This document shows, one piece after another, positions 1 to 64,000 of a DNA stretch of 64,000 nucleotides. The number at the start of each line of letters is the position of its first letter. Position 1 is the stretch's first letter. This DNA is from Sediminispirochaeta bajacaliforniensis DSM 16054 (lineage in GTDB: Bacteria > Spirochaetota > Spirochaetia > DSM-16054 > Sediminispirochaetaceae): contig NZ_KB899407.1 of NCBI RefSeq assembly GCF_000378205.1, forward strand, positions 1 through 64,000, in the 5' to 3' direction. The notes beneath the pieces are model-generated. The model worked only from the letters and a program-made list of their open reading frames with translations, did not search any database and had not been told where the DNA came from. The position numbers and the translations under genes are program-made.

Positions 1-199
1 GAAACTTTTCTCTGTTGCCCAGAGCGGCAGGTCCTAACTCTGCATCCAGGTTCAGTATACCGTTATTTACCTGCTCTATCCAGTTTCGGATGGTCTGATC
101 GTTTATGCCGTATTCCAGGGCTACCTCACGGATACTCCGCTTCTCAGGGGGTAAGACTTTTTTCAAGACTGATTCTTTGATGGCTCTGCTGTACCTCAT
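1..199 (-). CDS. Transposase OrfA-like DNA-binding protein, cut by window edge
   Basis: The reading frame starts at an ATG at 197-199 and runs off the left edge after 66 residues. It begins MRYSRAIKESVLKKVLPPEK and contains a helix-turn-helix of the kind found in first-frame transposase proteins of IS3-like elements (VALEYGINDQTIRNW, about residues 27-41). It would bind the element's terminal repeats. The family placement rests on this motif only, because the catalytic frame lies outside the window. It stands directly downstream of a gene that seems cut short, which suggests insertion of the element there. Confidence 0.6.
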   Translation of the reverse strand, partial: MRYSRAIKESVLKKVLPPEKRSIREVALEYGINDQTIRNWIEQVNNGILNLDAELGPAALGNREKF

Positions 200-249
200 A
201 CTGTCTCCATAGTTCTGTTCTCTGATGAAGAAATTAAATTCTCACATCA
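1..249 (-). mobile_element. End of an insertion sequence (probably IS3-like), partial
   Basis: Reading the minus strand, the stop codon of the DUF3644-like gene (TGA, 249-247) is followed at once by TGTGAGAATTTAATTTCTTC and then, about 47 nt on, by the transposase start. IS3-family ends commonly begin TG or TGA, so the element end is placed between 246 and 249. The stop codon may be supplied by the element. The opposite end and target duplication are outside the window, so the boundary is an inference. Confidence 0.45.
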
Positions 250-876
250 GGCGTAATCTATGTTGACACAGGGGGATAGTGGGTCAATATCCTCTTCATA
301 GAAATGTATAAACTTACAACGATATTCGTATAATACTATCAAATTTTCTCTGATGTGGAAATATTCCTTTCCAAGCTGATCAATCACACAATTAAGTATC
401 TTTTCGAAAGGTTTTGAATGACCATCACTTTGGAAAATATTAATATCTGGATAATATTTTGTAATATAAGATTTAAGAATTAATTCCCAAGAATTAATTA
501 ATAATATAGCGACAGTCTGATAGCGGTATGAAATGTTTGGTTTATTGTGTAATTCGATAGCAGAGAGCATACACTGTATAGAATTCTCTCTTAAATAATC
601 GCTTAAATCTAATTCTAAAATGTCATCGACTTTTTTCTGTGAGCAATACTGAATAAATTCGTTTTCGGAAAACGAGTCAATTTCATCTAATGCGATTAAT
701 TTATTTTTATCTTTTTGAGAAATGAACTTATTTTTCAAGCTATTTCTAAAGTATGTATGAATTGATGTTACTTTGTAGTCTGCGGCCTCTGCTAATTCTG
801 TAAAAGTAAAAAGGGATTTATCCTCATATTTCTTTTTTAGGAAGTGATATGTTTTTTTATATCCTTCTTTTGGCAT
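247..876 (-). CDS. DUF3644-like protein in an integron cassette, probably 3'-truncated
   Basis: A 209-residue protein with no signal peptide. Residues about 1-50 look like a winged-helix region (FTELAEAADYKVTSIHTYFR). The middle and end resemble DUF3644: NSWELILKSYI near residue 128 and LIVLYEYRCKFIHF near 180-194. DUF3644 proteins are usually longer, and the frame ends exactly where the insertion sequence appears to begin, so the natural C-terminus is probably lost. The gene is much more AT-rich than the chromosome around it, as is usual for cassette genes. Function is unknown. The family is often seen in accessory and defence-type regions, which is context and not evidence of activity. Confidence 0.6.
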   Translation of the reverse strand: MPKEGYKKTYHFLKKKYEDKSLFTFTELAEAADYKVTSIHTYFRNSLKNKFISQKDKNKLIALDEIDSFSENEFIQYCSQKKVDDILELDLSDYLRENSIQCMLSAIELHNKPNISYRYQTVAILLINSWELILKSYITKYYPDINIFQSDGHSKPFEKILNCVIDQLGKEYFHIRENLIVLYEYRCKFIHFYEEDIDPLSPCVNIDYA

Positions 877-908
877 TAGGTCATCCTTCTTTCATCTTTA
901 AAATATAA
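247..908 (-). mobile_element. Second integron cassette, truncated (its attC missing)
   Basis: On the minus strand this cassette starts with TTATAT at 908-903, just after the G of the preceding attC. It holds the DUF3644-like gene. A complete cassette would end in an attC whose R'' box reads ATATAAC, but the sequence left of 247 is insertion-sequence DNA and no such site is seen there. The simplest reading is that the insertion sequence removed or displaced the end of the cassette. Confidence 0.55.
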
Positions 909-1080
909 CATTCAATTGAGCTGCGTGGCGTTCACTGGCATGTGTTTGTGCTCTTTCCTTCATGCATTATACCATATCTTTCACAGATTAGTGCTTCCAC
1001 TTTTAACCCAAGCTCTTCTTTACCCAATCCTCAGCACAAACCATGACAGTAGCCACGTCTGCTCCAATTGCTGGTTATGC
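903..1080 (-). other. Integron attC recombination site, 178 nt
   Basis: On the minus strand the site opens with GCATAAC (R'', 1080-1074) and closes with GTTATAT (R', 909-903). The arms between them are imperfect inverted repeats. CAATTGGAGC in the 5' arm pairs with GCTCAATTG in the 3' arm and leaves one extra G unpaired, the hallmark that makes IntI choose the bottom strand. Further in, GACGTGGC faces GCCACGC, and TTTGTGCT faces AGCACAAA. The central loop is about 80 nt, making the site longer than the usual 57-141 nt. The stop codon of the preceding cassette gene (1083-1081) abuts the site. Confidence 0.85.
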
Positions 1081-2275
1081 TTATTCTTTATTCTTATAGT
1101 ATTTATCTCTCCTCATCACGGCTACCTTCTGAATTAATTTAAACACCTCTTCTATCTCATTACTCTCATAGTCAGTAACTTCTACACAATAACAAGTATA
1201 ATCTGTTTTATTGACACCTCTTTTAGATTCCAATTTATAATAATTGTTAAATGTTTCCATTCTCTTTATTACCCAAGCATATTCATCTTTTTCATTTTCT
1301 TTTATTTGAAAAACAATACTATTTGCTTTTATTTCGTCCGAAAGTATTCTATATCTTTTTTTCATTACATAAAACGATACCCATGCACTCTGATTATTTT
1401 CCCAATAAAATGTAAAATATTCAGGTGTTGAGACGGTTAACGGAGATACTACGAAGCCCTTTTCTTCCCATCTATCTATTTGGATCTTTATTTCTTCTCT
1501 TATAAAATTATTAGTAATTTTATCAATCTTATTTGCTAAATTTGCTTTTCCCTTTCTATTACTATTTAATAATTGTTGTTTATTATATTGTTTAACTATA
1601 CAATAGAATTCGTCATTAATTTTTATACGTTTCATTTCAATTACCGTAATCTTATGAAACTTCTGCCCATACGATATAAAATAGCACGAAGTTAGTACTT
1701 CATCTGTAGCGTCCTCTGTAAAAAGAAACAAATTTATATTATTTTGTTTAATATTATTTTCTATTTTTGAGACAAGTCTATCATTCATTTTCTTATTTAT
1801 CATTTCATCATTTTCAATTTTTGATAGAAATCTTTCTCTATCGATTATAAGATTATAAATTGAAAATGAATCTAAAGCATATTTTCCTATCTGCGATATC
1901 ACTTCCTGTCTATTTCTCATGTCTTCACCACGTTTTATTTCTATTAATAACACTGCACCACTTTCATTGAATCCAATAAAATCTATAGAGCTTTCCTGAC
2001 TTAACTGTTCTTCATGTAATAAGAAAATATATTCCCCGAATATTTCATTTCTATTTGCAATAAAAAATGAATGCATATCATATCTATTATCATAATTTTT
2101 AACTTCAGCCTCAAAGCGTATATTTTGATAATTGATTTCTTTAATTTTATGATTATTACTATTTTCTCTAAATATATTCATACGCTTCCATAGTTAATTT
2201 CTTCCTTGATCTTTGTAACTGTTCATAAATCACTTCATCACCTACTATTTAAACCGCATCCCCAATTAAGCATAA
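909..2275 (-). mobile_element. First integron gene cassette (complete)
   Basis: The cassette is read from the minus strand. If it begins TTATGC at 2275-2270, immediately after a G at 2276, and ends with the G at 909, then circularisation rebuilds an R' box GTTATGC. That is the exact complement of the R'' box GCATAAC at 1080-1074. This match between two points 1.2 kb apart supports the boundaries without reference to any database. The cassette is 1,367 bp, holds one gene reading away from intI, and is strongly AT-rich. Confidence 0.75.
1081..2181 (-). CDS. Cassette-encoded PD-(D/E)XK nuclease-like protein
   Basis: A 366-residue soluble protein. SIDFIGFN followed by AVLLIEIKRGED gives D67, E81 and K83 spaced like the core of PD-(D/E)XK nucleases, and a Gln (SQIGKYAL, near residue 96) lies where the family often has a Q or E on the next helix. 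The C-terminal half (from about 230) is a separate domain of unknown type containing VSFYVMKKRYRIL. NucS/DUF91-type and restriction-like proteins share this layout. The gene is the single content of an integron cassette, has low GC, and ends directly at the attC. A role in foreign-DNA defence is possible but inferred only. Confidence 0.6.
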   Translation of the reverse strand: MNIFRENSNNHKIKEINYQNIRFEAEVKNYDNRYDMHSFFIANRNEIFGEYIFLLHEEQLSQESSIDFIGFNESGAVLLIEIKRGEDMRNRQEVISQIGKYALDSFSIYNLIIDRERFLSKIENDEMINKKMNDRLVSKIENNIKQNNINLFLFTEDATDEVLTSCYFISYGQKFHKITVIEMKRIKINDEFYCIVKQYNKQQLLNSNRKGKANLANKIDKITNNFIREEIKIQIDRWEEKGFVVSPLTVSTPEYFTFYWENNQSAWVSFYVMKKRYRILSDEIKANSIVFQIKENEKDEYAWVIKRMETFNNYYKLESKRGVNKTDYTCYCVEVTDYESNEIEEVFKLIQKVAVMRRDKYYKNKE

Positions 2276-2567
2276 CATAATAACTTCTCTCTTATTCCGC
2301 ATAAACCGCTTAGCACATTACTTATGGCCATAAAACTTCCTCATACATACATTATTCCCGTCAACAATGGTCATAACGTGCTACATAATAGAGATATACC
2401 CAGTGGGCATAACCTACCTACCACACCAGTTTAGTCCCAGCGCCATGATGCCAGTGGGAACCTTGATTACATACTGTCCCAATAGTTGCCCCAAAACCAG
2501 CTTTCATACACTTTACACTAACTCTTGCCTTTTCTGCAAATTTTTCATGAAATAGGTAAACTTTACT
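2270..2567 (-). other. Putative attI region upstream of intI
   Basis: The insertion point is placed at GTTATGC (minus, 2276-2270), where the first cassette begins. Reading toward intI, further GTT-containing copies occur (GTTATTATG just upstream, and GTTTATGCGG as the complement of 2299-2309), which could be weak integrase-binding repeats. A pair CAGTGGGCATAACC / CAGTGGGAACC lies at about 2400-2463. No gene is seen here. Only the junction has good support; the extent of attI is a guess. Confidence 0.45.
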
Positions 2568-2716
2568 TAGTGCTCGGAATCCTGATGGTACACATGCCGT
2601 TTAGCACGGTAGACACCTTTCTTTTAAACCTGCCATACTTTCTCCCATGGTTTAACTTTCAATTGATGGTGAGAAAAGGAATTATCTCTTTTCAATCACT
2701 AGGATTCCGAACAGTA
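2568..2716. repeat. Miniature inverted-repeat element, copy A (149 bp, intact)
   Basis: The left end is TAGTGCTCGGAATCCTGATGG and the right end is CACTAGGATTCCGAACAGTA; the two form an inverted repeat of about 20 bp with some mismatches, bounded by TA on both sides. The interior has recognisable but diverged similarity to copy F at 21288 (shared stretches around GCCGTTT, CAATTGA and GAAAAAGAATT-like runs). It carries no gene. It lies in the attI-intI interval, so it may affect expression of the integrase or of the cassettes. Confidence 0.75.
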
Positions 2717-2829
2717 GATATCGTTTCCAGCACGTAATGTGCAGTCTCTCCTATTCATCCGGACATCAACAATAGTACTTCCAATGTTGAATACTTCAGG
2801 AGATTTCTGCATTTATACTGTTAGAAGTC

Positions 2830-4116
2830 ATGCACGATAATAGTTTTTATAGATACCTTACAGAAAGGCTACGCTACAATGAGAAAAAGGCAACATATTT
2901 GCAAAACTGGGTAGCAAAATATCATGCCTTCAAAAAAGGCAGACCCTTTGGTTCTGTAGCAGATTATCTTTCAATGCTTTCCGCCCGTTTTGAACCATGG
3001 CAGGTCCTTCAGGCAAAGGAAGCGGTCTATCTTTACTTACGCTTTACAGGTAAACTCCCAAAACACGATACTTCGTATAAACCGACTCCCCCTTATAAAG
3101 CAAGAGTCAAAAATACAGAAGATCCTAAACCTCAGGAACAAAGGGAATTATCTGTTATACGGCTGTGGGACGAAGCAACCAGGATAATGCGACAAAGCCT
3201 CAGGATTCAGCACAAATCCTACGCTACTGAAAAAACTTATCTTGGGTGGGTTGAACGATTTGCTCGGTGGTCTCGCCTAACGCCCGATAAACTGACAGAA
3301 CAACATGTTAAAAAGTATCTCTCGCATCTGGCTGTGGATCGAAAAGTTGCAGTAGCAACACAACGGCAAGCATTTAACGCCCTCCTCTATTTCTATCGTT
3401 ACGTTTTAGCAATTCCTATTGAAGATCTGAGTGGGACAGTCGCTTCCAAAATCCCACAACGGCTTCCCGTCGTACTATCGAAAAAGGAAATCGATGCTAC
3501 ACTTTTGTGTCTCCCGGTCCTGCACAAGCTTATGTGTAGAATCATTTACGGAGGTGGATTAAGAATCAGTGAATGTCTTTCCTTACGGATAAAAGATCTT
3601 GATTTTGAAAATGGGGTACTTTTTGTTCGGGCAGGCAAAGGCAATAAAGATCGAAAAACACTTTTTCCTCAATCACTGCATCAGGATGTTAAAACTCATA
3701 TGGCCCATATTCATTTACTTTATGAGGATGATCGGGCAGAACATCGAAATGGGGTCATGCTGCCCTTTGCCTTAGAGCAGAAATACCCGCTTGCAGGAAA
3801 AGAGTGGAAGTGGTTTTGGCTTTTTCCTTCCCCAAAACTTTCCATCGATCCTATGAGTGGAATAGTCCGTAGGCATCACATCTACTCGTCTACACTCCAG
3901 GGAAGTTTCAAAAAGGCATTGGACCGTGCAGGAATACAAAAGCATGCAACTGTCCACACCCTACGCCACAGTTTTGCAACACATCTTATCGAGCATGGCT
4001 ATGATATTCGATCGATACAAGAATTGATGGGGCACTCAGATGTATCTACGACAATGATCTACACCCATATAGCAGAAAAGAATAAATTGAGCGTCATAAG
4101 CCCCCTCGACTTCTGA
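2830..4116 (+). CDS. intI: Integron integrase (tyrosine recombinase)
   Basis: A 428-residue site-specific recombinase that inserts and excises cassettes at attI and attC. The catalytic set is visible: Arg in GGGLRISECLSL (about 244), Lys in GKGNKDRK, HTLRHSFATH (about 375), GHSDVSTT and the nucleophile Tyr in MIYTHI (about 411). The IntI-specific insertion, absent from XerC/D, is present as LPFALEQKYP and the following WFWLFPSPKLSIDP, VRRHHIYSS. The N-terminus is extended by about 90 residues compared with class 1 IntI, an arrangement known in some environmental integrases. It is divergent from the cassettes, the classical orientation. No strong ribosome-binding site precedes the ATG, so an internal start cannot be excluded. 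Confidence 0.92.
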   Translation: MHDNSFYRYLTERLRYNEKKATYLQNWVAKYHAFKKGRPFGSVADYLSMLSARFEPWQVLQAKEAVYLYLRFTGKLPKHDTSYKPTPPYKARVKNTEDPKPQEQRELSVIRLWDEATRIMRQSLRIQHKSYATEKTYLGWVERFARWSRLTPDKLTEQHVKKYLSHLAVDRKVAVATQRQAFNALLYFYRYVLAIPIEDLSGTVASKIPQRLPVVLSKKEIDATLLCLPVLHKLMCRIIYGGGLRISECLSLRIKDLDFENGVLFVRAGKGNKDRKTLFPQSLHQDVKTHMAHIHLLYEDDRAEHRNGVMLPFALEQKYPLAGKEWKWFWLFPSPKLSIDPMSGIVRRHHIYSSTLQGSFKKALDRAGIQKHATVHTLRHSFATHLIEHGYDIRSIQELMGHSDVSTTMIYTHIAEKNKLSVISPLDF

Positions 4117-4146
4117 CAGATAGTCACGGGATCACAGAAGCAGGCG

Positions 4147-4950
4147 CTATAAGAACGCCATGGTGCGTTTTGCACGGCGGTTTTTCCAACGGGAACCAAT
4201 TACCGCAGCAACAACTTGCATTGGCATAACCAGGCCCAAAGAGCGAAGAACACCGTTGATCCTTCCAGGAATATATATGAGCCGGTTTCTTAAGGCCGAA
4301 TCGATGGTTTTTGAGGCCACCATTCCTACATTCCGCGTAGTTATTCGCCCCATGATTCCCTGCGATTCAATGGAATCGATGAGATCAGGCCGTGTAGGCA
4401 TCCCAGCGGGGCAGAGAATTGTCACAGAACCTCCCACATCACGAATCTCCTCCCGGAATGCCACAAAGAAATTAAGGAGAAAACGCTTCGAAGCAGCGTA
4501 CATCGCTTTGATCGGCATTGGGTAAAACGCAGCCAAACTTGCTACGGTGACAATCCGAAAAGGCCTACCCTCTTCCCGCAACCGAAACAGCTGTGCTGTC
4601 GTTTCAAGTGATGATTCGATATTGAGGCGCAAAAGATTTCGAACCTCGCTTCCGCTGCGCTCGAGAAAGGGACCTTCGTAATCCAGCCCGGCCACATTGA
4701 TTAGCATGTTGAATTGAAGCCCCTCACCTTTTACATACTGATATAATTCCTGCCGTGATCTCGTATCGGTCAAATCACAGGGATAATACTCAACATCACA
4801 AGAAAATTGGCGCTGCAGTGATTCGGCAAGTATCCTTAAAGAAGCTGTCTGCCTATCGGTAAGAAATAGACTCCATCCCCGGGAAGCGCATTCCACAGCA
4901 AAAGCTTTACCAAGTCCGCCCGTAGCTCCCGTCAGAAAAACAGAAATCAT
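4147..4950 (-). CDS. Short-chain dehydrogenase/reductase (SDR)
   Basis: A 267-residue NAD(P)-dependent oxidoreductase. The cofactor motif TGATGGLGKA is at the N-terminus (residues 8-17), NVAG near 88, the active-site Ser near 140 and YAASKRFLLN (Tyr and Lys, about 152-156). The C-terminal 30 residues (LRSLGLVMPMQVVAAVIG) are hydrophobic and then basic, so membrane association is possible. Substrate is not predictable. AAGGAG precedes the ATG by six bases. It is divergent from a second SDR and TetR regulator and shares their operator region, so it is probably under the same control. Confidence 0.85.
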   Translation of the reverse strand: MISVFLTGATGGLGKAFAVECASRGWSLFLTDRQTASLRILAESLQRQFSCDVEYYPCDLTDTRSRQELYQYVKGEGLQFNMLINVAGLDYEGPFLERSGSEVRNLLRLNIESSLETTAQLFRLREEGRPFRIVTVASLAAFYPMPIKAMYAASKRFLLNFFVAFREEIRDVGGSVTILCPAGMPTRPDLIDSIESQGIMGRITTRNVGMVASKTIDSALRNRLIYIPGRINGVLRSLGLVMPMQVVAAVIGSRWKNRRAKRTMAFL

Positions 4951-4963
4951 ATGCGACTCCTTA

Positions 4964-5057
4964 TTTAATCATATGATTAAATTATTTGATTAATAAAAAA
5001 AAGTCAATCACATGTTTTAATCAGTTGATTGACTAGAAGATCCATCCGGGATATGAT
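4964..5057. promoter_or_regulatory. Divergent promoters with two TetR-type operators
   Basis: Two copies of the same near-palindrome are present: TTTAATCATATGATTAAA (4964-4981, perfect) and TTTAATCAGTTGATTGAC (5016-5033). The plus-strand promoter is TTGACT (5029-5034), 17 bp, TATGAT (5052-5057). The minus-strand promoter is TTGACT (5007-5002), 17 bp, TAATTT (4984-4979). One operator overlaps the -35 of the first promoter and the other the -10 of the second. The TetR regulator encoded at 5948-6559 is the obvious candidate to bind both, repressing the divergent genes and itself. Confidence 0.7.
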
Positions 5058-5078
5058 GAAGAATACGCGAGGTGATGC

Positions 5079-5951
5079 ATGAATAAAACTGCGGTAATAA
5101 CGGGAGCGACATCGGGAATCGGCTTGGCCACGGCACAGGCCCTTGCACAGCAAGGGTGGTACATAATCGGCATAGGCAGATCCGAAGAACGTTGTGTCCA
5201 GGCAAAGGCTACGATAGAAAAGGCCGGTGCCTCCGGCTGCGAATTCACCGTTGCTGATCTCTCTTCACAGAATCAGATCAAACGAGCGGCAAAAGAAATC
5301 ATGCTGATGTCACAGAATGGAGGAAGGGGGACGCTTGATGTTTTGATCAACAATGCAGGAACCTTTTCCAACTGGTTTATACAAACAGAGGATGGCATAG
5401 AACTCCAATTTGCAGTGAACTATCTTGCCCACTTCCATCTCACCCTTGCATTGCTCCCGGCACTCTCAAAGGCCTCTGAGCCCAGAATAATAAGTGTGAG
5501 CTCCGCCTCACACCGCCACACGCATCTTCGTTGGAACGATATCCAGCTCCGCAAACATTACAGCGGGCTTCGTGCCTATAAACAAACAAAGCTCGCCAAT
5601 GTGCTTTTTTCCGCAGAGTTCAACAGACGATATTCGGCAAGGACCGGCATACAAGCCTTTGTGGCCGACCCGGGCCTGGTTCGTACCGAAATTGGGTTAA
5701 AATCAAGCGGCGGTTTGGCAAAGTTGGTGTGGAAAGTTCGGATGGCACAGGGACGTCCGCCTATAGAAGGTGCGGAAACATCGGTGTTTCTTGCAACAGA
5801 ACCCACCGTTTATAACAGCGGGCAGCTCTATTGGCGGAACAACATGCCAGTTGCACCGGATGCATCGGCACTCAACCAAGCGGCGGCAGAACGATTATGG
5901 CAAATCTCGGAACGCATGTGCGGCATAGAACAGGAAAAGGAGCCTGATTGA
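5079..5951 (+). CDS. Short-chain dehydrogenase, retinol-dehydrogenase-like
   Basis: A 290-residue SDR enzyme with TGATSGIGLATAQAL at residues 8-22, NNAG near 91, SVSSASHRH (catalytic Ser region) near 141 and the active-site YKQTKLANVLF near 167-177. These features match the retinol dehydrogenase/WW-domain oxidoreductase-like group of SDRs, which reduce or oxidise carbonyl and alcohol groups with NADP(H). The true substrate is unknown. It overlaps the TetR gene by four bases (ATGA), so the two form an operon. The promoter carries the TetR-type operator. Confidence 0.85.
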   Translation: MNKTAVITGATSGIGLATAQALAQQGWYIIGIGRSEERCVQAKATIEKAGASGCEFTVADLSSQNQIKRAAKEIMLMSQNGGRGTLDVLINNAGTFSNWFIQTEDGIELQFAVNYLAHFHLTLALLPALSKASEPRIISVSSASHRHTHLRWNDIQLRKHYSGLRAYKQTKLANVLFSAEFNRRYSARTGIQAFVADPGLVRTEIGLKSSGGLAKLVWKVRMAQGRPPIEGAETSVFLATEPTVYNSGQLYWRNNMPVAPDASALNQAAAERLWQISERMCGIEQEKEPD

Positions 5952-6559
5952 TGAAGACACAACAAGACACACGGTCAGAGAATGAGGAACAGATTATTCT
6001 TGCCACCATCGAATGTATCGAAACCTTCGGCATCCACGACGCCACAATACGAAGAATCGCTCAGAGAGCAGGAGTCAATAGCGCCGCCATCAGCTACTAC
6101 TTTCGAAGCAAAGAGCATCTCCTGCAAGTGGCAATGGAACGGACACTTGAAAATGCTTTTGATTTAAACGATTTTAGTGATTCCGTCGGGAAACCGGTGC
6201 AGGAACGCCTTACTCATATTTTCTCCTTTCTATTAGAGGGAGCCCTCAAATTTCCAGGCATCAGCCGTGCCCATTTTTATGAGCCCTTCATCGAAGGGAA
6301 CTACGAAACTCCGGGAGTAGAATGCATAAATGCATTTCTTTCCGCACTCGAAGCAGAAATCCTGACAAGCAGTAACTTCTATACAAAACAAGAGGTGCAA
6401 ACGAAACTTGTCTATCTCACCAGTGCAACCATGATATATCCGGGACTGATGCCGAAGCTATTGGAGCCCTTTAGCAATGTGAAACTGTCTGATAAGGCAA
6501 CCAGGAATGCGTATGTTGAGAACTTGGTATGGGCTCTCTTTCCCACTTCGCAGCCGTAA
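5948..6559 (+). CDS. TetR/AcrR family transcriptional regulator
   Basis: A 203-residue protein with the typical N-terminal helix-turn-helix: ILATIECIETFG, ATIRRIAQRAGV and AISYYFRSKEHLLQ over residues about 15-62. The C-terminal domain (65-200) is all-helical, variable, and would bind a small ligand. It is translationally coupled to the upstream SDR. Two matching palindromes lie in the promoter region of this operon and the divergent SDR gene, so autoregulation with control of both oxidoreductases is expected. Confidence 0.88.
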   Translation: MMKTQQDTRSENEEQIILATIECIETFGIHDATIRRIAQRAGVNSAAISYYFRSKEHLLQVAMERTLENAFDLNDFSDSVGKPVQERLTHIFSFLLEGALKFPGISRAHFYEPFIEGNYETPGVECINAFLSALEAEILTSSNFYTKQEVQTKLVYLTSATMIYPGLMPKLLEPFSNVKLSDKATRNAYVENLVWALFPTSQP

Positions 6560-6577
6560 ATAGCAAAGCCTAACAGA

Positions 6578-6600
6578 TAGTGTCCCGAATATTGGTGGTC
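6578..6600. repeat. Miniature inverted-repeat element, copy B (left end only)
   Basis: TAGTGTCCCGAATATTGGTGG matches the left end of the family at 19 or more positions. No proper right end follows; CCCCAATTCGGCCATA near 6647-6662 may be a decayed one. It lies just after the TetR gene and before the alcohol dehydrogenase promoter. Confidence 0.6.
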
Positions 6601-6676
6601 AGACACTTCTAAAGCTAAAAATTGATTATTCTCCACACCGTATTGCCCCAATTCGGCCATAATTTTCGCAAAGGGA

Positions 6677-6716
6677 TTGACTGCTTTATTATTTATCGAT
6701 ATATTTATATCGGTAA
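6677..6716 (+). promoter_or_regulatory. Promoter and palindromic operator of the alcohol dehydrogenase gene
   Basis: TTGACT (6677-6682), 17 bp and TATATT (6700-6705) form a good sigma-70-type promoter. An inverted repeat, CGATATA-TT-TATATCG (6697-6712), extendable to 24 bp with one mismatch, covers the -10 element and is a likely repressor site. A similar AT-rich palindrome stands just downstream of the hydrogenase promoter -10 (43822-43835). Confidence 0.65.
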
Positions 6717-6744
6717 TTAGATAACGATACCAAGGAGGCACGTT

Positions 6745-7902
6745 ATGGCAGTCATGAACTATTCGGTTCCAAGGACGATTGTATATGGCGAGAAGGCCCT
6801 GGATAAACTTGGAGAGCTGGAAGGGAAAAAAGCGATGCTGGTAACCGGCGGAAGCTCAATGAAACGGTTCGGCTTTCTTGATCAGGCAAAAAATATTCTC
6901 GAAAAAGCGGGCATGAAAACAGCCGTGATAGACGGGGTTGAACCAAACCCCTCGGTCAAAACGGTAAAGAAAGGCGCCGAAGCGATGATCGCTTTCCAGC
7001 CCGATTGGATCGTGGCCATCGGCGGAGGTTCTGCCCTGGATGCGGCAAAGGTGATGTGGTGCTTCTACGAACACCCAGAACTTACCTTTGAAGACATTGT
7101 TACCCCACTTACCATGCCAAAACTCAGAACAAAGGCACGTTTTGCAGCCATCCCCTCGACAAGTGGCACAGCATCGGAAATCACGGCGTTTTCCGTTATT
7201 ACGGATACCGATAACCACATCAAATATCCCCTTGTCTCTCCGGAAATGGTTCCCGATCTAGCGATTCTTGATCCGGCTCTTCCCGCAAAGATGCCGGCAC
7301 ATATCACCGCAAACACCGGCATGGATGTTATGGCACACGCTACCGAAGCGTTGGTATCAACCGCATCCACCAGCTTTACCGACCCTTACGCGCTCGAAGC
7401 AATCACCCTGGTTGCAGAATGGCTTCCCAAAGCCTACAAAAACGGTAACGATATGGAAGCCCGCTACCATATGCATAACGCATCCACTCTGGCAGGCATG
7501 GCCTTCACCAACGCATCCCTCGGCCTGGTGCACTCTTTAGCGCACAAGATCGGAGGAGAGTTTGGTGTTACCCACGGCCTTGCAAATGCTATTTTGATGC
7601 CCTGGATCATCGAATTCAACAAAAAATCGACAGATAAGTACGTACTGGCGGAAAAGGCGTTGAAGGTCGACAACCTTGAAAATGAAATCAGGCGGCTGAA
7701 TAAGGTTCTCGACATTCCCTCAAGTTTCGCAAGTTGCAATGAAGTAGACTTCAGCGAAGAAAAATTCAAAGCGGTCCTGGATCGTATGAGTGAGAATGCC
7801 TATAACGATCCATGTACCCTTACCAATCCCGGTGCGCCTTCGATTGCCGATGTAAAGGCGATCTACCAGGCTGCCTACTACGGAGAATGGAAGAAGGCAT
7901 AG
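6745..7902 (+). CDS. Iron-containing alcohol dehydrogenase
   Basis: A 385-residue group III alcohol dehydrogenase that interconverts alcohols and aldehydes or ketones with NAD(P)H. It shows GGGSALDAAK in the cofactor domain (about 93-102) and the metal-site elements DVMAHATEAL, LVHSLAHKIG and VTHGLANAI (about 193-285), supplying the Asp and three His ligands. AAGGAGG precedes the ATG by six bases. It is a single-gene unit: its own regulated promoter upstream and a strong terminator downstream. In a fermenter it would help dispose of reducing equivalents. The exact substrate (ethanol, butanol, diol) cannot be told. Confidence 0.9.
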   Translation: MAVMNYSVPRTIVYGEKALDKLGELEGKKAMLVTGGSSMKRFGFLDQAKNILEKAGMKTAVIDGVEPNPSVKTVKKGAEAMIAFQPDWIVAIGGGSALDAAKVMWCFYEHPELTFEDIVTPLTMPKLRTKARFAAIPSTSGTASEITAFSVITDTDNHIKYPLVSPEMVPDLAILDPALPAKMPAHITANTGMDVMAHATEALVSTASTSFTDPYALEAITLVAEWLPKAYKNGNDMEARYHMHNASTLAGMAFTNASLGLVHSLAHKIGGEFGVTHGLANAILMPWIIEFNKKSTDKYVLAEKALKVDNLENEIRRLNKVLDIPSSFASCNEVDFSEEKFKAVLDRMSENAYNDPCTLTNPGAPSIADVKAIYQAAYYGEWKKA

Positions 7903-7941
7903 CGGAGCATATCTGCTATAGCTTGTAAGTAAGGCTTTTCC

Positions 7942-7999
7942 AGGAACGGACCCGGACCCCAGCACAGACCCTCCTCTGCACCCGGGCCCGTTCCTTTTC
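7942..7999 (+). terminator. Rho-independent terminator after alcohol dehydrogenase
   Basis: AGGAACGGACCCGG (7942-7955) pairs with CCGGGCCCGTTCCT (7982-7995) with one mismatch, and TTTTCT follows. The loop is about 26 nt. Confidence 0.8.
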
Positions 8000-8001
8000 T
8001 A

Positions 8002-8149
8002 TAGTGTTCCGAATATTGGTGATATATTCGCTGTATCTTCTTTCCTCTGTGCATTTGTCCGGTGGCAATGGAAAAAAAGGAGCCATTACGTACATATGCC
8101 CATGGGAAAATGAGATAGGAGGTATGTATCACCAATATTCGGAACAGTA
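8002..8149. repeat. Miniature inverted-repeat element, copy C (148 bp, intact)
   Basis: This is the best-preserved copy of the second subfamily. The left end TAGTGTTCCGAATATTGGTG is an almost perfect inverted repeat of the right end, ATCACCAATATTCGGAACAGTA, and TA bounds both ends. The interior differs from copies A, E and F. No coding frame fills it. It is followed at once by a very GC-rich island. Confidence 0.8.
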
Positions 8150-8276
8150 GGGGGGAGTGGAAGACGCGAGGCGGCGCCCGGCGGAGGGGACGGAGCCGGG
8201 AAGCGTCAGCGTTGCGCCGCCGCTCCGCGACGGCAGGAGCGGCGCGGCTGAAACGAGGGGGGAGGCTTCCCCCCCC
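8150..8276. other. GC-rich structured island of unknown function
   Basis: About 127 bp of roughly three-quarters G+C stands in a chromosome near 50%. It begins exactly at the end of repeat copy C. Several helices can form: GGCGGCGC (8170-8177) with GCGCCGCC (8214-8221), CCCGGC (8177-8182) with GCCGGG (8195-8200), GCCGCTCC (8219-8226) with GGAGCGGC (8236-8243), and GGGGGGA (8257-8263) with TCCCCCC (8268-8274). It could be a structured RNA, a dispersed repeat, or part of a composite mobile unit. No credible gene is seen in it. Confidence 0.5.
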
Positions 8277-8283
8277 AATAAAA

Positions 8284-8718
8284 CTAAAAATAGCTCCCGT
8301 GATCTCTGAGTGTATCAAGGATCTGATCGTCGAAGAACATGTTGATAATCTTACGGTCCGTACCGTTGTCGTATTCGGTGATGACAATCTTAATCGGATA
8401 GTCGCTGCAGTAGACAAAATAGGTTGTTTCCTCAAGCCCTCCGAGACTGACGGTCGAGACCTTGTCCCAGGCAAGGTAGTCTCCGTAGAGCGATTTGATC
8501 TGGCTAAACTGGGCAATCCAGTTGTTACGTGTTTGGGTCACATTCACGACTTTCTCTTCCAGCAATGAACCGGCAAGCAAATTGGTAATCCCTTCTTCAT
8601 ACTTTTCCTGTTTCAGGGCCTGAAAAAAATCCCCGACCTTGGCATCAAGCTCTTTGGAAGCAAAGAGCGTGGAGATGGAAATAAGCATCAACAGAAAAAG
8701 GAGCGGTAAGCGTTTCAT
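8284..8718 (-). CDS. Secreted hypothetical protein
   Basis: A 144-residue protein with a clear signal peptide (MKRLPLLFLLMLISISTLFA, residues 1-20, then SKE). The mature part has an N-terminal helix rich in Lys and Glu followed by a beta-rich part with VYCSDYPIKIVITEY. This size and layout resemble DUF3887/NTF2-like periplasmic proteins, but no firm family is recognised. GAGGAG lies five bases before the ATG. It is monocistronic and lies between the GC-rich island and the terminator of the next operon. Confidence 0.7.
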   Translation of the reverse strand: MKRLPLLFLLMLISISTLFASKELDAKVGDFFQALKQEKYEEGITNLLAGSLLEEKVVNVTQTRNNWIAQFSQIKSLYGDYLAWDKVSTVSLGGLEETTYFVYCSDYPIKIVITEYDNGTDRKIINMFFDDQILDTLRDHGSYF

Positions 8719-8784
8719 ATATTCTCCTCATATAGGTTTACTTCAGATACTCGATAGTGTAACACGGGAAGAGGAAAGAAAAAA

Positions 8785-8817
8785 CGGCCGGAAGCTGGAG
8801 GATTTTGCTTCCGGCCG
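8785..8817 (-). terminator. Terminator of the flavoprotein-amidohydrolase operon
   Basis: CGGCCGGAAGC (8785-8795) and GCTTCCGGCCG (8807-8817) form a perfect 11-bp stem. On the minus strand a run of six T (TTTTTTC) follows it. Confidence 0.85.
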
Positions 8818-8854
8818 AAAAGGAAAGTGGGTATATCAATTGCAAGATCGAGAA

Positions 8855-11362
8855 TCAGATTCGTGATTCTGCAAGTTCGTCCACTACCGTTGCGGTGAGG
8901 GCACCGGTGGGACAAACCGAGACACAGGCACCGCAGCTGCGGCAAAGTTCTCGATCCACGCTCATGATCGGAAAATCAAGGGTCCTTGCGTTGTAGGGGC
9001 AGACGGCGACACAACGCAGACAGTTGATACAGCCGCAGTGCATGCAGCGGGCGGCCTCTCTTCGAGCGGCATCCTCGCTGAGGCCGGTTTCAACCTCCGG
9101 GAAACCTGACAGGCGCTCGGAGACGGGGAGCATCGGGCTCTCTTCTTTTGCACTGCCCACATCGGTCACCTCGATGAAGTAGCTTCGATGCTGGCTTTTG
9201 GTCTCCATAACCGAACCTGCTCCGCCGAGGCTTTGATGTATCGCCTGGGCGCTTCTCCGGCCGGCGGCGATGGCCTCGATCACCGATGCGGTCTCACTGG
9301 TGCAGTCTCCGGCGGCATAGATACCATCGCTTTTTGTCTTGCCGGTCGAACTATCGGAAAGGGGCGGAAGAAAATCGGTATCAACACGCTGCCCGGTTGC
9401 AATGATGACAAAGTCGGCATCGATGCTTTGCGACGGAGCTCCGGAGGGAACGGGCTTACGACGTCCCGACTCATCAATTTCGCCAAGGCTCATGGGGGTG
9501 TAGCGAAAGGCCGCGGCCTTGCCGTTGCCCTCTATGCTCTTTGGGCCGGCAAGGAAGATATAGCGTACCCCCTCTTTTTCGGCCTCGCTGATCTCCTCTT
9601 CGTAGGCGGGCATATCTTCCCGTTCCCTACGATACAGGAGGGTCACCGATGCTGCACCGATTCTCAAGGCGGATCGTGCCGCATCCACCGCAGCGTTTCC
9701 ACCACCGATCACCGCGACGTTTTTGCCCGAAAGGCTGGTGAAACGACCGAGCGCAAGATCCCGCAGGAAACGGACGCCGGAGACGACACCCTCTTTATCC
9801 ATACCGGGAATCTCGACCGCGGGATCTCCGTGAGCTCCGGTGGCAATGAGAACTCGCTCGTAGCCCTGCTGTTTTAACTCTTCTATGGAAAGATCCCTAC
9901 CGATGGTAATACCGGTTCTGATTTCCACGCCCATTCGGATGACCCGATCGACCTCCAGTTTGAGGATATTCTTGGGAAGTCGGAACTCGGGGATACCGAC
10001 GGCCAGCATGCCCCCCGCCATGGGGAGAGACTCAAAGATCGTCACGCTGTAGCCGACCCTGGCAAGATAATAGGCGGCGGTAAGTCCTGCGGGCCCGGCG
10101 CCGATAACGGCAAGTTTTTTCCCGTTCTTCGGAAGCATCTCGGGAAGCGGCAGTTTGTCGCCAAAGCTTTCATAGGTTTTATCTGCGGCAAGCCGTTTGA
10201 TGAGACGAATCTGCAAGGAATCATCGAAAAGAGAGCGCCGACAACTTCCCTCGCAGGGATGATCGCAGACCCTGCCGCAGATTCCGGGAAAGGGATTGGT
10301 AACGCTGATGGTTTCATACGCCTGCACATAGTTACCTTTCCGAACCATATCAAGATAGAGGGGAACATCAACCCCGGCGGGACAGGCAGCCTGGCATTTT
10401 GCGTAGTAGGGCTCATATGAGAACTCAAGCTTTGCCACTCGCTCCGCAGTGGGGAAATTGGGTAGTGCAATGCCTTTTGCCTTGGTAAGGGATGAATAGC
10501 CAAGCTGATCAAGTAAAACCGAAAGGTCATGGCAAAGCTTGTTGAGATAATCCATTCCGTGAATGATCAGACTGGAGCAGATGCCTAGGGCCTGGGCACC
10601 GGCCATTACGTATTCCACGGCGTCCTCGGCCTTGCCGATACCGCCGATACCGACAAGTTGACTACAGCCGTTTCGTGCAATCTCCGATACAATACGCATG
10701 GCAACCGGACGCATGGCGGCTCCGGAAAGCCAACCGTAGCCGTCGGCGCTGTTCATTTCGGGTCGGGCGTTTTGAATGTCGATCTTCAGGGTCGGTCCGA
10801 GAGAGTCAATGGCGGAAATAGCGTCCGCCCCCTTTTCAAGGCACTTCCTGGCAGTACCGACAGGATCGGGCCAATTCCCGCTCAGTTTACAGATGACGGG
10901 AATGGAAACCCGCTCTTTTGTGGCAACAAGCATGGGAAGCAAGGTATCTTCAGTATAACTGACAAGCTCGATCATATCGGCTCCGGCGGCCTCCGCACGT
11001 TTGACCAGAGCCTCTGCTTCGGGAAGGGTATGACCGATGCTGGCAATAACAACCGCTCCGGCGGCCTTGGTCATCGGGATTTCCCGCTCAAACCACACCT
11101 CGGGAGGAGAGTCCGCCCATTTTTCACAGTTGATCAGCGAATCCTCGTTCACGATTCCTATATGGGGAGTCGGGTTGATCGCCGCATTAAGGCGGATGGT
11201 TTTTGTCACCACGGCGCCTGCCCCTGCCTTGTGAGCCTCGATCAGGCCCTCGGCCGCATAGGAGAGTGGACCGGATGAGAGAATAAAGGGACTTTGCATG
11301 TTGATGCCGCAAAGCTCACAGCTGATATCGGCACCCTTCAATTCTTTGATATTAATCATCAT
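8855..11362 (-). CDS. PreA/PreT-like fused flavo-iron-sulfur oxidoreductase (atypical active site)
   Basis: An 835-residue fusion. Residues 1-300 are a dihydroorotate-dehydrogenase-like FMN barrel. Residues about 335-400 hold the Cys-rich Fe-S segment of GltD-like proteins (KCQAACPAG, GICGRVCDHPC). Next come FAD and NAD(P) folds (VIGAGPAGLTAAYYLA, VIGGGNAAVDAARSA), then a ferredoxin end with CINCLRCVAVCP and CRSCGACVSVCP. Dihydropyrimidine dehydrogenase has these modules in another order. The active-site loop, normally N-x-S-C-P, reads IELVSYTEDT here and lacks the catalytic Cys. The substrate may therefore not be a pyrimidine. It follows the amidohydrolase gene by 15 bp, so both act together, probably on an N-heterocycle. 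Confidence 0.75.
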   Translation of the reverse strand: MMINIKELKGADISCELCGINMQSPFILSSGPLSYAAEGLIEAHKAGAGAVVTKTIRLNAAINPTPHIGIVNEDSLINCEKWADSPPEVWFEREIPMTKAAGAVVIASIGHTLPEAEALVKRAEAAGADMIELVSYTEDTLLPMLVATKERVSIPVICKLSGNWPDPVGTARKCLEKGADAISAIDSLGPTLKIDIQNARPEMNSADGYGWLSGAAMRPVAMRIVSEIARNGCSQLVGIGGIGKAEDAVEYVMAGAQALGICSSLIIHGMDYLNKLCHDLSVLLDQLGYSSLTKAKGIALPNFPTAERVAKLEFSYEPYYAKCQAACPAGVDVPLYLDMVRKGNYVQAYETISVTNPFPGICGRVCDHPCEGSCRRSLFDDSLQIRLIKRLAADKTYESFGDKLPLPEMLPKNGKKLAVIGAGPAGLTAAYYLARVGYSVTIFESLPMAGGMLAVGIPEFRLPKNILKLEVDRVIRMGVEIRTGITIGRDLSIEELKQQGYERVLIATGAHGDPAVEIPGMDKEGVVSGVRFLRDLALGRFTSLSGKNVAVIGGGNAAVDAARSALRIGAASVTLLYRREREDMPAYEEEISEAEKEGVRYIFLAGPKSIEGNGKAAAFRYTPMSLGEIDESGRRKPVPSGAPSQSIDADFVIIATGQRVDTDFLPPLSDSSTGKTKSDGIYAAGDCTSETASVIEAIAAGRRSAQAIHQSLGGAGSVMETKSQHRSYFIEVTDVGSAKEESPMLPVSERLSGFPEVETGLSEDAARREAARCMHCGCINCLRCVAVCPYNARTLDFPIMSVDRELCRSCGACVSVCPTGALTATVVDELAESRI

Positions 11363-11377
11363 CTTTCCTCCACGATG

Positions 11378-12691
11378 TTATGAAAAGGTCCAAAACGTCT
11401 CAGTTGCCTCGCGCAGTTCGTCTTTGATCGCCGCCTCATCAAGGGTAAGCAGTTTTCCCTGTTCTTTGAGAAGAACGCCGTTGACCATAACCTCACAGAC
11501 ATCCTCGGGGTTTCGGAAAAGGATCAGTTGATCGTACACATTTTTCTCATTGATCGGTGTCGGTGTATCCAGACCGATGGTGATGATATCCGCCAGAGCC
11601 CCCTCTTTGATGGTCCCGATATCGTCTCTACCCATCGCTCTTGCACCTTGGGCTGTGGCAGTGTCATAGACCGCCGAGGCAGGCATCACCTGAGGATCCT
11701 GATGGTAGGCTTTATGGATCAGAAAGGCGCCCCGCATCACCTCGAAAAAATTATTAACATAACCGTCCGTACCGAGACCGGTGGTCACCCCTTTTTCCAG
11801 GTAACTCGGAATCGGGGCCACACCACCGCCGACCTCGCAATTTGAAAGGGGCATATGGACCACGCGTACCCCCCGTTCGGCGAGAATGTCGATCTCTTTC
11901 GGGCTCATTTGCACACCCTGGCTTGCAAGGACGTGAGGCCCGAGATAGCCCCACTCATCGTACAATTCAACGGGACGCTTACCGTATTTCTCCATGACCC
12001 AATTGGGTTCGTACACGCTTTCGGAAAGATGCATATGGATACCGCAGCCCAGTTCATCCGCCGCCTTTTTGGCCTGCATGATGTACTCTTTGCCGGCGGT
12101 AAACAAGGTGTGAATGGAAATCATCCCTTGCACCAGACTTCCCTCTTTATTGTTGTTCCTTGCAAAATCAATATTTTCCTTCAGACCGACCTGCCCATTC
12201 TCGGGACTTATTCGCTCACATGCCTCAAAACTGAGGATGCCTCGAAGACCTGCCGACTCCACAACACGTTTCTCAATATCCAGAGCACCGGGAACCGAAT
12301 TGGGCCCTTCCAGAACCTCCATGAAGGTGGTGATACCGCTTTTGATCATTTCCACACAGGCCCACTTCGTCGTGATTTCCACCAGACGATGGTCGATCCT
12401 GTTCTCCACATAGGGCCACCAGAAATCCTCAAGGAAGCTGGTAAAGTCGGTAACTACCGCATCGGCACTGATACCGTGGGAAAGCACACCATACATATGC
12501 ATGTGGCCGTTGATAAATCCCGGAGCAATAAGCTTATCGGTTGCATCGATACATTTGTCTCCGGCAGAAACGGTCAGGCTTTCGTTGGGTCCGACCTGCA
12601 CGATGGTATTCCCTTCCACCCGCACGCCCCACGCCTTTCGAATGCCTTCTTCGAGCATCAAAAAGCCACCTTTGATAACAGTATTGGCCAT
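11378..12691 (-). CDS. Amidohydrolase-superfamily deaminase/hydrolase (SsnA/TrzN-like)
   Basis: A 437-residue COG0402-type metal hydrolase. Metal ligands are seen as GHMHMYG (HxH, about 61-67), HMHLSES (about 218-224), VVHMPLSNC (about 273-281) and GLGTDGYVN (Asp, about 303-311). Relatives deaminate guanine, cytosine, S-adenosylhomocysteine or triazines. It is first in a two-gene operon with a PreA/PreT-like flavoprotein, a pairing that suggests stepwise breakdown of a heterocyclic base. Transcription starts at a strong promoter holding a LacI-type operator. The exact substrate is unknown. Confidence 0.8.
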   Translation of the reverse strand: MANTVIKGGFLMLEEGIRKAWGVRVEGNTIVQVGPNESLTVSAGDKCIDATDKLIAPGFINGHMHMYGVLSHGISADAVVTDFTSFLEDFWWPYVENRIDHRLVEITTKWACVEMIKSGITTFMEVLEGPNSVPGALDIEKRVVESAGLRGILSFEACERISPENGQVGLKENIDFARNNNKEGSLVQGMISIHTLFTAGKEYIMQAKKAADELGCGIHMHLSESVYEPNWVMEKYGKRPVELYDEWGYLGPHVLASQGVQMSPKEIDILAERGVRVVHMPLSNCEVGGGVAPIPSYLEKGVTTGLGTDGYVNNFFEVMRGAFLIHKAYHQDPQVMPASAVYDTATAQGARAMGRDDIGTIKEGALADIITIGLDTPTPINEKNVYDQLILFRNPEDVCEVMVNGVLLKEQGKLLTLDEAAIKDELREATETFWTFS

Positions 12692-12728
12692 GGTTACCCC
12701 TCTTGTGTCATTGTGATTGTCCTGAATG

Positions 12729-12757
12729 ATTATAGCCCCTTGAAACCGGTTTCACAA
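12729..12757 (-). promoter_or_regulatory. Promoter with LacI-type operator
   Basis: On the minus strand TTGTGA (12757-12752), 17 bp and TATAAT (12734-12729) form a near-consensus promoter. Between them lies TGAAACCGGTTTCA (12741-12754), a perfect 14-bp palindrome with a central CG, as bound by LacI-family repressors. The core AAACCGGTTT recurs in the promoter of the MFS gene (21240-21251). No LacI-family gene is in the window. Confidence 0.75.
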
Positions 12758-12795
12758 GTAAAATAGTACGAACTTAGAAGAAAATTTTTCACATG

Positions 12796-12817
12796 TAGTG
12801 TTACGAATCCTGGTGGT
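12796..12817. repeat. Miniature inverted-repeat element, copy D (left end only)
   Basis: TAGTGTTACGAATCCTGGTGG matches the left end of the family, and a short piece of interior (TTTCGGAAAAATC) may follow. No right end is seen before the kinase gene at 12871. Confidence 0.6.
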
Positions 12818-12870
12818 TTCGGAAAAATCAGGAATCAAAAGAAATGCCTTATAGATATATGATATAATGA

Positions 12871-14172
12871 ATGAAATCTTCTATGACAGAACATCAGATG
12901 ATCCACAGACGAATAGCCATCAAAGTACATTCTCTGCCATATGCCAGCACTATCGCTCTCTTTTTGTTCTGTAACTCCCTACTTTTGTATTTCGCTTCGA
13001 CCCTTTACTATGGCAGTATACAATCTCATAGTGCTTCGCTTTGGGCCGCCTTTCGATGGCAATTTCTCCTGTTAATGGCCATATCGTTTTGTGCTTCCAT
13101 ATCCCAGATTTTCTTTTACCTACAGAAGAGTTCCCGCCTGCTTTTTTCCGAGTTGATACAATTCGTTTCACTAGTACTTATTGGCCTACCGATGGGACAG
13201 GACCTCACTATTGAGATGATCCTCAGTTGTGCACTTATTACCATGATCATCATGACCAATAGCCCAATTGCATGGATAAAGGTCCCTTTTATTCTCCTGG
13301 CATTTACCGTATTCCAATTCAAGCTTCGCTTTTTAGGCTATACGGTTGAAGCAGCCAAAGGGCGAATTCTGGCTATCTCCGAAATTGTTCTGCTACTTGT
13401 CTCTCTCATCATGTTCTTTATCAAAGACCTCATCAGTAATAATATCGAACTGAGACAAAAAAACAGGCAGCTGGAGGAAACCACCGGTCTTCTTACCAAT
13501 GCTAATCGTTCCATTCAGGAATATACCCTGAGCATGGAAGAGCTATCTGCGGAAAAAGAGCGGTTGCGCATGACCCGGGAACTTCACGACATTATTGGTT
13601 ATACCATGGTTAACACTACAATAATGATGGAAGAAGCAATCGCCCGCTACAAGCAAAAGGATGAGAGTGCACTTCTGACCTTAATTGTCAAAACCAGGGA
13701 TCACGCAAAGAATGCGCATCAGGATGTCAGAAAAATATTATTAAATTATCGCTCGCAGCAAAAACGAAAGAGCTCTTTTATTAAGGACCTCATCAAACTG
13801 ACAGAGACCTTTTCCTTAGCAACGGGCATAAGCATAGAGGTTTTTCCGTCAAACTTTCCGTCTGTTTTACCGTATCATGTTAGTTATGCTTTACTCAGGA
13901 TTTCGCAGGAAGGACTTACCAACTCCCTTTATCATGGAAGGGCAAAGAACATCGTCTTTCTATTAACAAAAAGCATAGATTCGTTGTTTCTTATTATCAG
14001 GGACAACGGACAAGGGTCGATTCATTACGAAGAAGGTTTGGGTATCTCCGGTATGCGAGAGCGTTTACGAATGTTGAAAGGAACGCTCACCATCAAAGCA
14101 AAAAAAGATGTGTTTGAACTGCATATAGAAATTCCATACAAAGAGGGGCAACCAGATGTCGGATCGCATTAA
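12871..14172 (+). CDS. Membrane sensor histidine kinase (NarL/LiaS type)
   Basis: A 433-residue sensor kinase. Six or so hydrophobic segments fill residues about 22-190 with short loops, then a coiled coil (190-230). The H-box LRMTRELHDIIGYTM (about 231-245) is of the HisKA_3 type, and the ATPase end shows RISQEGLTNSLYHGRA (N-box) and GLGISGMRERL. The stimulus is not evident. It overlaps the response regulator gene by 17 bp, so the two are a pair, and both converge on a sugar ABC operon. A TATAAT at 12863-12868 is so close to the first ATG that a start at 12883 (MTEHQ) is possible. Confidence 0.88.
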   Translation: MKSSMTEHQMIHRRIAIKVHSLPYASTIALFLFCNSLLLYFASTLYYGSIQSHSASLWAAFRWQFLLLMAISFCASISQIFFYLQKSSRLLFSELIQFVSLVLIGLPMGQDLTIEMILSCALITMIIMTNSPIAWIKVPFILLAFTVFQFKLRFLGYTVEAAKGRILAISEIVLLLVSLIMFFIKDLISNNIELRQKNRQLEETTGLLTNANRSIQEYTLSMEELSAEKERLRMTRELHDIIGYTMVNTTIMMEEAIARYKQKDESALLTLIVKTRDHAKNAHQDVRKILLNYRSQQKRKSSFIKDLIKLTETFSLATGISIEVFPSNFPSVLPYHVSYALLRISQEGLTNSLYHGRAKNIVFLLTKSIDSLFLIIRDNGQGSIHYEEGLGISGMRERLRMLKGTLTIKAKKDVFELHIEIPYKEGQPDVGSH

Positions 14173-14833
14173 ACTGGTGCTCGCGGATGACCAGACACTC
14201 TTTCGCGAAAGCCTGTCCAATATTTTGAAACTGAAAGCGAAAGAATTCGATGTTGTCGGCCTGGCTCAAAACGGGGAAGAGGCCGTTGCCCTTGCGGCAT
14301 CAACCGCTCCGGATATCATTTTGATGGATGTCAGAATGCCTATTCTGGATGGAGTGGAAGCAACCAAAATCATCCATGAACGATTTCCGGACATTAAGAT
14401 CATGATGCTGACAACCTTCGATGACGATGAATATATTCTCCATGCCATTCAGAACGGAGCCATCGGTTATATCATTAAGACCATTCCACCCAACGAGCTG
14501 ATTACATCCATCATGGCCCTGAAAAACGGTATATTCCAGATGTCTCCTTCCATTGCCGGAAAATTGGCTCGGCAGAAAGTGTGGGAACAAACAAAGACAA
14601 ACATGCTGAACAAAGAACCGCTGCCTTCTTGGTTCCTCTCCCTGCGCGCCAAGGAACGGGCGCTACTTCTGTTAATCTGCCAGGGATACACAAATAAGGA
14701 GATTGGAAACAGGCTCTACCTTGCAGAACAGACGGTGAAAAACTACACAAGCCGAATCTATGAGGCAATGGAAGTAGATAACCGTCATGCTGCAATCAAA
14801 AAGGCCCTTGATGCCAATATCGACCAACTATAA
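14156..14833 (+). CDS. NarL/FixJ-type response regulator
   Basis: A 225-residue regulator. The receiver domain (5-120) has LADDQ (acidic pair), IILMDVRMP (phosphoacceptor Asp about 59), TTFDDDEY and KTIPPNE (conserved Lys). The C-terminal LuxR-type helix-turn-helix is at about 165-220 (ERALLLLICQGYTNKEIG, QTVKNYTSRIYEAM). It is the partner of the overlapping kinase. Its stop codon touches the stop codon of the convergent ABC permease gene (14833/14834), leaving no room for a separate terminator. Confidence 0.9.
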   Translation: MSDRIKLVLADDQTLFRESLSNILKLKAKEFDVVGLAQNGEEAVALAASTAPDIILMDVRMPILDGVEATKIIHERFPDIKIMMLTTFDDDEYILHAIQNGAIGYIIKTIPPNELITSIMALKNGIFQMSPSIAGKLARQKVWEQTKTNMLNKEPLPSWFLSLRAKERALLLLICQGYTNKEIGNRLYLAEQTVKNYTSRIYEAMEVDNRHAAIKKALDANIDQL

Positions 14834-15646
14834 TTATCCTTTGATGGCCCCCATCGTCAGGCCCTTTACCAGATATTTCTGAACGAACATGGTAAAAATG
14901 ACAATCGGAAGGATCGAGACAACACCGACAGCCGCCATTTCTCCCCATAAAACCCCCAGCACCGAAATGAAGCTGTTGACGATCGTCGGAACCGTCCGGG
15001 AATTAAAACTGGTTAGGAAAAATGCTAAAGCAAATTCATTCCAGCTTTGGATAAAACAGAAAATAGATGTGGCGGCTAAACCGGGGAAGATTGATGGAAA
15101 CACAACCCTGCAGAAACCTTCCAGACGCGTACATCCGTCAAGCCATGCCGATTCCTCGATAGACAAGGACACATCTTCAATAAAGCCTCTCATCATCCAG
15201 ATGGTAAAGGGAATATTGAACCCCAAATAGACAATGATCAGGAGTAGCTGCGTATCCAGAAGGTGGGTATAACGGGCCATGATAAAGAAGGGAATGACAA
15301 CCGCCATTGGAGGCAACATTCTAAGAGAAAGGATTCCAAACGCCAGTGACTCCTTTTTCCTGAATTGAAACCGGGCCAAGCCATATGCGGCAAGTGTCCC
15401 CAGAAACACAGAAATTGCAGTTGTCGCCACGACGACGATAGTACTATTCAGGATAAAACGCAGAAAATCATACTTCTGGAACACGGTTTTGTAGTTTTCC
15501 AGTGTGGGCTTAAACAAAACCGAGAAGCTGATAATATCAACGCGTTGTTTAAAGGAGATCAACAGCATCCATAAAACCGGGGCAAGCGCAGCAAGAATAA
15601 TGATCCACGTAACAACGGGAATAATTGGTGATTTCTTTCTCTTCAT
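14834..15646 (-). CDS. Sugar ABC transporter permease, MalG type
   Basis: A 270-residue inner-membrane permease with six predicted spans. The EAA loop, which docks the ATPase, reads EESAWLDGCTRLEGFCRVVFP near residues 180-200. It forms the heterodimeric channel with the MalF-type protein encoded just upstream (4-bp overlap). No ATPase gene is present in the cluster, so a shared MsmK/UgpC-type ATPase elsewhere is expected, as is common for such CUT1 importers. Confidence 0.9.
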   Translation of the reverse strand: MKRKKSPIIPVVTWIIILAALAPVLWMLLISFKQRVDIISFSVLFKPTLENYKTVFQKYDFLRFILNSTIVVVATTAISVFLGTLAAYGLARFQFRKKESLAFGILSLRMLPPMAVVIPFFIMARYTHLLDTQLLLIIVYLGFNIPFTIWMMRGFIEDVSLSIEESAWLDGCTRLEGFCRVVFPSIFPGLAATSIFCFIQSWNEFALAFFLTSFNSRTVPTIVNSFISVLGVLWGEMAAVGVVSILPIVIFTMFVQKYLVKGLTMGAIKG

Positions 15647-16524
15647 GCAGATTCTCTCGAATAACTGATTTTTTTTGCCAGGTTTGAAACAATTGGAATG
15701 ATAATGAGCAACAAAATAACGGCACAGGCACTAGCTCGGCCCAGCCAGTGCGTCTGCTTAAAGCCCAATCGGAAAACATGAAGGCTAAGAAGCTCGGTGG
15801 CATTCCCCGGCCCACCCTGGGTGAGGTTATAAACGATATCAAAACTCTTAAGATTTTCAATCAGTTTGAGTAAGAGCGTAATGGAAACAATGGTGCTGAT
15901 ATGAGGAAGGACAATCCATACAAGTTTCTGGAACCAAGATGCGCCGTCGACATCTGCTGCTTCCAGCGGTTCTTGCGGAACAGTTTGCAAACCAGAATAT
16001 ATCATAAGTGTCACATACGGTGTCCATTGCCAAATGTCGATGAGGATAAGCGAAACAAGAGCAAAATCGGTACTTAGCCAGTTTCGCCCGGCACACCCCA
16101 TCCACCTGAGGAAGGTATTCATAACCCCATATTCCGCATTCAAAATCAACTTCCACATCAGCGCAATGATAGAGGGAGTCGCAATCATGGGAATGATGAA
16201 AAGAGACAATTTCAGTTTTCGAAACCGGGCATTGGCATCAAATAATAAAGCAATAGCCGAACCAAGAATCAATTCGACAGTAACACTCACAAACGTATAG
16301 GTAAGTGTAATACATATCGATTTCCAGAAATCCTTATCAATCGAAAACAGGTAACGGTAATTTTCAAGTCCGACAAAAGAAAGATCCTCAACCCTCTGAG
16401 AAATATCATAATTCGTAAGACTGATGATATACAAAAAAAAGGTAGGGAAAATATTGATCAACGCCAAGACGGTTAAAGCCGGCAGCAGATACTTCAAGTA
16501 TTCTCGTTGCTTAAACAGCATCAT
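15643..16524 (-). CDS. Sugar ABC transporter permease, MalF type
   Basis: A 293-residue permease with six spans and an EAA loop (LEAADVDGASWFQKLVWIVLP, near 200-220, with the conserved Glu-Ala-Ala and Gly). It is the partner of the downstream MalG-type permease. A hairpin stands between it and the binding-protein gene upstream, which would lower permease output relative to the binding protein. Confidence 0.9.
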   Translation of the reverse strand: MMLFKQREYLKYLLPALTVLALINIFPTFFLYIISLTNYDISQRVEDLSFVGLENYRYLFSIDKDFWKSICITLTYTFVSVTVELILGSAIALLFDANARFRKLKLSLFIIPMIATPSIIALMWKLILNAEYGVMNTFLRWMGCAGRNWLSTDFALVSLILIDIWQWTPYVTLMIYSGLQTVPQEPLEAADVDGASWFQKLVWIVLPHISTIVSITLLLKLIENLKSFDIVYNLTQGGPGNATELLSLHVFRLGFKQTHWLGRASACAVILLLIIIPIVSNLAKKISYSRESA

Positions 16525-16560
16525 TCCAATTCCTTTGTGCCCAAGAGATAGATAAGAAGG

Positions 16561-16580
16561 CCCCCGAAAATTTTTCGGGG
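16561..16580 (-). terminator. Intercistronic hairpin between binding protein and permease genes
   Basis: CCCCCGAAAATTTTTCGGGG can fold into a 9-10 bp stem with almost no loop. Its place, just after the binding-protein gene, fits an attenuating or mRNA-stabilising hairpin that keeps the binding protein in excess. Confidence 0.7.
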
Positions 16581-16590
16581 ACCGAATCGC

Positions 16591-17955
16591 CTATTCATTC
16601 ATGATCATTTCCACTTCAGTCTGAGCCTTCTCCATGGCCTTCTCCGGGGTAGAGATGCCGCTCAGGACATCGTTACCATAGTTCCCAACAATTTCAAGAA
16701 CTTTAATCGCCTTCGGATGTGGGGGGATCCAGATGATACCGTCTTTGACCAGGTTGGCAGCTTCTTTCATGGTTAGTAGCTGTGCTGGTAAGGATTTATC
16801 TTTCGCTACTAGTTCTCCGTTGGTCAGTAAGGATTCTCTGACAATAACGCCACCGTCGTGTACATATTCCAAACTATGCTTTTTCCCGGTCATCCATACA
16901 ATAAAGGCCCAGGCCGCCTCTTTCTGGGTATCCGAAACATCGCTCGATATGCCGGCACTCCATCCCGCCAGCGGTGCATAGGCTCCGACAGGACCTGCGG
17001 GAAGTGGAGCAAATTCTACTTTGTCGGTAATAGTCGACTTGGAGGGATCGAGGATCCAGGAGGCAATGGCGGTTGCGTCTATCCACATGGCCGTTTTTCC
17101 CGCCATGAACGCGCTGATGGCCTCTTCATGGGTGTATACGGAGATGTCGGGAGGCCCCTGCTTCATGAGTTCTACATAATACTTCAGAGAATCAACCGTT
17201 GCCGGACTATCCACCAAAACATCCCAGGTTTTCTGATCCAGAAATTGTCCACCCAACGAGTACATGAGTGTCATCCAGCCGCTGGCGAAATGGATACCTT
17301 TCTGGGCCCTCATTGCGATGCCATAGACCCCATCCACCTCTTCGTTAAAGAATTTCGCAGTCTCAAGAAGTTCATCCGTCGTTACAGGCGGAGTTTTACC
17401 GTACTTATCAAAGAGGTCCTTTCTGTAGGCCAAAAATCGGCTTTCGCCTGCAACGGGAATTCCATACACAACCCCGCCATACGAACCGACTCCATCCCGA
17501 TAGGCGGGAAGAATATCTTCATAATCAAACCACGACGGAGTCAACGTACTGTCATTAATAAGCGGTTTAAGATCAATCATCACATCCACGGCCGAATACT
17601 GCGATAAATTGAATGCATCAAGAAAAAGAACATCGTAGGTTCCGGTTCCCGCATGATGGTCCATAAGGATCTTTTCGCGCAGCAACCCCTCTTCCATGAT
17701 GTCCCAACGAACCTTAATGCCTGTTTCGGCAGTGAATTCACCTACCATTTCCCTCATTGCATTGCTGGAAGTATGCGACATACTGGCAATGGTAATGGTC
17801 GTTCCCTGCAATTTGTCCCTGACAGCATTGATATACGGATCGTCAGACACCGCAACCGTTTCACTGCTTCCGTTGGCGAAGATTGTTCCTGTTGCTGAAA
17901 ATATCAGCAGAAAACATAGCAGAACAACGCTCTTCCAAACACTACTCCTTTTCAT
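16591..17955 (-). CDS. Sugar ABC transporter substrate-binding protein
   Basis: A 454-residue extracytoplasmic solute-binding protein (SBP family 1). The signal peptide covers about residues 1-28 (LLCFLLIFSATGTIFA, then NGSSE). The mature protein has the usual features of carbohydrate-binding members, such as EFTAETGIKVRWDIMEEG near 73-90 and AFMAGKTAMWIDATA near 285-300. It delivers a sugar or oligosaccharide to the two permeases downstream. It is second in an operon headed by a Gfo/Idh oxidoreductase 15 bp upstream. Confidence 0.9.
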   Translation of the reverse strand: MKRSSVWKSVVLLCFLLIFSATGTIFANGSSETVAVSDDPYINAVRDKLQGTTITIASMSHTSSNAMREMVGEFTAETGIKVRWDIMEEGLLREKILMDHHAGTGTYDVLFLDAFNLSQYSAVDVMIDLKPLINDSTLTPSWFDYEDILPAYRDGVGSYGGVVYGIPVAGESRFLAYRKDLFDKYGKTPPVTTDELLETAKFFNEEVDGVYGIAMRAQKGIHFASGWMTLMYSLGGQFLDQKTWDVLVDSPATVDSLKYYVELMKQGPPDISVYTHEEAISAFMAGKTAMWIDATAIASWILDPSKSTITDKVEFAPLPAGPVGAYAPLAGWSAGISSDVSDTQKEAAWAFIVWMTGKKHSLEYVHDGGVIVRESLLTNGELVAKDKSLPAQLLTMKEAANLVKDGIIWIPPHPKAIKVLEIVGNYGNDVLSGISTPEKAMEKAQTEVEMIMNE

Positions 17956-17970
17956 ACCGTTCCTCCTGTT

Positions 17971-18999
17971 TTAATATTCGACCGTAACGATCTTATGCTC
18001 TTTCACCGATTCGAAAATCGAAAGAATCACCTTGCTGACATTGTAGGCATCCTGAAAGTCGACTAAAAATGGTTTTTCGTAATAGATTTTCTCGATAAAA
18101 TCGATAATGCTCTCATACGAGAAGCCGGTAGGTTTCCCGTGTAATATCGGCTTAATAACCGTATCGGGATGGTCACTTACATCCTCCAGATAGCGTTCGA
18201 TGGTCTGGTTATTGGTCAGATCCATGTTGAACATCCCCTTGGTTCCGGTCACATTTACCTTGATGTCGTTCCAGTGGGGATGCGTGTTCGGGGTTATCCA
18301 GCCGTTTTCCATGGTAGCGACAACGCCGTTTTTAAACGTCATGATCGTTTGATATATATCCGGTATGTCTATTCCGCGTTTAGTCAGAACCATCGAACGG
18401 GACAGGGCATAGACGGTATCTACCTCACTCCCGCAAAAAAAGCGCAGGGTATCCACCGAGTGAGATCCAAGAAACCAAAGGATGGAGGATTGTTCCGACC
18501 ATTTCAGCATTTCCGTAGGCACGAAAATCGTATCGTTAAGCCGGTAATACATGGAAACAATATCACCGATCTTCCCCTCCTGAATATCTTGGTATGCCAA
18601 TGCGATTGGAGGATTCCACCTGTTGTGATAATCCACCATACATCTGATACCGGATTTTGCATGAGCCTCTTTCATTCTTGCCAAGTCCTTGTGATTCGTC
18701 GCCAAAGGCTTTTCCAACAGGACATGCTTTCCTGCCTCGCAACATGCAATAAAAGGCTCAGCATGGGCGAAATCGGGAGTTACAATACTTACCGCGTCAA
18801 GCTCCTCTTTTTCCAGCATTTCACGATAGTCACCATAGGCAGCCACCCCATGTTCGGAAGCCAGGCGTTCTGCACGTTGAGAGTCAAGATCGGCTATAGC
18901 CACCAGATCAGCTAAAAGATGGTGGGAAACGATATCCGCATGGGTTTTACCCCAAGTGCCCGCTCCGATAATTCCCCACCGTAAAGGATTGATTGTCAT
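17971..18999 (-). CDS. Gfo/Idh/MocA-family oxidoreductase
   Basis: A 342-residue NAD(P)-dependent sugar or inositol dehydrogenase. The N-terminal Rossmann motif is GIIGAGTWGKTHAD (8-21) and the EKP signature of the family is in VLLEKPLAT (about 93-101). The C-terminal two-thirds is the alpha/beta substrate domain. It heads the operon with the ABC importer, so it probably oxidises the imported sugar, sugar alcohol or acid. GGAG lies upstream of the ATG. No close subfamily can be named. Confidence 0.88.
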   Translation of the reverse strand: MTINPLRWGIIGAGTWGKTHADIVSHHLLADLVAIADLDSQRAERLASEHGVAAYGDYREMLEKEELDAVSIVTPDFAHAEPFIACCEAGKHVLLEKPLATNHKDLARMKEAHAKSGIRCMVDYHNRWNPPIALAYQDIQEGKIGDIVSMYYRLNDTIFVPTEMLKWSEQSSILWFLGSHSVDTLRFFCGSEVDTVYALSRSMVLTKRGIDIPDIYQTIMTFKNGVVATMENGWITPNTHPHWNDIKVNVTGTKGMFNMDLTNNQTIERYLEDVSDHPDTVIKPILHGKPTGFSYESIIDFIEKIYYEKPFLVDFQDAYNVSKVILSIFESVKEHKIVTVEY

Positions 19000-19104
19000 G
19001 GTTATTCTCCCTCTGATTTTTAGATCATTATCAGAGCATGTAAGTCTCCGAACAAGGTTACGATAGTACTCAAAAAAGTACTTATTACGTACCTGTCAGA
19101 GAGA

Positions 19105-19220
19105 AAGGGGGGAGAAATCCTTTCGTTTTCTGGATTCTTTGATCTTTTCTACCTGCACTTTTGTAATTGACGGGATGAGAAAGAATTGGAATGCTTTAAC
19201 CACCAGGATTCGGAACAGTA
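19105..19220. repeat. Miniature inverted-repeat element, copy E (left end missing)
   Basis: The last 115 bp match copy F at 21288-21436 over nearly their whole length, ending in ACCACCAGGATTCGGAACAGTA. The similarity stops near 19105, and the sequence to its left (AAGTACTTATTACGTACCTG) is unrelated to the family's left end, so the copy is truncated. Confidence 0.75.
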
Positions 19221-19237
19221 GATATGCGTTATTACAT

Positions 19238-20005
19238 CTATTCCGCTACAGTCAGCACTACAGGGCAGTGGTCCGACCCCATTATCTCCGAACGGATTTC
19301 TGAGTTTCTGACCCGGTTCTCAAACCCTTTATCGGTACAGAAATAATCGAGCCTCCAGCCCACATTTCGTTCCCGACCCTTTGTTCGATAGGACCACCAG
19401 GTGTAGTTCCCACCTTCATTATTGAAGATCCTAAAGGTATCGGTATAACCGGCATCAAGAAAGCTACTCATCCAGGCACGCTCTTCAGGAAGAAAACCTG
19501 GATTCCCCTCGTTTTCCTTCGGACGGGCAAGGTCGATCGGCTCATGAGCGATATTGTAATCGCCGCAGACAACGACATGGCGGCCCTCACCGACAAGGCT
19601 GTTGCAACGTTTCAATATGGCATCGCAATAGGCAAGTTTATAATCGAGTCGTGCTCCTTCGCTCTGACTGTTGGGGAAGTAGCCGTTGATAAGGACAAAG
19701 TCGGGAAACTCCACAAGCAGGGCACGCCCCTCCGCATCAAACTCGGCGATCCCGAGAGGCGAAACAGAAAGAGGCTTTCTTCGACTGTAGACGGCAACCC
19801 CGGAATAGCCGCCGCGTTCGGCGGAACTAAAATAAGAGCAATAATCAGAGGGGCTCAGCAATTGCTCATCAAGCTGCTCGGGTTTGGCCTTTGTTTCCTG
19901 CAGGCAGACCACATCGGCATGTTCCTGCATCATGTATTCGAGCAATCCCTTTTTTTGTGCGGCACGAATGCCGTTAACGTTCCAAGATACAATTCTTGTT
20001 TCCAT
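19238..20005 (-). CDS. xth: Exodeoxyribonuclease III
   Basis: A 255-residue AP endonuclease and 3' exonuclease for base-excision repair. Conserved blocks are all present: SWNVNGIRAAQKKGL, VCLQETKA, GDYNIAHEPIDLA, RLDYFCTD and GSDHCPV, supplying Asn, Glu, Asp-x-Asn and the catalytic Asp-His pair. The start is placed at METRIVSW (20005) and not at the in-frame ATG 36 bp upstream, because relatives begin with this strand. It lies downstream of an MFS gene and near repeat copy E. Confidence 0.93.
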   Translation of the reverse strand: METRIVSWNVNGIRAAQKKGLLEYMMQEHADVVCLQETKAKPEQLDEQLLSPSDYCSYFSSAERGGYSGVAVYSRRKPLSVSPLGIAEFDAEGRALLVEFPDFVLINGYFPNSQSEGARLDYKLAYCDAILKRCNSLVGEGRHVVVCGDYNIAHEPIDLARPKENEGNPGFLPEERAWMSSFLDAGYTDTFRIFNNEGGNYTWWSYRTKGRERNVGWRLDYFCTDKGFENRVRNSEIRSEIMGSDHCPVVLTVAE

Positions 20006-20044
20006 GATTCTCAGCATAAACGATAGTTTATCACCAGGCAACGA

Positions 20045-21208
20045 TTATTCAGCAAGTCCGGCGACCCATCGATTATAGAGAATTACAAGAATCAGGGCAA
20101 AGAAAAGGAGCATAACAGGGATGGCCCCAAGTGCCGTAATCTCCACACCGAGGCCAACCAAGAGAGGAACCACCGCAGACCCGATACTGGCAAATGCTAC
20201 CTGCCGCCCTATCTGACGTGAAGCATCTGCCTGCCCCACCACTGTTGGGGTGTAACTGACAAAAAGAGGAAAAAGTGGCCCACAGGAGAAACCGATGACA
20301 GGTAGGGCAACAAGAGAAATAGATGAGGACCATGGCTGGAGAAAGAGGAGACAGCCCGCGGCAACAACAAGAACCATGCGGGAAAGGATTGTGCGGGTGT
20401 GCCATCTCTGGCCGAGAAATCCGAAAAACAAACGTCCGACCATCAGTGCCCCCCAATAGATGCTGACCCAAAAGGCTGCTGTTTCAGGTGCCACACCACG
20501 CCCCTTTGTCAGCCAGGTAAAGCTCCATCCCCCGGTGGTCACTTCCACTCCCGTATAGATAAAAAAGAGAAGCATACCGATATTCTTAATTCGCCCCGAA
20601 ACCTCACCCTCTCCAGCCTTATCTGCATCCGAAGAGAGAGAAACTCCACCGTTCCACATCTTCTGAGATACAATAAAAAGAAGGAGAAGCAGGGCTATCA
20701 TGCTCAGGGTAATCAAATATCCCCTCTGCCAGGGAGCATGAAGATGAAGCACTCTGCGCATAATTACCGGACCGATCATGGCACCAAGTCCGTAGAAGGC
20801 ATGCATCAACGTTATTTGCTCTTTGGTAAACCGTGAGGCAGAATAGGCGTTCAGTCCGGCATCAACGGCCCCGCCCCCCATGCCAAGCACCACCATAGAG
20901 CCGACGATCAGCGGCCACCTATCGGCGAAGGAGAAACCGGATAAGGCAATGAAAACCATCACATTGCTGGCTATCAGCAGACGACCGACACCAAGCCGTT
21001 CGATAAGGCGCCCTGCATTGGTACTGGAAAAAAAGAAACCGCAGGTCGCCGCCAGCTGAAGCAGGGCAAGGCGGCTTAGAGGCCTTGCAAACTGAGACGC
21101 AATAGAAGGCCAGGCAACCCCAAGCAAACCATCGGGAAGCCCAAGGCTCACAAATGCTATAAACGTAAGAAAAAGCAGCAAACGATTCTTGATATGCGTA
21201 GTGATCAT
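20045..21208 (-). CDS. MFS transporter
   Basis: A 387-residue membrane carrier with about 12 hydrophobic segments. The loop after span 2 reads NAGRLIERLGVGRLL, a major-facilitator A-motif variant, and VLGMGGGAVDAGLNAYS lies near residue 105. It resembles the FucP/YfkF-like group of sugar or drug carriers, but the substrate is not predictable. The promoter carries a LacI-type operator, pointing to a sugar or nucleobase-like inducer. The -10 is only six bases from the ATG and no ribosome-binding site is visible, so the mRNA may be leaderless. Confidence 0.85.
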   Translation of the reverse strand: MITTHIKNRLLLFLTFIAFVSLGLPDGLLGVAWPSIASQFARPLSRLALLQLAATCGFFFSSTNAGRLIERLGVGRLLIASNVMVFIALSGFSFADRWPLIVGSMVVLGMGGGAVDAGLNAYSASRFTKEQITLMHAFYGLGAMIGPVIMRRVLHLHAPWQRGYLITLSMIALLLLLFIVSQKMWNGGVSLSSDADKAGEGEVSGRIKNIGMLLFFIYTGVEVTTGGWSFTWLTKGRGVAPETAAFWVSIYWGALMVGRLFFGFLGQRWHTRTILSRMVLVVAAGCLLFLQPWSSSISLVALPVIGFSCGPLFPLFVSYTPTVVGQADASRQIGRQVAFASIGSAVVPLLVGLGVEITALGAIPVMLLFFALILVILYNRWVAGLAE

Positions 21209-21214
21209 GAAAGG

Positions 21215-21251
21215 ATAATATCCCGGTTTTTATCATATGTAAACCGGTTTA
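21215..21251 (-). promoter_or_regulatory. MFS gene promoter with LacI-type operator
   Basis: On the minus strand TTTACA (21243-21238), 17 bp and TATTAT (21220-21215) form the promoter. TAAACCGGTTTA (21240-21251), a perfect 12-bp palindrome, overlaps the -35. It shares the ten-base core of the operator at 12741-12754. Confidence 0.65.
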
Positions 21252-21287
21252 GTGAAAAGAAAAACTAAGAAATCTCTATATTTTAAC

Positions 21288-21436
21288 TAGTGTCCGGAAT
21301 CCTGGTGGTTTTGTGCCGTTTTTCCCGGAGAAATCCTTTCATTTCCTGGATTACTTGTTCTTTTCTACCTGCACTTTTGTAATTGACGGGAAGAAAAAGA
21401 ATTGGAATGCTTTGACCACCAGGATTCGGAACAGTA
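21288..21436. repeat. Miniature inverted-repeat element, copy F (149 bp, intact)
   Basis: The left end TAGTGTCCGGAATCCTGGTGG and the right end ACCACCAGGATTCGGAACAGTA are inverted repeats, bounded by TA. The interior is shared with copies A and E. It lies between the divergent-looking MFS promoter and the stop of the diguanylate cyclase gene. Confidence 0.8.
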
Positions 21437-21444
21437 GATATATT

Positions 21445-23013
21445 TTATTCATTATCCGTTCCAAGGAAGGTTACTACCTGATTTCGTCCCTCAGCCTTTG
21501 CCCGGTAGAGCGCCTCATCCGCCTTTTTACAGAGAGATTCAAAACTGAAATCGGAACTCCCAAAGGAAGAGGTAACCCCGAAACTTGCCGTTATGGGAAT
21601 AGAGGTTCCACTTTCAAGCAATAAGGGAGAAATCTCAATACTGCTTCGAATCCTTTCGGCAATAAGCTGCGCATCGGACAGAGATGTCTGGGGAAGCAGA
21701 ATGACGAACTCCTCTCCTCCATAACGGCCCAAAAGGTCGGCCTCACGGACAAGTCCGCGGGCGATTTCTACAATATGGATAAGAAGCTGATCACCTACGT
21801 CATGGCCGTAGGTATCGTTCACCTTTTTAAAAAGATCAAGATCAAACATGATTAAAGCAAGATTCGTACCGTAATGAAGGGCACGCACCACCTCCTTCTC
21901 GCCGAAAGAGGAGAGATGGCGCCTGTTACTGATCCCGGTCAGTGGATCTTTTGATGCAAGTGTTTCCATCTTTTCCAGAAGTCTGACCCGATTGGTGATA
22001 TCGTCAAGGAGAATGAGACTCCCGAGCACCCTCCCTTTTGGTGTCCGTATACTTGACCGTCGGGCCCAATAGTGGCGTAAAGAGTCGCCGGAAGCAATCT
22101 GAATATCGACGGAGACATCCCCACTATCCGATTCTTCGAACAGGCGGTTGCCCGATGTTATGTTCTTGAAAAGATCCTCACCATACACGCCCTTCTTCTC
22201 TTTTGTTAAAGCAGAAAAAACAAGAGAGGCGGCATGATTATAGTCCACAAGCCGCTTCTCGCTGTCCAAAACAAGTACGCCGGTATCAATGCTCTCGAAG
22301 ACCTGCTCCTTTGCAATCGGCGAGACATCAAAAAGACGATATCGCAGAAGGGCAGAGGCCAAAAACAGGGAGGCAAGAAAAAGAGCAAAGGGCGTGGGAT
22401 CGAAACCCGAGGGAAGAATATCCAACATGTAGACAAGCCATCCCGCCCAAGGAAAGAGGGCCCCGATAAGTATCAAAATACTTTGCCGCCGGAAAACCGC
22501 AACAGATTGAAGGAAAAAACGTAAAAAAAGGATGGCACCTGCACTGATGATGACGGCAACATGCCAGCGGGAAATCTTATACCAAAGCCCTTTATCAAAG
22601 GCAAGAAACGACATGTTCCATACCCTGTGGATCGTTGGATTGATATACATAAGATTATGATGTTCCTGTGTCAGGTGCAGGACCATGGTAATGCAGGGAA
22701 ATCCCACAAGATAAAAAACCAGAGGAAGGGGTATTCGATCGCGGATCCCTGTGTAGTTCGCTGCAAATAAAAAGAAAAAGGTGGGAATGAAAGGAATACC
22801 CAGATATTGGAACTTCGACCAAACAATAAGTGTTGTAAGGTTTGCGGAAGCGAGCTCCATTCCATAACCCAAATTGTATATTGCAATCGATAAGCACAGG
22901 GCAATAAATGATTTACCGAGCGCCCGATCCCTGTGGCCCCAGGCAGGCACGGTAAGAGACAAAAGTATCGTACTGGATAAAAACAACAGTATCGATATGA
23001 TCCCGATCCGCAT
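21445..23013 (-). CDS. Membrane diguanylate cyclase (7TM-PAS-GGDEF)
   Basis: A 522-residue protein that should make cyclic di-GMP. Residues 1-225 hold seven hydrophobic segments like the histidine-kinase N-terminal 7TM region. A PAS-like domain follows (about 235-345, VLDSEKRLVDYNHAAS), then GGDEF (355-518) starting KDPLTGISNRRHL, with the active-site motif RYGGEEFVILLP. An RxxD inhibitory site is not obvious in the residues before the motif (LVREADLLG does fit R-x-x-D: R-E-A-D), so product inhibition is plausible. It is monocistronic. Confidence 0.9.
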   Translation of the reverse strand: MRIGIISILLFLSSTILLSLTVPAWGHRDRALGKSFIALCLSIAIYNLGYGMELASANLTTLIVWSKFQYLGIPFIPTFFFLFAANYTGIRDRIPLPLVFYLVGFPCITMVLHLTQEHHNLMYINPTIHRVWNMSFLAFDKGLWYKISRWHVAVIISAGAILFLRFFLQSVAVFRRQSILILIGALFPWAGWLVYMLDILPSGFDPTPFALFLASLFLASALLRYRLFDVSPIAKEQVFESIDTGVLVLDSEKRLVDYNHAASLVFSALTKEKKGVYGEDLFKNITSGNRLFEESDSGDVSVDIQIASGDSLRHYWARRSSIRTPKGRVLGSLILLDDITNRVRLLEKMETLASKDPLTGISNRRHLSSFGEKEVVRALHYGTNLALIMFDLDLFKKVNDTYGHDVGDQLLIHIVEIARGLVREADLLGRYGGEEFVILLPQTSLSDAQLIAERIRSSIEISPLLLESGTSIPITASFGVTSSFGSSDFSFESLCKKADEALYRAKAEGRNQVVTFLGTDNE

Positions 23014-23151
23014 AAAAGCCTCCTCTGTATCTTTGTAAGGCTTCCGCTTTTTCTTGTCCAGCTTTTCGAAAAAAGTAAGAAGCTGTTGTAGTAGAAATTT
23101 ATCTCGAAACCCTTTTATATTGATATAAGTTTATAAGGAGAACATGGCATT

Positions 23152-24270
23152 ATGAAGGATTTCAGACTCGAAAAGCTCGCTTCGCTTCTCGTTAACTATT
23201 CGACAAAGGTAAAGCCTGGTGATTTTGTGTTCATTATGGGCCAGGAAGTGGCCATACCATGGATAAAAGCGGTAACACGGGAGGTCCTTCGTGCAGGAGG
23301 GCATCCGGAAAGCCTCATCACCAGCGATGAAATCGAAGAAGAAATTCTGAAAATCTCCACCATTGAACAACTTCGTGAGAATAATTTTCTCATGGAACAA
23401 ATGATGGGAAAAGCCGATGTCTTCCTTTTCGGATGGGGAAATTCCAACGTTAAAGGGTTCTCCAACATCGATCCGATGCGAATTCAGGAGCGTCAGAAAG
23501 GCAACAAGGCATGGAGAAAGCTTTACAGCGACCGCACCGGCACGGGTGACTTGCGATGGTGCGGTACCCAATTCCCAACCATCGCAGATGCCCAGGAAGC
23601 GGCAATGAGCCTGAGCGAATACGAAGATTTTGTCTACGCTGCCGGTCTGTTGGACAAAGAGGATCCAGTCGCCCAGTGGGAAAAGATCAACGAAGAGCAG
23701 AGCCGCTGGGCCCGCTATTTGGAGGGAAAAAAGGAACTTCACTTCCGTGCCACCGATACGGACCTAAAGGTACGGGTAGACGGACGCCGTTGGATCAGTT
23801 GCGCGGGAACAGAAAATTTTCCTGACGGCGAGATATTCTCGACCCCGCTTATCAACGGGGTCGATGGTCATGTCCGGTTTACCTTTCCTGCAATATATAA
23901 ACAGCGTTCGGTCGAAGATGTTCGCTTTGAAATCAAAGAGGGAAGGATAGTAAAAGCACATGCTGCAAAGGGAGAGGATTTTCTCCATTCCGTCCTCGAT
24001 ACCGATGAGGGAAGCCGCTATTTTGGAGAAATCGCCATCGGAACCAATTACGGTATCAAGCAGTTTACCAGCAACACCCTTTTCGATGAAAAAATAGGCG
24101 GAACATTTCATATGGCTGCAGGAGATGCTCCCAAAGAGACCGGTGGCGAGAATGAGTCGGTCATCCACTGGGATATGATCTGTGACATGCGCCAGGGCGG
24201 GGAAATTACCGCAGACGGAGAGTGCTTTTATAAAGATGGGGCCTTTATCACCGAGATTTTGAAGGAATGA
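23152..24270 (+). CDS. M29-family aminopeptidase (AmpS/PepS type)
   Basis: A 372-residue cytoplasmic metallopeptidase that removes N-terminal residues from peptides. The family's metal-site blocks lie in the second half: GTENFPDGEIFSTP (about 222-235), GEIAIGTNYGI (about 299-309), GGTFHMAAGDAP (about 321-332) and HWDMICDM (about 343-350). AAGGAG is eleven bases before the ATG; a nearer ATG (23145) is out of frame and stops at once. A remnant kinase frame begins at its stop codon (ATGA overlap). Confidence 0.88.
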   Translation: MKDFRLEKLASLLVNYSTKVKPGDFVFIMGQEVAIPWIKAVTREVLRAGGHPESLITSDEIEEEILKISTIEQLRENNFLMEQMMGKADVFLFGWGNSNVKGFSNIDPMRIQERQKGNKAWRKLYSDRTGTGDLRWCGTQFPTIADAQEAAMSLSEYEDFVYAAGLLDKEDPVAQWEKINEEQSRWARYLEGKKELHFRATDTDLKVRVDGRRWISCAGTENFPDGEIFSTPLINGVDGHVRFTFPAIYKQRSVEDVRFEIKEGRIVKAHAAKGEDFLHSVLDTDEGSRYFGEIAIGTNYGIKQFTSNTLFDEKIGGTFHMAAGDAPKETGGENESVIHWDMICDMRQGGEITADGECFYKDGAFITEILKE

Positions 24271-24548
24271 AGCCACATCGAGGGCCGGTCGTTATCCCCG
24301 TAACAACTATCCTGATCTATACACTTTTCAGTATCTATGACCAGCGGAAAGATCGGGCACTGGAAGAGCTGAGGATGCGACAGCGGGATATTGCAGACGG
24401 CCTCGAAGAAAAAAACGAACTCATTCGGGAACTGTATCACCGGGTAAAAAATAACCTTCAGCTTGTATTAAGCATGATACGGCTCACCCTATCTACTCTT
24501 CTTCGGGCCTCCACTGCTGAAAAAGATAGACAATCAAATCATCGGTAA
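24267..24548 (+). pseudogene. Remnant of a HisKA_2-type histidine kinase
   Basis: A 93-codon frame with one hydrophobic segment (VVIPVTTILIYTLFSIY, 8-24), a coiled coil and a textbook HisKA_2 H-box, IRELYHRVKNNLQLVLSMIR (about 53-72). The similarity stops there: the ATPase domain is missing and the frame ends inside the convergent small gene. It cannot act as a kinase. It starts at the stop codon of the aminopeptidase gene, so it may be a deleted neighbour. A role as a phosphoacceptor-only protein is conceivable but less likely. Confidence 0.65.
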
Positions 24549-24816
24549 AACGACGCAGATAGTAATCGTAGTCGAGGTCCTCTTCTTCGATGAAATCATC
24601 GGCAATATAGCGACTTACCGCATCCAAGATTTCCGGTTCTTCCCGTAGGGCATCAACATATTCGTCAAGCTGGCCAGCATCAACCTCGAAATCCTCCCGA
24701 ATTTCTTCCAGGACCTCTTCAAGGGGATCAAAATCATAATCGGTAAGCGCTTCAATCAACTCATCTTGGCCAACTTCAATAGAGTCACCATCTTGTATTG
24801 GGGGTGAAAAAACCAT
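24493..24816 (-). CDS. Small very acidic hypothetical protein
   Basis: A 107-residue protein with about a third Asp and Glu and few basic residues (DPLEEVLEEIREDFEVDAGQ at 30-49; DDFIEEEDLDYDYYLRRF). It is predicted soluble and helical. No family is recognised. GGAGG lies upstream of the ATG, and it has its own short unit convergent with the kinase remnant. Confidence 0.6.
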   Translation of the reverse strand: MVFSPPIQDGDSIEVGQDELIEALTDYDFDPLEEVLEEIREDFEVDAGQLDEYVDALREEPEILDAVSRYIADDFIEEEDLDYDYYLRRFTDDLIVYLFQQWRPEEE

Positions 24817-24936
24817 GCACAGCCTCCTTCTCTCTCTACCCTTATAGCAGAAGAAGATAGATTACAACAAGGATTCTTCCCCTTCATTTTTTGATTTTCT
24901 CGACAAGGTTTCATACCATTATCTAAGGAGGAACAC

Positions 24937-26484
24937 ATGAAAAAGCAGAGTTTCGCTTGGAAACTAATCATCATAGTTTCGACACTCTTATTATTCTCTC
25001 TTCTCATCTCTGATATCCTGTTTATACGGACCTTTCGTGCCAGCATATACCAAGAAAAACGTGAAAGCCTTACTCGATTGGTCGATGCCGCCATGGGCAT
25101 CATTAACTATACAGCGGAAAAAGAGACATCGGGAGCATTGAGCCGAGAGGATGCCCAGGATATGGCAAAGGAGCTGCTGGCCCACTTTAGCTACGGAAAA
25201 GACAGGATGGATTACTTCTGGATCAACAATCTGCAGCAGATTATGGTGATGCATCCTTATCGTCCGGAATTGGATGGTACCGATATTTCGGGACTAAAAG
25301 ATGCGACGGGTGTGCCTATTTTCCAGAAAATGGTCAATGTGGTAAAGCAATCGGGTAAGGGATTTGTAGAATACTCCTGGCAATATTACAACGAAAAAGG
25401 GCGGATAGAACCCAAGCTTTCGTATGTGGCGGGTTTCAAGCCCTGGGGCTGGATCATCGGAACAGGGATCTACATCGATGACATTGAAAAAACCATCATT
25501 GCGATTGCCACGAGGATCACAGGGATCACGATTATTTTCCTCCTGGTTGCCATTACCTTTATTTATCTTATTTCACGAGCCATGGCGGGACCATTGGTAC
25601 GATTTGCCACCATAGCCAAGGGCATTGCCGAAGGAGACTTGTTGGTAGATGTTCCAACGCTAAAACGTAATGACGAATTGGGAACCCTTGCCTCGGCCTT
25701 GGGCCAGATGGTCGAGCAGGTCGGCAATATCATACTGGAGGTCCAGGAAGCAGCTGCCCAAGTGCGGATCGGAAGCGATCAGGTAAATTATTCTGCACAG
25801 GATCTTTCCAGAGGAACAACGGAACAAGCATCGTCAATGGAAGAGATTTCTTCATCCATCGAAGAGATGGTGGCAAACATGCGTCAGACGGCGAAAAATG
25901 CAAAAGCGACCGATTCCATTGCCCAAAAAGCGGCCACCAGCGCAGGAGAAAGCGGCAAGGCGGTAGGTAAAACGGTCGAGGCAATGAAAGCAATCGCGGA
26001 AAAAGTATCACTTATCGAGGAAATCGCCCGTCAAACCAATATGCTTTCCCTTAATGCCGCCATCGAAGCGGCCAGGGCGGGAGAATCGGGCAAAGGCTTT
26101 GCGGTAGTGGCGGCCGAGGTACGGAAACTTGCCGAGCGGAGTCGTTACGCAGCAAATCAAATTGGAGAACTGATTGAGTCAAGCGTAAAAATCGCCGAGC
26201 AGGCGGGAACGGCCATCGACGACCTGGTTCCCGAAATCATGAACACCAGTAAACTTGTCAGGGAAATCTCGGCAGCAACCGAAGAACAGGAAAACAGCGC
26301 GAGCCAGATCGGCAAGGGGGTCGAACAACTCGACCGCATCGTCCAGGACAATGCGGCGGCCTCGGAAGAACTTGCAGCCTCGGCCGAAGAATTATCGGCC
26401 CAGGCAGAACAGATGCACGCAGCCACCGACTATTTCCAGGTCGACAGGAACGACGTCATCGAAGAAAAGCAGGAGGAAGATTAA
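24937..26484 (+). CDS. Methyl-accepting chemotaxis protein
   Basis: A 515-residue chemoreceptor. Two membrane spans (about 12-32 and 190-212) flank a periplasmic single-Cache domain ([20 protein letters not shown] near 88-107, [16 protein letters not shown] near 167-182, typical of sCache_2). HAMP (about 213-265) and the signalling coiled coil follow, with the hairpin tip [19 protein letters not shown] (about 365-383). sCache_2 receptors often sense small organic acids. AAGGAGG precedes the ATG. Its stop overlaps the stop of the convergent ABC-F gene by four bases. Confidence 0.93.
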
Positions 26485-28028
26485 GGTTCGTCCGACAGCA
26501 CCAATCGCCCCGGAGCCTCCTGATAAATTTTCCACTCCCGGTCGGTCAAGGCTTCCCGAAAACGTTGGTCGTGAGAAACCAGAAGAAGGGCTCCTGAAAA
26601 TTTCTTAAGCGCATCCTCCAGTAAGAGGATAGATTCGATATCCAAGTGGTTCGTCGGTTCATCAAGAATCAGAACTTCGGTTTCCATGAGCGATGCCCTG
26701 GCGATAATGACCTTCCTCGCCTCTCCAGGACTCAGCAGGGAAGAGTGCAACACCCCCTCGACCTCAGAACCAAGACGATGCACGGCTGAAATGAGCATTC
26801 CCCGCTCCGAAGAATCAAGGGATGCCACGAGGTCGGCACACAGCCTACGGTCGGCTTCGGATAGCTCCTGCGGCAGGAATACGGCATTACGATAAAACCA
26901 TGGGAAGCGTTCATCCTGATTAGCTAGAAAAAAATGCTCTACGAGGAGATGGATAAGCGTACTCTTCCCGTTGCCGTTGGCCCCTGTTATTGCAACGCGT
27001 TCTCCAGGCCGAAGTTCCAATTCGGGATAGGAGAGTTGTCGGTCTCCCACCTGAAGCTCATCAGGGCCAAACATGAACAGACGGTCCTTTCCACTCAGTT
27101 CACCTCCGAGGGTAAGGCCCGAGGCCTTCCGTATAGTAGTATCATCAAGGCGAGCCTTGGCCGTCTCTTCGGCCCGAGAAGCAGCCGCCAGGGTGCCATC
27201 CAGCTGACGGAGCAGCTTTCCTCCGGTACCATCCTTACCGGAAAGGCGGGCAAGATTTTTCTTGAAACGGGCATCATGGTCCTTGATCGGTAAGCCGGCC
27301 TTGGATCTTCGTTTCTGTTGCCCCTGAGCCAGGTTTCGTCTTCGCTCAAGGTCGCGCTTGAGCGAAGACATATGCTTCTGAGCAGTAGTTAAGGCCCTTT
27401 TCGCTTCCTCCGCCTCACGCGCCGCCTCTTCGAGACCTATAGAGATTCCTCCAGGGCGGAGGACCACCGTGCCGTTCCGAAGAAAGAGGGTCCGCTCACA
27501 GAGACAATCAAGAAGGTAGCGGTCGTGGCTGACAATGATGCCGATCCCCTCATAATCGGCAAGAGCGGCAAGCAGGCGATCACGGCTAACCTCATCCAGA
27601 TGGTTTGTCGGCTCATCAAGGGCAAGAAGATCCGGAGCGGTATAGAGTGCCGTCCCAATCTGCACACGCTTTCGTTCTCCAAAGCTGAGGCTATCCCAAC
27701 GAAAGAACCATTCATACTGGATATCAAGCCTTCGCATGATCTCCTCACTTCGCTCGTCAAAAGCGTAAAAAAAGGAGTCCGCCTGATCCGGAAGGTGTGC
27801 GGTATCCTGGCGACACAGAAGCATCCGGGACGGGGCTTTTACAGAACCAGAATCTGGTTGGTTTTCTCCCGCAATGATCGATAGGATGGTACTTTTTCCG
27901 GATCCATTCGCTCCGACAAGCCCGGTCCATCCGGCTCCTATCGAAAAAGAAAGATCGGTAAAAAGCGGCTCTATCATACCAGGCCAGGAAAATGAGAGTG
28001 CTGAAATTTGAAGCTGATTGAACACCAT
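26481..28028 (-). CDS. ABC-F family ATPase
   Basis: A 515-residue soluble protein with two ABC ATPase domains and no membrane spans. First domain: [21 protein letters not shown] and [13 protein letters not shown]. Second domain: [21 protein letters not shown] and [14 protein letters not shown]. The linker (about 190-310) is long, basic and helical ([20 protein letters not shown]). ABC-F proteins act on the ribosome in translation or in antibiotic protection (Vga/Lsa/Msr-like). The linker length fits the protection group, but resistance is not proven from sequence. Confidence 0.88.
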
Positions 28029-28224
28029 GACGGCGCCTCCTTTGTTAAGAAAGCGGCAATGTCACGGCCGTCAAATGGAATTGTACAGACCGCAAGAATA
28101 GGATCGCGGGGAAAAAGACGCCGCAGACGGAAAACAACCATCCTGTCTTCTTTTTCCCTGAACTATTCTCACGCTTCTACTCCCTCTTTTGAGAATTATA
28201 TGGTAAAACAAGAGGCGGATAGGG

Positions 28225-29073
28225 TCAAGTGGGCCGCTTGAGACGAAGAATAAACCGCATTCCCAATCCCGTCTCCTGATCCTCATAGCTGAAGGCCCCG
28301 CCTATCTGGGCGACAAGGGCTTTGAGCAACGCAATGCCAAGGCGCTTTGCCTCGGAATCGGTCCATCTTTCGGCAAAACTCGGACCGTTGTCGGTCAGCT
28401 CAAAGGTCAAAATTCCTTCTTTATCATCTTCGGAACCACTTCGGTAGAGCCTCAGATGGAAAAGCCCCGTCCCCCCGGGAAACGCATACTCAAATGCATT
28501 AGCAACGACCTCGTTTACAATGAGGGCAAAGGGAACGGCCAAATCCAAGTCAAGCATTCTCCCCGGACAGTCGAGATCCAGAGAAAGTTCGACCTGCTTT
28601 CCACGCCGGGCTTCCTCATACTGTTCGGTAACAAGACGAATAAGGTCGCAAAGATCGACTTCCGAAAATTCCTCACGACGGAGGATCTCTTCATAGACAC
28701 GTGCCATGGTATCGATCCGTTGCTTGGTGCGGTAAAAGATCTCATGTTCATCCCCGTCCGAAAGCATATCCATCCCCAGATTGAGAAGGCTCCCAACAAT
28801 TTGGAAATTGTTTTTCACGCGGTGATGGACCTCACGTAACAGCTCTTCTTTCTCGTCGAGGAGCTGTTCGAGTTCTTCTTCCCGTTCCTCAAGGAGCCGG
28901 ACAAGCTCCATAAGATGTTCCCGCTGTTCACGAAGATCCCTGATGGTCTCACGAAGCTGGGGGTAATAGCTTTTTCGAATGGATCGATCACCAAGCCCTA
29001 TGATTTTGCTGCGTACCAGATCGATATTTCCATCGCTATAGGGCTCAGAAGATGCAGCCATAGATCCCTTCAA
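28225..29073 (-). CDS. Soluble HisKA_2/HATPase histidine kinase
   Basis: A 282-residue cytoplasmic kinase with no input domain beyond a coiled coil (about 35-78). The H-box is LLREVHHRVKNNFQIVGSLL (about 78-97), and the ATPase core has NEVVANAFEYAFPGG and TDNGPSFAERW. It overlaps the alcohol dehydrogenase gene by 29 bp and is translated from within it; ATGs at 29073 and 29061 are both possible. No response regulator is adjacent. The coupling suggests that it serves the same metabolic response as the dehydrogenase. Confidence 0.85.
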   Translation of the reverse strand: MKGSMAASSEPYSDGNIDLVRSKIIGLGDRSIRKSYYPQLRETIRDLREQREHLMELVRLLEEREEELEQLLDEKEELLREVHHRVKNNFQIVGSLLNLGMDMLSDGDEHEIFYRTKQRIDTMARVYEEILRREEFSEVDLCDLIRLVTEQYEEARRGKQVELSLDLDCPGRMLDLDLAVPFALIVNEVVANAFEYAFPGGTGLFHLRLYRSGSEDDKEGILTFELTDNGPSFAERWTDSEAKRLGIALLKALVAQIGGAFSYEDQETGLGMRFILRLKRPT

Positions 29074-30211
29074 TATCTTCCCGCTTCACGGGTCTGGGAT
29101 TGGTCACCATGCAGACATCAGACATAGCTCGCTGCGAAAGCATCCTGATCATGGCAGCATCGACCTTTGGGACACCGAATGTTTCGCCCAGGCGCACACT
29201 GCGACGCAGGCGAACCAAGGCATCGGTGAGAAGTTCCAACACTACGTTCTGCGATTCTCTAGAAAGCTCTTTGCCGGTAAGCAGCGAAGCAATCACTCGG
29301 TAACGATCCGGCACAGCCTCAAAATTGAAAGCTACCACATGCTCCAGAAGCAGGGCGTTGCAAAGGCCGTGAGGAAGATCGAATACTCCGCCGAGGGCAT
29401 GGGCCATGCTGTGAACCAGACCAAGACTTGCATTGGAAAAGGCGAGCCCGGCGAGAAGGCTCCCCATCATAACGCCGGCTCTGGCATCAATATCCTGCGG
29501 CTTTTGGATCACCGTCGGAAGGTAACGGCAGAGATAGCGGATCGCCTCAAGGGCATGCATATCCGTCATGGCACTGGCGGCATTGGAAACGTAAGCCTCT
29601 ATGGCGTGGGTGAGGGCGTCGAGTCCCGTTTCGGCGCTTAACGCCTGATCCATGGTATGGGTGGTCTCGGGATCTATCAAACTAATATCCGGTACCACCC
29701 CTTTACTGACAATAGCGATCTTCGAGGAGGTATCAGCATCGAGAATGATGGCAAATTGAGAAACATCAGCGGATGAACCTGCGGTGGTCGGAATACAAAG
29801 CAGGGGAGGCATGGGAATCGGCACATTATCCACCCCCTCAAAGTCAAGAATGTGGCGATGATTGGAAACGACAATGCCGATACCTTTCGCACAATCGATA
29901 GGGCTCCCGCCGCCGACGGAAAGTAGCATATCGCACTTCGCCCGGCTATAGTAGTCGGCGCCTTTCATCACCTCATCGGCACGAGGGTTGGGTGAAACAT
30001 CAAGAAAAAGTTCGTAGACAACACCAGCTTCTCTGAGAGCCGCTTCAACCTTGCCGGTCCATCCGGCCTTGGTCACACCATCATCGCTTACAAGCAGAAT
30101 TCGCTCAGCACCAAAATTCTTCACATATTCAGCGCATTTTTTGAGAGCAGAAGGGCCAAAAATAAATTCGGGAGCAACAAATTTCCTTAATGACGATACA
30201 TGTTCCTCCAT
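29045..30211 (-). CDS. Iron-containing alcohol dehydrogenase
   Basis: A 388-residue group III alcohol dehydrogenase, distinct in sequence from the one at 6745. Cofactor loop: SVGGGSPIDCAKG (about 98-110). Metal site: GLDALTHAIEAYVS, LVHSMAHALGG and LPHGLCNALL (about 194-285). It would reduce aldehydes with NAD(P)H or the reverse. It heads a two-gene unit with an overlapping histidine kinase and follows the DUF89 gene by 38 bp, so the three may be cotranscribed. Confidence 0.9.
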   Translation of the reverse strand: MEEHVSSLRKFVAPEFIFGPSALKKCAEYVKNFGAERILLVSDDGVTKAGWTGKVEAALREAGVVYELFLDVSPNPRADEVMKGADYYSRAKCDMLLSVGGGSPIDCAKGIGIVVSNHRHILDFEGVDNVPIPMPPLLCIPTTAGSSADVSQFAIILDADTSSKIAIVSKGVVPDISLIDPETTHTMDQALSAETGLDALTHAIEAYVSNAASAMTDMHALEAIRYLCRYLPTVIQKPQDIDARAGVMMGSLLAGLAFSNASLGLVHSMAHALGGVFDLPHGLCNALLLEHVVAFNFEAVPDRYRVIASLLTGKELSRESQNVVLELLTDALVRLRRSVRLGETFGVPKVDAAMIRMLSQRAMSDVCMVTNPRPVKREDIEGIYGCIF

Positions 30212-30249
30212 ATTAAAAGCGTAATTGTACGCCGCAGGAACTGCAAGGA

Positions 30250-31140
30250 TCAGTCGATGCTTTGTGAAGGTATCAGCATGATGTCACCCATAGCACCACC
30301 GCAATGGTGCGAAATCACTCTGCACTTAACCCGAAACAGCAGATAGATCATCCGTGGAGCATCGTTGAGGGTCTCATAGTTCCCCTGCCCCTTGGCCACG
30401 ACCATATCCGAGGAGAAAAAGCGTTCTAAAAATTCATCTGAACAGAGATCAAGAGGAGTCCCTGGTGCCGGACTTCCGCTGGAGATCACCTCACACACAT
30501 TATTGAGGCCGATCGTCTTTGCATCTTCAAGGGTAGCGTCATTGATGATCGGCTCATCCCTGACAGCCACAGTTATGGAGATATCCGGATAGAGAGCCGC
30601 AATGGCTTCGATAAGCAGCATATCAAATACGATCTCACCGGCATTGTCCGAGATAAAGAGCAGGCTCCGGGCTTTTGAGAGCTCTTTTCGAAAGGCCTCC
30701 AGCATGAAGGTCGAACCAGACTGGCTTGCCAGTTTCGACTCTTCTCCGCTGATCAAATCTGCAAGTGTCTCATCGATATCAAGATGGTGGTTTGCTCCGA
30801 AATCGATGCTGTTTCCCGCAATGGCGTATTCCATCGCCCGCGTAAGGGAATCGGAAGCCGCTGCAATGTTGCTCCGTACCAGCCCCACCGCTTTAAGCGC
30901 AAGCTCATTACATCGCTTTTTTTCATCGGCATAGGGATCAAAAACCCCAGTCATGTCTCTAATAGTCCGATTTATTTTCAGGCTCATCACCGGAGGACGG
31001 GTCTCAAGGTCAAAAGAAGGAAACATCCCGGCAATCTCATTGAGGATGAGGCGCTGCTGTGCCTCATCAGCCCCTGAGCGCCTGGCAACATCAAGCCCCT
31101 GATCCATAAAGCAGCCGAAACAGTCAAGATATGATCGCAT
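30250..31140 (-). CDS. DUF89/ARMT1-like damage-control phosphatase
   Basis: A 296-residue protein of the DUF89 family: CFGCFMDQGLDVAR at the N-terminus (Cys pair), LFISDNAGEIVFDMLLIEA (about 161-179, the metal-site Asp-Asn), VAVRDEPIINDATLED and VVAKGQGNYETL near 255. Family members are Mn/Ni-dependent phosphatases thought to clear damaged sugar phosphates or related metabolites. The start at 31140 is chosen because GGAGG lies five bases upstream, inside the codons of an earlier in-frame ATG at 31152. The substrate here is unknown. Confidence 0.8.
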   Translation of the reverse strand: MRSYLDCFGCFMDQGLDVARRSGADEAQQRLILNEIAGMFPSFDLETRPPVMSLKINRTIRDMTGVFDPYADEKKRCNELALKAVGLVRSNIAAASDSLTRAMEYAIAGNSIDFGANHHLDIDETLADLISGEESKLASQSGSTFMLEAFRKELSKARSLLFISDNAGEIVFDMLLIEAIAALYPDISITVAVRDEPIINDATLEDAKTIGLNNVCEVISSGSPAPGTPLDLCSDEFLERFFSSDMVVAKGQGNYETLNDAPRMIYLLFRVKCRVISHHCGGAMGDIMLIPSQSID

Positions 31141-31198
31141 TTCATCCTCCATGAAGAGAGTACCCTTTTTGAAGCGTACAAATCAAGGAAGAGAAACC

Positions 31199-31227
31199 TT
31201 GGCGATACGGTTCCATTTTGCTATCTT
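31199..31227 (+). promoter_or_regulatory. Probable promoter of the GldA-GldG-like operon
   Basis: TTGGCG (31199-31204), 17 bp and TATCTT (31222-31227) are the best -35/-10 pair ahead of the ABC operon. The support is the match and spacing only. Confidence 0.45.
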
Positions 31228-31268
31228 TTTACATTAGTACGAACCTACCCCTTTTCGGAGGAATGCTC

Positions 31269-32204
31269 ATGATTACCTTATCTTCGGTGAGCAAAGATTA
31301 CGGCTCCTTCAGAGCCGTCGACAATCTTTCGCTCGAAATCAAGGAAGGGGAGATCACCGGCCTACTTGGACCAAATGGTGCGGGAAAAACCACCACCATG
31401 CGGATGATTACCGGATATTTTCGGCCTTCATCAGGCACCGTCTCTGTCAATGGCATCGATGTCTCCAAAGATCCAGAAACGATACGTTCGATTATCGGCT
31501 ACCTTCCTGAGTCACCACCACTTTATGGAGAAATGTTGACCTACGATTACCTCCGTTACGTAACGGGAGTAAGAAAGATCACGGATGAGACAGCCATCAG
31601 GCGAACCGCCGAGATTTGCGGTATCACCGGGGTAATGCATAAACGCATCGATCAGCTGTCGAAGGGCTATAAACAACGAGTAGGACTTGCCCAAGCCATC
31701 ATCCATGATCCAAAGATTCTGATTTTGGATGAGCCCACAACAGGTCTTGATCCAAACCAGATCATCGAAGTCAGAAACCTTATCACCGAAATCGGAAAAA
31801 CAAAAACCGTTATTCTCTCCACCCATATCCTTCAGGAAGTGGAGGCAATTGCCAACCGGGTGGTCATCATTAACAAGGGGGCCATCGTTAAAGACGACCA
31901 TACCGATAATCTGAGGGCCGTTAAAAACGGCCATTACACGGTACGGCTGGCTCTTTCGGGCACGAATGCCACAAAGGCCCCAGAATTTTTTTCCACCCTC
32001 CCGGGCATTCTGGAAGCGCACCAGGTGCCGGGTGAAGAGGGCCTTATTACGATCCTGGTAACCGCCGGGACGGAAGAAGATGTCAGACCAGCCCTCTTTC
32101 ATACGGTAACACAAAAGGGTTGGACGCTTTTCGAAATGAGCAGGGAGAAACAATCCCTGGAAGCAATCTTTCGTGAGCTCACCACCGGAGGCGACCATGA
32201 TTAG
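31269..32204 (+). CDS. ABC transporter ATPase, GldA/NodI-like
   Basis: A 311-residue ATPase with GPNGAGKTT (Walker A, about 37-45), LSKGYKQRVGLAQAI (signature) and ILILDEPTTGLDP (Walker B), followed by a regulatory C-terminal domain. It powers the permease encoded next. The start at 31269 is used because GGAGG lies seven bases upstream; an earlier in-frame ATG at 31218 lacks a ribosome-binding site. It is first of four tightly linked genes with the layout of GldA-GldF-GldG systems, here followed by a DUF4340 protein. Confidence 0.9.
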   Translation: MITLSSVSKDYGSFRAVDNLSLEIKEGEITGLLGPNGAGKTTTMRMITGYFRPSSGTVSVNGIDVSKDPETIRSIIGYLPESPPLYGEMLTYDYLRYVTGVRKITDETAIRRTAEICGITGVMHKRIDQLSKGYKQRVGLAQAIIHDPKILILDEPTTGLDPNQIIEVRNLITEIGKTKTVILSTHILQEVEAIANRVVIINKGAIVKDDHTDNLRAVKNGHYTVRLALSGTNATKAPEFFSTLPGILEAHQVPGEEGLITILVTAGTEEDVRPALFHTVTQKGWTLFEMSREKQSLEAIFRELTTGGDHD

Positions 32205-32892
32205 CATGACAAAACGCGAGCTCTACTCGCTCTTCGGAGGGCCGATAGCCTACATCGTTATTGCCCTCTTCCTTCTTTTCTCGGGAATGCTTTTTTTCCC
32301 CACCTTTTTTATCTACGATCAAGCCGAAATGCGGGGATTTTTCCAACTACTTCCCATTCTATTCAGTTTTTTTGTCCCCGCAATAACCATGAGGAGTTTT
32401 GCCGAAGAGCGGAGCAAGGGGACCTTTGAGGCGCTGGTCAGTTTCCCGGTTTCAAGCGGAAAAATCGTCCTCTCAAAATTCTTCGCAGCAGTGATCTTCA
32501 TAGCAGTAATGCTTGCGCCGACCCTGCTGTATGTGGTTCTTATCTCCCTTGTCGGGGACCCGGATCCAGGTCCGATTATCGGAGGATACGTTGGGGCACT
32601 GCTTTTGGGAGCCGCGTATGCCGCTGTGGGACTCTTTGCCAGCAGCATGACCTCCAATCAAATCGTTGCCTTCATCGTCACCGCAGCCATCGCCCTTCTG
32701 TTCACCTTTTTTGATCAGATGCTTGTCCTTGTCCCTGCCGCTTTGGTAAACATATTGGAATTTCTCGGTACGCAATACCATTTCAAGACCATATCAAGAG
32801 GCCTTTTGGACAGTCGGAGTCTCATCTATTTGATCTCGCTGACGGCGGTATTCCTCCTTTTTACCGTAAAAGCAGTAAAGGAAAGGAGGTAG
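32197..32892 (+). CDS. ABC transporter permease, GldF-like
   Basis: A 231-residue integral membrane protein with six predicted spans (for example GPIAYIVIALFLLFSGMLFF, 11-30) and the ABC-2 type signature region RSFAEERSKGTFEALVSFPV near 66-85. It forms the membrane part of the ATP-driven complex. It overlaps the ATPase gene by eight bases and has its own GGAGG, so translation is coupled. Confidence 0.88.
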   Translation: MISMTKRELYSLFGGPIAYIVIALFLLFSGMLFFPTFFIYDQAEMRGFFQLLPILFSFFVPAITMRSFAEERSKGTFEALVSFPVSSGKIVLSKFFAAVIFIAVMLAPTLLYVVLISLVGDPDPGPIIGGYVGALLLGAAYAAVGLFASSMTSNQIVAFIVTAAIALLFTFFDQMLVLVPAALVNILEFLGTQYHFKTISRGLLDSRSLIYLISLTAVFLLFTVKAVKERR

Positions 32893-34986
32893 ATGATGAA
32901 ATTCAAAGAACGCCTGCAAAGTGTCAAAGAGTGGCTCCTCGGGGACGCTTCTGATCTTTTCTTCTATCTGCTCATCATCGTGCTTGTTAACATCGCCGCC
33001 TCTCAGTTCTATATACGAAGCGATCTGACCAAAGGTGATGTCTACAGCCTCTCCCCAATAAGCAAAGAGCTGGTGCAGGGAATCGATGCCCCACTTACCA
33101 TCAAGGTCTTTTTCTCACACGATCTTCCTGCTCCATACAACAGTGTGGAACGATATCTGAAGGATATCCTCGAAGAGTATGTCAGGGTCGGGGGAAAAGA
33201 TTTCACCGTTACCTTCTATGATATGGATGATGCGGATAGTAAAAGCAGCGCATCCGACTACGGTATCGCTCCCGTTCAGATACAGGAGATTAAAAGCGAC
33301 CAGTTTCAGAGCAGGAGTGCCTATCTCGGCCTGGCCATTATTTACGGAGACGGCATCGAAGTCATCGACCAGATTACCAATTCATCCGGCCTTGAGTATC
33401 GTCTGACCACCACCATGCAGAAAATGGTGGCAGCCGTTGATGCCCTTCACGGTATCACCGGTAAACCGATGCTTACCCTCTATCTCTCGAAATCTCTCGG
33501 AGCCTTCGGTATTAAGGGCTTCGACGACCTTGAGCAAAACGTGAGAGACGCCGTAACGCAATTGCCGCCATCCATAAGGGACAGAATCGATTTTCGTGTG
33601 GAAGATCCCGATGCCGGAGACATTAAGGAGCTCAGCGACCGTTACGGAATCCAGACCATCCACTGGAGGGCTTCCACGGATCAGGATGGGAAACAGATCC
33701 CCGCGGGTAACGGGGCCCTCGATCTGCTGCTTTCCTACGGCGATAAGTCACGTCTCATTCCCATAGGCCTTTCCCAGCGCCTTTTCAGTGGATATGCAAT
33801 CAGCGGCGTCGACAATCTGGCCACCAGAATCGAAGAAACGATGAGAGCACTCCTCTCGAACAATCCTGCCGTCGCCTACCTTACGGGCCATGGAGAGCTT
33901 TCACTTGCAGACCAGCAGCAGGGTGCCGCTCCCTTACAACAGCTTCTTTCCGATATGTACGAGCTGAAGGAGCTAAAAACCGGAGAGGATGGAAATCTGA
34001 CAATACCCGATAATGTCAGCACATTAATCATAAACGGTCCCAAGACGGAAATTTCGGAGAAGGAACGTTATACAATCGATCAGTTTCTTCTGAGGGGAGG
34101 CAATCTGGTCCTCTTCTTGGACCCATACCAGGTAAACCAGCCGACGGCCTATGGTCAACCTCCCAGCTATACCCCGATTGAGACGGGGTTGGAGGATCAG
34201 CTTTCGGCATACGGCATTGATTATAAGCGAGGCTATGTCTTGGACAATGAAGCTTACAGCCAGCGGGATCCCCAGTACGGAGACATCAAGATATACTGGG
34301 CGCCATTACTGTCGGGCAAGAGCCTCAGCAAGGAAAGCCCCATCACCAAAAACCTCGGTGAGATGATTACCTTACAAAGTGGTACGTTCATTATTCCCGA
34401 TGAAACAGAAAACAGCGATGATATCACTACCAAGGTGATCCTTTCATCGTCTCAAAAGTCATGGCTGATGGACAAAAATATCATGCTTAACCCCATGGGG
34501 ATGGTTCCGCCGGGGGATGAAAAACTGCAAAGCTATCCCCTGGCTTTAAGCCTTGAGGGGAGTTTCTCAAGCGCCTTTCCGGCTCCTCCCAAAGAGGAGA
34601 CCACGGAAGAAGAAAAACAGGCCCTTGATACGGCTTCTCAGATAACGACATCGATAGCAAAGGGACGAATCGCCGTGGCGGCAACCTCGCTGTTAACCAC
34701 ACCACAGCTCCTCGACCCATCCTCATCAAACAGCAATGCAGCTTTTGTTCACAATCTGGTCGATTGGAGTACCGGTAACGATCAGGTCATTCCCATGAGA
34801 ACGAAGGGATTGGGAAGGCACAAGCTGTTGTCGACCTCCCCGGAGGTACGAAACCTGATAAAGGGAATCGCCATGGGTTTTATACCGTTACTCATCATTA
34901 TTGCCGGCTTGTTTGTATGGCGACTCCAGCGATCGCGGCGACGAGCCATAGAAGAACGCTTTTCCGGAGGTGCGCACCATGTCTAA
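32893..34986 (+). CDS. GldG-family ABC auxiliary protein
   Basis: A 697-residue protein anchored by spans near 20-42 and 652-675, with most of the mass outside. The N-terminal part (YSLSPISKELVQGIDAPLTI) and the middle (AVAYLTGHGELSLADQQ, LLRGGNLVLFLDPYQ) are typical of GldG/ABC_transp_aux proteins. Such proteins complete GldA-GldF type complexes. In Bacteroidetes these are linked to gliding, but homologues are widespread in non-gliders and their cargo is not known. AAGGAGG precedes the start, one base after the permease stop. Confidence 0.85.
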   Translation: MMKFKERLQSVKEWLLGDASDLFFYLLIIVLVNIAASQFYIRSDLTKGDVYSLSPISKELVQGIDAPLTIKVFFSHDLPAPYNSVERYLKDILEEYVRVGGKDFTVTFYDMDDADSKSSASDYGIAPVQIQEIKSDQFQSRSAYLGLAIIYGDGIEVIDQITNSSGLEYRLTTTMQKMVAAVDALHGITGKPMLTLYLSKSLGAFGIKGFDDLEQNVRDAVTQLPPSIRDRIDFRVEDPDAGDIKELSDRYGIQTIHWRASTDQDGKQIPAGNGALDLLLSYGDKSRLIPIGLSQRLFSGYAISGVDNLATRIEETMRALLSNNPAVAYLTGHGELSLADQQQGAAPLQQLLSDMYELKELKTGEDGNLTIPDNVSTLIINGPKTEISEKERYTIDQFLLRGGNLVLFLDPYQVNQPTAYGQPPSYTPIETGLEDQLSAYGIDYKRGYVLDNEAYSQRDPQYGDIKIYWAPLLSGKSLSKESPITKNLGEMITLQSGTFIIPDETENSDDITTKVILSSSQKSWLMDKNIMLNPMGMVPPGDEKLQSYPLALSLEGSFSSAFPAPPKEETTEEEKQALDTASQITTSIAKGRIAVAATSLLTTPQLLDPSSSNSNAAFVHNLVDWSTGNDQVIPMRTKGLGRHKLLSTSPEVRNLIKGIAMGFIPLLIIIAGLFVWRLQRSRRRAIEERFSGGAHHV

Positions 34987-35911
34987 AAAAAAGATGATAC
35001 AATTTGCCGCCGTCGCAGTACTCCTTCTCCTCATTATTGTGACAAAGTTTACGGGGAACCGGGCAAGTTTCGCTCCGGTAGCTCCCTGGGGAGAAGAAGC
35101 CGACCGTATTGAGATACATGTACCGGGAAAAGATCCGATTGTTGCGGCAAAAAAAGCAGATAGCTGGTTCATTGGAGACAAAGAATACTCGGCAGACGAG
35201 GGAAAGATAACCCGCATGACCGATGCCCTCAACAGCCTCAAGGTCGGCCAGATGGTCAGCAGAGAGGGAGAGCTTGAACGCTATAAGCTCGAGGACGCCG
35301 ACGCAATTACGGTCGCGGTCTACCACGACAACGATGTGCTCAGATCTATCAGAATCGGTAAAGAAGCCGATAAGGGCAGCGGATGTTACATTACGCTCGC
35401 GGGGCGGGAAGGGATCTACCTTGTAGAAGGAGCCCTCAGATCCATCTTTGATGTGAGTTTGGATGAACTTCGCAACCGACAGATATTCTCTTTCACCTCT
35501 TCTGATATCATCTCCGTCGGAGTTGCATCGGCGGATGCACGTTTCTCTCTGAGAAAAAGCGGGGAAGAAAAGGAGAGCTGGCAATTTTCGGAAGCGCAGC
35601 AGGAACGCGTTGATCAGAAAAAGATCACTGATTTTATCTCCCAGCTGGCAAGAATCAATGCAACCGCCTTTCTCGCTCCCGACACCATCGGGAGCGAAGA
35701 GGAAGCCTCCTGGAGTCTTACCTTTCAGAGTGAAAAGGAGGAGCATACCCTCAGGATCTACGGAAAAGTGGAGGGTAACGACAATGCATATCGCTGTCTC
35801 GCCGATACAAATAAGGAACCTTTCAGCATAAGTGCCTATAAGGCCGGACAGCTGATGAAACCGGCTTCCTGGTTCATCAGTGAAGAGAAGCCAAAAGAAG
35901 AAGGAAAGTAG
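34979..35911 (+). CDS. DUF4340 protein of the GldA-GldG-like operon
   Basis: A 310-residue protein with an N-terminal membrane anchor (FAAVAVLLLLIIVTKF, about 8-23) and an otherwise extracytoplasmic beta-rich chain of repeated units (DSWFIGDKEYSADEGKITRM near 58-77, similar patterns near 125 and 215). This matches DUF4340 proteins, which follow GldG genes in many genomes. It probably forms the outer part of the complex. The start at 34979 has GGAGG nine bases upstream and overlaps the GldG gene by eight bases. Confidence 0.82.
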   Translation: MSKKKMIQFAAVAVLLLLIIVTKFTGNRASFAPVAPWGEEADRIEIHVPGKDPIVAAKKADSWFIGDKEYSADEGKITRMTDALNSLKVGQMVSREGELERYKLEDADAITVAVYHDNDVLRSIRIGKEADKGSGCYITLAGREGIYLVEGALRSIFDVSLDELRNRQIFSFTSSDIISVGVASADARFSLRKSGEEKESWQFSEAQQERVDQKKITDFISQLARINATAFLAPDTIGSEEEASWSLTFQSEKEEHTLRIYGKVEGNDNAYRCLADTNKEPFSISAYKAGQLMKPASWFISEEKPKEEGK

Positions 35912-35917
35912 AACTAT

Positions 35918-35959
35918 CCCAAAAGGGGGATGCCTAAGGCAGCCCCCTTTGGGGCCTTT
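35918..35959 (+). terminator. Terminator of the GldA-GldG-like operon
   Basis: CCCAAAAGGGGG (35918-35929) pairs with CCCCCTTTGGGG (35943-35954), with an inner GCC/GGC helix; CCTTTC follows. The stem is strong but the T-run is weak. Confidence 0.6.
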
Positions 35960-35963
35960 CGTG

Positions 35964-35985
35964 TAGTGTTCCGAATATTGGTGAT
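35964..35985. repeat. Miniature inverted-repeat element, copy G (left end only)
   Basis: TAGTGTTCCGAATATTGGTG is identical to the left end of copy C over 20 bases. The gene at 36019 begins its stop codon soon after and no right end is seen. Confidence 0.65.
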
Positions 35986-36018
35986 AATTATCTACTTTGC
36001 TTCCACGGCTATTTCTTG

Positions 36019-37881
36019 CTATACCTCGCAGCTGTCTATCACTTCCCGCACCACTCCGGCCGAAAGAGTATCCGTCGTATCGATAAACTGCCGCCACAGG
36101 GCTCTTTCCTTCTCAATCTCTTCCAGGGCCTTGCCGCTGTCGATCAGTTTCTCGAAGTCGGCAAGAGAACGTAGCCCTTCGGAAAGCAAGAAAGAGGCAT
36201 GATCACCCTTTTCTTCCATCAAAAACGCAGCCGCCCGATGGACCAAATGAAAAAAAGCCTGTGCTCTGGCAAGCCTGCTCGCAAAAACACCCGGCATGGG
36301 GTCGAGCTCCTCTTTTACTCCAAAATATTCGGCGAGAAAAGAAAACTGAACGAGGCGGTACATATCACCGGCCAGCCTTGTGGACTCGGTTTTATGTTCC
36401 GCTCCCGAAACGGCACTTTTGTAGTGTGCAATCCGTAGATTGGGATGAAAGATCCCTCTTACCCCTCCGGAAAGGGCGGAAAAATAGAATTGCTGGTCCT
36501 CTGCCCGTCCGACCTTCGACCAGGTAAAGGGAGCCGCTTGCCGAATACCATCATTGGTGATCCCGTAGCCGCCCCCCTTAACCACGGGATGGCTAATAAG
36601 CTCTTCAAGATCATCAAATTCGTTGTACCAAGCCGTGGCATTTCCATGGGCAAAGCCCTTTTGGAAAAAGAGATCCCGTCCAGCATGTGAGGCAGGAAGC
36701 TTCACATCCGGAGAGCGCAGGGCATCGGGGTAACCAAGGGTGTCGATGTCGCTGCTATTCACATACTCCCCTTCATTGACCCCGAGATAGACCGTCTGTC
36801 CCTTCGGATCTACAGCCTGGGCCCCCCAGAAAGGATGACACAGGGTTTCAAACCAGCTTTTTCCTGTCGTCTCTTTCAGATTGCGGCTGAGGATCCCCTC
36901 GTCCGTATCAAGCTTAAAACTTGCACGGATTCCCCAGCCGCGTTCAAAAAGAAGCGAGGAATATTTGAGAGCGGTAAAATGACGACCATAGGCTCCGGCA
37001 ACCCCGAATTGCGGCATACTGCCACCGAAAAGTTTTCGATCAATATACCTACACCGCTCTTCGGTAAGCAGATAGAGGCGAAAATGGTGATAAAGCCTCT
37101 TTCCAAGCAGATATGCTATCCAGGCACACACAACCTCATCCAGATGTTCGTGCGTAACCGAAACAGAAAGGAGGATGGGAACCTTGTGATGCACAGGAAG
37201 AAGGCCAACCGATTTCTCATAGGCAATATCGTCTTCCAGACGAGCAAGACAAGATACGAGCTCATGAGATTCGTCATCTTGAAAAAGCGGCACAGGATGA
37301 TCGTAGTCAGCGACCTTGGCCCCGGGATGGGCGAGGAGCCGGTTCCCCGCGTCCTTCAGCTCGTCGGGAAGCTCATCGGGAATTGTTTCGGGAAGGGTAT
37401 ATAGGCCGTTGAGCTGAAGCAAGATCTCTGAAGCTTTGATAGGCTTTGCATTAGGTTCTGCCGAACGGAGCCTCCAGTGTTTCACGGCTTCCTGCTTTTT
37501 CCCTTTGATTTCCGGGGCCCAGAACTCAGCAACGGCCTTGGCAGCATCTACCCTCCGATGCTGGTCAAAAGCGGTAATCAGGGAGGAGGTTTCGCTGTCG
37601 CTCAGCGATCCGTAGAAACCATCAAGAGCCTTTCCAGCCTCTTCAAAGGCATATCCGGCGGCATCGGACCACCGATGAGAGAGCATCGCACCCTGTTCGA
37701 AATTGCCATCGGCCAATGCGTCTGCCAGCTGATTGAGGAACGTACAGGAGCGCCTTTCCTCTTCGCCTGCTTCCTGCCGAGGAATGACCGGTAGAGCCCC
37801 TGCACCCAAAGGAGAACGACCGTCAAGGCCAAAAGCACGCCTGAACGATGCCGCAACCACACGTTTCACGTTTGTTTTCAT
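36019..37881 (-). CDS. Putative nucleotide-sugar-dependent glycosyltransferase
   Basis: A protein of about 620 residues without membrane spans. After an N-terminal helical part (1-200) comes a region with features of a GT-A fold: VPILLSVSVTHEHLDEVVCA (strand-helix), the DxD-like SFKLDTDEGIL near 370, and WSKVGRAEDQQFYFSALSGG near 490-510, where ED-Q could be the acceptor-side motif. No close family is recognised and no saccharide gene cluster surrounds it. The start is taken as MKTNVKRVV (37881); in-frame Met codons at 37890-37893 and 37977 are also possible. A span near 37893-37977 would overlap the divergent HD gene. Confidence 0.55.
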   Translation of the reverse strand: MKTNVKRVVAASFRRAFGLDGRSPLGAGALPVIPRQEAGEEERRSCTFLNQLADALADGNFEQGAMLSHRWSDAAGYAFEEAGKALDGFYGSLSDSETSSLITAFDQHRRVDAAKAVAEFWAPEIKGKKQEAVKHWRLRSAEPNAKPIKASEILLQLNGLYTLPETIPDELPDELKDAGNRLLAHPGAKVADYDHPVPLFQDDESHELVSCLARLEDDIAYEKSVGLLPVHHKVPILLSVSVTHEHLDEVVCAWIAYLLGKRLYHHFRLYLLTEERCRYIDRKLFGGSMPQFGVAGAYGRHFTALKYSSLLFERGWGIRASFKLDTDEGILSRNLKETTGKSWFETLCHPFWGAQAVDPKGQTVYLGVNEGEYVNSSDIDTLGYPDALRSPDVKLPASHAGRDLFFQKGFAHGNATAWYNEFDDLEELISHPVVKGGGYGITNDGIRQAAPFTWSKVGRAEDQQFYFSALSGGVRGIFHPNLRIAHYKSAVSGAEHKTESTRLAGDMYRLVQFSFLAEYFGVKEELDPMPGVFASRLARAQAFFHLVHRAAAFLMEEKGDHASFLLSEGLRSLADFEKLIDSGKALEEIEKERALWRQFIDTTDTLSAGVVREVIDSCEV

Positions 37882-37971
37882 ACTATTCATCATAAGAAAA
37901 GCTTGAGAAAAAATCCTTATACAAGAGTATCTAATCTGGATTTTTTCTTCCAAATTCTCTATTTTTGAGTC

Positions 37972-39366
37972 ATGCAACAGAAGAGCATGCCCTTATCCGA
38001 GATCATTGCCAGGGATAAGCGGATGGTATCGTTATTATACGAGCAGGAAATTCCTCTTATTTGCCGTCGTGTTTCTGATGGGAAGTTGAAGAAGGTCAGC
38101 TTTCGAGCGCTCTACGACAACAATGAAGTATTCTGGAAACAGGATAAAGGATGGGCATTCTACATTTCGGAAGAGCATGTTCAGGCCATGATCGATATGA
38201 TCAAGGAGTTTGACGGCAAAAAGGAGAAGCACTACATAGCCAAACATGAAGAGGAAGAGAAGAACGTGGGAGATCTTCCCAACTTCGGCGAGGCATATGA
38301 AAGTATTGCCTCCATGGATAGCGAAGAACGTGTTTCCATTATAAAAGAGGACAGGGAAAAACTTGATACGCTGCTGATCGAGGCTCCGAAAGAAAACGAA
38401 AAGATTCTTGAAGCGCTTGCCGATACGACAAGGGATGCAGCGTTGGCAAACCGCTCCACGATTTTGGAAGCAATCCACATGGGAGACGAAGCTGCGAGAG
38501 CATACACCCAGGGGATTGTGGATTCTACCCGGGCGATGGTAAAAAGCTCAACCGCATTGATCGACAACACCATCATGCAGGATGAGTTGATTACCTCTCT
38601 GGTACAACGTTCGAACGGAACGGTAGTCCAGCACATGACAAGGGTGTTTCTAAATGGAGTTGCTTTTCTCACCTACTATAACCGCAGGATGCTCACCTCA
38701 AGCCTTCCGAATAAGATTAGAATCACCTTTGACAAGCAGTATAAGTCATATTATCAGCGTCTGCTGCCGCACCTTTACCCGGAAGATGTCACCCTGGAAC
38801 GGGTATTTCATACTGGTATGCAAGCGATAAGCGAGGCACAGCTCCATACCTTCGCAACAGGATTCTTGATTCATGACATCGGCAAGGCAAAAGATATAGA
38901 ATATCATGAGGGAGAGGCCGCCTACGACCGGGATACCGTTGTCGATCATGTCAGGCAGGGGTATCTCGCCGTTATGCATAAAACCAATTATCCCCGGGAA
39001 GCAGGATTGATCACCGGCTACCACCATGAATACTACGGTTCTCCCGACGGATATGGTTTTTACCGTGCGCTGCTGGCAAATGCACGGAAAAACAATCCAA
39101 AATTGAAGCAGGATTTCTGCATGTCCTTTACCATGGAGCCCATGATAAAATTCAATGCGCTTGCCTATTTTCCTGCAAAGGTGATGGAGATCGTTGATGT
39201 CTTCGACGCTCTCACGGACCCGAACAGAAAATATCGCAAGCCGCTTTCAGGCGATGAAGCCCTCGATTTTATGCAAAGACAGTTTGTCGATGAAGAGCTG
39301 AAGCTCGATCCCATCCTTTTCGATCTCTTTCGGACCTTTACAAAAGGGAAGCGGCCGGCCTCCTGA
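37972..39366 (+). CDS. HD-domain phosphohydrolase (HD-GYP-like)
   Basis: A 464-residue protein. The HD signature is FLIHDIGKAKDIEYHEG (about 300-316), then VVDHVRQGYLAV and GYHHEYYGSPDGYGFYRALL (about 348-367), the last being the HHE-x(n)-GYG form of the GYP region. It should bind two metals and hydrolyse a phosphodiester, possibly a cyclic dinucleotide. The N-terminal half (1-250) is helical with no known domain. It stands alone with no strong ribosome-binding site. Confidence 0.78.
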   Translation: MQQKSMPLSEIIARDKRMVSLLYEQEIPLICRRVSDGKLKKVSFRALYDNNEVFWKQDKGWAFYISEEHVQAMIDMIKEFDGKKEKHYIAKHEEEEKNVGDLPNFGEAYESIASMDSEERVSIIKEDREKLDTLLIEAPKENEKILEALADTTRDAALANRSTILEAIHMGDEAARAYTQGIVDSTRAMVKSSTALIDNTIMQDELITSLVQRSNGTVVQHMTRVFLNGVAFLTYYNRRMLTSSLPNKIRITFDKQYKSYYQRLLPHLYPEDVTLERVFHTGMQAISEAQLHTFATGFLIHDIGKAKDIEYHEGEAAYDRDTVVDHVRQGYLAVMHKTNYPREAGLITGYHHEYYGSPDGYGFYRALLANARKNNPKLKQDFCMSFTMEPMIKFNALAYFPAKVMEIVDVFDALTDPNRKYRKPLSGDEALDFMQRQFVDEELKLDPILFDLFRTFTKGKRPAS

Positions 39367-39398
39367 AACAGGAGAACCAGCCTTGTTGGATGAAGCAC

Positions 39399-41414
39399 CT
39401 ACCCTTCCGCGGATAATGTAGCAACCATTTCCCGCAAGAGCTCTACAATCTGGTCTCCATCGGCCCGATTGATCACCCTATCACCGATGTGGACCGTCGG
39501 CCCCTTGTCGCACTGTTCGCTGCAGAATGTCGCCTGTACCTCATAAAAGCGATCCAGCTTTTCCTCTTCAACCGCATGTAAAAGCTTGGAAAGCACCTTT
39601 TGGCTTCCGCGCAGAAAGCAACTGGTCCCAACACAGACCTTTACCGGAATGCGGTCCGTTCGGGCCTCTGCGCCGGAAGGTCCGGTAAGACGAATATCCA
39701 TTCCGTCGATACGCTTTCGACTATGATAGGTGGTATGAAAGAGGCGATGGGCCTCGCCCTCTCCCGGATCACAGCCAAGCATATTGGCATATACCTCACG
39801 GACGAAGGGGTTGACACCGGCATGGCGGACACCCTCGGCAGGGGCTGCCGAACGGACGGCCTTCACCCTGGCGAGGCGTTTCTCTCCTGTCCGGTCTACA
39901 GGCTGACCGGCACCTCCTGCGCAACCACCGGGGCAGGCCATCACCTCGATGAGATCGAGGGATATCTCGCCGGATTCGACCATCTTCGCAATGGTTGCAG
40001 CACTTTTGATTCCCTGGACAACGGCAACGGTAAAGGCTTTTCCGCCGATGACGGCTGTGGTCTCTCTCACACCGGAAAGATCCTCCACAGCTTCCCAATG
40101 TATCCGGCCGGAACATCCATCGGGATCAAGGTAGTTCAGTACGGCCTCGGCAACACCGCCGGAGGATCCGAAGCCCACTCCCAGGTGAGAGGCAAATCCA
40201 AAGGGAAGATCAAAATTATCTGCATCCAAACGGTCAAGCATGATCCCCGATTCACGGATCATGGTGCCCAGCTCCCTGGTTGTAATAACATGGTCGACAA
40301 AGGGCAGTCTGTCCCGGGAAAGTTCCGGCCGCTTCTTTTCAAACTTTTTTGCGGTACAAGGCATGACCGAAACGATCTTCAGATGTTCAGGCTCAATGGA
40401 AAGTTCTTCGGGCAGGGCATGCCGCAGCAGCGAGCCCATCATGCTCTGCGGGCTCATACAGGAAGAAAGATTCGGCAACTGCCTGGGAAGAGACTGTTCG
40501 GCGTATTTAACCCAAGCAGGACAGCAGCTGGTAAAAAGCGGCCCATCACCCGCTTTCGACCGCTTCAAAAACTCTGCGGCCTCCTCTACAACGGTAAGAT
40601 CGGCGGCAAAGGCAGTGTCGTAGACCCGATCAAAACCCATCATGCGCAGGGCCCGGACCATCTTTCCGGTTACCACCTCGCCTGGGGGCAGACCAAACAT
40701 CTCGCCAAGGGCGACCCGAACCGCCGGTGCAATCTGGATGACTACTTTGCTCTTTTTATCCTGGAGATCATTCCATACCTCGTTGATTTCCGATTTGGGA
40801 ATAATGGCACCGGTGGGACAGACCGCAGCACATTGACCGCAGTTGATACAATCGACCTCTCCGATACTTCGTCCGAAGGCAGGGGTAACCTGCACATGCT
40901 CGCCACGGAAGGCAAAGTCGATGGCGCCGATGCCCTGAATCTCGTGGCAATAGCGAACACAGTCCCCACAAAGCACACACTTATTTGGGTCCCGGACAAG
41001 GGCATCAGAAAGCGTGTCCAAAGGCCTCGGCTCCCGATTTTTCCTGAATCGGACCTTGTCGATGCCGTAACGGCTGGCAAGGTCGCGTAATACACAATCG
41101 GAAGAGCGTTCACAGGTGGGACACTCTCTGTCGTGATTGGCGAGAAGGAGCTCCAATGTCATACGCCGGGTTTCCCGCACCTCCGCCGTATTGGTCCGTA
41201 CGACCATTCCTTCCCGGGGAGGCGTGGAGCAGCTGGCCTGAATTCCTTTTCCCTCAATATCGACGATACAGAGACGGCAGGCCCCGTAGACACTCAATTC
41301 CGAATGATAACAAAAGGTGGGGATCTCAATCCCGGCCTTTCTGATAACCTGAAGCAGGTTTTCCTCCCCCTCCAGAGGGACATCAATACCATCTACCTTT
41401 ATATACCCTTTCAC
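39399..41414 (-). CDS. hydA: [FeFe]-hydrogenase catalytic subunit HydA
   Basis: A 671-residue cytoplasmic hydrogenase subunit that reduces protons or oxidises H2. Order: 2Fe-2S ferredoxin (YHSELSVYGACRLC), the His-Cys3 cluster (HDRECPTCERSSDC), two 4Fe-4S motifs (CVLCGDCVRYC, CINCGQCAAVC), the H-cluster motifs FTSCCPAWVKY, MPCTAKKFEKKRPE and EVMACPGGCAGGAGQ, and a C-terminal thioredoxin-like 2Fe-2S domain (CVGTSCFLRGSQKVL, TFCSEQCDKGPTV). This is the layout of trimeric bifurcating enzymes that use NADH and ferredoxin together. The start is a GTG at 41414, with GGAGG upstream and overlapping the hydB stop. Confidence 0.93.
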   Translation of the reverse strand: MKGYIKVDGIDVPLEGEENLLQVIRKAGIEIPTFCYHSELSVYGACRLCIVDIEGKGIQASCSTPPREGMVVRTNTAEVRETRRMTLELLLANHDRECPTCERSSDCVLRDLASRYGIDKVRFRKNREPRPLDTLSDALVRDPNKCVLCGDCVRYCHEIQGIGAIDFAFRGEHVQVTPAFGRSIGEVDCINCGQCAAVCPTGAIIPKSEINEVWNDLQDKKSKVVIQIAPAVRVALGEMFGLPPGEVVTGKMVRALRMMGFDRVYDTAFAADLTVVEEAAEFLKRSKAGDGPLFTSCCPAWVKYAEQSLPRQLPNLSSCMSPQSMMGSLLRHALPEELSIEPEHLKIVSVMPCTAKKFEKKRPELSRDRLPFVDHVITTRELGTMIRESGIMLDRLDADNFDLPFGFASHLGVGFGSSGGVAEAVLNYLDPDGCSGRIHWEAVEDLSGVRETTAVIGGKAFTVAVVQGIKSAATIAKMVESGEISLDLIEVMACPGGCAGGAGQPVDRTGEKRLARVKAVRSAAPAEGVRHAGVNPFVREVYANMLGCDPGEGEAHRLFHTTYHSRKRIDGMDIRLTGPSGAEARTDRIPVKVCVGTSCFLRGSQKVLSKLLHAVEEEKLDRFYEVQATFCSEQCDKGPTVHIGDRVINRADGDQIVELLREMVATLSAEG

Positions 41415-43309
41415 GCCGCACCTCCTCTTCTGATCGCACCAAAGCGGCACGTGGCCATACAGGCGCCACATCTGATACAACGCTCCGTATCGATAACGTG
41501 GGGAGCCTTTTTTTCTCCTGCGATCGCTCCAACGGGACACGCCTTTACGCATGCGGTGCATCCCCTGCATAACAAACCGTCGATGACGAAGTCGGACAGG
41601 GCCTGGCAGGCCCCTACCGGACAACGCTTATCAACAACATGGCTTTCATACTCCTGCCGAAAATGCCGGAGGGTAGAAAGAACCGGCGATGGGGCCGCTT
41701 TTCCAAGTCCGCACAGGCTTCCTCTGGCAACGGTTCGGCAGAGGGATTCCAGAAGGGGAATGGTGGATTCGTCCGCCCTCCCCTCGATGATATCGTCGAG
41801 AAGATCCAGCATCTGCCGAGTGCCTTCCCGACAGGGTACACATTTGCCGCAGCTCTCGGCCTGGGTAAACTGCATGAAGAACCGTGCGACCTGAACCATA
41901 CAAGTCGAACGGTTCATCACCACAAGTCCGCCGCTTCCCACCATTGCACCGATCTCTCCCAAAGAATCGAAATCGAGGGGGATGTCGAGATGATCTCTGG
42001 TAAGACAGCCGCCGGAAGGCCCCCCGATCTGAACAGCCTTGAAGGCATCATTGTCCACATTCCCTTTTTCATCGAGAACGCCGCCACCGATTTCGAAGAT
42101 GATCTCCCTGAGGGTCGTACCAAAGGGCACCTCGATGAGTCCGGTATTGGCAACATGGCCGGTGAGGGCAAAGGTCTTGGTTCCCGGACTCCCCGAGGTA
42201 CCGACCGTTCGATAGCTCTTTGATCCTTTTCGAAGCACAAGAGGAACGGTTGCAAGGGTCTCCACATTGTTAACCACCGTCGGCTTGTCCCAAAGCCCTT
42301 TTTCCGCTGTTCTGGGAGGTTTCGGACGGGGCATGCCCCTGCCCCCCATGATGCTTGCAACCATCGCGCTTGCCTCACCACAAACGAAGGCCCCTGCCCC
42401 CTCCATCACCTTGATATCGAAATGGGCACCTGTTCCAAAAAGGTCCTCTCCCAGCAGGCCGAGATCTCTCGCCTCATCAATAGCCTTACGAATTCGTTCT
42501 ACAGCCAAAGGGTATTCGGCACGGACATAGACATACCCTGCCTCGGCACCTATGGCCCTGGCGGCTATCATCATCCCTTCGACCACCGAATGGGGGTTTC
42601 CCTCAAGGATGGATCGGTCCATGAAGGCACCGGGATCCCCCTCGTCACCGTTGCAGATTAGATACTTTTTGTCAGCCTGCTGGCGAAGGGTCAAGGCCCA
42701 TTTCTTTCCGCTGGGAAACCCGCCGCCCCCGCGCCCTCTGAGACCTGAGTCGGTGAAAATCGTACACAACTCCTCTGGTGTATGTGCCGTGTAGGCCTCC
42801 ATGGCGGCACGGTAACCGCCACCGTAGATATATTCACGAATATTTTCGGGGTCGATAAGCCCGCAGGAAGCAAGGACGCTTCTGGACTGGCGAACATAGA
42901 AGGGAATGTCCGAGGGACCGCTACACCGCTTTCCATCGCCAGGATTAACATAGAGCAAGCGTTCCACTATTTTTCCTGAAAGGATGGTTGTTTCAAAGAT
43001 TTCGGGAACATCTTCGGCAGTAACTTTTGTATAAAGGATACCGGCTGGTTCGATGGTAACAAGGGGGCCTACCTGACAAAATCCCTGGCAGCCGCTTTTT
43101 GAAAGAAGCAATGCAGGCTTATCTTCCGGCTTCAATTCAACATGAAGAGGAACCCCGTGCTTTTTGGCTTCTGCTTTGAAGGCATGGAATATATTCAAGC
43201 TTCCCCCTGCCAGACAACCGGTACCGGCACAGATGATGATTCTCATTCGCAATGAAGAAACAGTATGTTCATAAGCGGTTCCGACCGCTTCAAGATTAAG
43301 CTTCGGCAT
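41411..43309 (-). CDS. hydB: Hydrogenase subunit HydB (NuoF-like)
   Basis: A 632-residue flavoprotein that takes electrons from NADH and is the likely bifurcation site. It has an N-terminal 2Fe-2S thioredoxin-like domain (IICAGTGCLAGGSL), the FMN/NADH-binding GLRGRGGGGFPSGKKW, the 4Fe-4S motif SCGKCVPCREGTRQM and a C-terminal ferredoxin pair (CRGCTACVKACP, CIRCGACMATCRFGAI). The start at 43309 (MPKLNLEAV) has GGAGG at good spacing and overlaps hydC by 14 bp. Confidence 0.93.
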   Translation of the reverse strand: MPKLNLEAVGTAYEHTVSSLRMRIIICAGTGCLAGGSLNIFHAFKAEAKKHGVPLHVELKPEDKPALLLSKSGCQGFCQVGPLVTIEPAGILYTKVTAEDVPEIFETTILSGKIVERLLYVNPGDGKRCSGPSDIPFYVRQSRSVLASCGLIDPENIREYIYGGGYRAAMEAYTAHTPEELCTIFTDSGLRGRGGGGFPSGKKWALTLRQQADKKYLICNGDEGDPGAFMDRSILEGNPHSVVEGMMIAARAIGAEAGYVYVRAEYPLAVERIRKAIDEARDLGLLGEDLFGTGAHFDIKVMEGAGAFVCGEASAMVASIMGGRGMPRPKPPRTAEKGLWDKPTVVNNVETLATVPLVLRKGSKSYRTVGTSGSPGTKTFALTGHVANTGLIEVPFGTTLREIIFEIGGGVLDEKGNVDNDAFKAVQIGGPSGGCLTRDHLDIPLDFDSLGEIGAMVGSGGLVVMNRSTCMVQVARFFMQFTQAESCGKCVPCREGTRQMLDLLDDIIEGRADESTIPLLESLCRTVARGSLCGLGKAAPSPVLSTLRHFRQEYESHVVDKRCPVGACQALSDFVIDGLLCRGCTACVKACPVGAIAGEKKAPHVIDTERCIRCGACMATCRFGAIRRGGAA

Positions 43310-43805
43310 CTTCTTCCTCCCGTATCTTCGTGATGAGTACACGAACCTTATCCGGTGTCATTTGTCCATGGACCGTATCATCTATCACAACCACAGGTGC
43401 CAAACCACACGCTCCCAGGCAGGACACGGTCTCAAGGGTAAAAAGCATGTCCGAAGTGGTTTTCACTCCCTTTTCAAGAGCCAGCATTGAACGTAGGGTC
43501 TCGATCAGCGCCCCGGAGCCCTTTACATGACAAGCGGTTCCGTCGCATACCTTGATCACATGCTTTCCCTTCGGTTCCAGAGAAAAATGGCTGTAAAAGG
43601 TAGCGATGCCGTAAAGACGGGCCGGAGAAATTTCCAGACTCGTCGCCAAAAAAAGCAGAACCTCTTCGGGAAGGTAGCGATACTCCTCCTGTACCTTTTG
43701 AAGAATCGGTATGATCATTCCCGGATCCCGGTCGTAGAAATCAAGAATCCGACATACGACTCCAAAACTGGCTGCTTCGGTTCTATCGCCGGTTAGGGTG
43801 TTCAT
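43296..43805 (-). CDS. hydC: Hydrogenase subunit HydC (NuoE-like)
   Basis: A 169-residue 2Fe-2S protein. The four ligands are in DGTACHVKGSGAL and ETVSCLGACGLAPVV (about 90-135). It passes electrons inside the HydABC complex. It is the first gene of the operon, with AGGAG ahead of the ATG, and the three genes overlap end to end, which implies fixed stoichiometry. Confidence 0.93.
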   Translation of the reverse strand: MNTLTGDRTEAASFGVVCRILDFYDRDPGMIIPILQKVQEEYRYLPEEVLLFLATSLEISPARLYGIATFYSHFSLEPKGKHVIKVCDGTACHVKGSGALIETLRSMLALEKGVKTTSDMLFTLETVSCLGACGLAPVVVIDDTVHGQMTPDKVRVLITKIREEEDAEA

Positions 43806-43821
43806 TAGTTCTCCTTTTATC

Positions 43822-43863
43822 GATAATTTATTATCTTATATACGCTCTCATCAAAACTGTCAA
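43822..43863 (-). promoter_or_regulatory. hydCBA promoter with downstream palindrome
   Basis: On the minus strand TTGACA (43863-43858), 17 bp and TATAAG (43840-43835) form the promoter. GATAAT-TT-ATTATC (43822-43835), a perfect inverted repeat, begins at the -10 and would block RNA polymerase when bound. The plus-strand text TTTATCGATA (43816-43825) is also found at 6692-6701 in the alcohol dehydrogenase operator. Confidence 0.7.
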
Positions 43864-43896
43864 CAGAGAGAAAGAGCTAATAAATATTCAAAACTA

Positions 43897-43925
43897 TTGA
43901 CATAATCTGTATAAATATGTATTAC
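43897..43925 (+). promoter_or_regulatory. Promoter of the amino-acid ABC importer
   Basis: TTGACA (43897-43902), 17 bp and TATTAC (43920-43925). The spacer holds TGTATAAATATGTA, which resembles half of an ArgR-type box but is not symmetric enough to assign. Confidence 0.6.
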
Positions 43926-43962
43926 CTATTCAAAAAGGTAGATTCATGCTAAGGAGAGCTAT

Positions 43963-44709
43963 ATGAAACGAATAGCCACATTGCTCACGGCAATTGCCCT
44001 AGTTGCCCTTCTTTCGGTTCTAAGCGGTTGCCAAAAGAAAAACGAGTTGGTAATGGGCACGAATGCCGCTTTTCCGCCCTTCGAATATATCGGCGGTGCC
44101 GATGGAAACGCGGTAGTCGGTTTTGATGTGGAAATCGCCAAAGCCATTGCGGAAAAAGCGGGAAAAACTCTGCGCATAGAAGATATGGAGTTCGACAGCT
44201 TGCTCACCGCCTTGAATGCGGACAAAATCGATTTTGCCATCGCCGGTATGACCATTACCGATGAACGTGAAAAAAGCGTCGACTTTTCCGATCCCTACTA
44301 CGAAGCGACCCAGGCGGTTATTGTACGCAAAGCGGATAATCCGATCTCCACAAAAGATGACCTCAATGGGAAAAAGATCAGCGTGCAGCTGGGAACCACC
44401 GGGAATGAGATTGCGAAGGAGTTCACCGACGACTCGAATATTGTTGCCTTCAACACCGGCTTCGAAGCGATTATGGAACTGAAAAATGGTAAGGTTGATG
44501 CAATGATCATCGACGAACAGCCTGCACAGAATTTCATTCGTCAGAATTCCGATCTTGAGATTGTTTCTCTCGATTTTGACCCGGAGTACTACGGGATCGC
44601 CGTCAAAGAGGGGAAAAGCAGCGAACTACTGCCGATCATCAACGCAACCCTAAAGGAACTCAAAGCGAACGGCACCTACGACAAGCTTCTTAGCGAATAT
44701 ATGAAATAG
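43963..44709 (+). CDS. Amino-acid ABC transporter binding lipoprotein (SBP family 3)
   Basis: A 248-residue lipoprotein. The signal peptide ends in SVLSGCQKK (lipidated Cys about 23). The mature protein has the family signature GFDVEIAKAIAEKAGKTL (about 54-71), DFAIAGMTITDERE and the end NGTYDKLLSEYMK. It binds a polar amino acid such as glutamine, arginine or histidine and feeds the permease next to it. AAGGAG precedes the ATG. A sensor kinase with a related input domain lies 1.5 kb downstream. Confidence 0.92.
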   Translation: MKRIATLLTAIALVALLSVLSGCQKKNELVMGTNAAFPPFEYIGGADGNAVVGFDVEIAKAIAEKAGKTLRIEDMEFDSLLTALNADKIDFAIAGMTITDEREKSVDFSDPYYEATQAVIVRKADNPISTKDDLNGKKISVQLGTTGNEIAKEFTDDSNIVAFNTGFEAIMELKNGKVDAMIIDEQPAQNFIRQNSDLEIVSLDFDPEYYGIAVKEGKSSELLPIINATLKELKANGTYDKLLSEYMK

Positions 44710-44721
44710 CGGCAAGGTTTG

Positions 44722-45399
44722 ATGGAAAGTATAAGAAGAACCCTTTTTCAGACGCTCTGGGAAGGGGGGCCGGATGGACTGCATCTGCTGCTGAACGGAC
44801 TCAAGGTCACCATTGTGGTGACCTTGTTTGCCATTATGACGGGTGTTATTCTCGGAACGCTCCTCGCTCTCATGCGGCTAAGCAAAAACAAAGTCGCAAA
44901 TATCATTAGCAAGCTCTACGTTGAAATCATCAGAGGAACACCGGTTCTGGTCCAGCTGTTGATTATCTACTTCGTCATTTTTCGGGCTCTTGATGTGGAT
45001 AAGACAATGGCCAGTAGCCTGGCCTTCGGCATAAACAGTGGCGCCTATGTCGCTGAGATTATTCGAGCAGGGATACAGGCCGTTGACAAAGGGCAGATGG
45101 AAGCGGCCCGTTCCTTAGGCTTGCCCCACAGACTGGCGATGAAAGAAATCATCCTGCCGCAAGCCATCAAAAATATTTTACCGGCCCTGGGCAACGAGTT
45201 TATCGTCCTTCTCAAGGAGACCAGTATCATCGGTTTCATTGGGGGAAACGATCTGATGCGAGCGGGAAACAAAATCAGAAGTATCACGTATGAGGCAACG
45301 GTCCCTCTCTTTGCTACGGCGATCATATACCTCATCATTACCCTTTCGCTTTCCCATCTCCTGAACCGTTACGAAAGGAGGCTGCACTCCAGTGATTAA
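44722..45399 (+). CDS. Amino-acid ABC transporter permease
   Basis: A 225-residue permease of the HisM/GlnP type with about five spans. [18 protein letters not shown] (about 72-90) and the EAA loop [20 protein letters not shown] (about 124-143) are diagnostic. It forms a homodimeric channel. The ATG at 44722 is preferred to the TTG directly before it. It overlaps the ATPase gene by eight bases. Confidence 0.92.
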
Positions 45400-46114
45400 A
45401 ATCGTAAACCTCCACAAAAGCTTTGGACATCTAAAAGTGTTGCGCGGTATCAATGAAGAGATCAAACCTGGAGAAGTGGTAAGCGTCATTGGACCAAGCG
45501 GTTCCGGAAAAAGCACGTTTTTACGCTGCATCAACCTTCTGGAAGAACCGACGGAAGGTGATATCTATATCGAAGGCGAAAAAATCAACGATCCGAGAAG
45601 CGACGTCAACAAACTCCGCCGGAAGGTCGGTATGGTATTTCAGCAGTTTAATCTTTTTCCCCACAAAGACGTGATGGAAAATATCTGCCTTGCCCCCGTC
45701 AAACTTGGTCTTACAAGCAAGCAGGAGGCGGAGAAAAAGGCAAGAGACCTGTTACTTGCAGTCGGCCTTCCCGATAAAGACCATGTCTACCCGGCCCAGC
45801 TTTCCGGTGGACAAAAACAGAGGGTGGCAATCGCCAGAGCGCTTGCCATGAATCCCGATGTCATGCTATTCGACGAGCCTACAAGTGCCCTTGATCCGGA
45901 AATGGTAGGAGAAGTTCTGGATGTTATGAAGCATCTGGCCGAAGATGGCATGACCATGGTAGTTGTGACCCACGAGATGGGATTCGCCCGTGAAGTTAGC
46001 GACAGAGTCCTTTTCATGGACGAGGGTATTATCATGGAAAATCGTCCTCCGGCGGAGTTGTTTGATAATCCTCAGAACGAGCGGACAAAACTTTTCCTGA
46101 GCAAGGTCCTATAA
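45392..46114 (+). CDS. Amino-acid ABC transporter ATPase (GlnQ type)
   Basis: A 240-residue ATPase with [18 protein letters not shown] (Walker A, about 34-51), the family's [31 protein letters not shown] and [12 protein letters not shown]. It energises uptake through the permease encoded upstream. The start is a GTG at 45392 inside the end of the permease gene. Repeat copy H follows 12 bp after the stop. Confidence 0.93.
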
Positions 46115-46126
46115 TTTTTTTGCCCT

Positions 46127-46264
46127 TAGTGTCCGGAATCCTGGTGATTATTCCTCCGTATAGAAAGGCAAATGACCTCTGCCCCTGATAAGGGCAGAGG
46201 TTGCGCCGCTACGTTCTTACCTCAAGGAATTAAGACCAATGTACCACCAATATTCGTAACAGTA
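46127..46264. repeat. Miniature inverted-repeat element, copy H (138 bp, intact)
   Basis: The left end is TAGTGTCCGGAATCCTGGTG and the right end is ACCACCAATATTCGTAACAGTA, bounded by TA. The two ends come from different subfamilies (CCTGG on the left, ATATT on the right). The interior holds a perfect 9-bp hairpin, CCTCTGCCC/GGGCAGAGG (46176-46200), not present in other copies. Confidence 0.75.
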
Positions 46265-46272
46265 GAAACACC

Positions 46273-48342
46273 TTGCACATTTACCTTTCTCGACGCATCA
46301 TTATAGACATGTGCAACTTCGTGGCTCGGAACATGCTGACCATCCTTGTGTCAGCCTTTTTTGTCTTTACACCGTTGCCTCTGTTTAGTGATCATAGCCA
46401 AGCCTTTACCCAACCATTGATAGCCAGAGGTGATTCTGATTATCCACCTTTTGAGTACCTCGATAAAAAAGGACATCCTACAGGCTTTAACATTGACCTT
46501 CTGAACGCCATTGCAGAAGAGATGAATCTCACGGTAGTGATCGATCTCGGGATGTGGAGTCAGGTACGAAACGAGCTTACCGCAGGTGAGGTCGATTTGA
46601 TTACCGGCATGTATCAGACGGAGGCACGCCAAAAGGTCTTTGACTTTTCATCCCCCCATAACGTAGTGAGCCATGCATTATATGTGAAACGGGGAAGCTC
46701 AATCCAAACGCTCGATGAACTTAAGGGACGTGTTGTTTATGTGGAGTCCGGAGATGTCATGCATGACTATCTTCGAGAGCGGATACCAGAGGCCTTCATC
46801 GTTAAGGTAAAAAGCTATCGAGATGCACTTGTTGCGCTCAACAGCAATCCACAGGTCGATGCGGTCCTTACGAGTAGAATACAAGGCGAACGTATTAGAA
46901 AAGAAGAGAAGCTTAGCAACGTAACCACCGTCGGTCCTCCCTTTTATCCACGAAAGTACTGTTTTGCCGTACAAAAGGGAAACAGCAATCTCCTGGCTGT
47001 CCTCAACGATGGTATAACAATCCTCCGGGAAAACGGAACATACGACAAGCTTTACGAAAAATGGTTCGGCCAGATTATCCCAGGTATGTCCAACGCCGTA
47101 AGCCGCCGTATGATTATCATCGTTGTTATCGCCATCGCGATAGGTGGGGCAATTGTGTTTGCATGGATATGGAGCCTGAAAAGAAGCGTTCGCCAGAAAA
47201 CGGCCCAGCTGGAAAAGGAACTTACCGAAAGGAAGGGAATGGAATGGCGTTTTCGCAGCGTCTTCGAGGGGGTACCTGTTTCGATTTGGGAAGAGGATAT
47301 TTCCGTCATACGAGAGCGGATCCGAATGCTGAGAGAGGAAGGTATCAGTGATTTCAGTGTTTATGTGAACGAACACCCTGAAGTAATCGACTGGATGGTA
47401 AGGAACATAAAGATCGTGGATGTAAATCCGGCGACACTGGCCATGCATAACGCCACATCCAAAGAACAGTTGATCGGCTCCTTTGCCAAGGTTGAAACCC
47501 GCCATATAAAAAACTTTTTGCAGAAGGAATTTCTGGCAATTGCGGAAGGCCAAGAATATATCCGAGCGGAAACGAAAAGTGTCACTTTTTCGGGGGAAGA
47601 AAAAATATTTCTCACCACCATATTCATCCCCCGCACAGGCTCGGGGGCGTATTCCCATATGCTCGTCAGCATGGTGGATATTACCGAAAACAAAAAGGCG
47701 GAGAAAAAGCTTGCAAAATCCCTTGAAGAGAAAGAGGTTTTGCTGAAAGAACTACATCACCGCGTCAAAAATAATATGCAGATGATGTCCAGCCTCATTA
47801 ATCTCCAAAGTCGATCTGTCGGAGATAGAGCATTGGCTCAGGTGATCAGAGTCAGTGAAAACAGGATCAGGGCAATGGCCCTCATCCACGAGCTGCTTTA
47901 CCAGACCGACGACTTTACCTCCATCGAGCTTGGTTTTTATCTGAGAAGCCTGGTCAGAAACCTTATGGATTCTTTTCGCAACGAGCATAGGGACAACATT
48001 AGGTTTGATTTTTCAGGGAGTGAGATAAACGTAACCATTGATACGGCAATCCCCTGCGGTCTTATTGTAAATGAGCTTGTCAGCAATTCACTGGAACACG
48101 CCTTTCCAAACGGGAGAACGGGGACAATCAAGGTGAAAACCTTCACCACAGGCGGTTTTATCGTGATAGAGATATCGGACGACGGCTGCGGTATTGCGGA
48201 AGGGCCTCGAAAAAAGAAAACAATGGGCCTGGACATAGTCCAGGCACTTGTTCAACAACTTAGAGGAACAATAGACAGGGTATCATGTAAAGAGGGGGGA
48301 ATAAAACATATCTTACGGATCAGACCTCACGAAGATCAATGA
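46273..48342 (+). CDS. Sensor histidine kinase with amino-acid-binding-protein input domain
   Basis: A 689-residue membrane kinase. After an N-terminal signal/anchor (about 20-40) comes a periplasmic SBP family 3 domain (47-270; DYPPFEYLDKKGHPTGFNID, VDLITGMYQTEARQKVFDFS, ending ILRENGTYDKLYEKWFGQ). Then a span (about 277-300), a PAS-like domain (320-470), the HisKA_2 H-box LLKELHHRVKNNMQMMSSL (about 489-507) and HATPase (NELVSNSLEHAFPNG). The input domain resembles the binding protein of the ABC importer just upstream, so both may recognise the same amino acid. No response regulator is adjacent. The start could instead be at 46309. Confidence 0.88.
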   Translation: MHIYLSRRIIIDMCNFVARNMLTILVSAFFVFTPLPLFSDHSQAFTQPLIARGDSDYPPFEYLDKKGHPTGFNIDLLNAIAEEMNLTVVIDLGMWSQVRNELTAGEVDLITGMYQTEARQKVFDFSSPHNVVSHALYVKRGSSIQTLDELKGRVVYVESGDVMHDYLRERIPEAFIVKVKSYRDALVALNSNPQVDAVLTSRIQGERIRKEEKLSNVTTVGPPFYPRKYCFAVQKGNSNLLAVLNDGITILRENGTYDKLYEKWFGQIIPGMSNAVSRRMIIIVVIAIAIGGAIVFAWIWSLKRSVRQKTAQLEKELTERKGMEWRFRSVFEGVPVSIWEEDISVIRERIRMLREEGISDFSVYVNEHPEVIDWMVRNIKIVDVNPATLAMHNATSKEQLIGSFAKVETRHIKNFLQKEFLAIAEGQEYIRAETKSVTFSGEEKIFLTTIFIPRTGSGAYSHMLVSMVDITENKKAEKKLAKSLEEKEVLLKELHHRVKNNMQMMSSLINLQSRSVGDRALAQVIRVSENRIRAMALIHELLYQTDDFTSIELGFYLRSLVRNLMDSFRNEHRDNIRFDFSGSEINVTIDTAIPCGLIVNELVSNSLEHAFPNGRTGTIKVKTFTTGGFIVIEISDDGCGIAEGPRKKKTMGLDIVQALVQQLRGTIDRVSCKEGGIKHILRIRPHEDQ

Positions 48343-48964
48343 TACGTACGACATAAGGAGCAATCGCTTTTTGCAACTCCTCTTTGTCGATCTCATCGAC
48401 CTTGAAGGTACAGAGGCTATTGCTCACGTCCTCTCCGAGAAATGTTCCAAAGGAGATAATGTTGCCTCCCTTTTCTGAGATGGCCGCAGCCATTCCCGCT
48501 ATTTCTCCGCGTTGTTCGGGAACCAAGGCAGTAACTCGTAAGCCCCTCTTCCTTGTACCGAATAGCTCACTAAAGAGTTTAAAAATGTCGGATTCGGTAA
48601 TGATGCCGACGAGAAGCCCATCTCGCATAACAGGAAGCCCGCCGACATTTTTATCGACCATGATCCGGGCCGCATCCTCGATCAAGGTTTGCTCGGTAAC
48701 GGTGATAATCTCCTTGGTCATCACCTTTTTTACCTTAAGCCGGGCCAAGAGTGCACTCATCTCATAGACACTCAAGGTCGAGGCAGGTGAGGGAGAAGCG
48801 TAGAGCAGATCCTTTTCAGAAACGATCCCCACCAACTTTCGTTCTTTATCCAAAACGGGAAGTCGGTGAACCTTTTCTTTGTGGATAAGAGCCACTGCAT
48901 CGGTCACAGCGGTATCGTCGCTAATAGTAAACGGATTATGAGTCATTACTCTGGATACGGTCAT
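48320..48964 (-). CDS. CBS-pair and ACT domain protein (AcuB-like)
   Basis: A 214-residue cytoplasmic protein. Two CBS domains (about 7-60 and 78-135; VSRVMTHNPFTISDDTAV, VKKVMTKEIITVTEQTLIED) are followed by an ACT-like domain (140-210). CBS pairs bind adenine nucleotides and ACT domains bind amino acids, so it is probably a sensor of both. AcuB-type proteins next to liv genes are common. It is 23 bp downstream of livF's start region in the same direction and overlaps the convergent kinase gene by 23 bp. Confidence 0.82.
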   Translation of the reverse strand: MTVSRVMTHNPFTISDDTAVTDAVALIHKEKVHRLPVLDKERKLVGIVSEKDLLYASPSPASTLSVYEMSALLARLKVKKVMTKEIITVTEQTLIEDAARIMVDKNVGGLPVMRDGLLVGIITESDIFKLFSELFGTRKRGLRVTALVPEQRGEIAGMAAAISEKGGNIISFGTFLGEDVSNSLCTFKVDEIDKEELQKAIAPYVVRIIDLREV

Positions 48965-48987
48965 ACACTCCTCCTTATCACTACTTA

Positions 48988-49695
48988 CTACATACCAAGA
49001 TAGGCCTTACGGACCGCCTTGTTTTCCAGAAGGTTTTCACAAGAATCCGCAAGGGTAATGGAACCGTTTTCCATCACGTATCCGCGATGGGCGGTCTTCA
49101 AAGCAAGATTTGCATTCTGCTCCACAAGAAAAATTGTAGTCTTATTTTCGGTATTAATCTTCTTAATAATATCGAAAATTTGAAGAACGATGAGAGGAGC
49201 CAAGCCTAAAGAAGGCTCGTCGAGCAAAAGCAACTTCGGCCTGGCCATGATTGCGCGGCTTATGGCGAGCATTTGCTGTTCTCCGCCGCTCAGGGTACCG
49301 CCGGCCTGATTCCGCCGTTCCGCCAGAATCGGAAAAAGCTCGTAAATATACTCACGATCCCTGGCAATTTCCTCCTGGTCCTTGCGAAGGAATGCCCCCA
49401 TATCAAGGTTTTCCTGAACGCTCAAATAGGGAAAAATTCTGCGACCTTCCGGTACCTGGCTGATCCCCATAGAGACAATCTCATCCGGCTCCTTATCAAG
49501 CAAAGAACTTCCAAGAAAGGTGATATTTCCAGAGCGAGGAGGGACAATACCACAAATAGACATCAGGGTGGTCGTTTTTCCGGCACCATTCGCACCGATA
49601 AGAGTAATAATCTCACCCTCGTTTATCTCAATAGTTATGCCTTTCAGCGCCTGGATGTTTCCGTAAAAGGTATTGACATCTTCAATCTTAAGCAT
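48988..49695 (-). CDS. livF: Branched-chain amino acid ABC ATPase LivF
   Basis: A 235-residue ATPase: GANGAGKTTTLMSICG (Walker A, about 34-49), LSGGEQQMLAISRAIM and LLLLDEPSLGLAPLI. This signature is specific for the LivF branch. It pairs with LivG to drive uptake of branched-chain amino acids or related compounds (urea and aromatic acids use relatives). It overlaps livG by eight bases. Confidence 0.92.
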   Translation of the reverse strand: MLKIEDVNTFYGNIQALKGITIEINEGEIITLIGANGAGKTTTLMSICGIVPPRSGNITFLGSSLLDKEPDEIVSMGISQVPEGRRIFPYLSVQENLDMGAFLRKDQEEIARDREYIYELFPILAERRNQAGGTLSGGEQQMLAISRAIMARPKLLLLDEPSLGLAPLIVLQIFDIIKKINTENKTTIFLVEQNANLALKTAHRGYVMENGSITLADSCENLLENKAVRKAYLGM

Positions 49696-50479
49696 CGATA
49701 TCCTCCCCCAGGTACGCTTTCACTACCGCCGGGCTCTTTTTTATTTCCTGTGGGGTCCCGTCGGCTATCAGCTTGCCGTAGTCCATCACAAACACCCGTT
49801 CGGAGATCGACATAACAAGACTCATGTCGTGCTCAATCAGCAGGATTGCAATCTTCTCATTTTCCCTGAGCTGATAGATCAGATTCATGAGGTCCTTGGT
49901 CTCCTGTGGGTTCATACCGGCGGCAGGCTCATCCAGGAGAAGGATAAAGGGCTCGGTGGCAAGAGCACGGGCGATCTCAAGACGCCGCTGGGCACCATAA
50001 GGAAGGTTCTTCGCCAGTTCGTTTACGTGCTCTTCCAGACCAATCTTCTTAAGCACATGGTAACTCTCTTCGATGACCCGCTTTTCTTCCTCACGGGTAG
50101 CCTTATTTCGAAAGATGGCACCAAGGACCCCTGCATTGAGACGGCAATGCCTGCCGATCATGACGTTTTCAAGAACCGTCATGTTCTGAAACAATCTGAT
50201 GTTCTGAAAGGTACGGGCAAGCCCACGTTCGGTTACCTTATTTGGCTTCAACCCATTCAAACGAGAAGGCTCTTTTCCCGGAGGATTGACCATGACATCA
50301 CCACCGGTCGGTTTGTAAATCCCGGTCACACAGTTAAAAAAGGTCGTCTTTCCTGCACCATTTGGGCCGATAAGTGCAGCAATCTGCTGGTCGGCCACCT
50401 GGAGATCCACGGAATCAACCGCACGCAACCCCCCGAACTCCATGGTCAACCTTCGGACATCAAGTACAGCTTCGTTCAT
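49688..50479 (-). CDS. livG: Branched-chain amino acid ABC ATPase LivG
   Basis: A 263-residue ATPase: GPNGAGKTTFFNCVTGIYKP (about 37-56), ARTFQNIRLFQNMTVLENVM (LivG hallmark), PYGAQRRLEIARALA and ILLLDEPAAGMNPQE. It overlaps livM by four bases (ATGA). Confidence 0.93.
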   Translation of the reverse strand: MNEAVLDVRRLTMEFGGLRAVDSVDLQVADQQIAALIGPNGAGKTTFFNCVTGIYKPTGGDVMVNPPGKEPSRLNGLKPNKVTERGLARTFQNIRLFQNMTVLENVMIGRHCRLNAGVLGAIFRNKATREEEKRVIEESYHVLKKIGLEEHVNELAKNLPYGAQRRLEIARALATEPFILLLDEPAAGMNPQETKDLMNLIYQLRENEKIAILLIEHDMSLVMSISERVFVMDYGKLIADGTPQEIKKSPAVVKAYLGEDIDA

Positions 50480-51735
50480 TTTTCAGCCTCACTTTTGTTC
50501 TCACCGTGTTCAAAGGTAAAAACATGACGGCGGGCCCGTATAAGACCTTCAGGCCGAAAGATCATCATGACAACGAGAACGGCACCAAAAAGCAGCATTC
50601 GGTATTCGGAGAAAGCACGAAGATACTCGGGCAGCAAAACAATGAGCAAAGCTCCGATAACAACCCCGCCGAGGGATCCCATGCCGCCGAGAACCACAAT
50701 ACAAAGCACAACGATCGATTCCCACATGGTAAAACTGGCAGGATTAATAAAGGTTGTCTTTGACGCAAACACAACACCGGCAAGCCCGGCCCAAAAAGCA
50801 CCGAGGGCAAAGGCCGTCATCTTGGCCTTGGTGATATCGACTCCCATCGCTTCACAGGCAATATCATCCTCCCGCATCGCTTCCCACGCCCTGCCGAGCC
50901 TGGAGTTTTTTAATCTTGATACGATGAAAATGGTAAAAACGACCAGCGCAACAAGAATAAAATATGTAAAAATCGATGCGTGCTGAATAGACAACTTCAC
51001 CCCGAAAAATCCCGGTCGCGGTATATTGGCGATTCCGCTGGGTCCGAATGAAAATTCGTTCCAGTTCTCAAGGACGATCCTGATGATCTCTCCGAAACCA
51101 AGGGTTACGATGGCAAGATAATCACCTTTCAAGCGCAAAACGGGAATACCGAGGAGAATACCGAAGATCATGCTGAATAAGCCGCCGAGGGGAAGAGCCA
51201 CCCAAAAATTAACGCCGAAATGATAGTTAAGCAGAGCATAGGTATAGGCTCCTACGGCATAAAAGGCTATGTAGCCAAGATGCAGCATCCCTCCCAAACC
51301 AACCACGATATTCAATCCCATGCCGAGCATCACGGAGAGCAAGGCGGTGGATATAATATTGGTTTGGTACATTGAGGTGATAAAGGGGAAAAGAATAATC
51401 GCAATGGCAATGAAGAGTATGCCCGGAAGCGCAACCTTTTTCTGTGAAAAGAATGCCGCATCCAGCGCCGTATTAATGCCAAGTCTATGTATTTTGAGAA
51501 CCCGTGTCTTCGATTCTCTTCTTGCCCCGGTCTTCCTTCGATAGAGCATGTAGCGATAGGCAGCGGAAAAGAAAAAGGCACCGATGCCGACAAACAGTAT
51601 CCGAACCCATCGCCACTCAACAATATCATCAATGGTATTAACCTTGATCACCATAATCGGAAAGGTGAGGATCACAAACCAAAGGGCTATAAACAGAGAG
51701 GTTTTCGCCTCTTTCCATAGATTAATCTTTGTCAT
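50476..51735 (-). CDS. livM: Branched-chain amino acid ABC permease LivM
   Basis: A 419-residue permease with about ten spans and the LivM hallmark YLAIVTLGFGEIIRIVLENW (about 200-219) and REDDIACEAMGVD. The N-terminal 110 residues, with two extra spans, are longer than in compact LivM proteins. The ATG at 51735 with GGAGG seven bases upstream is preferred to the TTG two codons earlier. Confidence 0.9.
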   Translation of the reverse strand: MTKINLWKEAKTSLFIALWFVILTFPIMVIKVNTIDDIVEWRWVRILFVGIGAFFFSAAYRYMLYRRKTGARRESKTRVLKIHRLGINTALDAAFFSQKKVALPGILFIAIAIILFPFITSMYQTNIISTALLSVMLGMGLNIVVGLGGMLHLGYIAFYAVGAYTYALLNYHFGVNFWVALPLGGLFSMIFGILLGIPVLRLKGDYLAIVTLGFGEIIRIVLENWNEFSFGPSGIANIPRPGFFGVKLSIQHASIFTYFILVALVVFTIFIVSRLKNSRLGRAWEAMREDDIACEAMGVDITKAKMTAFALGAFWAGLAGVVFASKTTFINPASFTMWESIVVLCIVVLGGMGSLGGVVIGALLIVLLPEYLRAFSEYRMLLFGAVLVVMMIFRPEGLIRARRHVFTFEHGENKSEAEK

Positions 51736-51747
51736 GTCCAAGCCTCC

Positions 51748-52656
51748 TTACACTTTCTGTTTTGTCGACCGTCCGAGCAGCCCCTCGGGACGGAAAATCA
51801 GGATCAGAATCAGAAAGACGAAAGCAAAAACATCTTCGTAGTCACTTGATACCAGTCCAGTTCCGAAGCTCTCGGTCATACCGAGCACAAAGCTACCGAG
51901 AACGGCCCCGGGAATTGAACCAATTCCTCCCAGTACGGCCGCCACAAAGGCCTTTATTCCGGCAATAAAACCGATATAGAAATTTATTTGTCCTATATGC
52001 GAGCTGATCAGAAGACCGCCGAGAGCCGCGGTACCGGAACCGATAATAAAGGTGGTTGAGATCACCTTATTAACGTTTATACCGACAAGCATGGCCATGG
52101 TCTTATCCTGACTGGTTGCACGCATTGCCTTACCGGTCCTTGTGTACCTAATTAAAATCGTAAGCAGAACCATGACGATTGCCGTGGTTATCAGGATAAA
52201 AAGCTGGCTCGAACTAATGATCTTTCGATAGGGTTCGAGAAAGGCAAACTCGGGAATCAAAGCCGGAAAGGGCTGAAAGTCCGAAGTTTGTGCCAACAGC
52301 ACATAATTTTGCAGAAACATCGACATTCCGATAGCGCTGATCAGAACGGAGAGACGAGGTGCCTGACGAAGCGGCTTATAGGCCATCTTCTCAATGGTGT
52401 AGCCGTAGCCCATTGCATAGACTACCGCTACAACCAAGGCAATCGCAAAAATTGCCAACGTCGGCATACCGCTGAGGGTAAGCACCCCTGCGACAATCAA
52501 GGCGGTAAAGGCCCCGATCATATATATTTCTCCGTGAGCGAAGTTGATCAGCTGGATGATACCGTAGACCATGGTGTATCCGAGTGCAAGCAGCGCGTAA
52601 ATACTGCCGCGGGTGAGCCCTCCGAGGAGAAGCCCAAGAAAAAAATCCAGTTTCAT
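51748..52656 (-). CDS. livH: Branched-chain amino acid ABC permease LivH
   Basis: A 302-residue permease with about eight spans. GSIYALLALGYTMVYGIIQL and INFAHGEIYMIGAF (about 18-50) are typical of LivH. It forms the heterodimeric channel with LivM. The ATG at 52656 is preferred to the TTG three codons before it. A hairpin separates it from the binding-protein gene upstream. Confidence 0.92.
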   Translation of the reverse strand: MKLDFFLGLLLGGLTRGSIYALLALGYTMVYGIIQLINFAHGEIYMIGAFTALIVAGVLTLSGMPTLAIFAIALVVAVVYAMGYGYTIEKMAYKPLRQAPRLSVLISAIGMSMFLQNYVLLAQTSDFQPFPALIPEFAFLEPYRKIISSSQLFILITTAIVMVLLTILIRYTRTGKAMRATSQDKTMAMLVGINVNKVISTTFIIGSGTAALGGLLISSHIGQINFYIGFIAGIKAFVAAVLGGIGSIPGAVLGSFVLGMTESFGTGLVSSDYEDVFAFVFLILILIFRPEGLLGRSTKQKV

Positions 52657-52710
52657 GATTTCCAACCTTTCACTACGTTACTCAAACGCAGAATATGCTC
52701 CGGGTACAAA

Positions 52711-52736
52711 ACGGGCGGACCGCAAGGTCCGCCCGT
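52711..52736 (-). terminator. Hairpin between livJ and livH
   Basis: ACGGGCGGACC and GGTCCGCCCGT form a perfect 11-bp stem with a four-base loop, and TTTTG follows on the minus strand. It probably acts as a partial terminator so that binding protein exceeds permease, as with the sugar importer hairpin. Confidence 0.8.
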
Positions 52737-52754
52737 GTGGAAGAAAAGCTTTTC

Positions 52755-53879
52755 TTATTTGATCTCCACATAGGCGCCGTTTCGCACCTGATACATGGAA
52801 AATCCGATTCCGATTGCATCACCCTTTTCATCAAAGCGGATCTTCCCAAGAGGCGTTTCCACCCACTCTGTCCGCAGGGCATTGGTAACGGCATCGTAAT
52901 CGGTCGCCCCGGCAGCTTCGATGGCATTCAACACAGCCAAAGTCGCCGCATATGCATTCAAATAGAATGCTCCGGGATCTTCGCCATATGTATCCTGATG
53001 CTCCTTGATCGCCTTTTTGGCAAGGGGGTTATTGGTGGTGTCTTTGGGACCGGTTGCGTATACACCCTCGGCATATTCGCCGGCAACCTTGATAAAGGTA
53101 TCATCTTTTACACCATCATCGGAAATGAAGACGGTATCCATTCCGGCCTTTCGCATCTGACCAACAATCTTGGATGCCTCAGGGTGATACCCGCCGAAAA
53201 TGATGGCCTGGGCACCGGAGGCCTCAATCTTGTTGATAACTGCGGTGTAATCAACGGCGCCAGGAGTCACACCTTCGTAGAGCACAACCTCGGCCCGGTC
53301 ATCCTTTTCGAGAAAGCCTTTGGCAAACTCGGCAAGACCCTTTCCGTAATCGCCCTTATCGTGCAACACAGCAATCTTTGTAAAGCCAAGGGTATCAAGA
53401 GCAAAATCAACCTCAAGACGGGCCTGGGCATCGTCGGAAGCAATTGTTCTGAAAAAGTTGGGATAATCCCCGCTTTGAGTCAGCGGGGGATTCGTCGCCG
53501 ACGGAGAGATGGCAAAAATATTTGAATCTTTGTAGATACCGAGAGCGGCTTTTGTTGCTCCCGAGCAGATATGTCCGATAACACCGACAACTTTTTCACC
53601 AACCAGCTTACTTGCGGTGTTCGTCGCGACTTCAGGTTTACAAACATCATCCTCGATAACCAGTTCGACCTGGCGGCCAAGAATACCTCCATTTGCATTC
53701 GCATCTTTGACAACCAATTCGGCTGCCTTCACCGTGGGAAGACCATAAGAAGCAAGGTCGCCACTATGGGCACCAGCCACTCCGATCTTGATGGTATCAC
53801 TGTCTTTCTTCTTACAGGAAACCATTCCCAACGTAAGAAATACGATCAGCAGGATAAGAAAAATTCTACCTCTACGCAT
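52755..53879 (-). CDS. livJ: Branched-chain amino acid binding lipoprotein
   Basis: A 374-residue periplasmic binding protein (Peripla_BP_6). The signal LILLIVFLTLGMVSC ends in a Cys about residue 22, a relaxed lipobox as in spirochaetes. The mature part starts IKIGVAGAHSGDLASYGLPT and has the family's GVIGHICSGATKAALGIY and YALNAYAATLAVLNAIEAAG-like end. It heads the liv operon and delivers the substrate to LivHM. Confidence 0.9.
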   Translation of the reverse strand: MRRGRIFLILLIVFLTLGMVSCKKKDSDTIKIGVAGAHSGDLASYGLPTVKAAELVVKDANANGGILGRQVELVIEDDVCKPEVATNTASKLVGEKVVGVIGHICSGATKAALGIYKDSNIFAISPSATNPPLTQSGDYPNFFRTIASDDAQARLEVDFALDTLGFTKIAVLHDKGDYGKGLAEFAKGFLEKDDRAEVVLYEGVTPGAVDYTAVINKIEASGAQAIIFGGYHPEASKIVGQMRKAGMDTVFISDDGVKDDTFIKVAGEYAEGVYATGPKDTTNNPLAKKAIKEHQDTYGEDPGAFYLNAYAATLAVLNAIEAAGATDYDAVTNALRTEWVETPLGKIRFDEKGDAIGIGFSMYQVRNGAYVEIK

Positions 53880-54021
53880 TTCTTTCCTCCTTTTTTTTGA
53901 CCAGATTATGACATCTGAGTATAGAGAAAAATGAGATCAAGTTTCAAGCATATAAGGGGAAAAAGCTGTATATTTATTCATTTTACCCCAACTCTACCCC
54001 TGTTAACGAATATTGATGCTT

Positions 54022-54549
54022 TCAGGAACCGGTTCCATCTGCTTCCAGTCTTTTCAGTTTCGGCGCGATGACCATCCGGCAATACGGGGCAAAGGAATTA
54101 CGGGCATAATAGTCCTGATGATACGCTTCCGCAGGATGGAACTGAGAAAGCGGCAGGAGCTCGGTTACTATAGGATTTTCGTACGGCCCAAGGTCGTAAA
54201 GCTCTTGCATGGATTCCCTCGCAATAATCTGTTGGTGTGATTCTGTAAAAAAAATGACGGAGCGGTACTGGGAACCGATGTCTGCCCCTTGGCGATCGCG
54301 TGTAGTAGGATCATGAGCCTTCCAGAAAAGCTCGAGAATATCTTTCAGGGAAAGCCGATCGGCATCAAAACGGATCTCGACAACTTCGGCGTAACCCGTG
54401 GTACCGCTACACACCTTTTCATAGGTCGGTTCAGGATCACGCCCTCCGGCGTAGCCGTTCGTAACACGAAGGATCCCCTCTACACGGCGAAAGATCGCTT
54501 CCATGCACCAAAAACAGCCGCCGCCAAGAACAATAACCTCTTCCCTCAT
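54022..54549 (-). CDS. msrA: Peptide methionine-S-sulfoxide reductase MsrA
   Basis: A 175-residue repair enzyme that reduces the S form of methionine sulfoxide. The active-site GGGCFWCMEAIF is at residues 9-20, followed by GYAGG and, near 52, GYAEVVEIRFD, and the conserved RSVIFF and YHQDYY (Tyr and His). It is a stand-alone MsrA with no MsrB domain. It sits back to back with the redox chaperone Hsp33, a shared oxidative-stress theme. Confidence 0.95.
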   Translation of the reverse strand: MREEVIVLGGGCFWCMEAIFRRVEGILRVTNGYAGGRDPEPTYEKVCSGTTGYAEVVEIRFDADRLSLKDILELFWKAHDPTTRDRQGADIGSQYRSVIFFTESHQQIIARESMQELYDLGPYENPIVTELLPLSQFHPAEAYHQDYYARNSFAPYCRMVIAPKLKRLEADGTGS

Positions 54550-54621
54550 ATTCTTCCTCCTGTAAATACTATACTAAAATACTAAGTTATATGGCTGTTG
54601 ACAAATACCCGTCCCCTCTTC

Positions 54622-55560
54622 ATGATCGAGGTCATGATCGAAAAACCTATTGCAGGAAAAACGTTATCGGAACACCTCAATCAGCTTTCTAAGGATACCC
54701 TTGATATATTCCTTCTGGAAGATGGCACGCTTCGTGGAGCCATCGCACATGGCAGTATGATGGTGAATCAAATGCGGGCCAACCACGACCTTGGGGTTCT
54801 GGAAAGCTATGTACTCGGTCAAGCCTACCTTGCGGCAGGATTACTCTCCTCCGCTGTAAAGGGAAACGACAGGCTGATCCTTTCTATTGAATGCGGTGGT
54901 CCCATCAAAGGGCTGAGTGTGGAAACCGACGCAAAGGCACAAGTCAGGGGGTATCTTGCTCAGGTTCCCATCCCTGTGGAGAAACCCCTGGAAAATTTTG
55001 ATCTATCACCCTTTTTCGGCCCTGGTTTTCTGAAAATCACAAAGCAGCTGGAACATGCGAAAAGGCCCTTCCCGGGGCAGATCATGCTGCGAAGCGGGAA
55101 TCTTGCCGAAGATTTGGCCTGGTACTATCTCGAATCGGAACAGACGAAGAGTTTCTTTTCATTGAGCATCCAGTTCGACAACAAAGGGGATATTATCGGC
55201 GCCGGGGGCCTTTTCCTTCAAGAACTTCCCGGAGCCAAAGCCGAGGCACTGGCAAAGGTACAGAAGACGGCCCTCGCCATGCCGTCGCTCGGAACCGCTT
55301 TTTCAGAGGGAGCAAGCGGTTCCGAGCTTGTCAATCGGACAATGGGAAAGCATTCGCCCCAAATCCTTGGCAGTCGTCCTCTTCGTTTTTTCTGTAGCTG
55401 CTCGAAAGAACGGTTCGGAGCTTTTCTTGCCGGCATGCAGGGACTCCAGCAGGAAGAGATTCTTAAAGATTCTGATTTTCCCCTTCGGGTTGAATGCCAT
55501 AACTGCGGTTCGGTCTATGAGTTCAGCAGAGTAGAATGTGAAGAGCTGTTTTCGAATTAA
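54622..55560 (+). CDS. hslO: Redox-regulated chaperone Hsp33
   Basis: A 312-residue chaperone that is activated by oxidants and heat. The C-terminal zinc site has all four cysteines: FFCSCSKER (CxC) and VECHNCGSVYEF (CxxC), about residues 255-297. The N-terminal half shows QAYLAAGLLSS and IECGGPIKGLSVE of the family. Start choice: the frame opens with TTG at 54598, but the ATG at 54622 fits the family N-terminus better. It is divergent from msrA. Confidence 0.92.
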   Translation: MIEVMIEKPIAGKTLSEHLNQLSKDTLDIFLLEDGTLRGAIAHGSMMVNQMRANHDLGVLESYVLGQAYLAAGLLSSAVKGNDRLILSIECGGPIKGLSVETDAKAQVRGYLAQVPIPVEKPLENFDLSPFFGPGFLKITKQLEHAKRPFPGQIMLRSGNLAEDLAWYYLESEQTKSFFSLSIQFDNKGDIIGAGGLFLQELPGAKAEALAKVQKTALAMPSLGTAFSEGASGSELVNRTMGKHSPQILGSRPLRFFCSCSKERFGAFLAGMQGLQQEEILKDSDFPLRVECHNCGSVYEFSRVECEELFSN

Positions 55561-55692
55561 TTCGGGCCCCGATCACCACTTCGATATCCGGGTTGTCACT
55601 CTCGGCAAGAAATCGGACATGGGAGAATTCCGATCGTATCTTCTCCAAGTTGGATGTCCATATGGAATTGAGTTTCTGATAAAAGAAGATAT

Positions 55693-56931
55693 TCATGCTG
55701 CCCTCCTTTTTACTCCGGTGCGGAGATATAAAAGATAATAACCGGTGGCAACGATCAAAGAGGCGCCGGCCACGAAGAGCCAGAAAGAAGAAAACAAGAC
55801 GTGAGCAAGAAAAAATCCGGCCACCGGAGGCCCCAGCATATTGCCGATACCGAAGGAGAGGTTCATAGTGCCGTTAAACCTTCCTCTATGAGTAAGCGGA
55901 GTGTTCGAGGCGACAAAGACCTGGTAGTTTGTAACGACCAGAATCTCTCCAACGGTCCAGATACATGTCGAAAGGAAAAAGAAACCAAAGGAAGTGAAAG
56001 CAGAAACAAAGGCAAGCATGCCGAAACCGGTAAGGTAGCAAAGCGCGCCTAACCCCATGTTGAAGGAAGCCGGAAACCGAGCCGTTGCCCCCAGCACAAG
56101 CGTCGTTGCCACCAGGACCGTCACCGCATTGAAACTCATAAGCAAGCCGAATTGGGCAGCCCCTGCACCGCCAAACAAAGAATCGAGGTACAGAGGTAAG
56201 GCAAAAGAGTGCTGAGAATAGATGAGATTAATACACACACCGAGCAAGGCAAAAACCAAGAGTTGCGGGCGCCGGAGCAAAATAGACAAAAAGGTACCAC
56301 GTTCCGGCCGTTCAAGATCCTCTATATCCGGTGTATTGCCTGAGGAGGCATATCCCGCATGTGGTATGGTCTCCGGTACAAGGGAAAAAACAACTGCCAT
56401 TGCAATAAGGGTACTTACGGCATCGCCGATAAAAATCCACCGAATATAGTGATGGAAAAGAAAACCGGCTATCATAGGTCCGACGGCCACCCCTATATTT
56501 GTTCCCAGGTATAAGAGACCATAGGCACTCTGCCTCCTGTCGGCCTCGGTAATATCTGCTACCACGGCGTTCACCGCAGGTCGAATCGCTCCCATAAAGA
56601 AGGTTCCTGCGATTAGAAGCCAGGGAATATAGGTGCCAGTCGGAAGAAAACCGCAGCTCCCAATCAAAAGAGCAGAAGCGAGCTGAGAAGTCAAGATGAT
56701 ACGCCGACGACCATAGCTATCCACGAAATGCCCTGCAGCAAAGGCCCCAACGGAAGATGCCATTGCCGAGAGCATGACAAAGGTACCGGAAAGTGCAGTA
56801 GGCAGGCCGAGGGCCCGAGTCAGATAGAGGGTGAGAAAAGTCCGCACGAAATCACCCATTCGGTTGACGATTCTCGCACCAAAAAGGGCGTAGACGGAAC
56901 GCGGTAAGCCCCGGTATAGGTTTAAAAACAT
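55693..56931 (-). CDS. MFS transporter (drug-efflux-like)
   Basis: A 412-residue carrier with 12 predicted spans. The A-motif is FAAGHFVDSYGRRRIILTSQ (about 59-78), and DITEADRRQSAYGLLYLGTN near 125 is typical of the multidrug/MdtH-like branch. It probably exports small molecules; no substrate can be named. It begins ten bases from the opposed leader of the HAD gene. Confidence 0.85.
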   Translation of the reverse strand: MFLNLYRGLPRSVYALFGARIVNRMGDFVRTFLTLYLTRALGLPTALSGTFVMLSAMASSVGAFAAGHFVDSYGRRRIILTSQLASALLIGSCGFLPTGTYIPWLLIAGTFFMGAIRPAVNAVVADITEADRRQSAYGLLYLGTNIGVAVGPMIAGFLFHHYIRWIFIGDAVSTLIAMAVVFSLVPETIPHAGYASSGNTPDIEDLERPERGTFLSILLRRPQLLVFALLGVCINLIYSQHSFALPLYLDSLFGGAGAAQFGLLMSFNAVTVLVATTLVLGATARFPASFNMGLGALCYLTGFGMLAFVSAFTSFGFFFLSTCIWTVGEILVVTNYQVFVASNTPLTHRGRFNGTMNLSFGIGNMLGPPVAGFFLAHVLFSSFWLFVAGASLIVATGYYLLYLRTGVKRRAA

Positions 56932-56994
56932 TGCCTATTATTGACAGATCTCCGGGGCTGTTACAAGCAGGAGACGATTGGTATACTGCCATAC

Positions 56995-57819
56995 ATGAAT
57001 GAACAATCAACGGTTCGCCTTCTCGCGGTCGACCTCGACGATACACTGTTACGAGAAGATCTGACCATTAGCGACGACAACAAACAGGCTCTTATTAAAG
57101 CTGAAGAGGCAGGAGTTACGGTACTGCTTGCATCGGGCAGAGTGTTCGAGGCAATGCATCACTATGCAGATGAATTGGGTATGACAGCCCGCCCCGGATA
57201 TCTTATCAGCAACAACGGCGGAACCATCACCAGAAGTGCTACGGGAGAATTGGTATCTCGTAAGACAATAGAACCCGGCCTTGCACAACAAATCTATGAG
57301 GCTGTCAAGACAAGAAGTTTTCCGACCGAAATTTACCGGGGTAGATCTGTCTACGTCGACAGAGACAATAGCTGGACGGACATCGACTGCTCCTTATCTG
57401 GTTTGACAAAAAAAATAGTACCGGATTTTGCAAAGACATTGGCCGAAGAGCCTCCGGTAAAGATAGTGGTTCCAGGGGATCCCGAAGCACTCGAAACGGT
57501 ACAGGCAGAACTTACCGAGATGTTCGGTGATACCCTAACGATTTTTACCTCAAAACCTTTTTTCCTCGAAATGCTGCCAAAGGATGCGGATAAGGGCCAG
57601 GCCCTTGCCTATCTTGCACAAAGTCTGGGAATTGCCAGGGAGGAGGTCATGGCTATCGGCGATTCGTGTAACGACCTGGCAATGATTCAATGGGCAGGTA
57701 TCGGTGTTGCCATGGTGAATGGAAACGAAGCAGTAAAAGCAGAGGCCACCTACGTTACCAGCAGAACAAATGAAGAAAACGGGGTTGCCGAAGCAGTTGA
57801 ACATTTTATTTTACACTGA
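56995..57819 (+). CDS. Cof-type HAD-superfamily phosphatase
   Basis: A 274-residue phosphatase. Motif I is VDLDDTLLRED (about 10-20), motif II SGRVFEAMHHY with the preceding Ser, motif III Lys in DADKGQALAYL and motif IV GDSCNDLAMIQWAG (about 218-231). The C2B-type cap (80-190) places it with Cof/YbiV enzymes that hydrolyse sugar phosphates, FMN or PLP. The start at 56995 is used because MNEQSTVRLLAVDLD fits the family; an upstream TTG is less likely. Confidence 0.9.
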   Translation: MNEQSTVRLLAVDLDDTLLREDLTISDDNKQALIKAEEAGVTVLLASGRVFEAMHHYADELGMTARPGYLISNNGGTITRSATGELVSRKTIEPGLAQQIYEAVKTRSFPTEIYRGRSVYVDRDNSWTDIDCSLSGLTKKIVPDFAKTLAEEPPVKIVVPGDPEALETVQAELTEMFGDTLTIFTSKPFFLEMLPKDADKGQALAYLAQSLGIAREEVMAIGDSCNDLAMIQWAGIGVAMVNGNEAVKAEATYVTSRTNEENGVAEAVEHFILH

Positions 57820-57840
57820 TATCCACAATTCCGGTCGCAA

Positions 57841-57872
57841 CGTATAATCACTACTATAGTAGTGATTATACG
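57841..57872. promoter_or_regulatory. Perfect 32-bp palindrome upstream of trmB-like gene
   Basis: The half-site CGTATAATCACTACTA is followed by its exact reverse complement. It contains TACTATAGTA at the centre and TATAAT on both strands. It stands 22 bp after the HAD gene and 61 bp before the TrmB-type regulator. An autoregulatory operator is the best reading. Confidence 0.7.
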
Positions 57873-57933
57873 AAGAAAGGATTTCTTGACACCATCCCCG
57901 CTGAAATACTATAACTCAGACCAGGAGAACACC

Positions 57934-58734
57934 ATGAAATCTGATATTGAAGAGACTCTTTCCTATTTCAAGGAGATGGGATTCACCGAATATGAAGCAA
58001 AAGTCTATCTTTCACTGTTGGCAGAACATCCGGCAAGTGCCTATACCATCAGCCAGAATTCAGGGGTACCGCACAGCCGTGTCTACGATGTCACCCGCAG
58101 ACTGATAAAGCAGGGGCTTGCGGCAAGCAGCGGGACAAAGCCGGAACTCTTCAGTCCCCTTTCTCCCGGAGAACTCATTGAAAAGCTGAGGCGTGAGTAT
58201 GAAGTGTTCACCGACGAGCTTGAAAAGCGGCTTACTTCAGGGAATTTCGTTTCAGATTTTGATCCGGTTTGGAATCTTCCCAATCAGTCGAAGGCAATAG
58301 AGCTTGCAAAGGATCTGATCGGTCGAGCAAAATCGACAATTTACATCGGTATCTGGCAGGAAGAACTGGGGACACTCGAAAAGGCATTGCACAAAGCGGA
58401 AAAACGGGGCATCAAGGTCTTCATGCTGCTATACGGTGAGAAAAAACCGAATTTTGGAGAGGTTTATCTCCACGAAACCGAAAATATGGACTCTTATTCG
58501 GAACTGGGCCACACTCTGGACTGCACCGTAGACTCAACCTGGTGCATCACCGGCACACTCGGAGGACAACTCCCCTGCCAAATTGTCTGGACGAAAAACA
58601 GGGGACTTGTCCAGTCGATCCAGAGTTATATCTCTCACGACTTCTATCTTGCAGAGGTAACCCACCATTTCGGCGATCAGATGGACCGGCTTTTCGGAAA
58701 AAATCTCACCAGACTCAGGAAGAAATTCTCCTAA
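57934..58734 (+). CDS. TrmB-family transcriptional regulator
   Basis: A 266-residue regulator. The N-terminal winged helix is typical of TrmB (MGFTEYEAKVYLSLLAEHPA, about 15-34; SGVPHSRVYDVTRRLIKQGL, about 45-64). The C-terminal domain (120-260) has a PLD-like fold with AKSTIYIGIWQEEL and KRGIKVFMLLYGEK, the effector part that binds sugars in archaeal members. AGGAG precedes the ATG at 57934. A perfect palindrome in its leader is a likely binding site. Target genes are not evident. Confidence 0.87.
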   Translation: MKSDIEETLSYFKEMGFTEYEAKVYLSLLAEHPASAYTISQNSGVPHSRVYDVTRRLIKQGLAASSGTKPELFSPLSPGELIEKLRREYEVFTDELEKRLTSGNFVSDFDPVWNLPNQSKAIELAKDLIGRAKSTIYIGIWQEELGTLEKALHKAEKRGIKVFMLLYGEKKPNFGEVYLHETENMDSYSELGHTLDCTVDSTWCITGTLGGQLPCQIVWTKNRGLVQSIQSYISHDFYLAEVTHHFGDQMDRLFGKNLTRLRKKFS

Positions 58735-59033
58735 TACCTATCCCGACGTTTCTTTCTCGCAAGAGAAAAGCCTCCGAATCCTCCGAGAATTGCCGCATAA
58801 AAACCAAAATCATACCAGAAACCGGTGTTGTTCGGCTCGTAGATAGCAATCCGATCCTTGAAAATCGAAATAACCAGGGAAATCGGGGCGATCCAACCGT
58901 GCCATATCCCCGAAAAAATACCTGCAGGTCTATCGGCGCTATAACTTCCGTCTCCCGGCAAACAACCGGTCAGCAGCAGGGCCGCAATGGCAACAAGCAG
59001 GAAAAGCTTAATGGACCCCGTCGTCACACGCAT
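58731..59033 (-). CDS. Small membrane lipoprotein, hypothetical
   Basis: A 100-residue protein. The signal FLLVAIAALLLTGCLPGD carries a good lipobox (LTGC, Cys about 24). The mature part has one or two hydrophobic stretches (GWIAPISLVISIF, FYAAILGGFGGFSLA) and a basic tail RKKRRDRY. This resembles small inner-membrane lipoproteins of unknown role found in several bacterial groups. GTTGAGG lies before the ATG. It overlaps the zinc-ribbon gene by 26 bp and the stop of the TrmB gene by 4 bp. Confidence 0.7.
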   Translation of the reverse strand: MRVTTGSIKLFLLVAIAALLLTGCLPGDGSYSADRPAGIFSGIWHGWIAPISLVISIFKDRIAIYEPNNTGFWYDFGFYAAILGGFGGFSLARKKRRDRY

Positions 59034-59196
59034 CCTCAACCTCCCATGAACGAGCGCTCTCCGGATTCGAGGCTTTGGTACACTCATCCAAAGGGATTTC
59101 TTTCATTGCTTTTCCACAGCATTCCGGAATCGTATCAACATCATCAACAATCACTTCATTACCGCAATCTTCACACTGATATGCCTTTTGTCCCAT
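59008..59196 (-). CDS. Small zinc-ribbon/rubredoxin-like protein
   Basis: A 62-residue cytoplasmic protein. YQCEDCGNEVIVDD and IPECCGKAMKEIP give a Cys4 metal site (C-x2-C and C-C) like the N-terminal domain of desulfoferrodoxin. It may bind iron and carry electrons, or zinc. The start at 59196 has GGGAGG upstream; earlier codons lack one. It is cotranscribed with the small lipoprotein. Confidence 0.75.
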   Translation of the reverse strand: MGQKAYQCEDCGNEVIVDDVDTIPECCGKAMKEIPLDECTKASNPESARSWEVEDACDDGVH

Positions 59197-59288
59197 ATAG
59201 GCACCTCCCGACACATTGATATCTGTAGTAAAAATAGTAAAATAAAGCGAAGAAATCAAATGTGATATCAGCAACAGCAGGAGGAGTG

Positions 59289-60452
59289 ATGCGTATCATT
59301 GGCCGAATTGCAGCTATTTTCACTGCACTTGTCCTCATCAACGGAGCGACCATCATCCTGACAGAGTACGGTCATGAAGATTCACATCTTCCACCGCCAC
59401 AGGAGGTGGTGATCCCACCGGAACGTATCGACCTTCTTTTCGCCGGAGATCTTATGGCACATGATGTCAATTTCAACATGGCAGATTACACCGACATCTA
59501 TCAAGAAATGAAGCCGACCATTGAACATGCCGATCTGGCCTTTATAAATCTCGAAACGCCTGTGTATGAAAAAGTCCCCTATACAAGCTTTCCAAGGTTT
59601 AATGTTCATCAAGATTACGTACAGGCGGCCGTGGATGCCGGTTTCGATATCTTTGCCCTGGCAAATAATCACAGTGCCGACCAAGAAGCCCCTGGCATAA
59701 TCGCGACTCTCGAACTCATGCGAAAGTTGGCCGCGGAAGAGGGTATTGCCTACTCAGGCCTCAGAATGCATCAACGTTCACCTATCACCCCCACCACGGT
59801 TAAGGCTGGTAATTGGAGCATCGGTTTTATCAGTATCACAAGCTTTATCAATGTATGGAGCGGCCACGAACTGATTTACCTGACCGATTATTACCGAAAT
59901 GAGGCCCTAAGAAAAGAGTTCCTGGACTATATTCGTACCATAAAACCTCTCTATCAAATCCTTGTCATTGCTGTACACGATGGAGCCGAATACAGTAACA
60001 CCCCTCTCGAACGAAAAAAGGTGTTTTTCAGGGAGCTTGCCGAAGCGGGAGCGGATGTGGTCTGGGGCAACCACAGTCATGTGCTCCAGCCCTGGGAACG
60101 CTTTACGAAAATAGATGGGACCTCGGCAGTTCTCATCTATTCCATGGGCAATTTCATCAGCGGGCAAACTTGGAATATCGACCCGGCCGACTATAAAAAT
60201 GAGAAAAATGCGACAGGAGATTCCTGTCTCCTGAATATCACCTTTACAAAAGAGCCGGGGAAGAGGGCAATTTCCCGGAGCATAACCCCGTATCTTGCCT
60301 TTAACTATCGGGATCCTGTAAAGGGTATGATAGTTCGTCCCTACGATAAGATCATCGGTGACGAAGGTGTTCCGAAAGCGTGGAAAGATTTTTACCGGGA
60401 ACGGAAGCGGCTTCTTTCGTGGTTCCTTCGCCCTGATCAGCCCTCGTCGTGA
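59289..60452 (+). CDS. CapA-family extracellular metallophosphoesterase
   Basis: A 387-residue protein with an N-terminal membrane anchor or signal (IGRIAAIFTALVLINGATII). The CapA/PGA_cap domain shows LLFAGDLMAHDVN (about 46-58), FINLETPVY, ALANNHSADQ and VIAVHDGAEY, VWGNHSHVLQPWE, with the Asp, Asn and His of the calcineurin-like fold. CapA proteins work in poly-gamma-glutamate or surface polymer export, but isolated members have other, undefined roles. No cap synthase genes are near. GGAGGAGTG precedes the ATG. Confidence 0.85.
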   Translation: MRIIGRIAAIFTALVLINGATIILTEYGHEDSHLPPPQEVVIPPERIDLLFAGDLMAHDVNFNMADYTDIYQEMKPTIEHADLAFINLETPVYEKVPYTSFPRFNVHQDYVQAAVDAGFDIFALANNHSADQEAPGIIATLELMRKLAAEEGIAYSGLRMHQRSPITPTTVKAGNWSIGFISITSFINVWSGHELIYLTDYYRNEALRKEFLDYIRTIKPLYQILVIAVHDGAEYSNTPLERKKVFFRELAEAGADVVWGNHSHVLQPWERFTKIDGTSAVLIYSMGNFISGQTWNIDPADYKNEKNATGDSCLLNITFTKEPGKRAISRSITPYLAFNYRDPVKGMIVRPYDKIIGDEGVPKAWKDFYRERKRLLSWFLRPDQPSS

Positions 60453-61864
60453 TACTGCTCGAAACGGCTTTCTTCTTCATCAAAATAGAGTGAACACATT
60501 CCGGGCAGGGCCTTTTCGAAAAATTCACCGGGTATCCGTCCGATATAACGAGGCGAGGCATCTGATATCTCATCATCGAATTCAAAGGTATCAATGTGAT
60601 TCAGGAGAAAATCCCGCCGTCGGTTCACCAGCTTCTGCGCTTCGGATAGGTCAAACGACATCTTGTCCACGAGTTCGGCTTTTATCTGAGTAAGCTTGCA
60701 TCGTCCCGTAAAACTTTCCCAGAAAAAGCGCCAGTAAAGCAAAAGCTCTTCGGGAGCCCCTTCTTCAAGGCTAAGAGATGCACGAATTCCAGCCCAGACC
60801 TTGCGATACTTGCGGAAATGAGCATCGTACAGCTCTTTTTCCAGGGGCTGTCTATAACCATAATGAAGACGGAAAAGGGTACGATAATAGAAGTTCAGCT
60901 CATATTGATTAAATTGATCACACTGATAACTTTTCATCTCCCAGAAATCGATCAATTCGTTCCGGGCTCCCTCGGAAAGTGAAAGGAAAAAGCGCCACTC
61001 TTCCTGGGTAAATAACCGATCATAGCGGTAGTGCCAACTACTATGTCCATCCTCAAAAAAAGTGGCCCATCCATCTCCCTGCAAGCCAACGAGGGAAAAA
61101 TGAACCGAGATAAAGGGATGGGTAAGCTCCATTTTCTTCTCATCGGCAAAAGCAAAAACATCCTCCCATTCGGGAAGGGGATAATAGCCGGCATCGATAC
61201 ATTCGGGAAACAAAAGATTCTCGTGAGAGAATAGTTCGTCGTCGTTCAGCTGAACAGGGAAAATATTGCGTCGCTCCGATTCTCGGATAATGCGCATCGC
61301 CCACGTCCTGTTCCACCCGTCGCTTTCAGCCTCTACAACAGTGTTAGCAAATTCCTTTGCGCGGGGAAACTCTCCCAACTCCCTGTGAACCTCCGCAAGC
61401 ATGAGCAGGTCCCGGTTGAGATCCAGTAGATCGGCCAAACGCTCCAAATTGTCATGGCTTTCCACAGTGGCGGGATCTTTTCGGTAACGATCCTGCCGAA
61501 GCGTATGATTGTAGCCCCACATGAGACGAATACGCAAAAGGATCTCACGCTCTTTGGACCAGGATTGCTTTAGGACAGAATGATAGGCTTCAACGTCGAG
61601 ACCATCCGAGACGGGAATAACCTTATGCTCACCAGGCTCTGTTCCAAAGGGCAGCTCAACAAGCGGTTCAGCATCCTCAATAAAAAACCAGGTATGGCAC
61701 CATTCACACCAAGCCACAAGGGGAGGAATCGGCATCATGGGAGCATCGTTCCATCCATCTGACCAATAGCGGGCATCAAGACTATTTTCCGAACCAACGG
61801 AATTTCTGATGTAGATATTCCTGCAGCCGGGACAACGAATAAGAAGATCGGGGCCGAAGGTCAT
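60437..61864 (-). CDS. Hypothetical protein with N-terminal zinc ribbon
   Basis: A 475-residue soluble protein. Two Cys pairs, IRCPGCRNIY (about 8-17) and AWCEWCHTWF (about 51-60), make a likely zinc ribbon. A helical region with TPR-like character follows (about 100-230, LLDLNRDLLMLAEVHRELG), and the rest is rich in aromatic and acidic residues. No family is recognised. It overlaps the TPR gene by four bases, so the two products probably act together. Confidence 0.6.
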   Translation of the reverse strand: MTFGPDLLIRCPGCRNIYIRNSVGSENSLDARYWSDGWNDAPMMPIPPLVAWCEWCHTWFFIEDAEPLVELPFGTEPGEHKVIPVSDGLDVEAYHSVLKQSWSKEREILLRIRLMWGYNHTLRQDRYRKDPATVESHDNLERLADLLDLNRDLLMLAEVHRELGEFPRAKEFANTVVEAESDGWNRTWAMRIIRESERRNIFPVQLNDDELFSHENLLFPECIDAGYYPLPEWEDVFAFADEKKMELTHPFISVHFSLVGLQGDGWATFFEDGHSSWHYRYDRLFTQEEWRFFLSLSEGARNELIDFWEMKSYQCDQFNQYELNFYYRTLFRLHYGYRQPLEKELYDAHFRKYRKVWAGIRASLSLEEGAPEELLLYWRFFWESFTGRCKLTQIKAELVDKMSFDLSEAQKLVNRRRDFLLNHIDTFEFDDEISDASPRYIGRIPGEFFEKALPGMCSLYFDEEESRFEQYHDEG

Positions 61865-62613
61865 GGCGACATCCCATCCTCAGATCCCGAAAGCATCCTG
61901 AAAACAGCATCACGTTCGGAAAAGCGTTTTTGCTCGCTGTAGAGGGCAAGCAATGTTATGCAAGCATCCCCCTCTCCAAAATCAATACCGATCGCACGAT
62001 GGAGAAAACCTTCCGCAGCACGATAATCACCCATCATCCAAAAACAATAACCGATACGGCAGAGTACGGATTCGTCATGCACCTCATCCATCGCCCGCTC
62101 ATAAAGGTCAACAGCGTCCTGATAACGGCCGCATTTTTCACAGCTCAGGCCCCAAAAACGATAAATATCGTCATATTCCACGCCGAAACGGTCAGCCTTG
62201 GCATAGTCCTCCACTGCCTCTTCATGGCGATCAAGATACGCAAGAGTATTGGCACGGGCATAATAGGCCAATCCGTAGTCGAAACGAAGACGGAGCGCCT
62301 GATCGTAGTATTCAAGCGACTCTTCATTTCGTTCCAGAGCGTTGAGAACAAGTCCCGTATTGAAAAAAAGCTTCTCGTCTTCCGTATCGTATTCAAGGGC
62401 CCTGAGATCATCTTCAAGCGCTTTCTCATACTGGCCAAGGCTGTGATATGCGGCTCCCCGATTCATGAGGGCACCTACATGTTCGAAATCGATACGCAGG
62501 ACATCACTGTACCGTCTCACCGCCATATCGAATTCACCCTTATCGAAAGCCTCGTCGGCCTCTTCCAGCAGCGCATCGATCTCCGGTCTATCTTCCCGAA
62601 AATCCATTTCCAC
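61861..62613 (-). CDS. Tetratricopeptide-repeat protein
   Basis: A 250-residue soluble protein made of about five or six TPR units, for example AFDKGEFDMAVRRYSDVLRI, GAAYHSLGQYEKALEDDLRA and YYARANTLAYLDRHEEAVED (about residues 17-145). TPRs hold partner proteins. It is followed by the zinc-ribbon protein gene with a four-base overlap and preceded by the dihydropyrimidinase-type gene by 15 bp. It has no enzymatic motif. Confidence 0.8.
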   Translation of the reverse strand: MEMDFREDRPEIDALLEEADEAFDKGEFDMAVRRYSDVLRIDFEHVGALMNRGAAYHSLGQYEKALEDDLRALEYDTEDEKLFFNTGLVLNALERNEESLEYYDQALRLRFDYGLAYYARANTLAYLDRHEEAVEDYAKADRFGVEYDDIYRFWGLSCEKCGRYQDAVDLYERAMDEVHDESVLCRIGYCFWMMGDYRAAEGFLHRAIGIDFGEGDACITLLALYSEQKRFSERDAVFRMLSGSEDGMSP

Positions 62614-62628
62614 TGCTACATCATGACC

Positions 62629-64000
62629 TCAGTGGAGGCGGGCGTCAATACCGCTGCGGCTGATATATTTCCCCATTCCTGCGGCACCTACAAAGCTTCC
62701 TTTATCAATAACAGCACGCCCCCGAACAAGGGTGCTTTCAACCTTTCCAACCAGTTTCATTCCCTCATACGGGGTCCATCCACAGCGCTCATGAAGGGTT
62801 TCGGCCGTCAGGCAATGCTCTTTCTCAGGATCGAAAATCACGATATCGGCATCTTTCCCCGGAGCAATCTCACCTTTTCGGTCAAAGCCGTGAAGTCGGG
62901 CCGGAGCGGCACAACACACATCGATCCATTGTTCAGGTGATATGTACCCGCTACGAACCCCTTCGCTGTAGAGAGCAGACAGCCGCATTTCGATGGAGGG
63001 AACCCCTCCGGGAATCTTATGAAAGCCGGTTCCCAATCCTCTTTCTTTTTCTTCCGCCAAGAAGGGGCAGTGATCGGTCGATACAATCTGCAATGCGCCC
63101 GAAGACAGAGCGTCCCACATGGCGGTGCGGTCGGCCTCCGGACGTATCGGAGGAGAACAAACGGGATATGCCCCTTCGACGCCCTCACGTTCAAAGGCAT
63201 CGGTGGTGAGAAATAGATACTGCGGACAGGTCTCTCCGAATAGGGGGATATTCTTTTTACGGGCATCCTCAATGGTCCTGGAAACGGCACGATTTCCGAC
63301 ATGAAAGATTTCCGCAGGAAAGGAGAGGTAAGCGGCAATCGCCGCAACCTTCGAGACCGCCTCAGCTTCAAAGGAAGAGGGACGACACTTTTCATGCCAA
63401 CGGGGATGGTGTTCACCGGCATGTACCGCACGTTCGACCAAAAAAGAAATCAAGTCCCAGTTTTCGGCATGAACTACCGACAGCCCCCCTGCACGACCGA
63501 CAGCCTCCATTGCCTGAAAGAGTTGGCTGTCGGAGAGTCGATAACCATAGGCCATATAAAGCTTGAAGGTAACGATGCCAAAAGATTTTATCCGATTAAC
63601 TGCCGCCTGGAGACCTCCCGGTTCTTTGAAAGCATCGGGGCCGATGTTCATGTGCCAGCCATAATCGACAACGACATCCCCTTCAGCCTCATTTTGCCGT
63701 CTGCGAAAAGCCGATTCCATAGTCTCCCCAGACTCCGGATGAACAAAGGGAACAACCGTAGTGGTACCGCCGAAGGCTGCCGCACGAGTACCGGTGAAAA
63801 AATCATCGGAAGAAATCAGACCGCCCCCAAGATCAAGTGAAAGATGGACATGGGTATCCACAGCACCGGGGATAACCAATTTGCCACCGGCATCAATTTC
63901 CCGTTTACCGGAAAGCCCGAGACCGACGGCGACGATCGTCTCGGAAGAGACGGCGACATCGGCCTCGATCATACCCCAGCTATTAACAACCGTGCCATTT
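62629..64000 (-). CDS. Dihydropyrimidinase/D-hydantoinase family amidohydrolase, 5' end cut
   Basis: At least 457 residues; the frame continues past 64000 (NGTVVNSWGMIEADV at the edge), so the start lies outside. It opens cyclic amide rings such as dihydropyrimidines, hydantoins or allantoin. Metal ligands: DTHVHLSLD, the carboxylated Lys in VTFKLYMAYGYRL, VVHAENWD (His), and STDHCPFL (Asp). The end includes RGRAVIDKGSFVG of the family. The flavoprotein-deaminase operon at 8855-12691 is far away, so joint action is only a possibility. Confidence 0.88.
   Translation of the reverse strand, partial: NGTVVNSWGMIEADVAVSSETIVAVGLGLSGKREIDAGGKLVIPGAVDTHVHLSLDLGGGLISSDDFFTGTRAAAFGGTTTVVPFVHPESGETMESAFRRRQNEAEGDVVVDYGWHMNIGPDAFKEPGGLQAAVNRIKSFGIVTFKLYMAYGYRLSDSQLFQAMEAVGRAGGLSVVHAENWDLISFLVERAVHAGEHHPRWHEKCRPSSFEAEAVSKVAAIAAYLSFPAEIFHVGNRAVSRTIEDARKKNIPLFGETCPQYLFLTTDAFEREGVEGAYPVCSPPIRPEADRTAMWDALSSGALQIVSTDHCPFLAEEKERGLGTGFHKIPGGVPSIEMRLSALYSEGVRSGYISPEQWIDVCCAAPARLHGFDRKGEIAPGKDADIVIFDPEKEHCLTAETLHERCGWTPYEGMKLVGKVESTLVRGRAVIDKGSFVGAAGMGKYISRSGIDARLH

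Follow-up and report, generated by a model that had tools for sequence, protein, structure and literature searches.

A pair of adjacent genes in Sediminispirochaeta bajacaliforniensis DSM 16054 encodes a candidate purine reductase (P1) and a COG0402 amidohydrolase (P2). Sequence comparisons are best explained if this pair is an ancient paralog of UacX and SsnA, the reductase and hydrolase of yanthine (2,8-dioxopurine) (PMC12507026). The two proteins probably act in two steps as one module, with reduction of a purine ring followed by its opening; the ring is perhaps that of another oxopurine. The window analyzed here is a stretch of 64,000 nucleotides (positions 1–64,000 of contig NZ_KB899407.1).

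The anaerobic breakdown of purines by bacteria of the gut and the environment matters for urate balance and for nitrogen cycling. Its reductive route, the uric-acid (yanthine) pathway, was solved only in 2025, with the reactions shown biochemically (PMC12507026; commentary PMC12990295).

Gene Pair, Promoter, and Domain Architecture

Both genes are on the minus strand and are separated by 15 bp. P2 (437 amino acids) extends from 12691 to 11378 and is followed by P1 (835 amino acids), which extends from 11362 to 8855; the original prediction had both positions exactly right. The second start is preceded by GGAGG. Each protein has full-length homologs in other phyla with 60–75% identity, and the dN/dS between the window species and a sister species (G001) is 0.03 for both genes (0.032 for P1). 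Neither is therefore a chance open reading frame, and both are under purifying selection.

A promoter is located at 12729..12757 on the minus strand. The 17-bp spacer between its TTGTGA and TATAAT boxes contains a perfect 14-bp LacI-type palindrome, TGAAACCGGTTTCA (12741–12754), and no further perfect copy of this palindrome is present in the genome. The operon had been proposed to be under a LacI-type operator. The unique palindrome in the promoter spacer agrees with this proposal; however, because the neighbors tested included no LacI gene, control by a LacI-type regulator is plausible but unproven.

P1 has Pfam matches to DHO_dh (residues 15–282), Fer4_20 (321–398), and Pyr_redox_2 (416–701), and two [4Fe-4S] motifs (CINCLRCVAVC and CRSCGACVSVC) are located at residues 778–823. 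These positions place an FMN barrel (residues 1–315; 10418..11362) first, a GltD-like cassette composed of Fer4_20 and the FAD and NAD(P) Rossmann folds (residues about 322–776; 9035..10399) second, and a 2x[4Fe-4S] ferredoxin tail (residues 777–835; 8855..9034) last, all on the minus strand. As had been predicted, this order is unlike that of the animal-type dihydropyrimidine dehydrogenase (DPD), in which the barrel follows the FAD/NADPH part. The AlphaFold model of P1 has modest overall confidence (pLDDT 76, pTM 0.52), and we therefore used only the strands and helices of the barrel. The model matched DPD over the barrel (Z 31.7, 298 residues, 2.5 Å) and NfnABC over the GltD part (Z 32.5, 434 residues, 4.0 Å). 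A sequence search revealed no close solved structure for the P1 clade; the top match was DPD with 102.6 bits.

Some relatives of P1 are split. In one of these (locus L022), the barrel joins the ferredoxin tail directly (YEPDYAPC, then VNCGRCVEVC). The GltD-like cassette of P1 occupies this joint, and the tails of the two proteins are 80% identical across 50 residues. In the phylogeny, fused forms are intermingled with split ones; the cassette was therefore gained or lost more than once. The cassette would give P1 direct NAD(P)H input, whereas the split relatives presumably use ferredoxin, by analogy to what has been proposed for UacX.

Phylogenies and Active-Site Residues

The UacX sequence was taken from a C. 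difficile-like genome that was picked by gene content and not by accession. In this genome, locus L124 reads YgeX-YgeY-UacY-SsnA-UacT-UacX-HyuA-XdhD, the layout of xdhA1-A5 matches PMC11448449, and yqeC is located before mocA. In the maximum likelihood phylogeny of the barrels, the P1 clade (34 sequences) and the UacX clade were each supported at 100/99, were sisters at 98/88, and were set apart from PreA and DHOD; P1 did not fall inside the UacX clade. The hydrolase phylogeny gave a corresponding result, with the P2 and SsnA clades each supported at 100 and grouping as sisters at 98. Because the two phylogenies mirror one another, the reductase and hydrolase apparently were duplicated as a pair.

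The scores against family models were below their cut-offs: 354.6 bits for P1 against YgfK (TIGR03315, cut-off 835.3, match confined to residues 316–819), 270.3 bits for P2 against SsnA (TIGR03314, cut-off 455.5), and 151.8 bits for P1 against PreA (NF006183, cut-off 335). The description of P1 as PreA/PreT-like holds for the architecture and for distant homology, but not beyond these, with the barrel located outside the PreA clade. The original prediction had named a phylogeny of the FMN domain as a check, and placement within a characterized clade sharing the active-site loop as its refutation. We found a sister clade to the characterized one, with a different loop and a different pocket residue.

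The loop between β4 and α4 (ELVSYTED, residues 132–139; 10946..10969, minus strand) is shortened and lacks the N-x-S-C-P motif. The absence of this motif from the stretch IELVSYTED had been noted before, and both the clade alignment and the AlphaFold model bear out the shortening: the stretch compared comprises 17 residues in P1 versus at least 30 in PreA, and in the model only three residues lie between a strand (130–134) and the following helix (138–151). The pattern E-[LV]-V-S-Y was found in all 34 members of the P1 clade, with E, V, S, and Y invariant, and was absent from UacX, PreA, and DHOD. At the position of the substrate-contacting Asn of DPD, DHOD, and UacX, P1 has Asp186 (10805..10807, minus strand); this residue is Asp in 34/34 clade members and Asn in the UacX, PreA, and DHOD sequences. 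PreA and DHOD combine the Asn with the N-x-S-C-P loop, and the two UacX sequences combine it with the loop ELSTHYVG or EISAHYVG. The UacX-type loop S-[TA]-H-Y-V-G, a pattern derived from these two sequences and not from a published definition, is absent from P1, as is the Asn; V-S-Y and Asp186 are present instead. By position only, Tyr136, Ser135, and Glu138 are candidates for a proton donor in place of the cysteine, and Glu138 is not invariant in the clade. Since UacX also lacks the cysteine loop, the loop alone is no proof of another substrate. The barrels of P1 and YgfK could not be mapped residue by residue, as their HH alignment was too weak.

Among named or solved barrels, PreA and DHOD are the closest, and P1 could on these grounds be regarded as a dihydropyrimidine dehydrogenase that depends on NAD(P)H and has a rearranged domain order. 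However, the PreA score, the placement outside the PreA clade, the missing N-x-S-C-P, the exchange of Asn for Asp, and the purine genes that surround the relatives of P1 make this highly improbable. We rejected a pyrimidine function for P1 on the basis of the PreA score, the tree placement, and the loop and pocket residues.

P2 had been taken for a COG0402 hydrolase, and it is one: it matches Amidohydro_1/COG0402, and the SsnA models score best among the named models, albeit below cut-off. The hallmarks of COG0402 (the fold, H-x-H, the strand-5 His and Glu, and the strand-8 Asp) are all found in P2, and H63, H65, H221, E224, and D309 are invariant in the alignment of its clade. The P2 model (pLDDT 92) matches solved COG0402 deaminases with a Z of about 49 (421 residues, 2.2 Å). 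The strand-6 His of COG0402 enzymes is replaced by Gln258 (11918..11920, minus strand). All 16 aligned members of the P2 clade have Gln at this position, whereas His is found in SsnA, in GuaD, and in every other COG0402 protein of the comparison. The SQ of P2 aligns opposite the AH of 3hpa, and Gln258 is located on a strand (E254–259) in the model. The motif D-x-[LV]-E-[AG]-P of the P2 clade corresponds to D-H-H-[AC]-S-P in SsnA.

Gene Neighborhoods and Coexistence with Yanthine-Pathway Enzymes

Relatives of P1, either full-length or split, were found in Bacillota and Atribacterota, mostly with 55–75% identity over the barrel; the split relatives in spirochaetes are 41–53% identical. P2 relatives are nearly always located near P1 relatives where the locus is long enough. 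In 40 loci of relatives, which span Bacillota, Atribacterota, and spirochaetes, the neighbors include the XDH Mo subunit (29 loci), YgeY (18), D-hydantoinase (15), the diaminopropionate lyase YgeX (10), and a YgeW-like transferase (7), as well as purine permeases and carbamate kinase. The D-hydantoinase and diaminopropionate ammonia-lyase neighbors score above cut-off. These genes make up the yanthine pathway set, which is largely present in many relatives. The active-site motifs of XDH gave no pointer to the substrate. A plasmid search for close copies returned PreA/PreT at about 30% only.

UbiD decarboxylases adjoin some of the clusters, and for this reason we considered a Rabinowitz-type role for P2 as a xanthine amidohydrolase. 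The Rabinowitz-type pathway of xanthine needs no reductase, and this role was rejected.

The enzymes of the yanthine pathway coexist with P1 and P2. YgfK scored above cut-off in 9/10 genomes with a P1-clade member, compared to 9/391 sampled Clostridia (Fisher p about 4e-13, for a sample picked by similarity, uncorrected for phylogeny or kinship and for the way in which the genomes were located). This coexistence could be redundancy. The C. difficile-like genome contains the UacX/SsnA cluster and, 1.4 Mb away, a pair from the P1/P2 clade whose cluster has its own XDH, HyuA, YgeY, and YgeX. In another genome (G253), ygfK- and ssnA-like pieces adjoin the P1/P2-clade cluster. The genome of the window strain itself has a canonical uric-acid-type cluster on a different contig from P1 and P2 (C4, about 150–166 kb) with ygfK (1447 bits), ssnA (599 bits), xdhD, ygfM, ygeY, and ygeW.

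The best explanation also has a narrower version, in which P1 and P2 are another yanthine reductase and hydrolase, i.e., an NAD(P)H-dependent, fused version of UacX with its SsnA for other redox or regulatory conditions. The match of the neighbors to the uric-acid cluster and the sister relationship of both proteins to UacX and SsnA fit this reading, as do three clusters (L014, L043, and L018) in which no reductase or hydrolase other than P1 and P2 was seen. On the other hand, YgfK or UacX coexists in nearly every genome tested, the changes in the loop, from Asn to Asp, and from His to Gln are invariant in their clades, and the XDH of the P1/P2 clade is unlike XdhD. We consider such an isozyme quite possible, but do not favor it.

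The pair stands alone in the window strain, with no purine gene found next to it. The clade-type XDH, which is 58–69% identical across four related spirochaetes, is absent from this genome (G000), where the best match has 37% identity. The substrate of P1 and P2 must therefore come another way in this strain. These absences, together with a phylogeny in which the closest relatives of P1 are from Bacillota while other spirochaetes carry the split form, would also be expected for a horizontally acquired remnant of a lost pathway that is now decaying or idle. The intact reading frames, the dN/dS of 0.03 between two species, and a promoter of its own with a unique palindrome argue against such a relict, and we regard it as unlikely.

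Proposed Function and Comparison with Known Systems

The domains of P1 suggest that electrons from NAD(P)H would pass through the GltD-like FAD domain and the [4Fe-4S] clusters to the FMN of the barrel. Given the gene context and the sister relationship to UacX, the barrel would then reduce a double bond in the pyrimidine ring of an oxopurine by hydride transfer. P2 would hydrolyze the dihydropurine product, and thereby draw the unfavorable reduction forward. The proposed reductive route for an N-heterocycle thus has good support, with purines as the class of ring indicated by the gene context of the relatives and the relationship to UacX and SsnA. That the ring was not yet described is only partly right: a 2025 publication describes a reductive route for purines (PMC12507026), and the barrel and the hydrolase group beside UacX and SsnA, although as separate sister clades.

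That the active sites are altered and that YgfK or UacX coexists with the pair suggests that the module acts on a different oxopurine, or that it runs the same chemistry when conditions differ. The Asp in place of Asn, the other loop, the Gln in place of His in P2, and the presence of a yanthine reductase in the same genomes favor a different purine without proving it. We tentatively put forward, at slightly less than an even chance, a second reductive route of purine catabolism that runs parallel to the yanthine route in the same cells and acts on another oxopurine, e.g., one derived from xanthine, hypoxanthine, or 8-oxoguanine. Its reductase would protonate the substrate without a cysteine loop and recognize it through the Asp, and its hydrolase would use Gln for the strand-6 His. 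If this is true, the second paralogous module that accompanies the first in C. difficile-like and Lachnospiraceae genomes is an entry point absent from current pathway maps. The pair also shows how active sites can vary in nature: the mobile cysteine loop is missing from a DHOD-type reductase, and the strand-6 His from a COG0402 hydrolase.

Searches of the literature on dihydroxanthine, UacX, and yanthine did not turn up a second module. Barba et al. 2013 (PMC4016543) describe an uncharacterized clade of DHOD/DPD type, X1, beside hyuA, ygeW, ygeY, ssnA, and xdhABC. Matched by gene context, X1 probably includes the barrel family of P1, and possibly UacX too. In the papers surveyed, PMC4016543 included, we found no mention of the fusion, of the differences in the active sites, or of the coexistence.

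Among known systems, UacX and SsnA of C. difficile (PMC12507026) share with P1 and P2 the FMN barrel with a 2x[4Fe-4S] tail, the lack of the N-x-S-C-P loop, the COG0402 partner, and the same set of downstream genes. They differ in that the barrels are sisters with about 35% identity, with ELSTHYVG and Asn in UacX versus ELVSY and Asp in P1; the strand-6 His of SsnA is Gln in P2, a GltD-like NAD(P)H module is inserted in P1, and both kinds coexist in one genome. YgfK and SsnA of E. coli share the order of barrel, FAD/NAD(P) part, and ferredoxin as well as the paired hydrolase; however, the barrel of YgfK is far divergent, P1 and P2 are far below the TIGR03315 and TIGR03314 cut-offs, and true YgfK and SsnA are present elsewhere in the genome of the window strain. 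PreA/PreT and the animal dihydropyrimidine dehydrogenase have the DHOD-type FMN barrel, the GltD-like module, and the Fe-S relay in common with P1, whereas P1 is without the loop cysteine and the Asn, and has another domain order and another gene context.

Genes around P1 and P2 in the window

The fused purine-reductase candidate (P1) and the adjacent COG0402 amidohydrolase (P2) were possibly gained by horizontal transfer. A histidine kinase and a LuxR-type response regulator are encoded at window positions 12871-14833, in divergent transcription that starts beside the P2 promoter. A phage-type integrase gene is located close to the P1/P2 region, at 2830-4116.

Split ygfK genes and candidate lyases and hydrolases

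In four Clostridia genomes (G159, G369, G133, and G350) ygfK is split; the open frames, of 535-615 aa, cover only the YgfK barrel part. Two PALP-fold enzymes adjoin the canonical ygfK cluster on another contig of the window genome (L071:1016-3792) and likewise a cluster containing a relative of the P1 barrel (P1 clade; L086:14887-17592), at which no YgeX was seen. The enzymes at both loci may be stand-ins for diaminopropionate lyase. An M19 dipeptidase (PF01244) is encoded next to the P1-clade barrel at L027:12644-13624 and in further Lachnospiraceae loci, as is one recognized by sequence likeness at L101:8213-9115. Neither YgeW nor UacY was seen where this dipeptidase accompanies the barrel; the dipeptidase may be the enzyme that cleaves the acyl or ureido group still left.

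Oxidoreductase and decarboxylase neighbors

Aldehyde:ferredoxin oxidoreductase-like genes adjoin P1-clade clusters in Atribacterota and spirochaetes (L013:7054-8925, L011:5341-7266, and L085:6727-8622). UbiD-type decarboxylases adjoin P1/P2-clade clusters at L009:6994-8325, L022:6238-7557, L024:7000-8412, L040:184-1596, and L043:1012-2379; the L040 cluster is also adjoined by a gene (13779-14339) whose product, judged by the start of its sequence, looks like a UbiX flavin prenyltransferase. No step in the known reductive purine pathway requires the UbiD-type decarboxylases or the UbiX-like gene.
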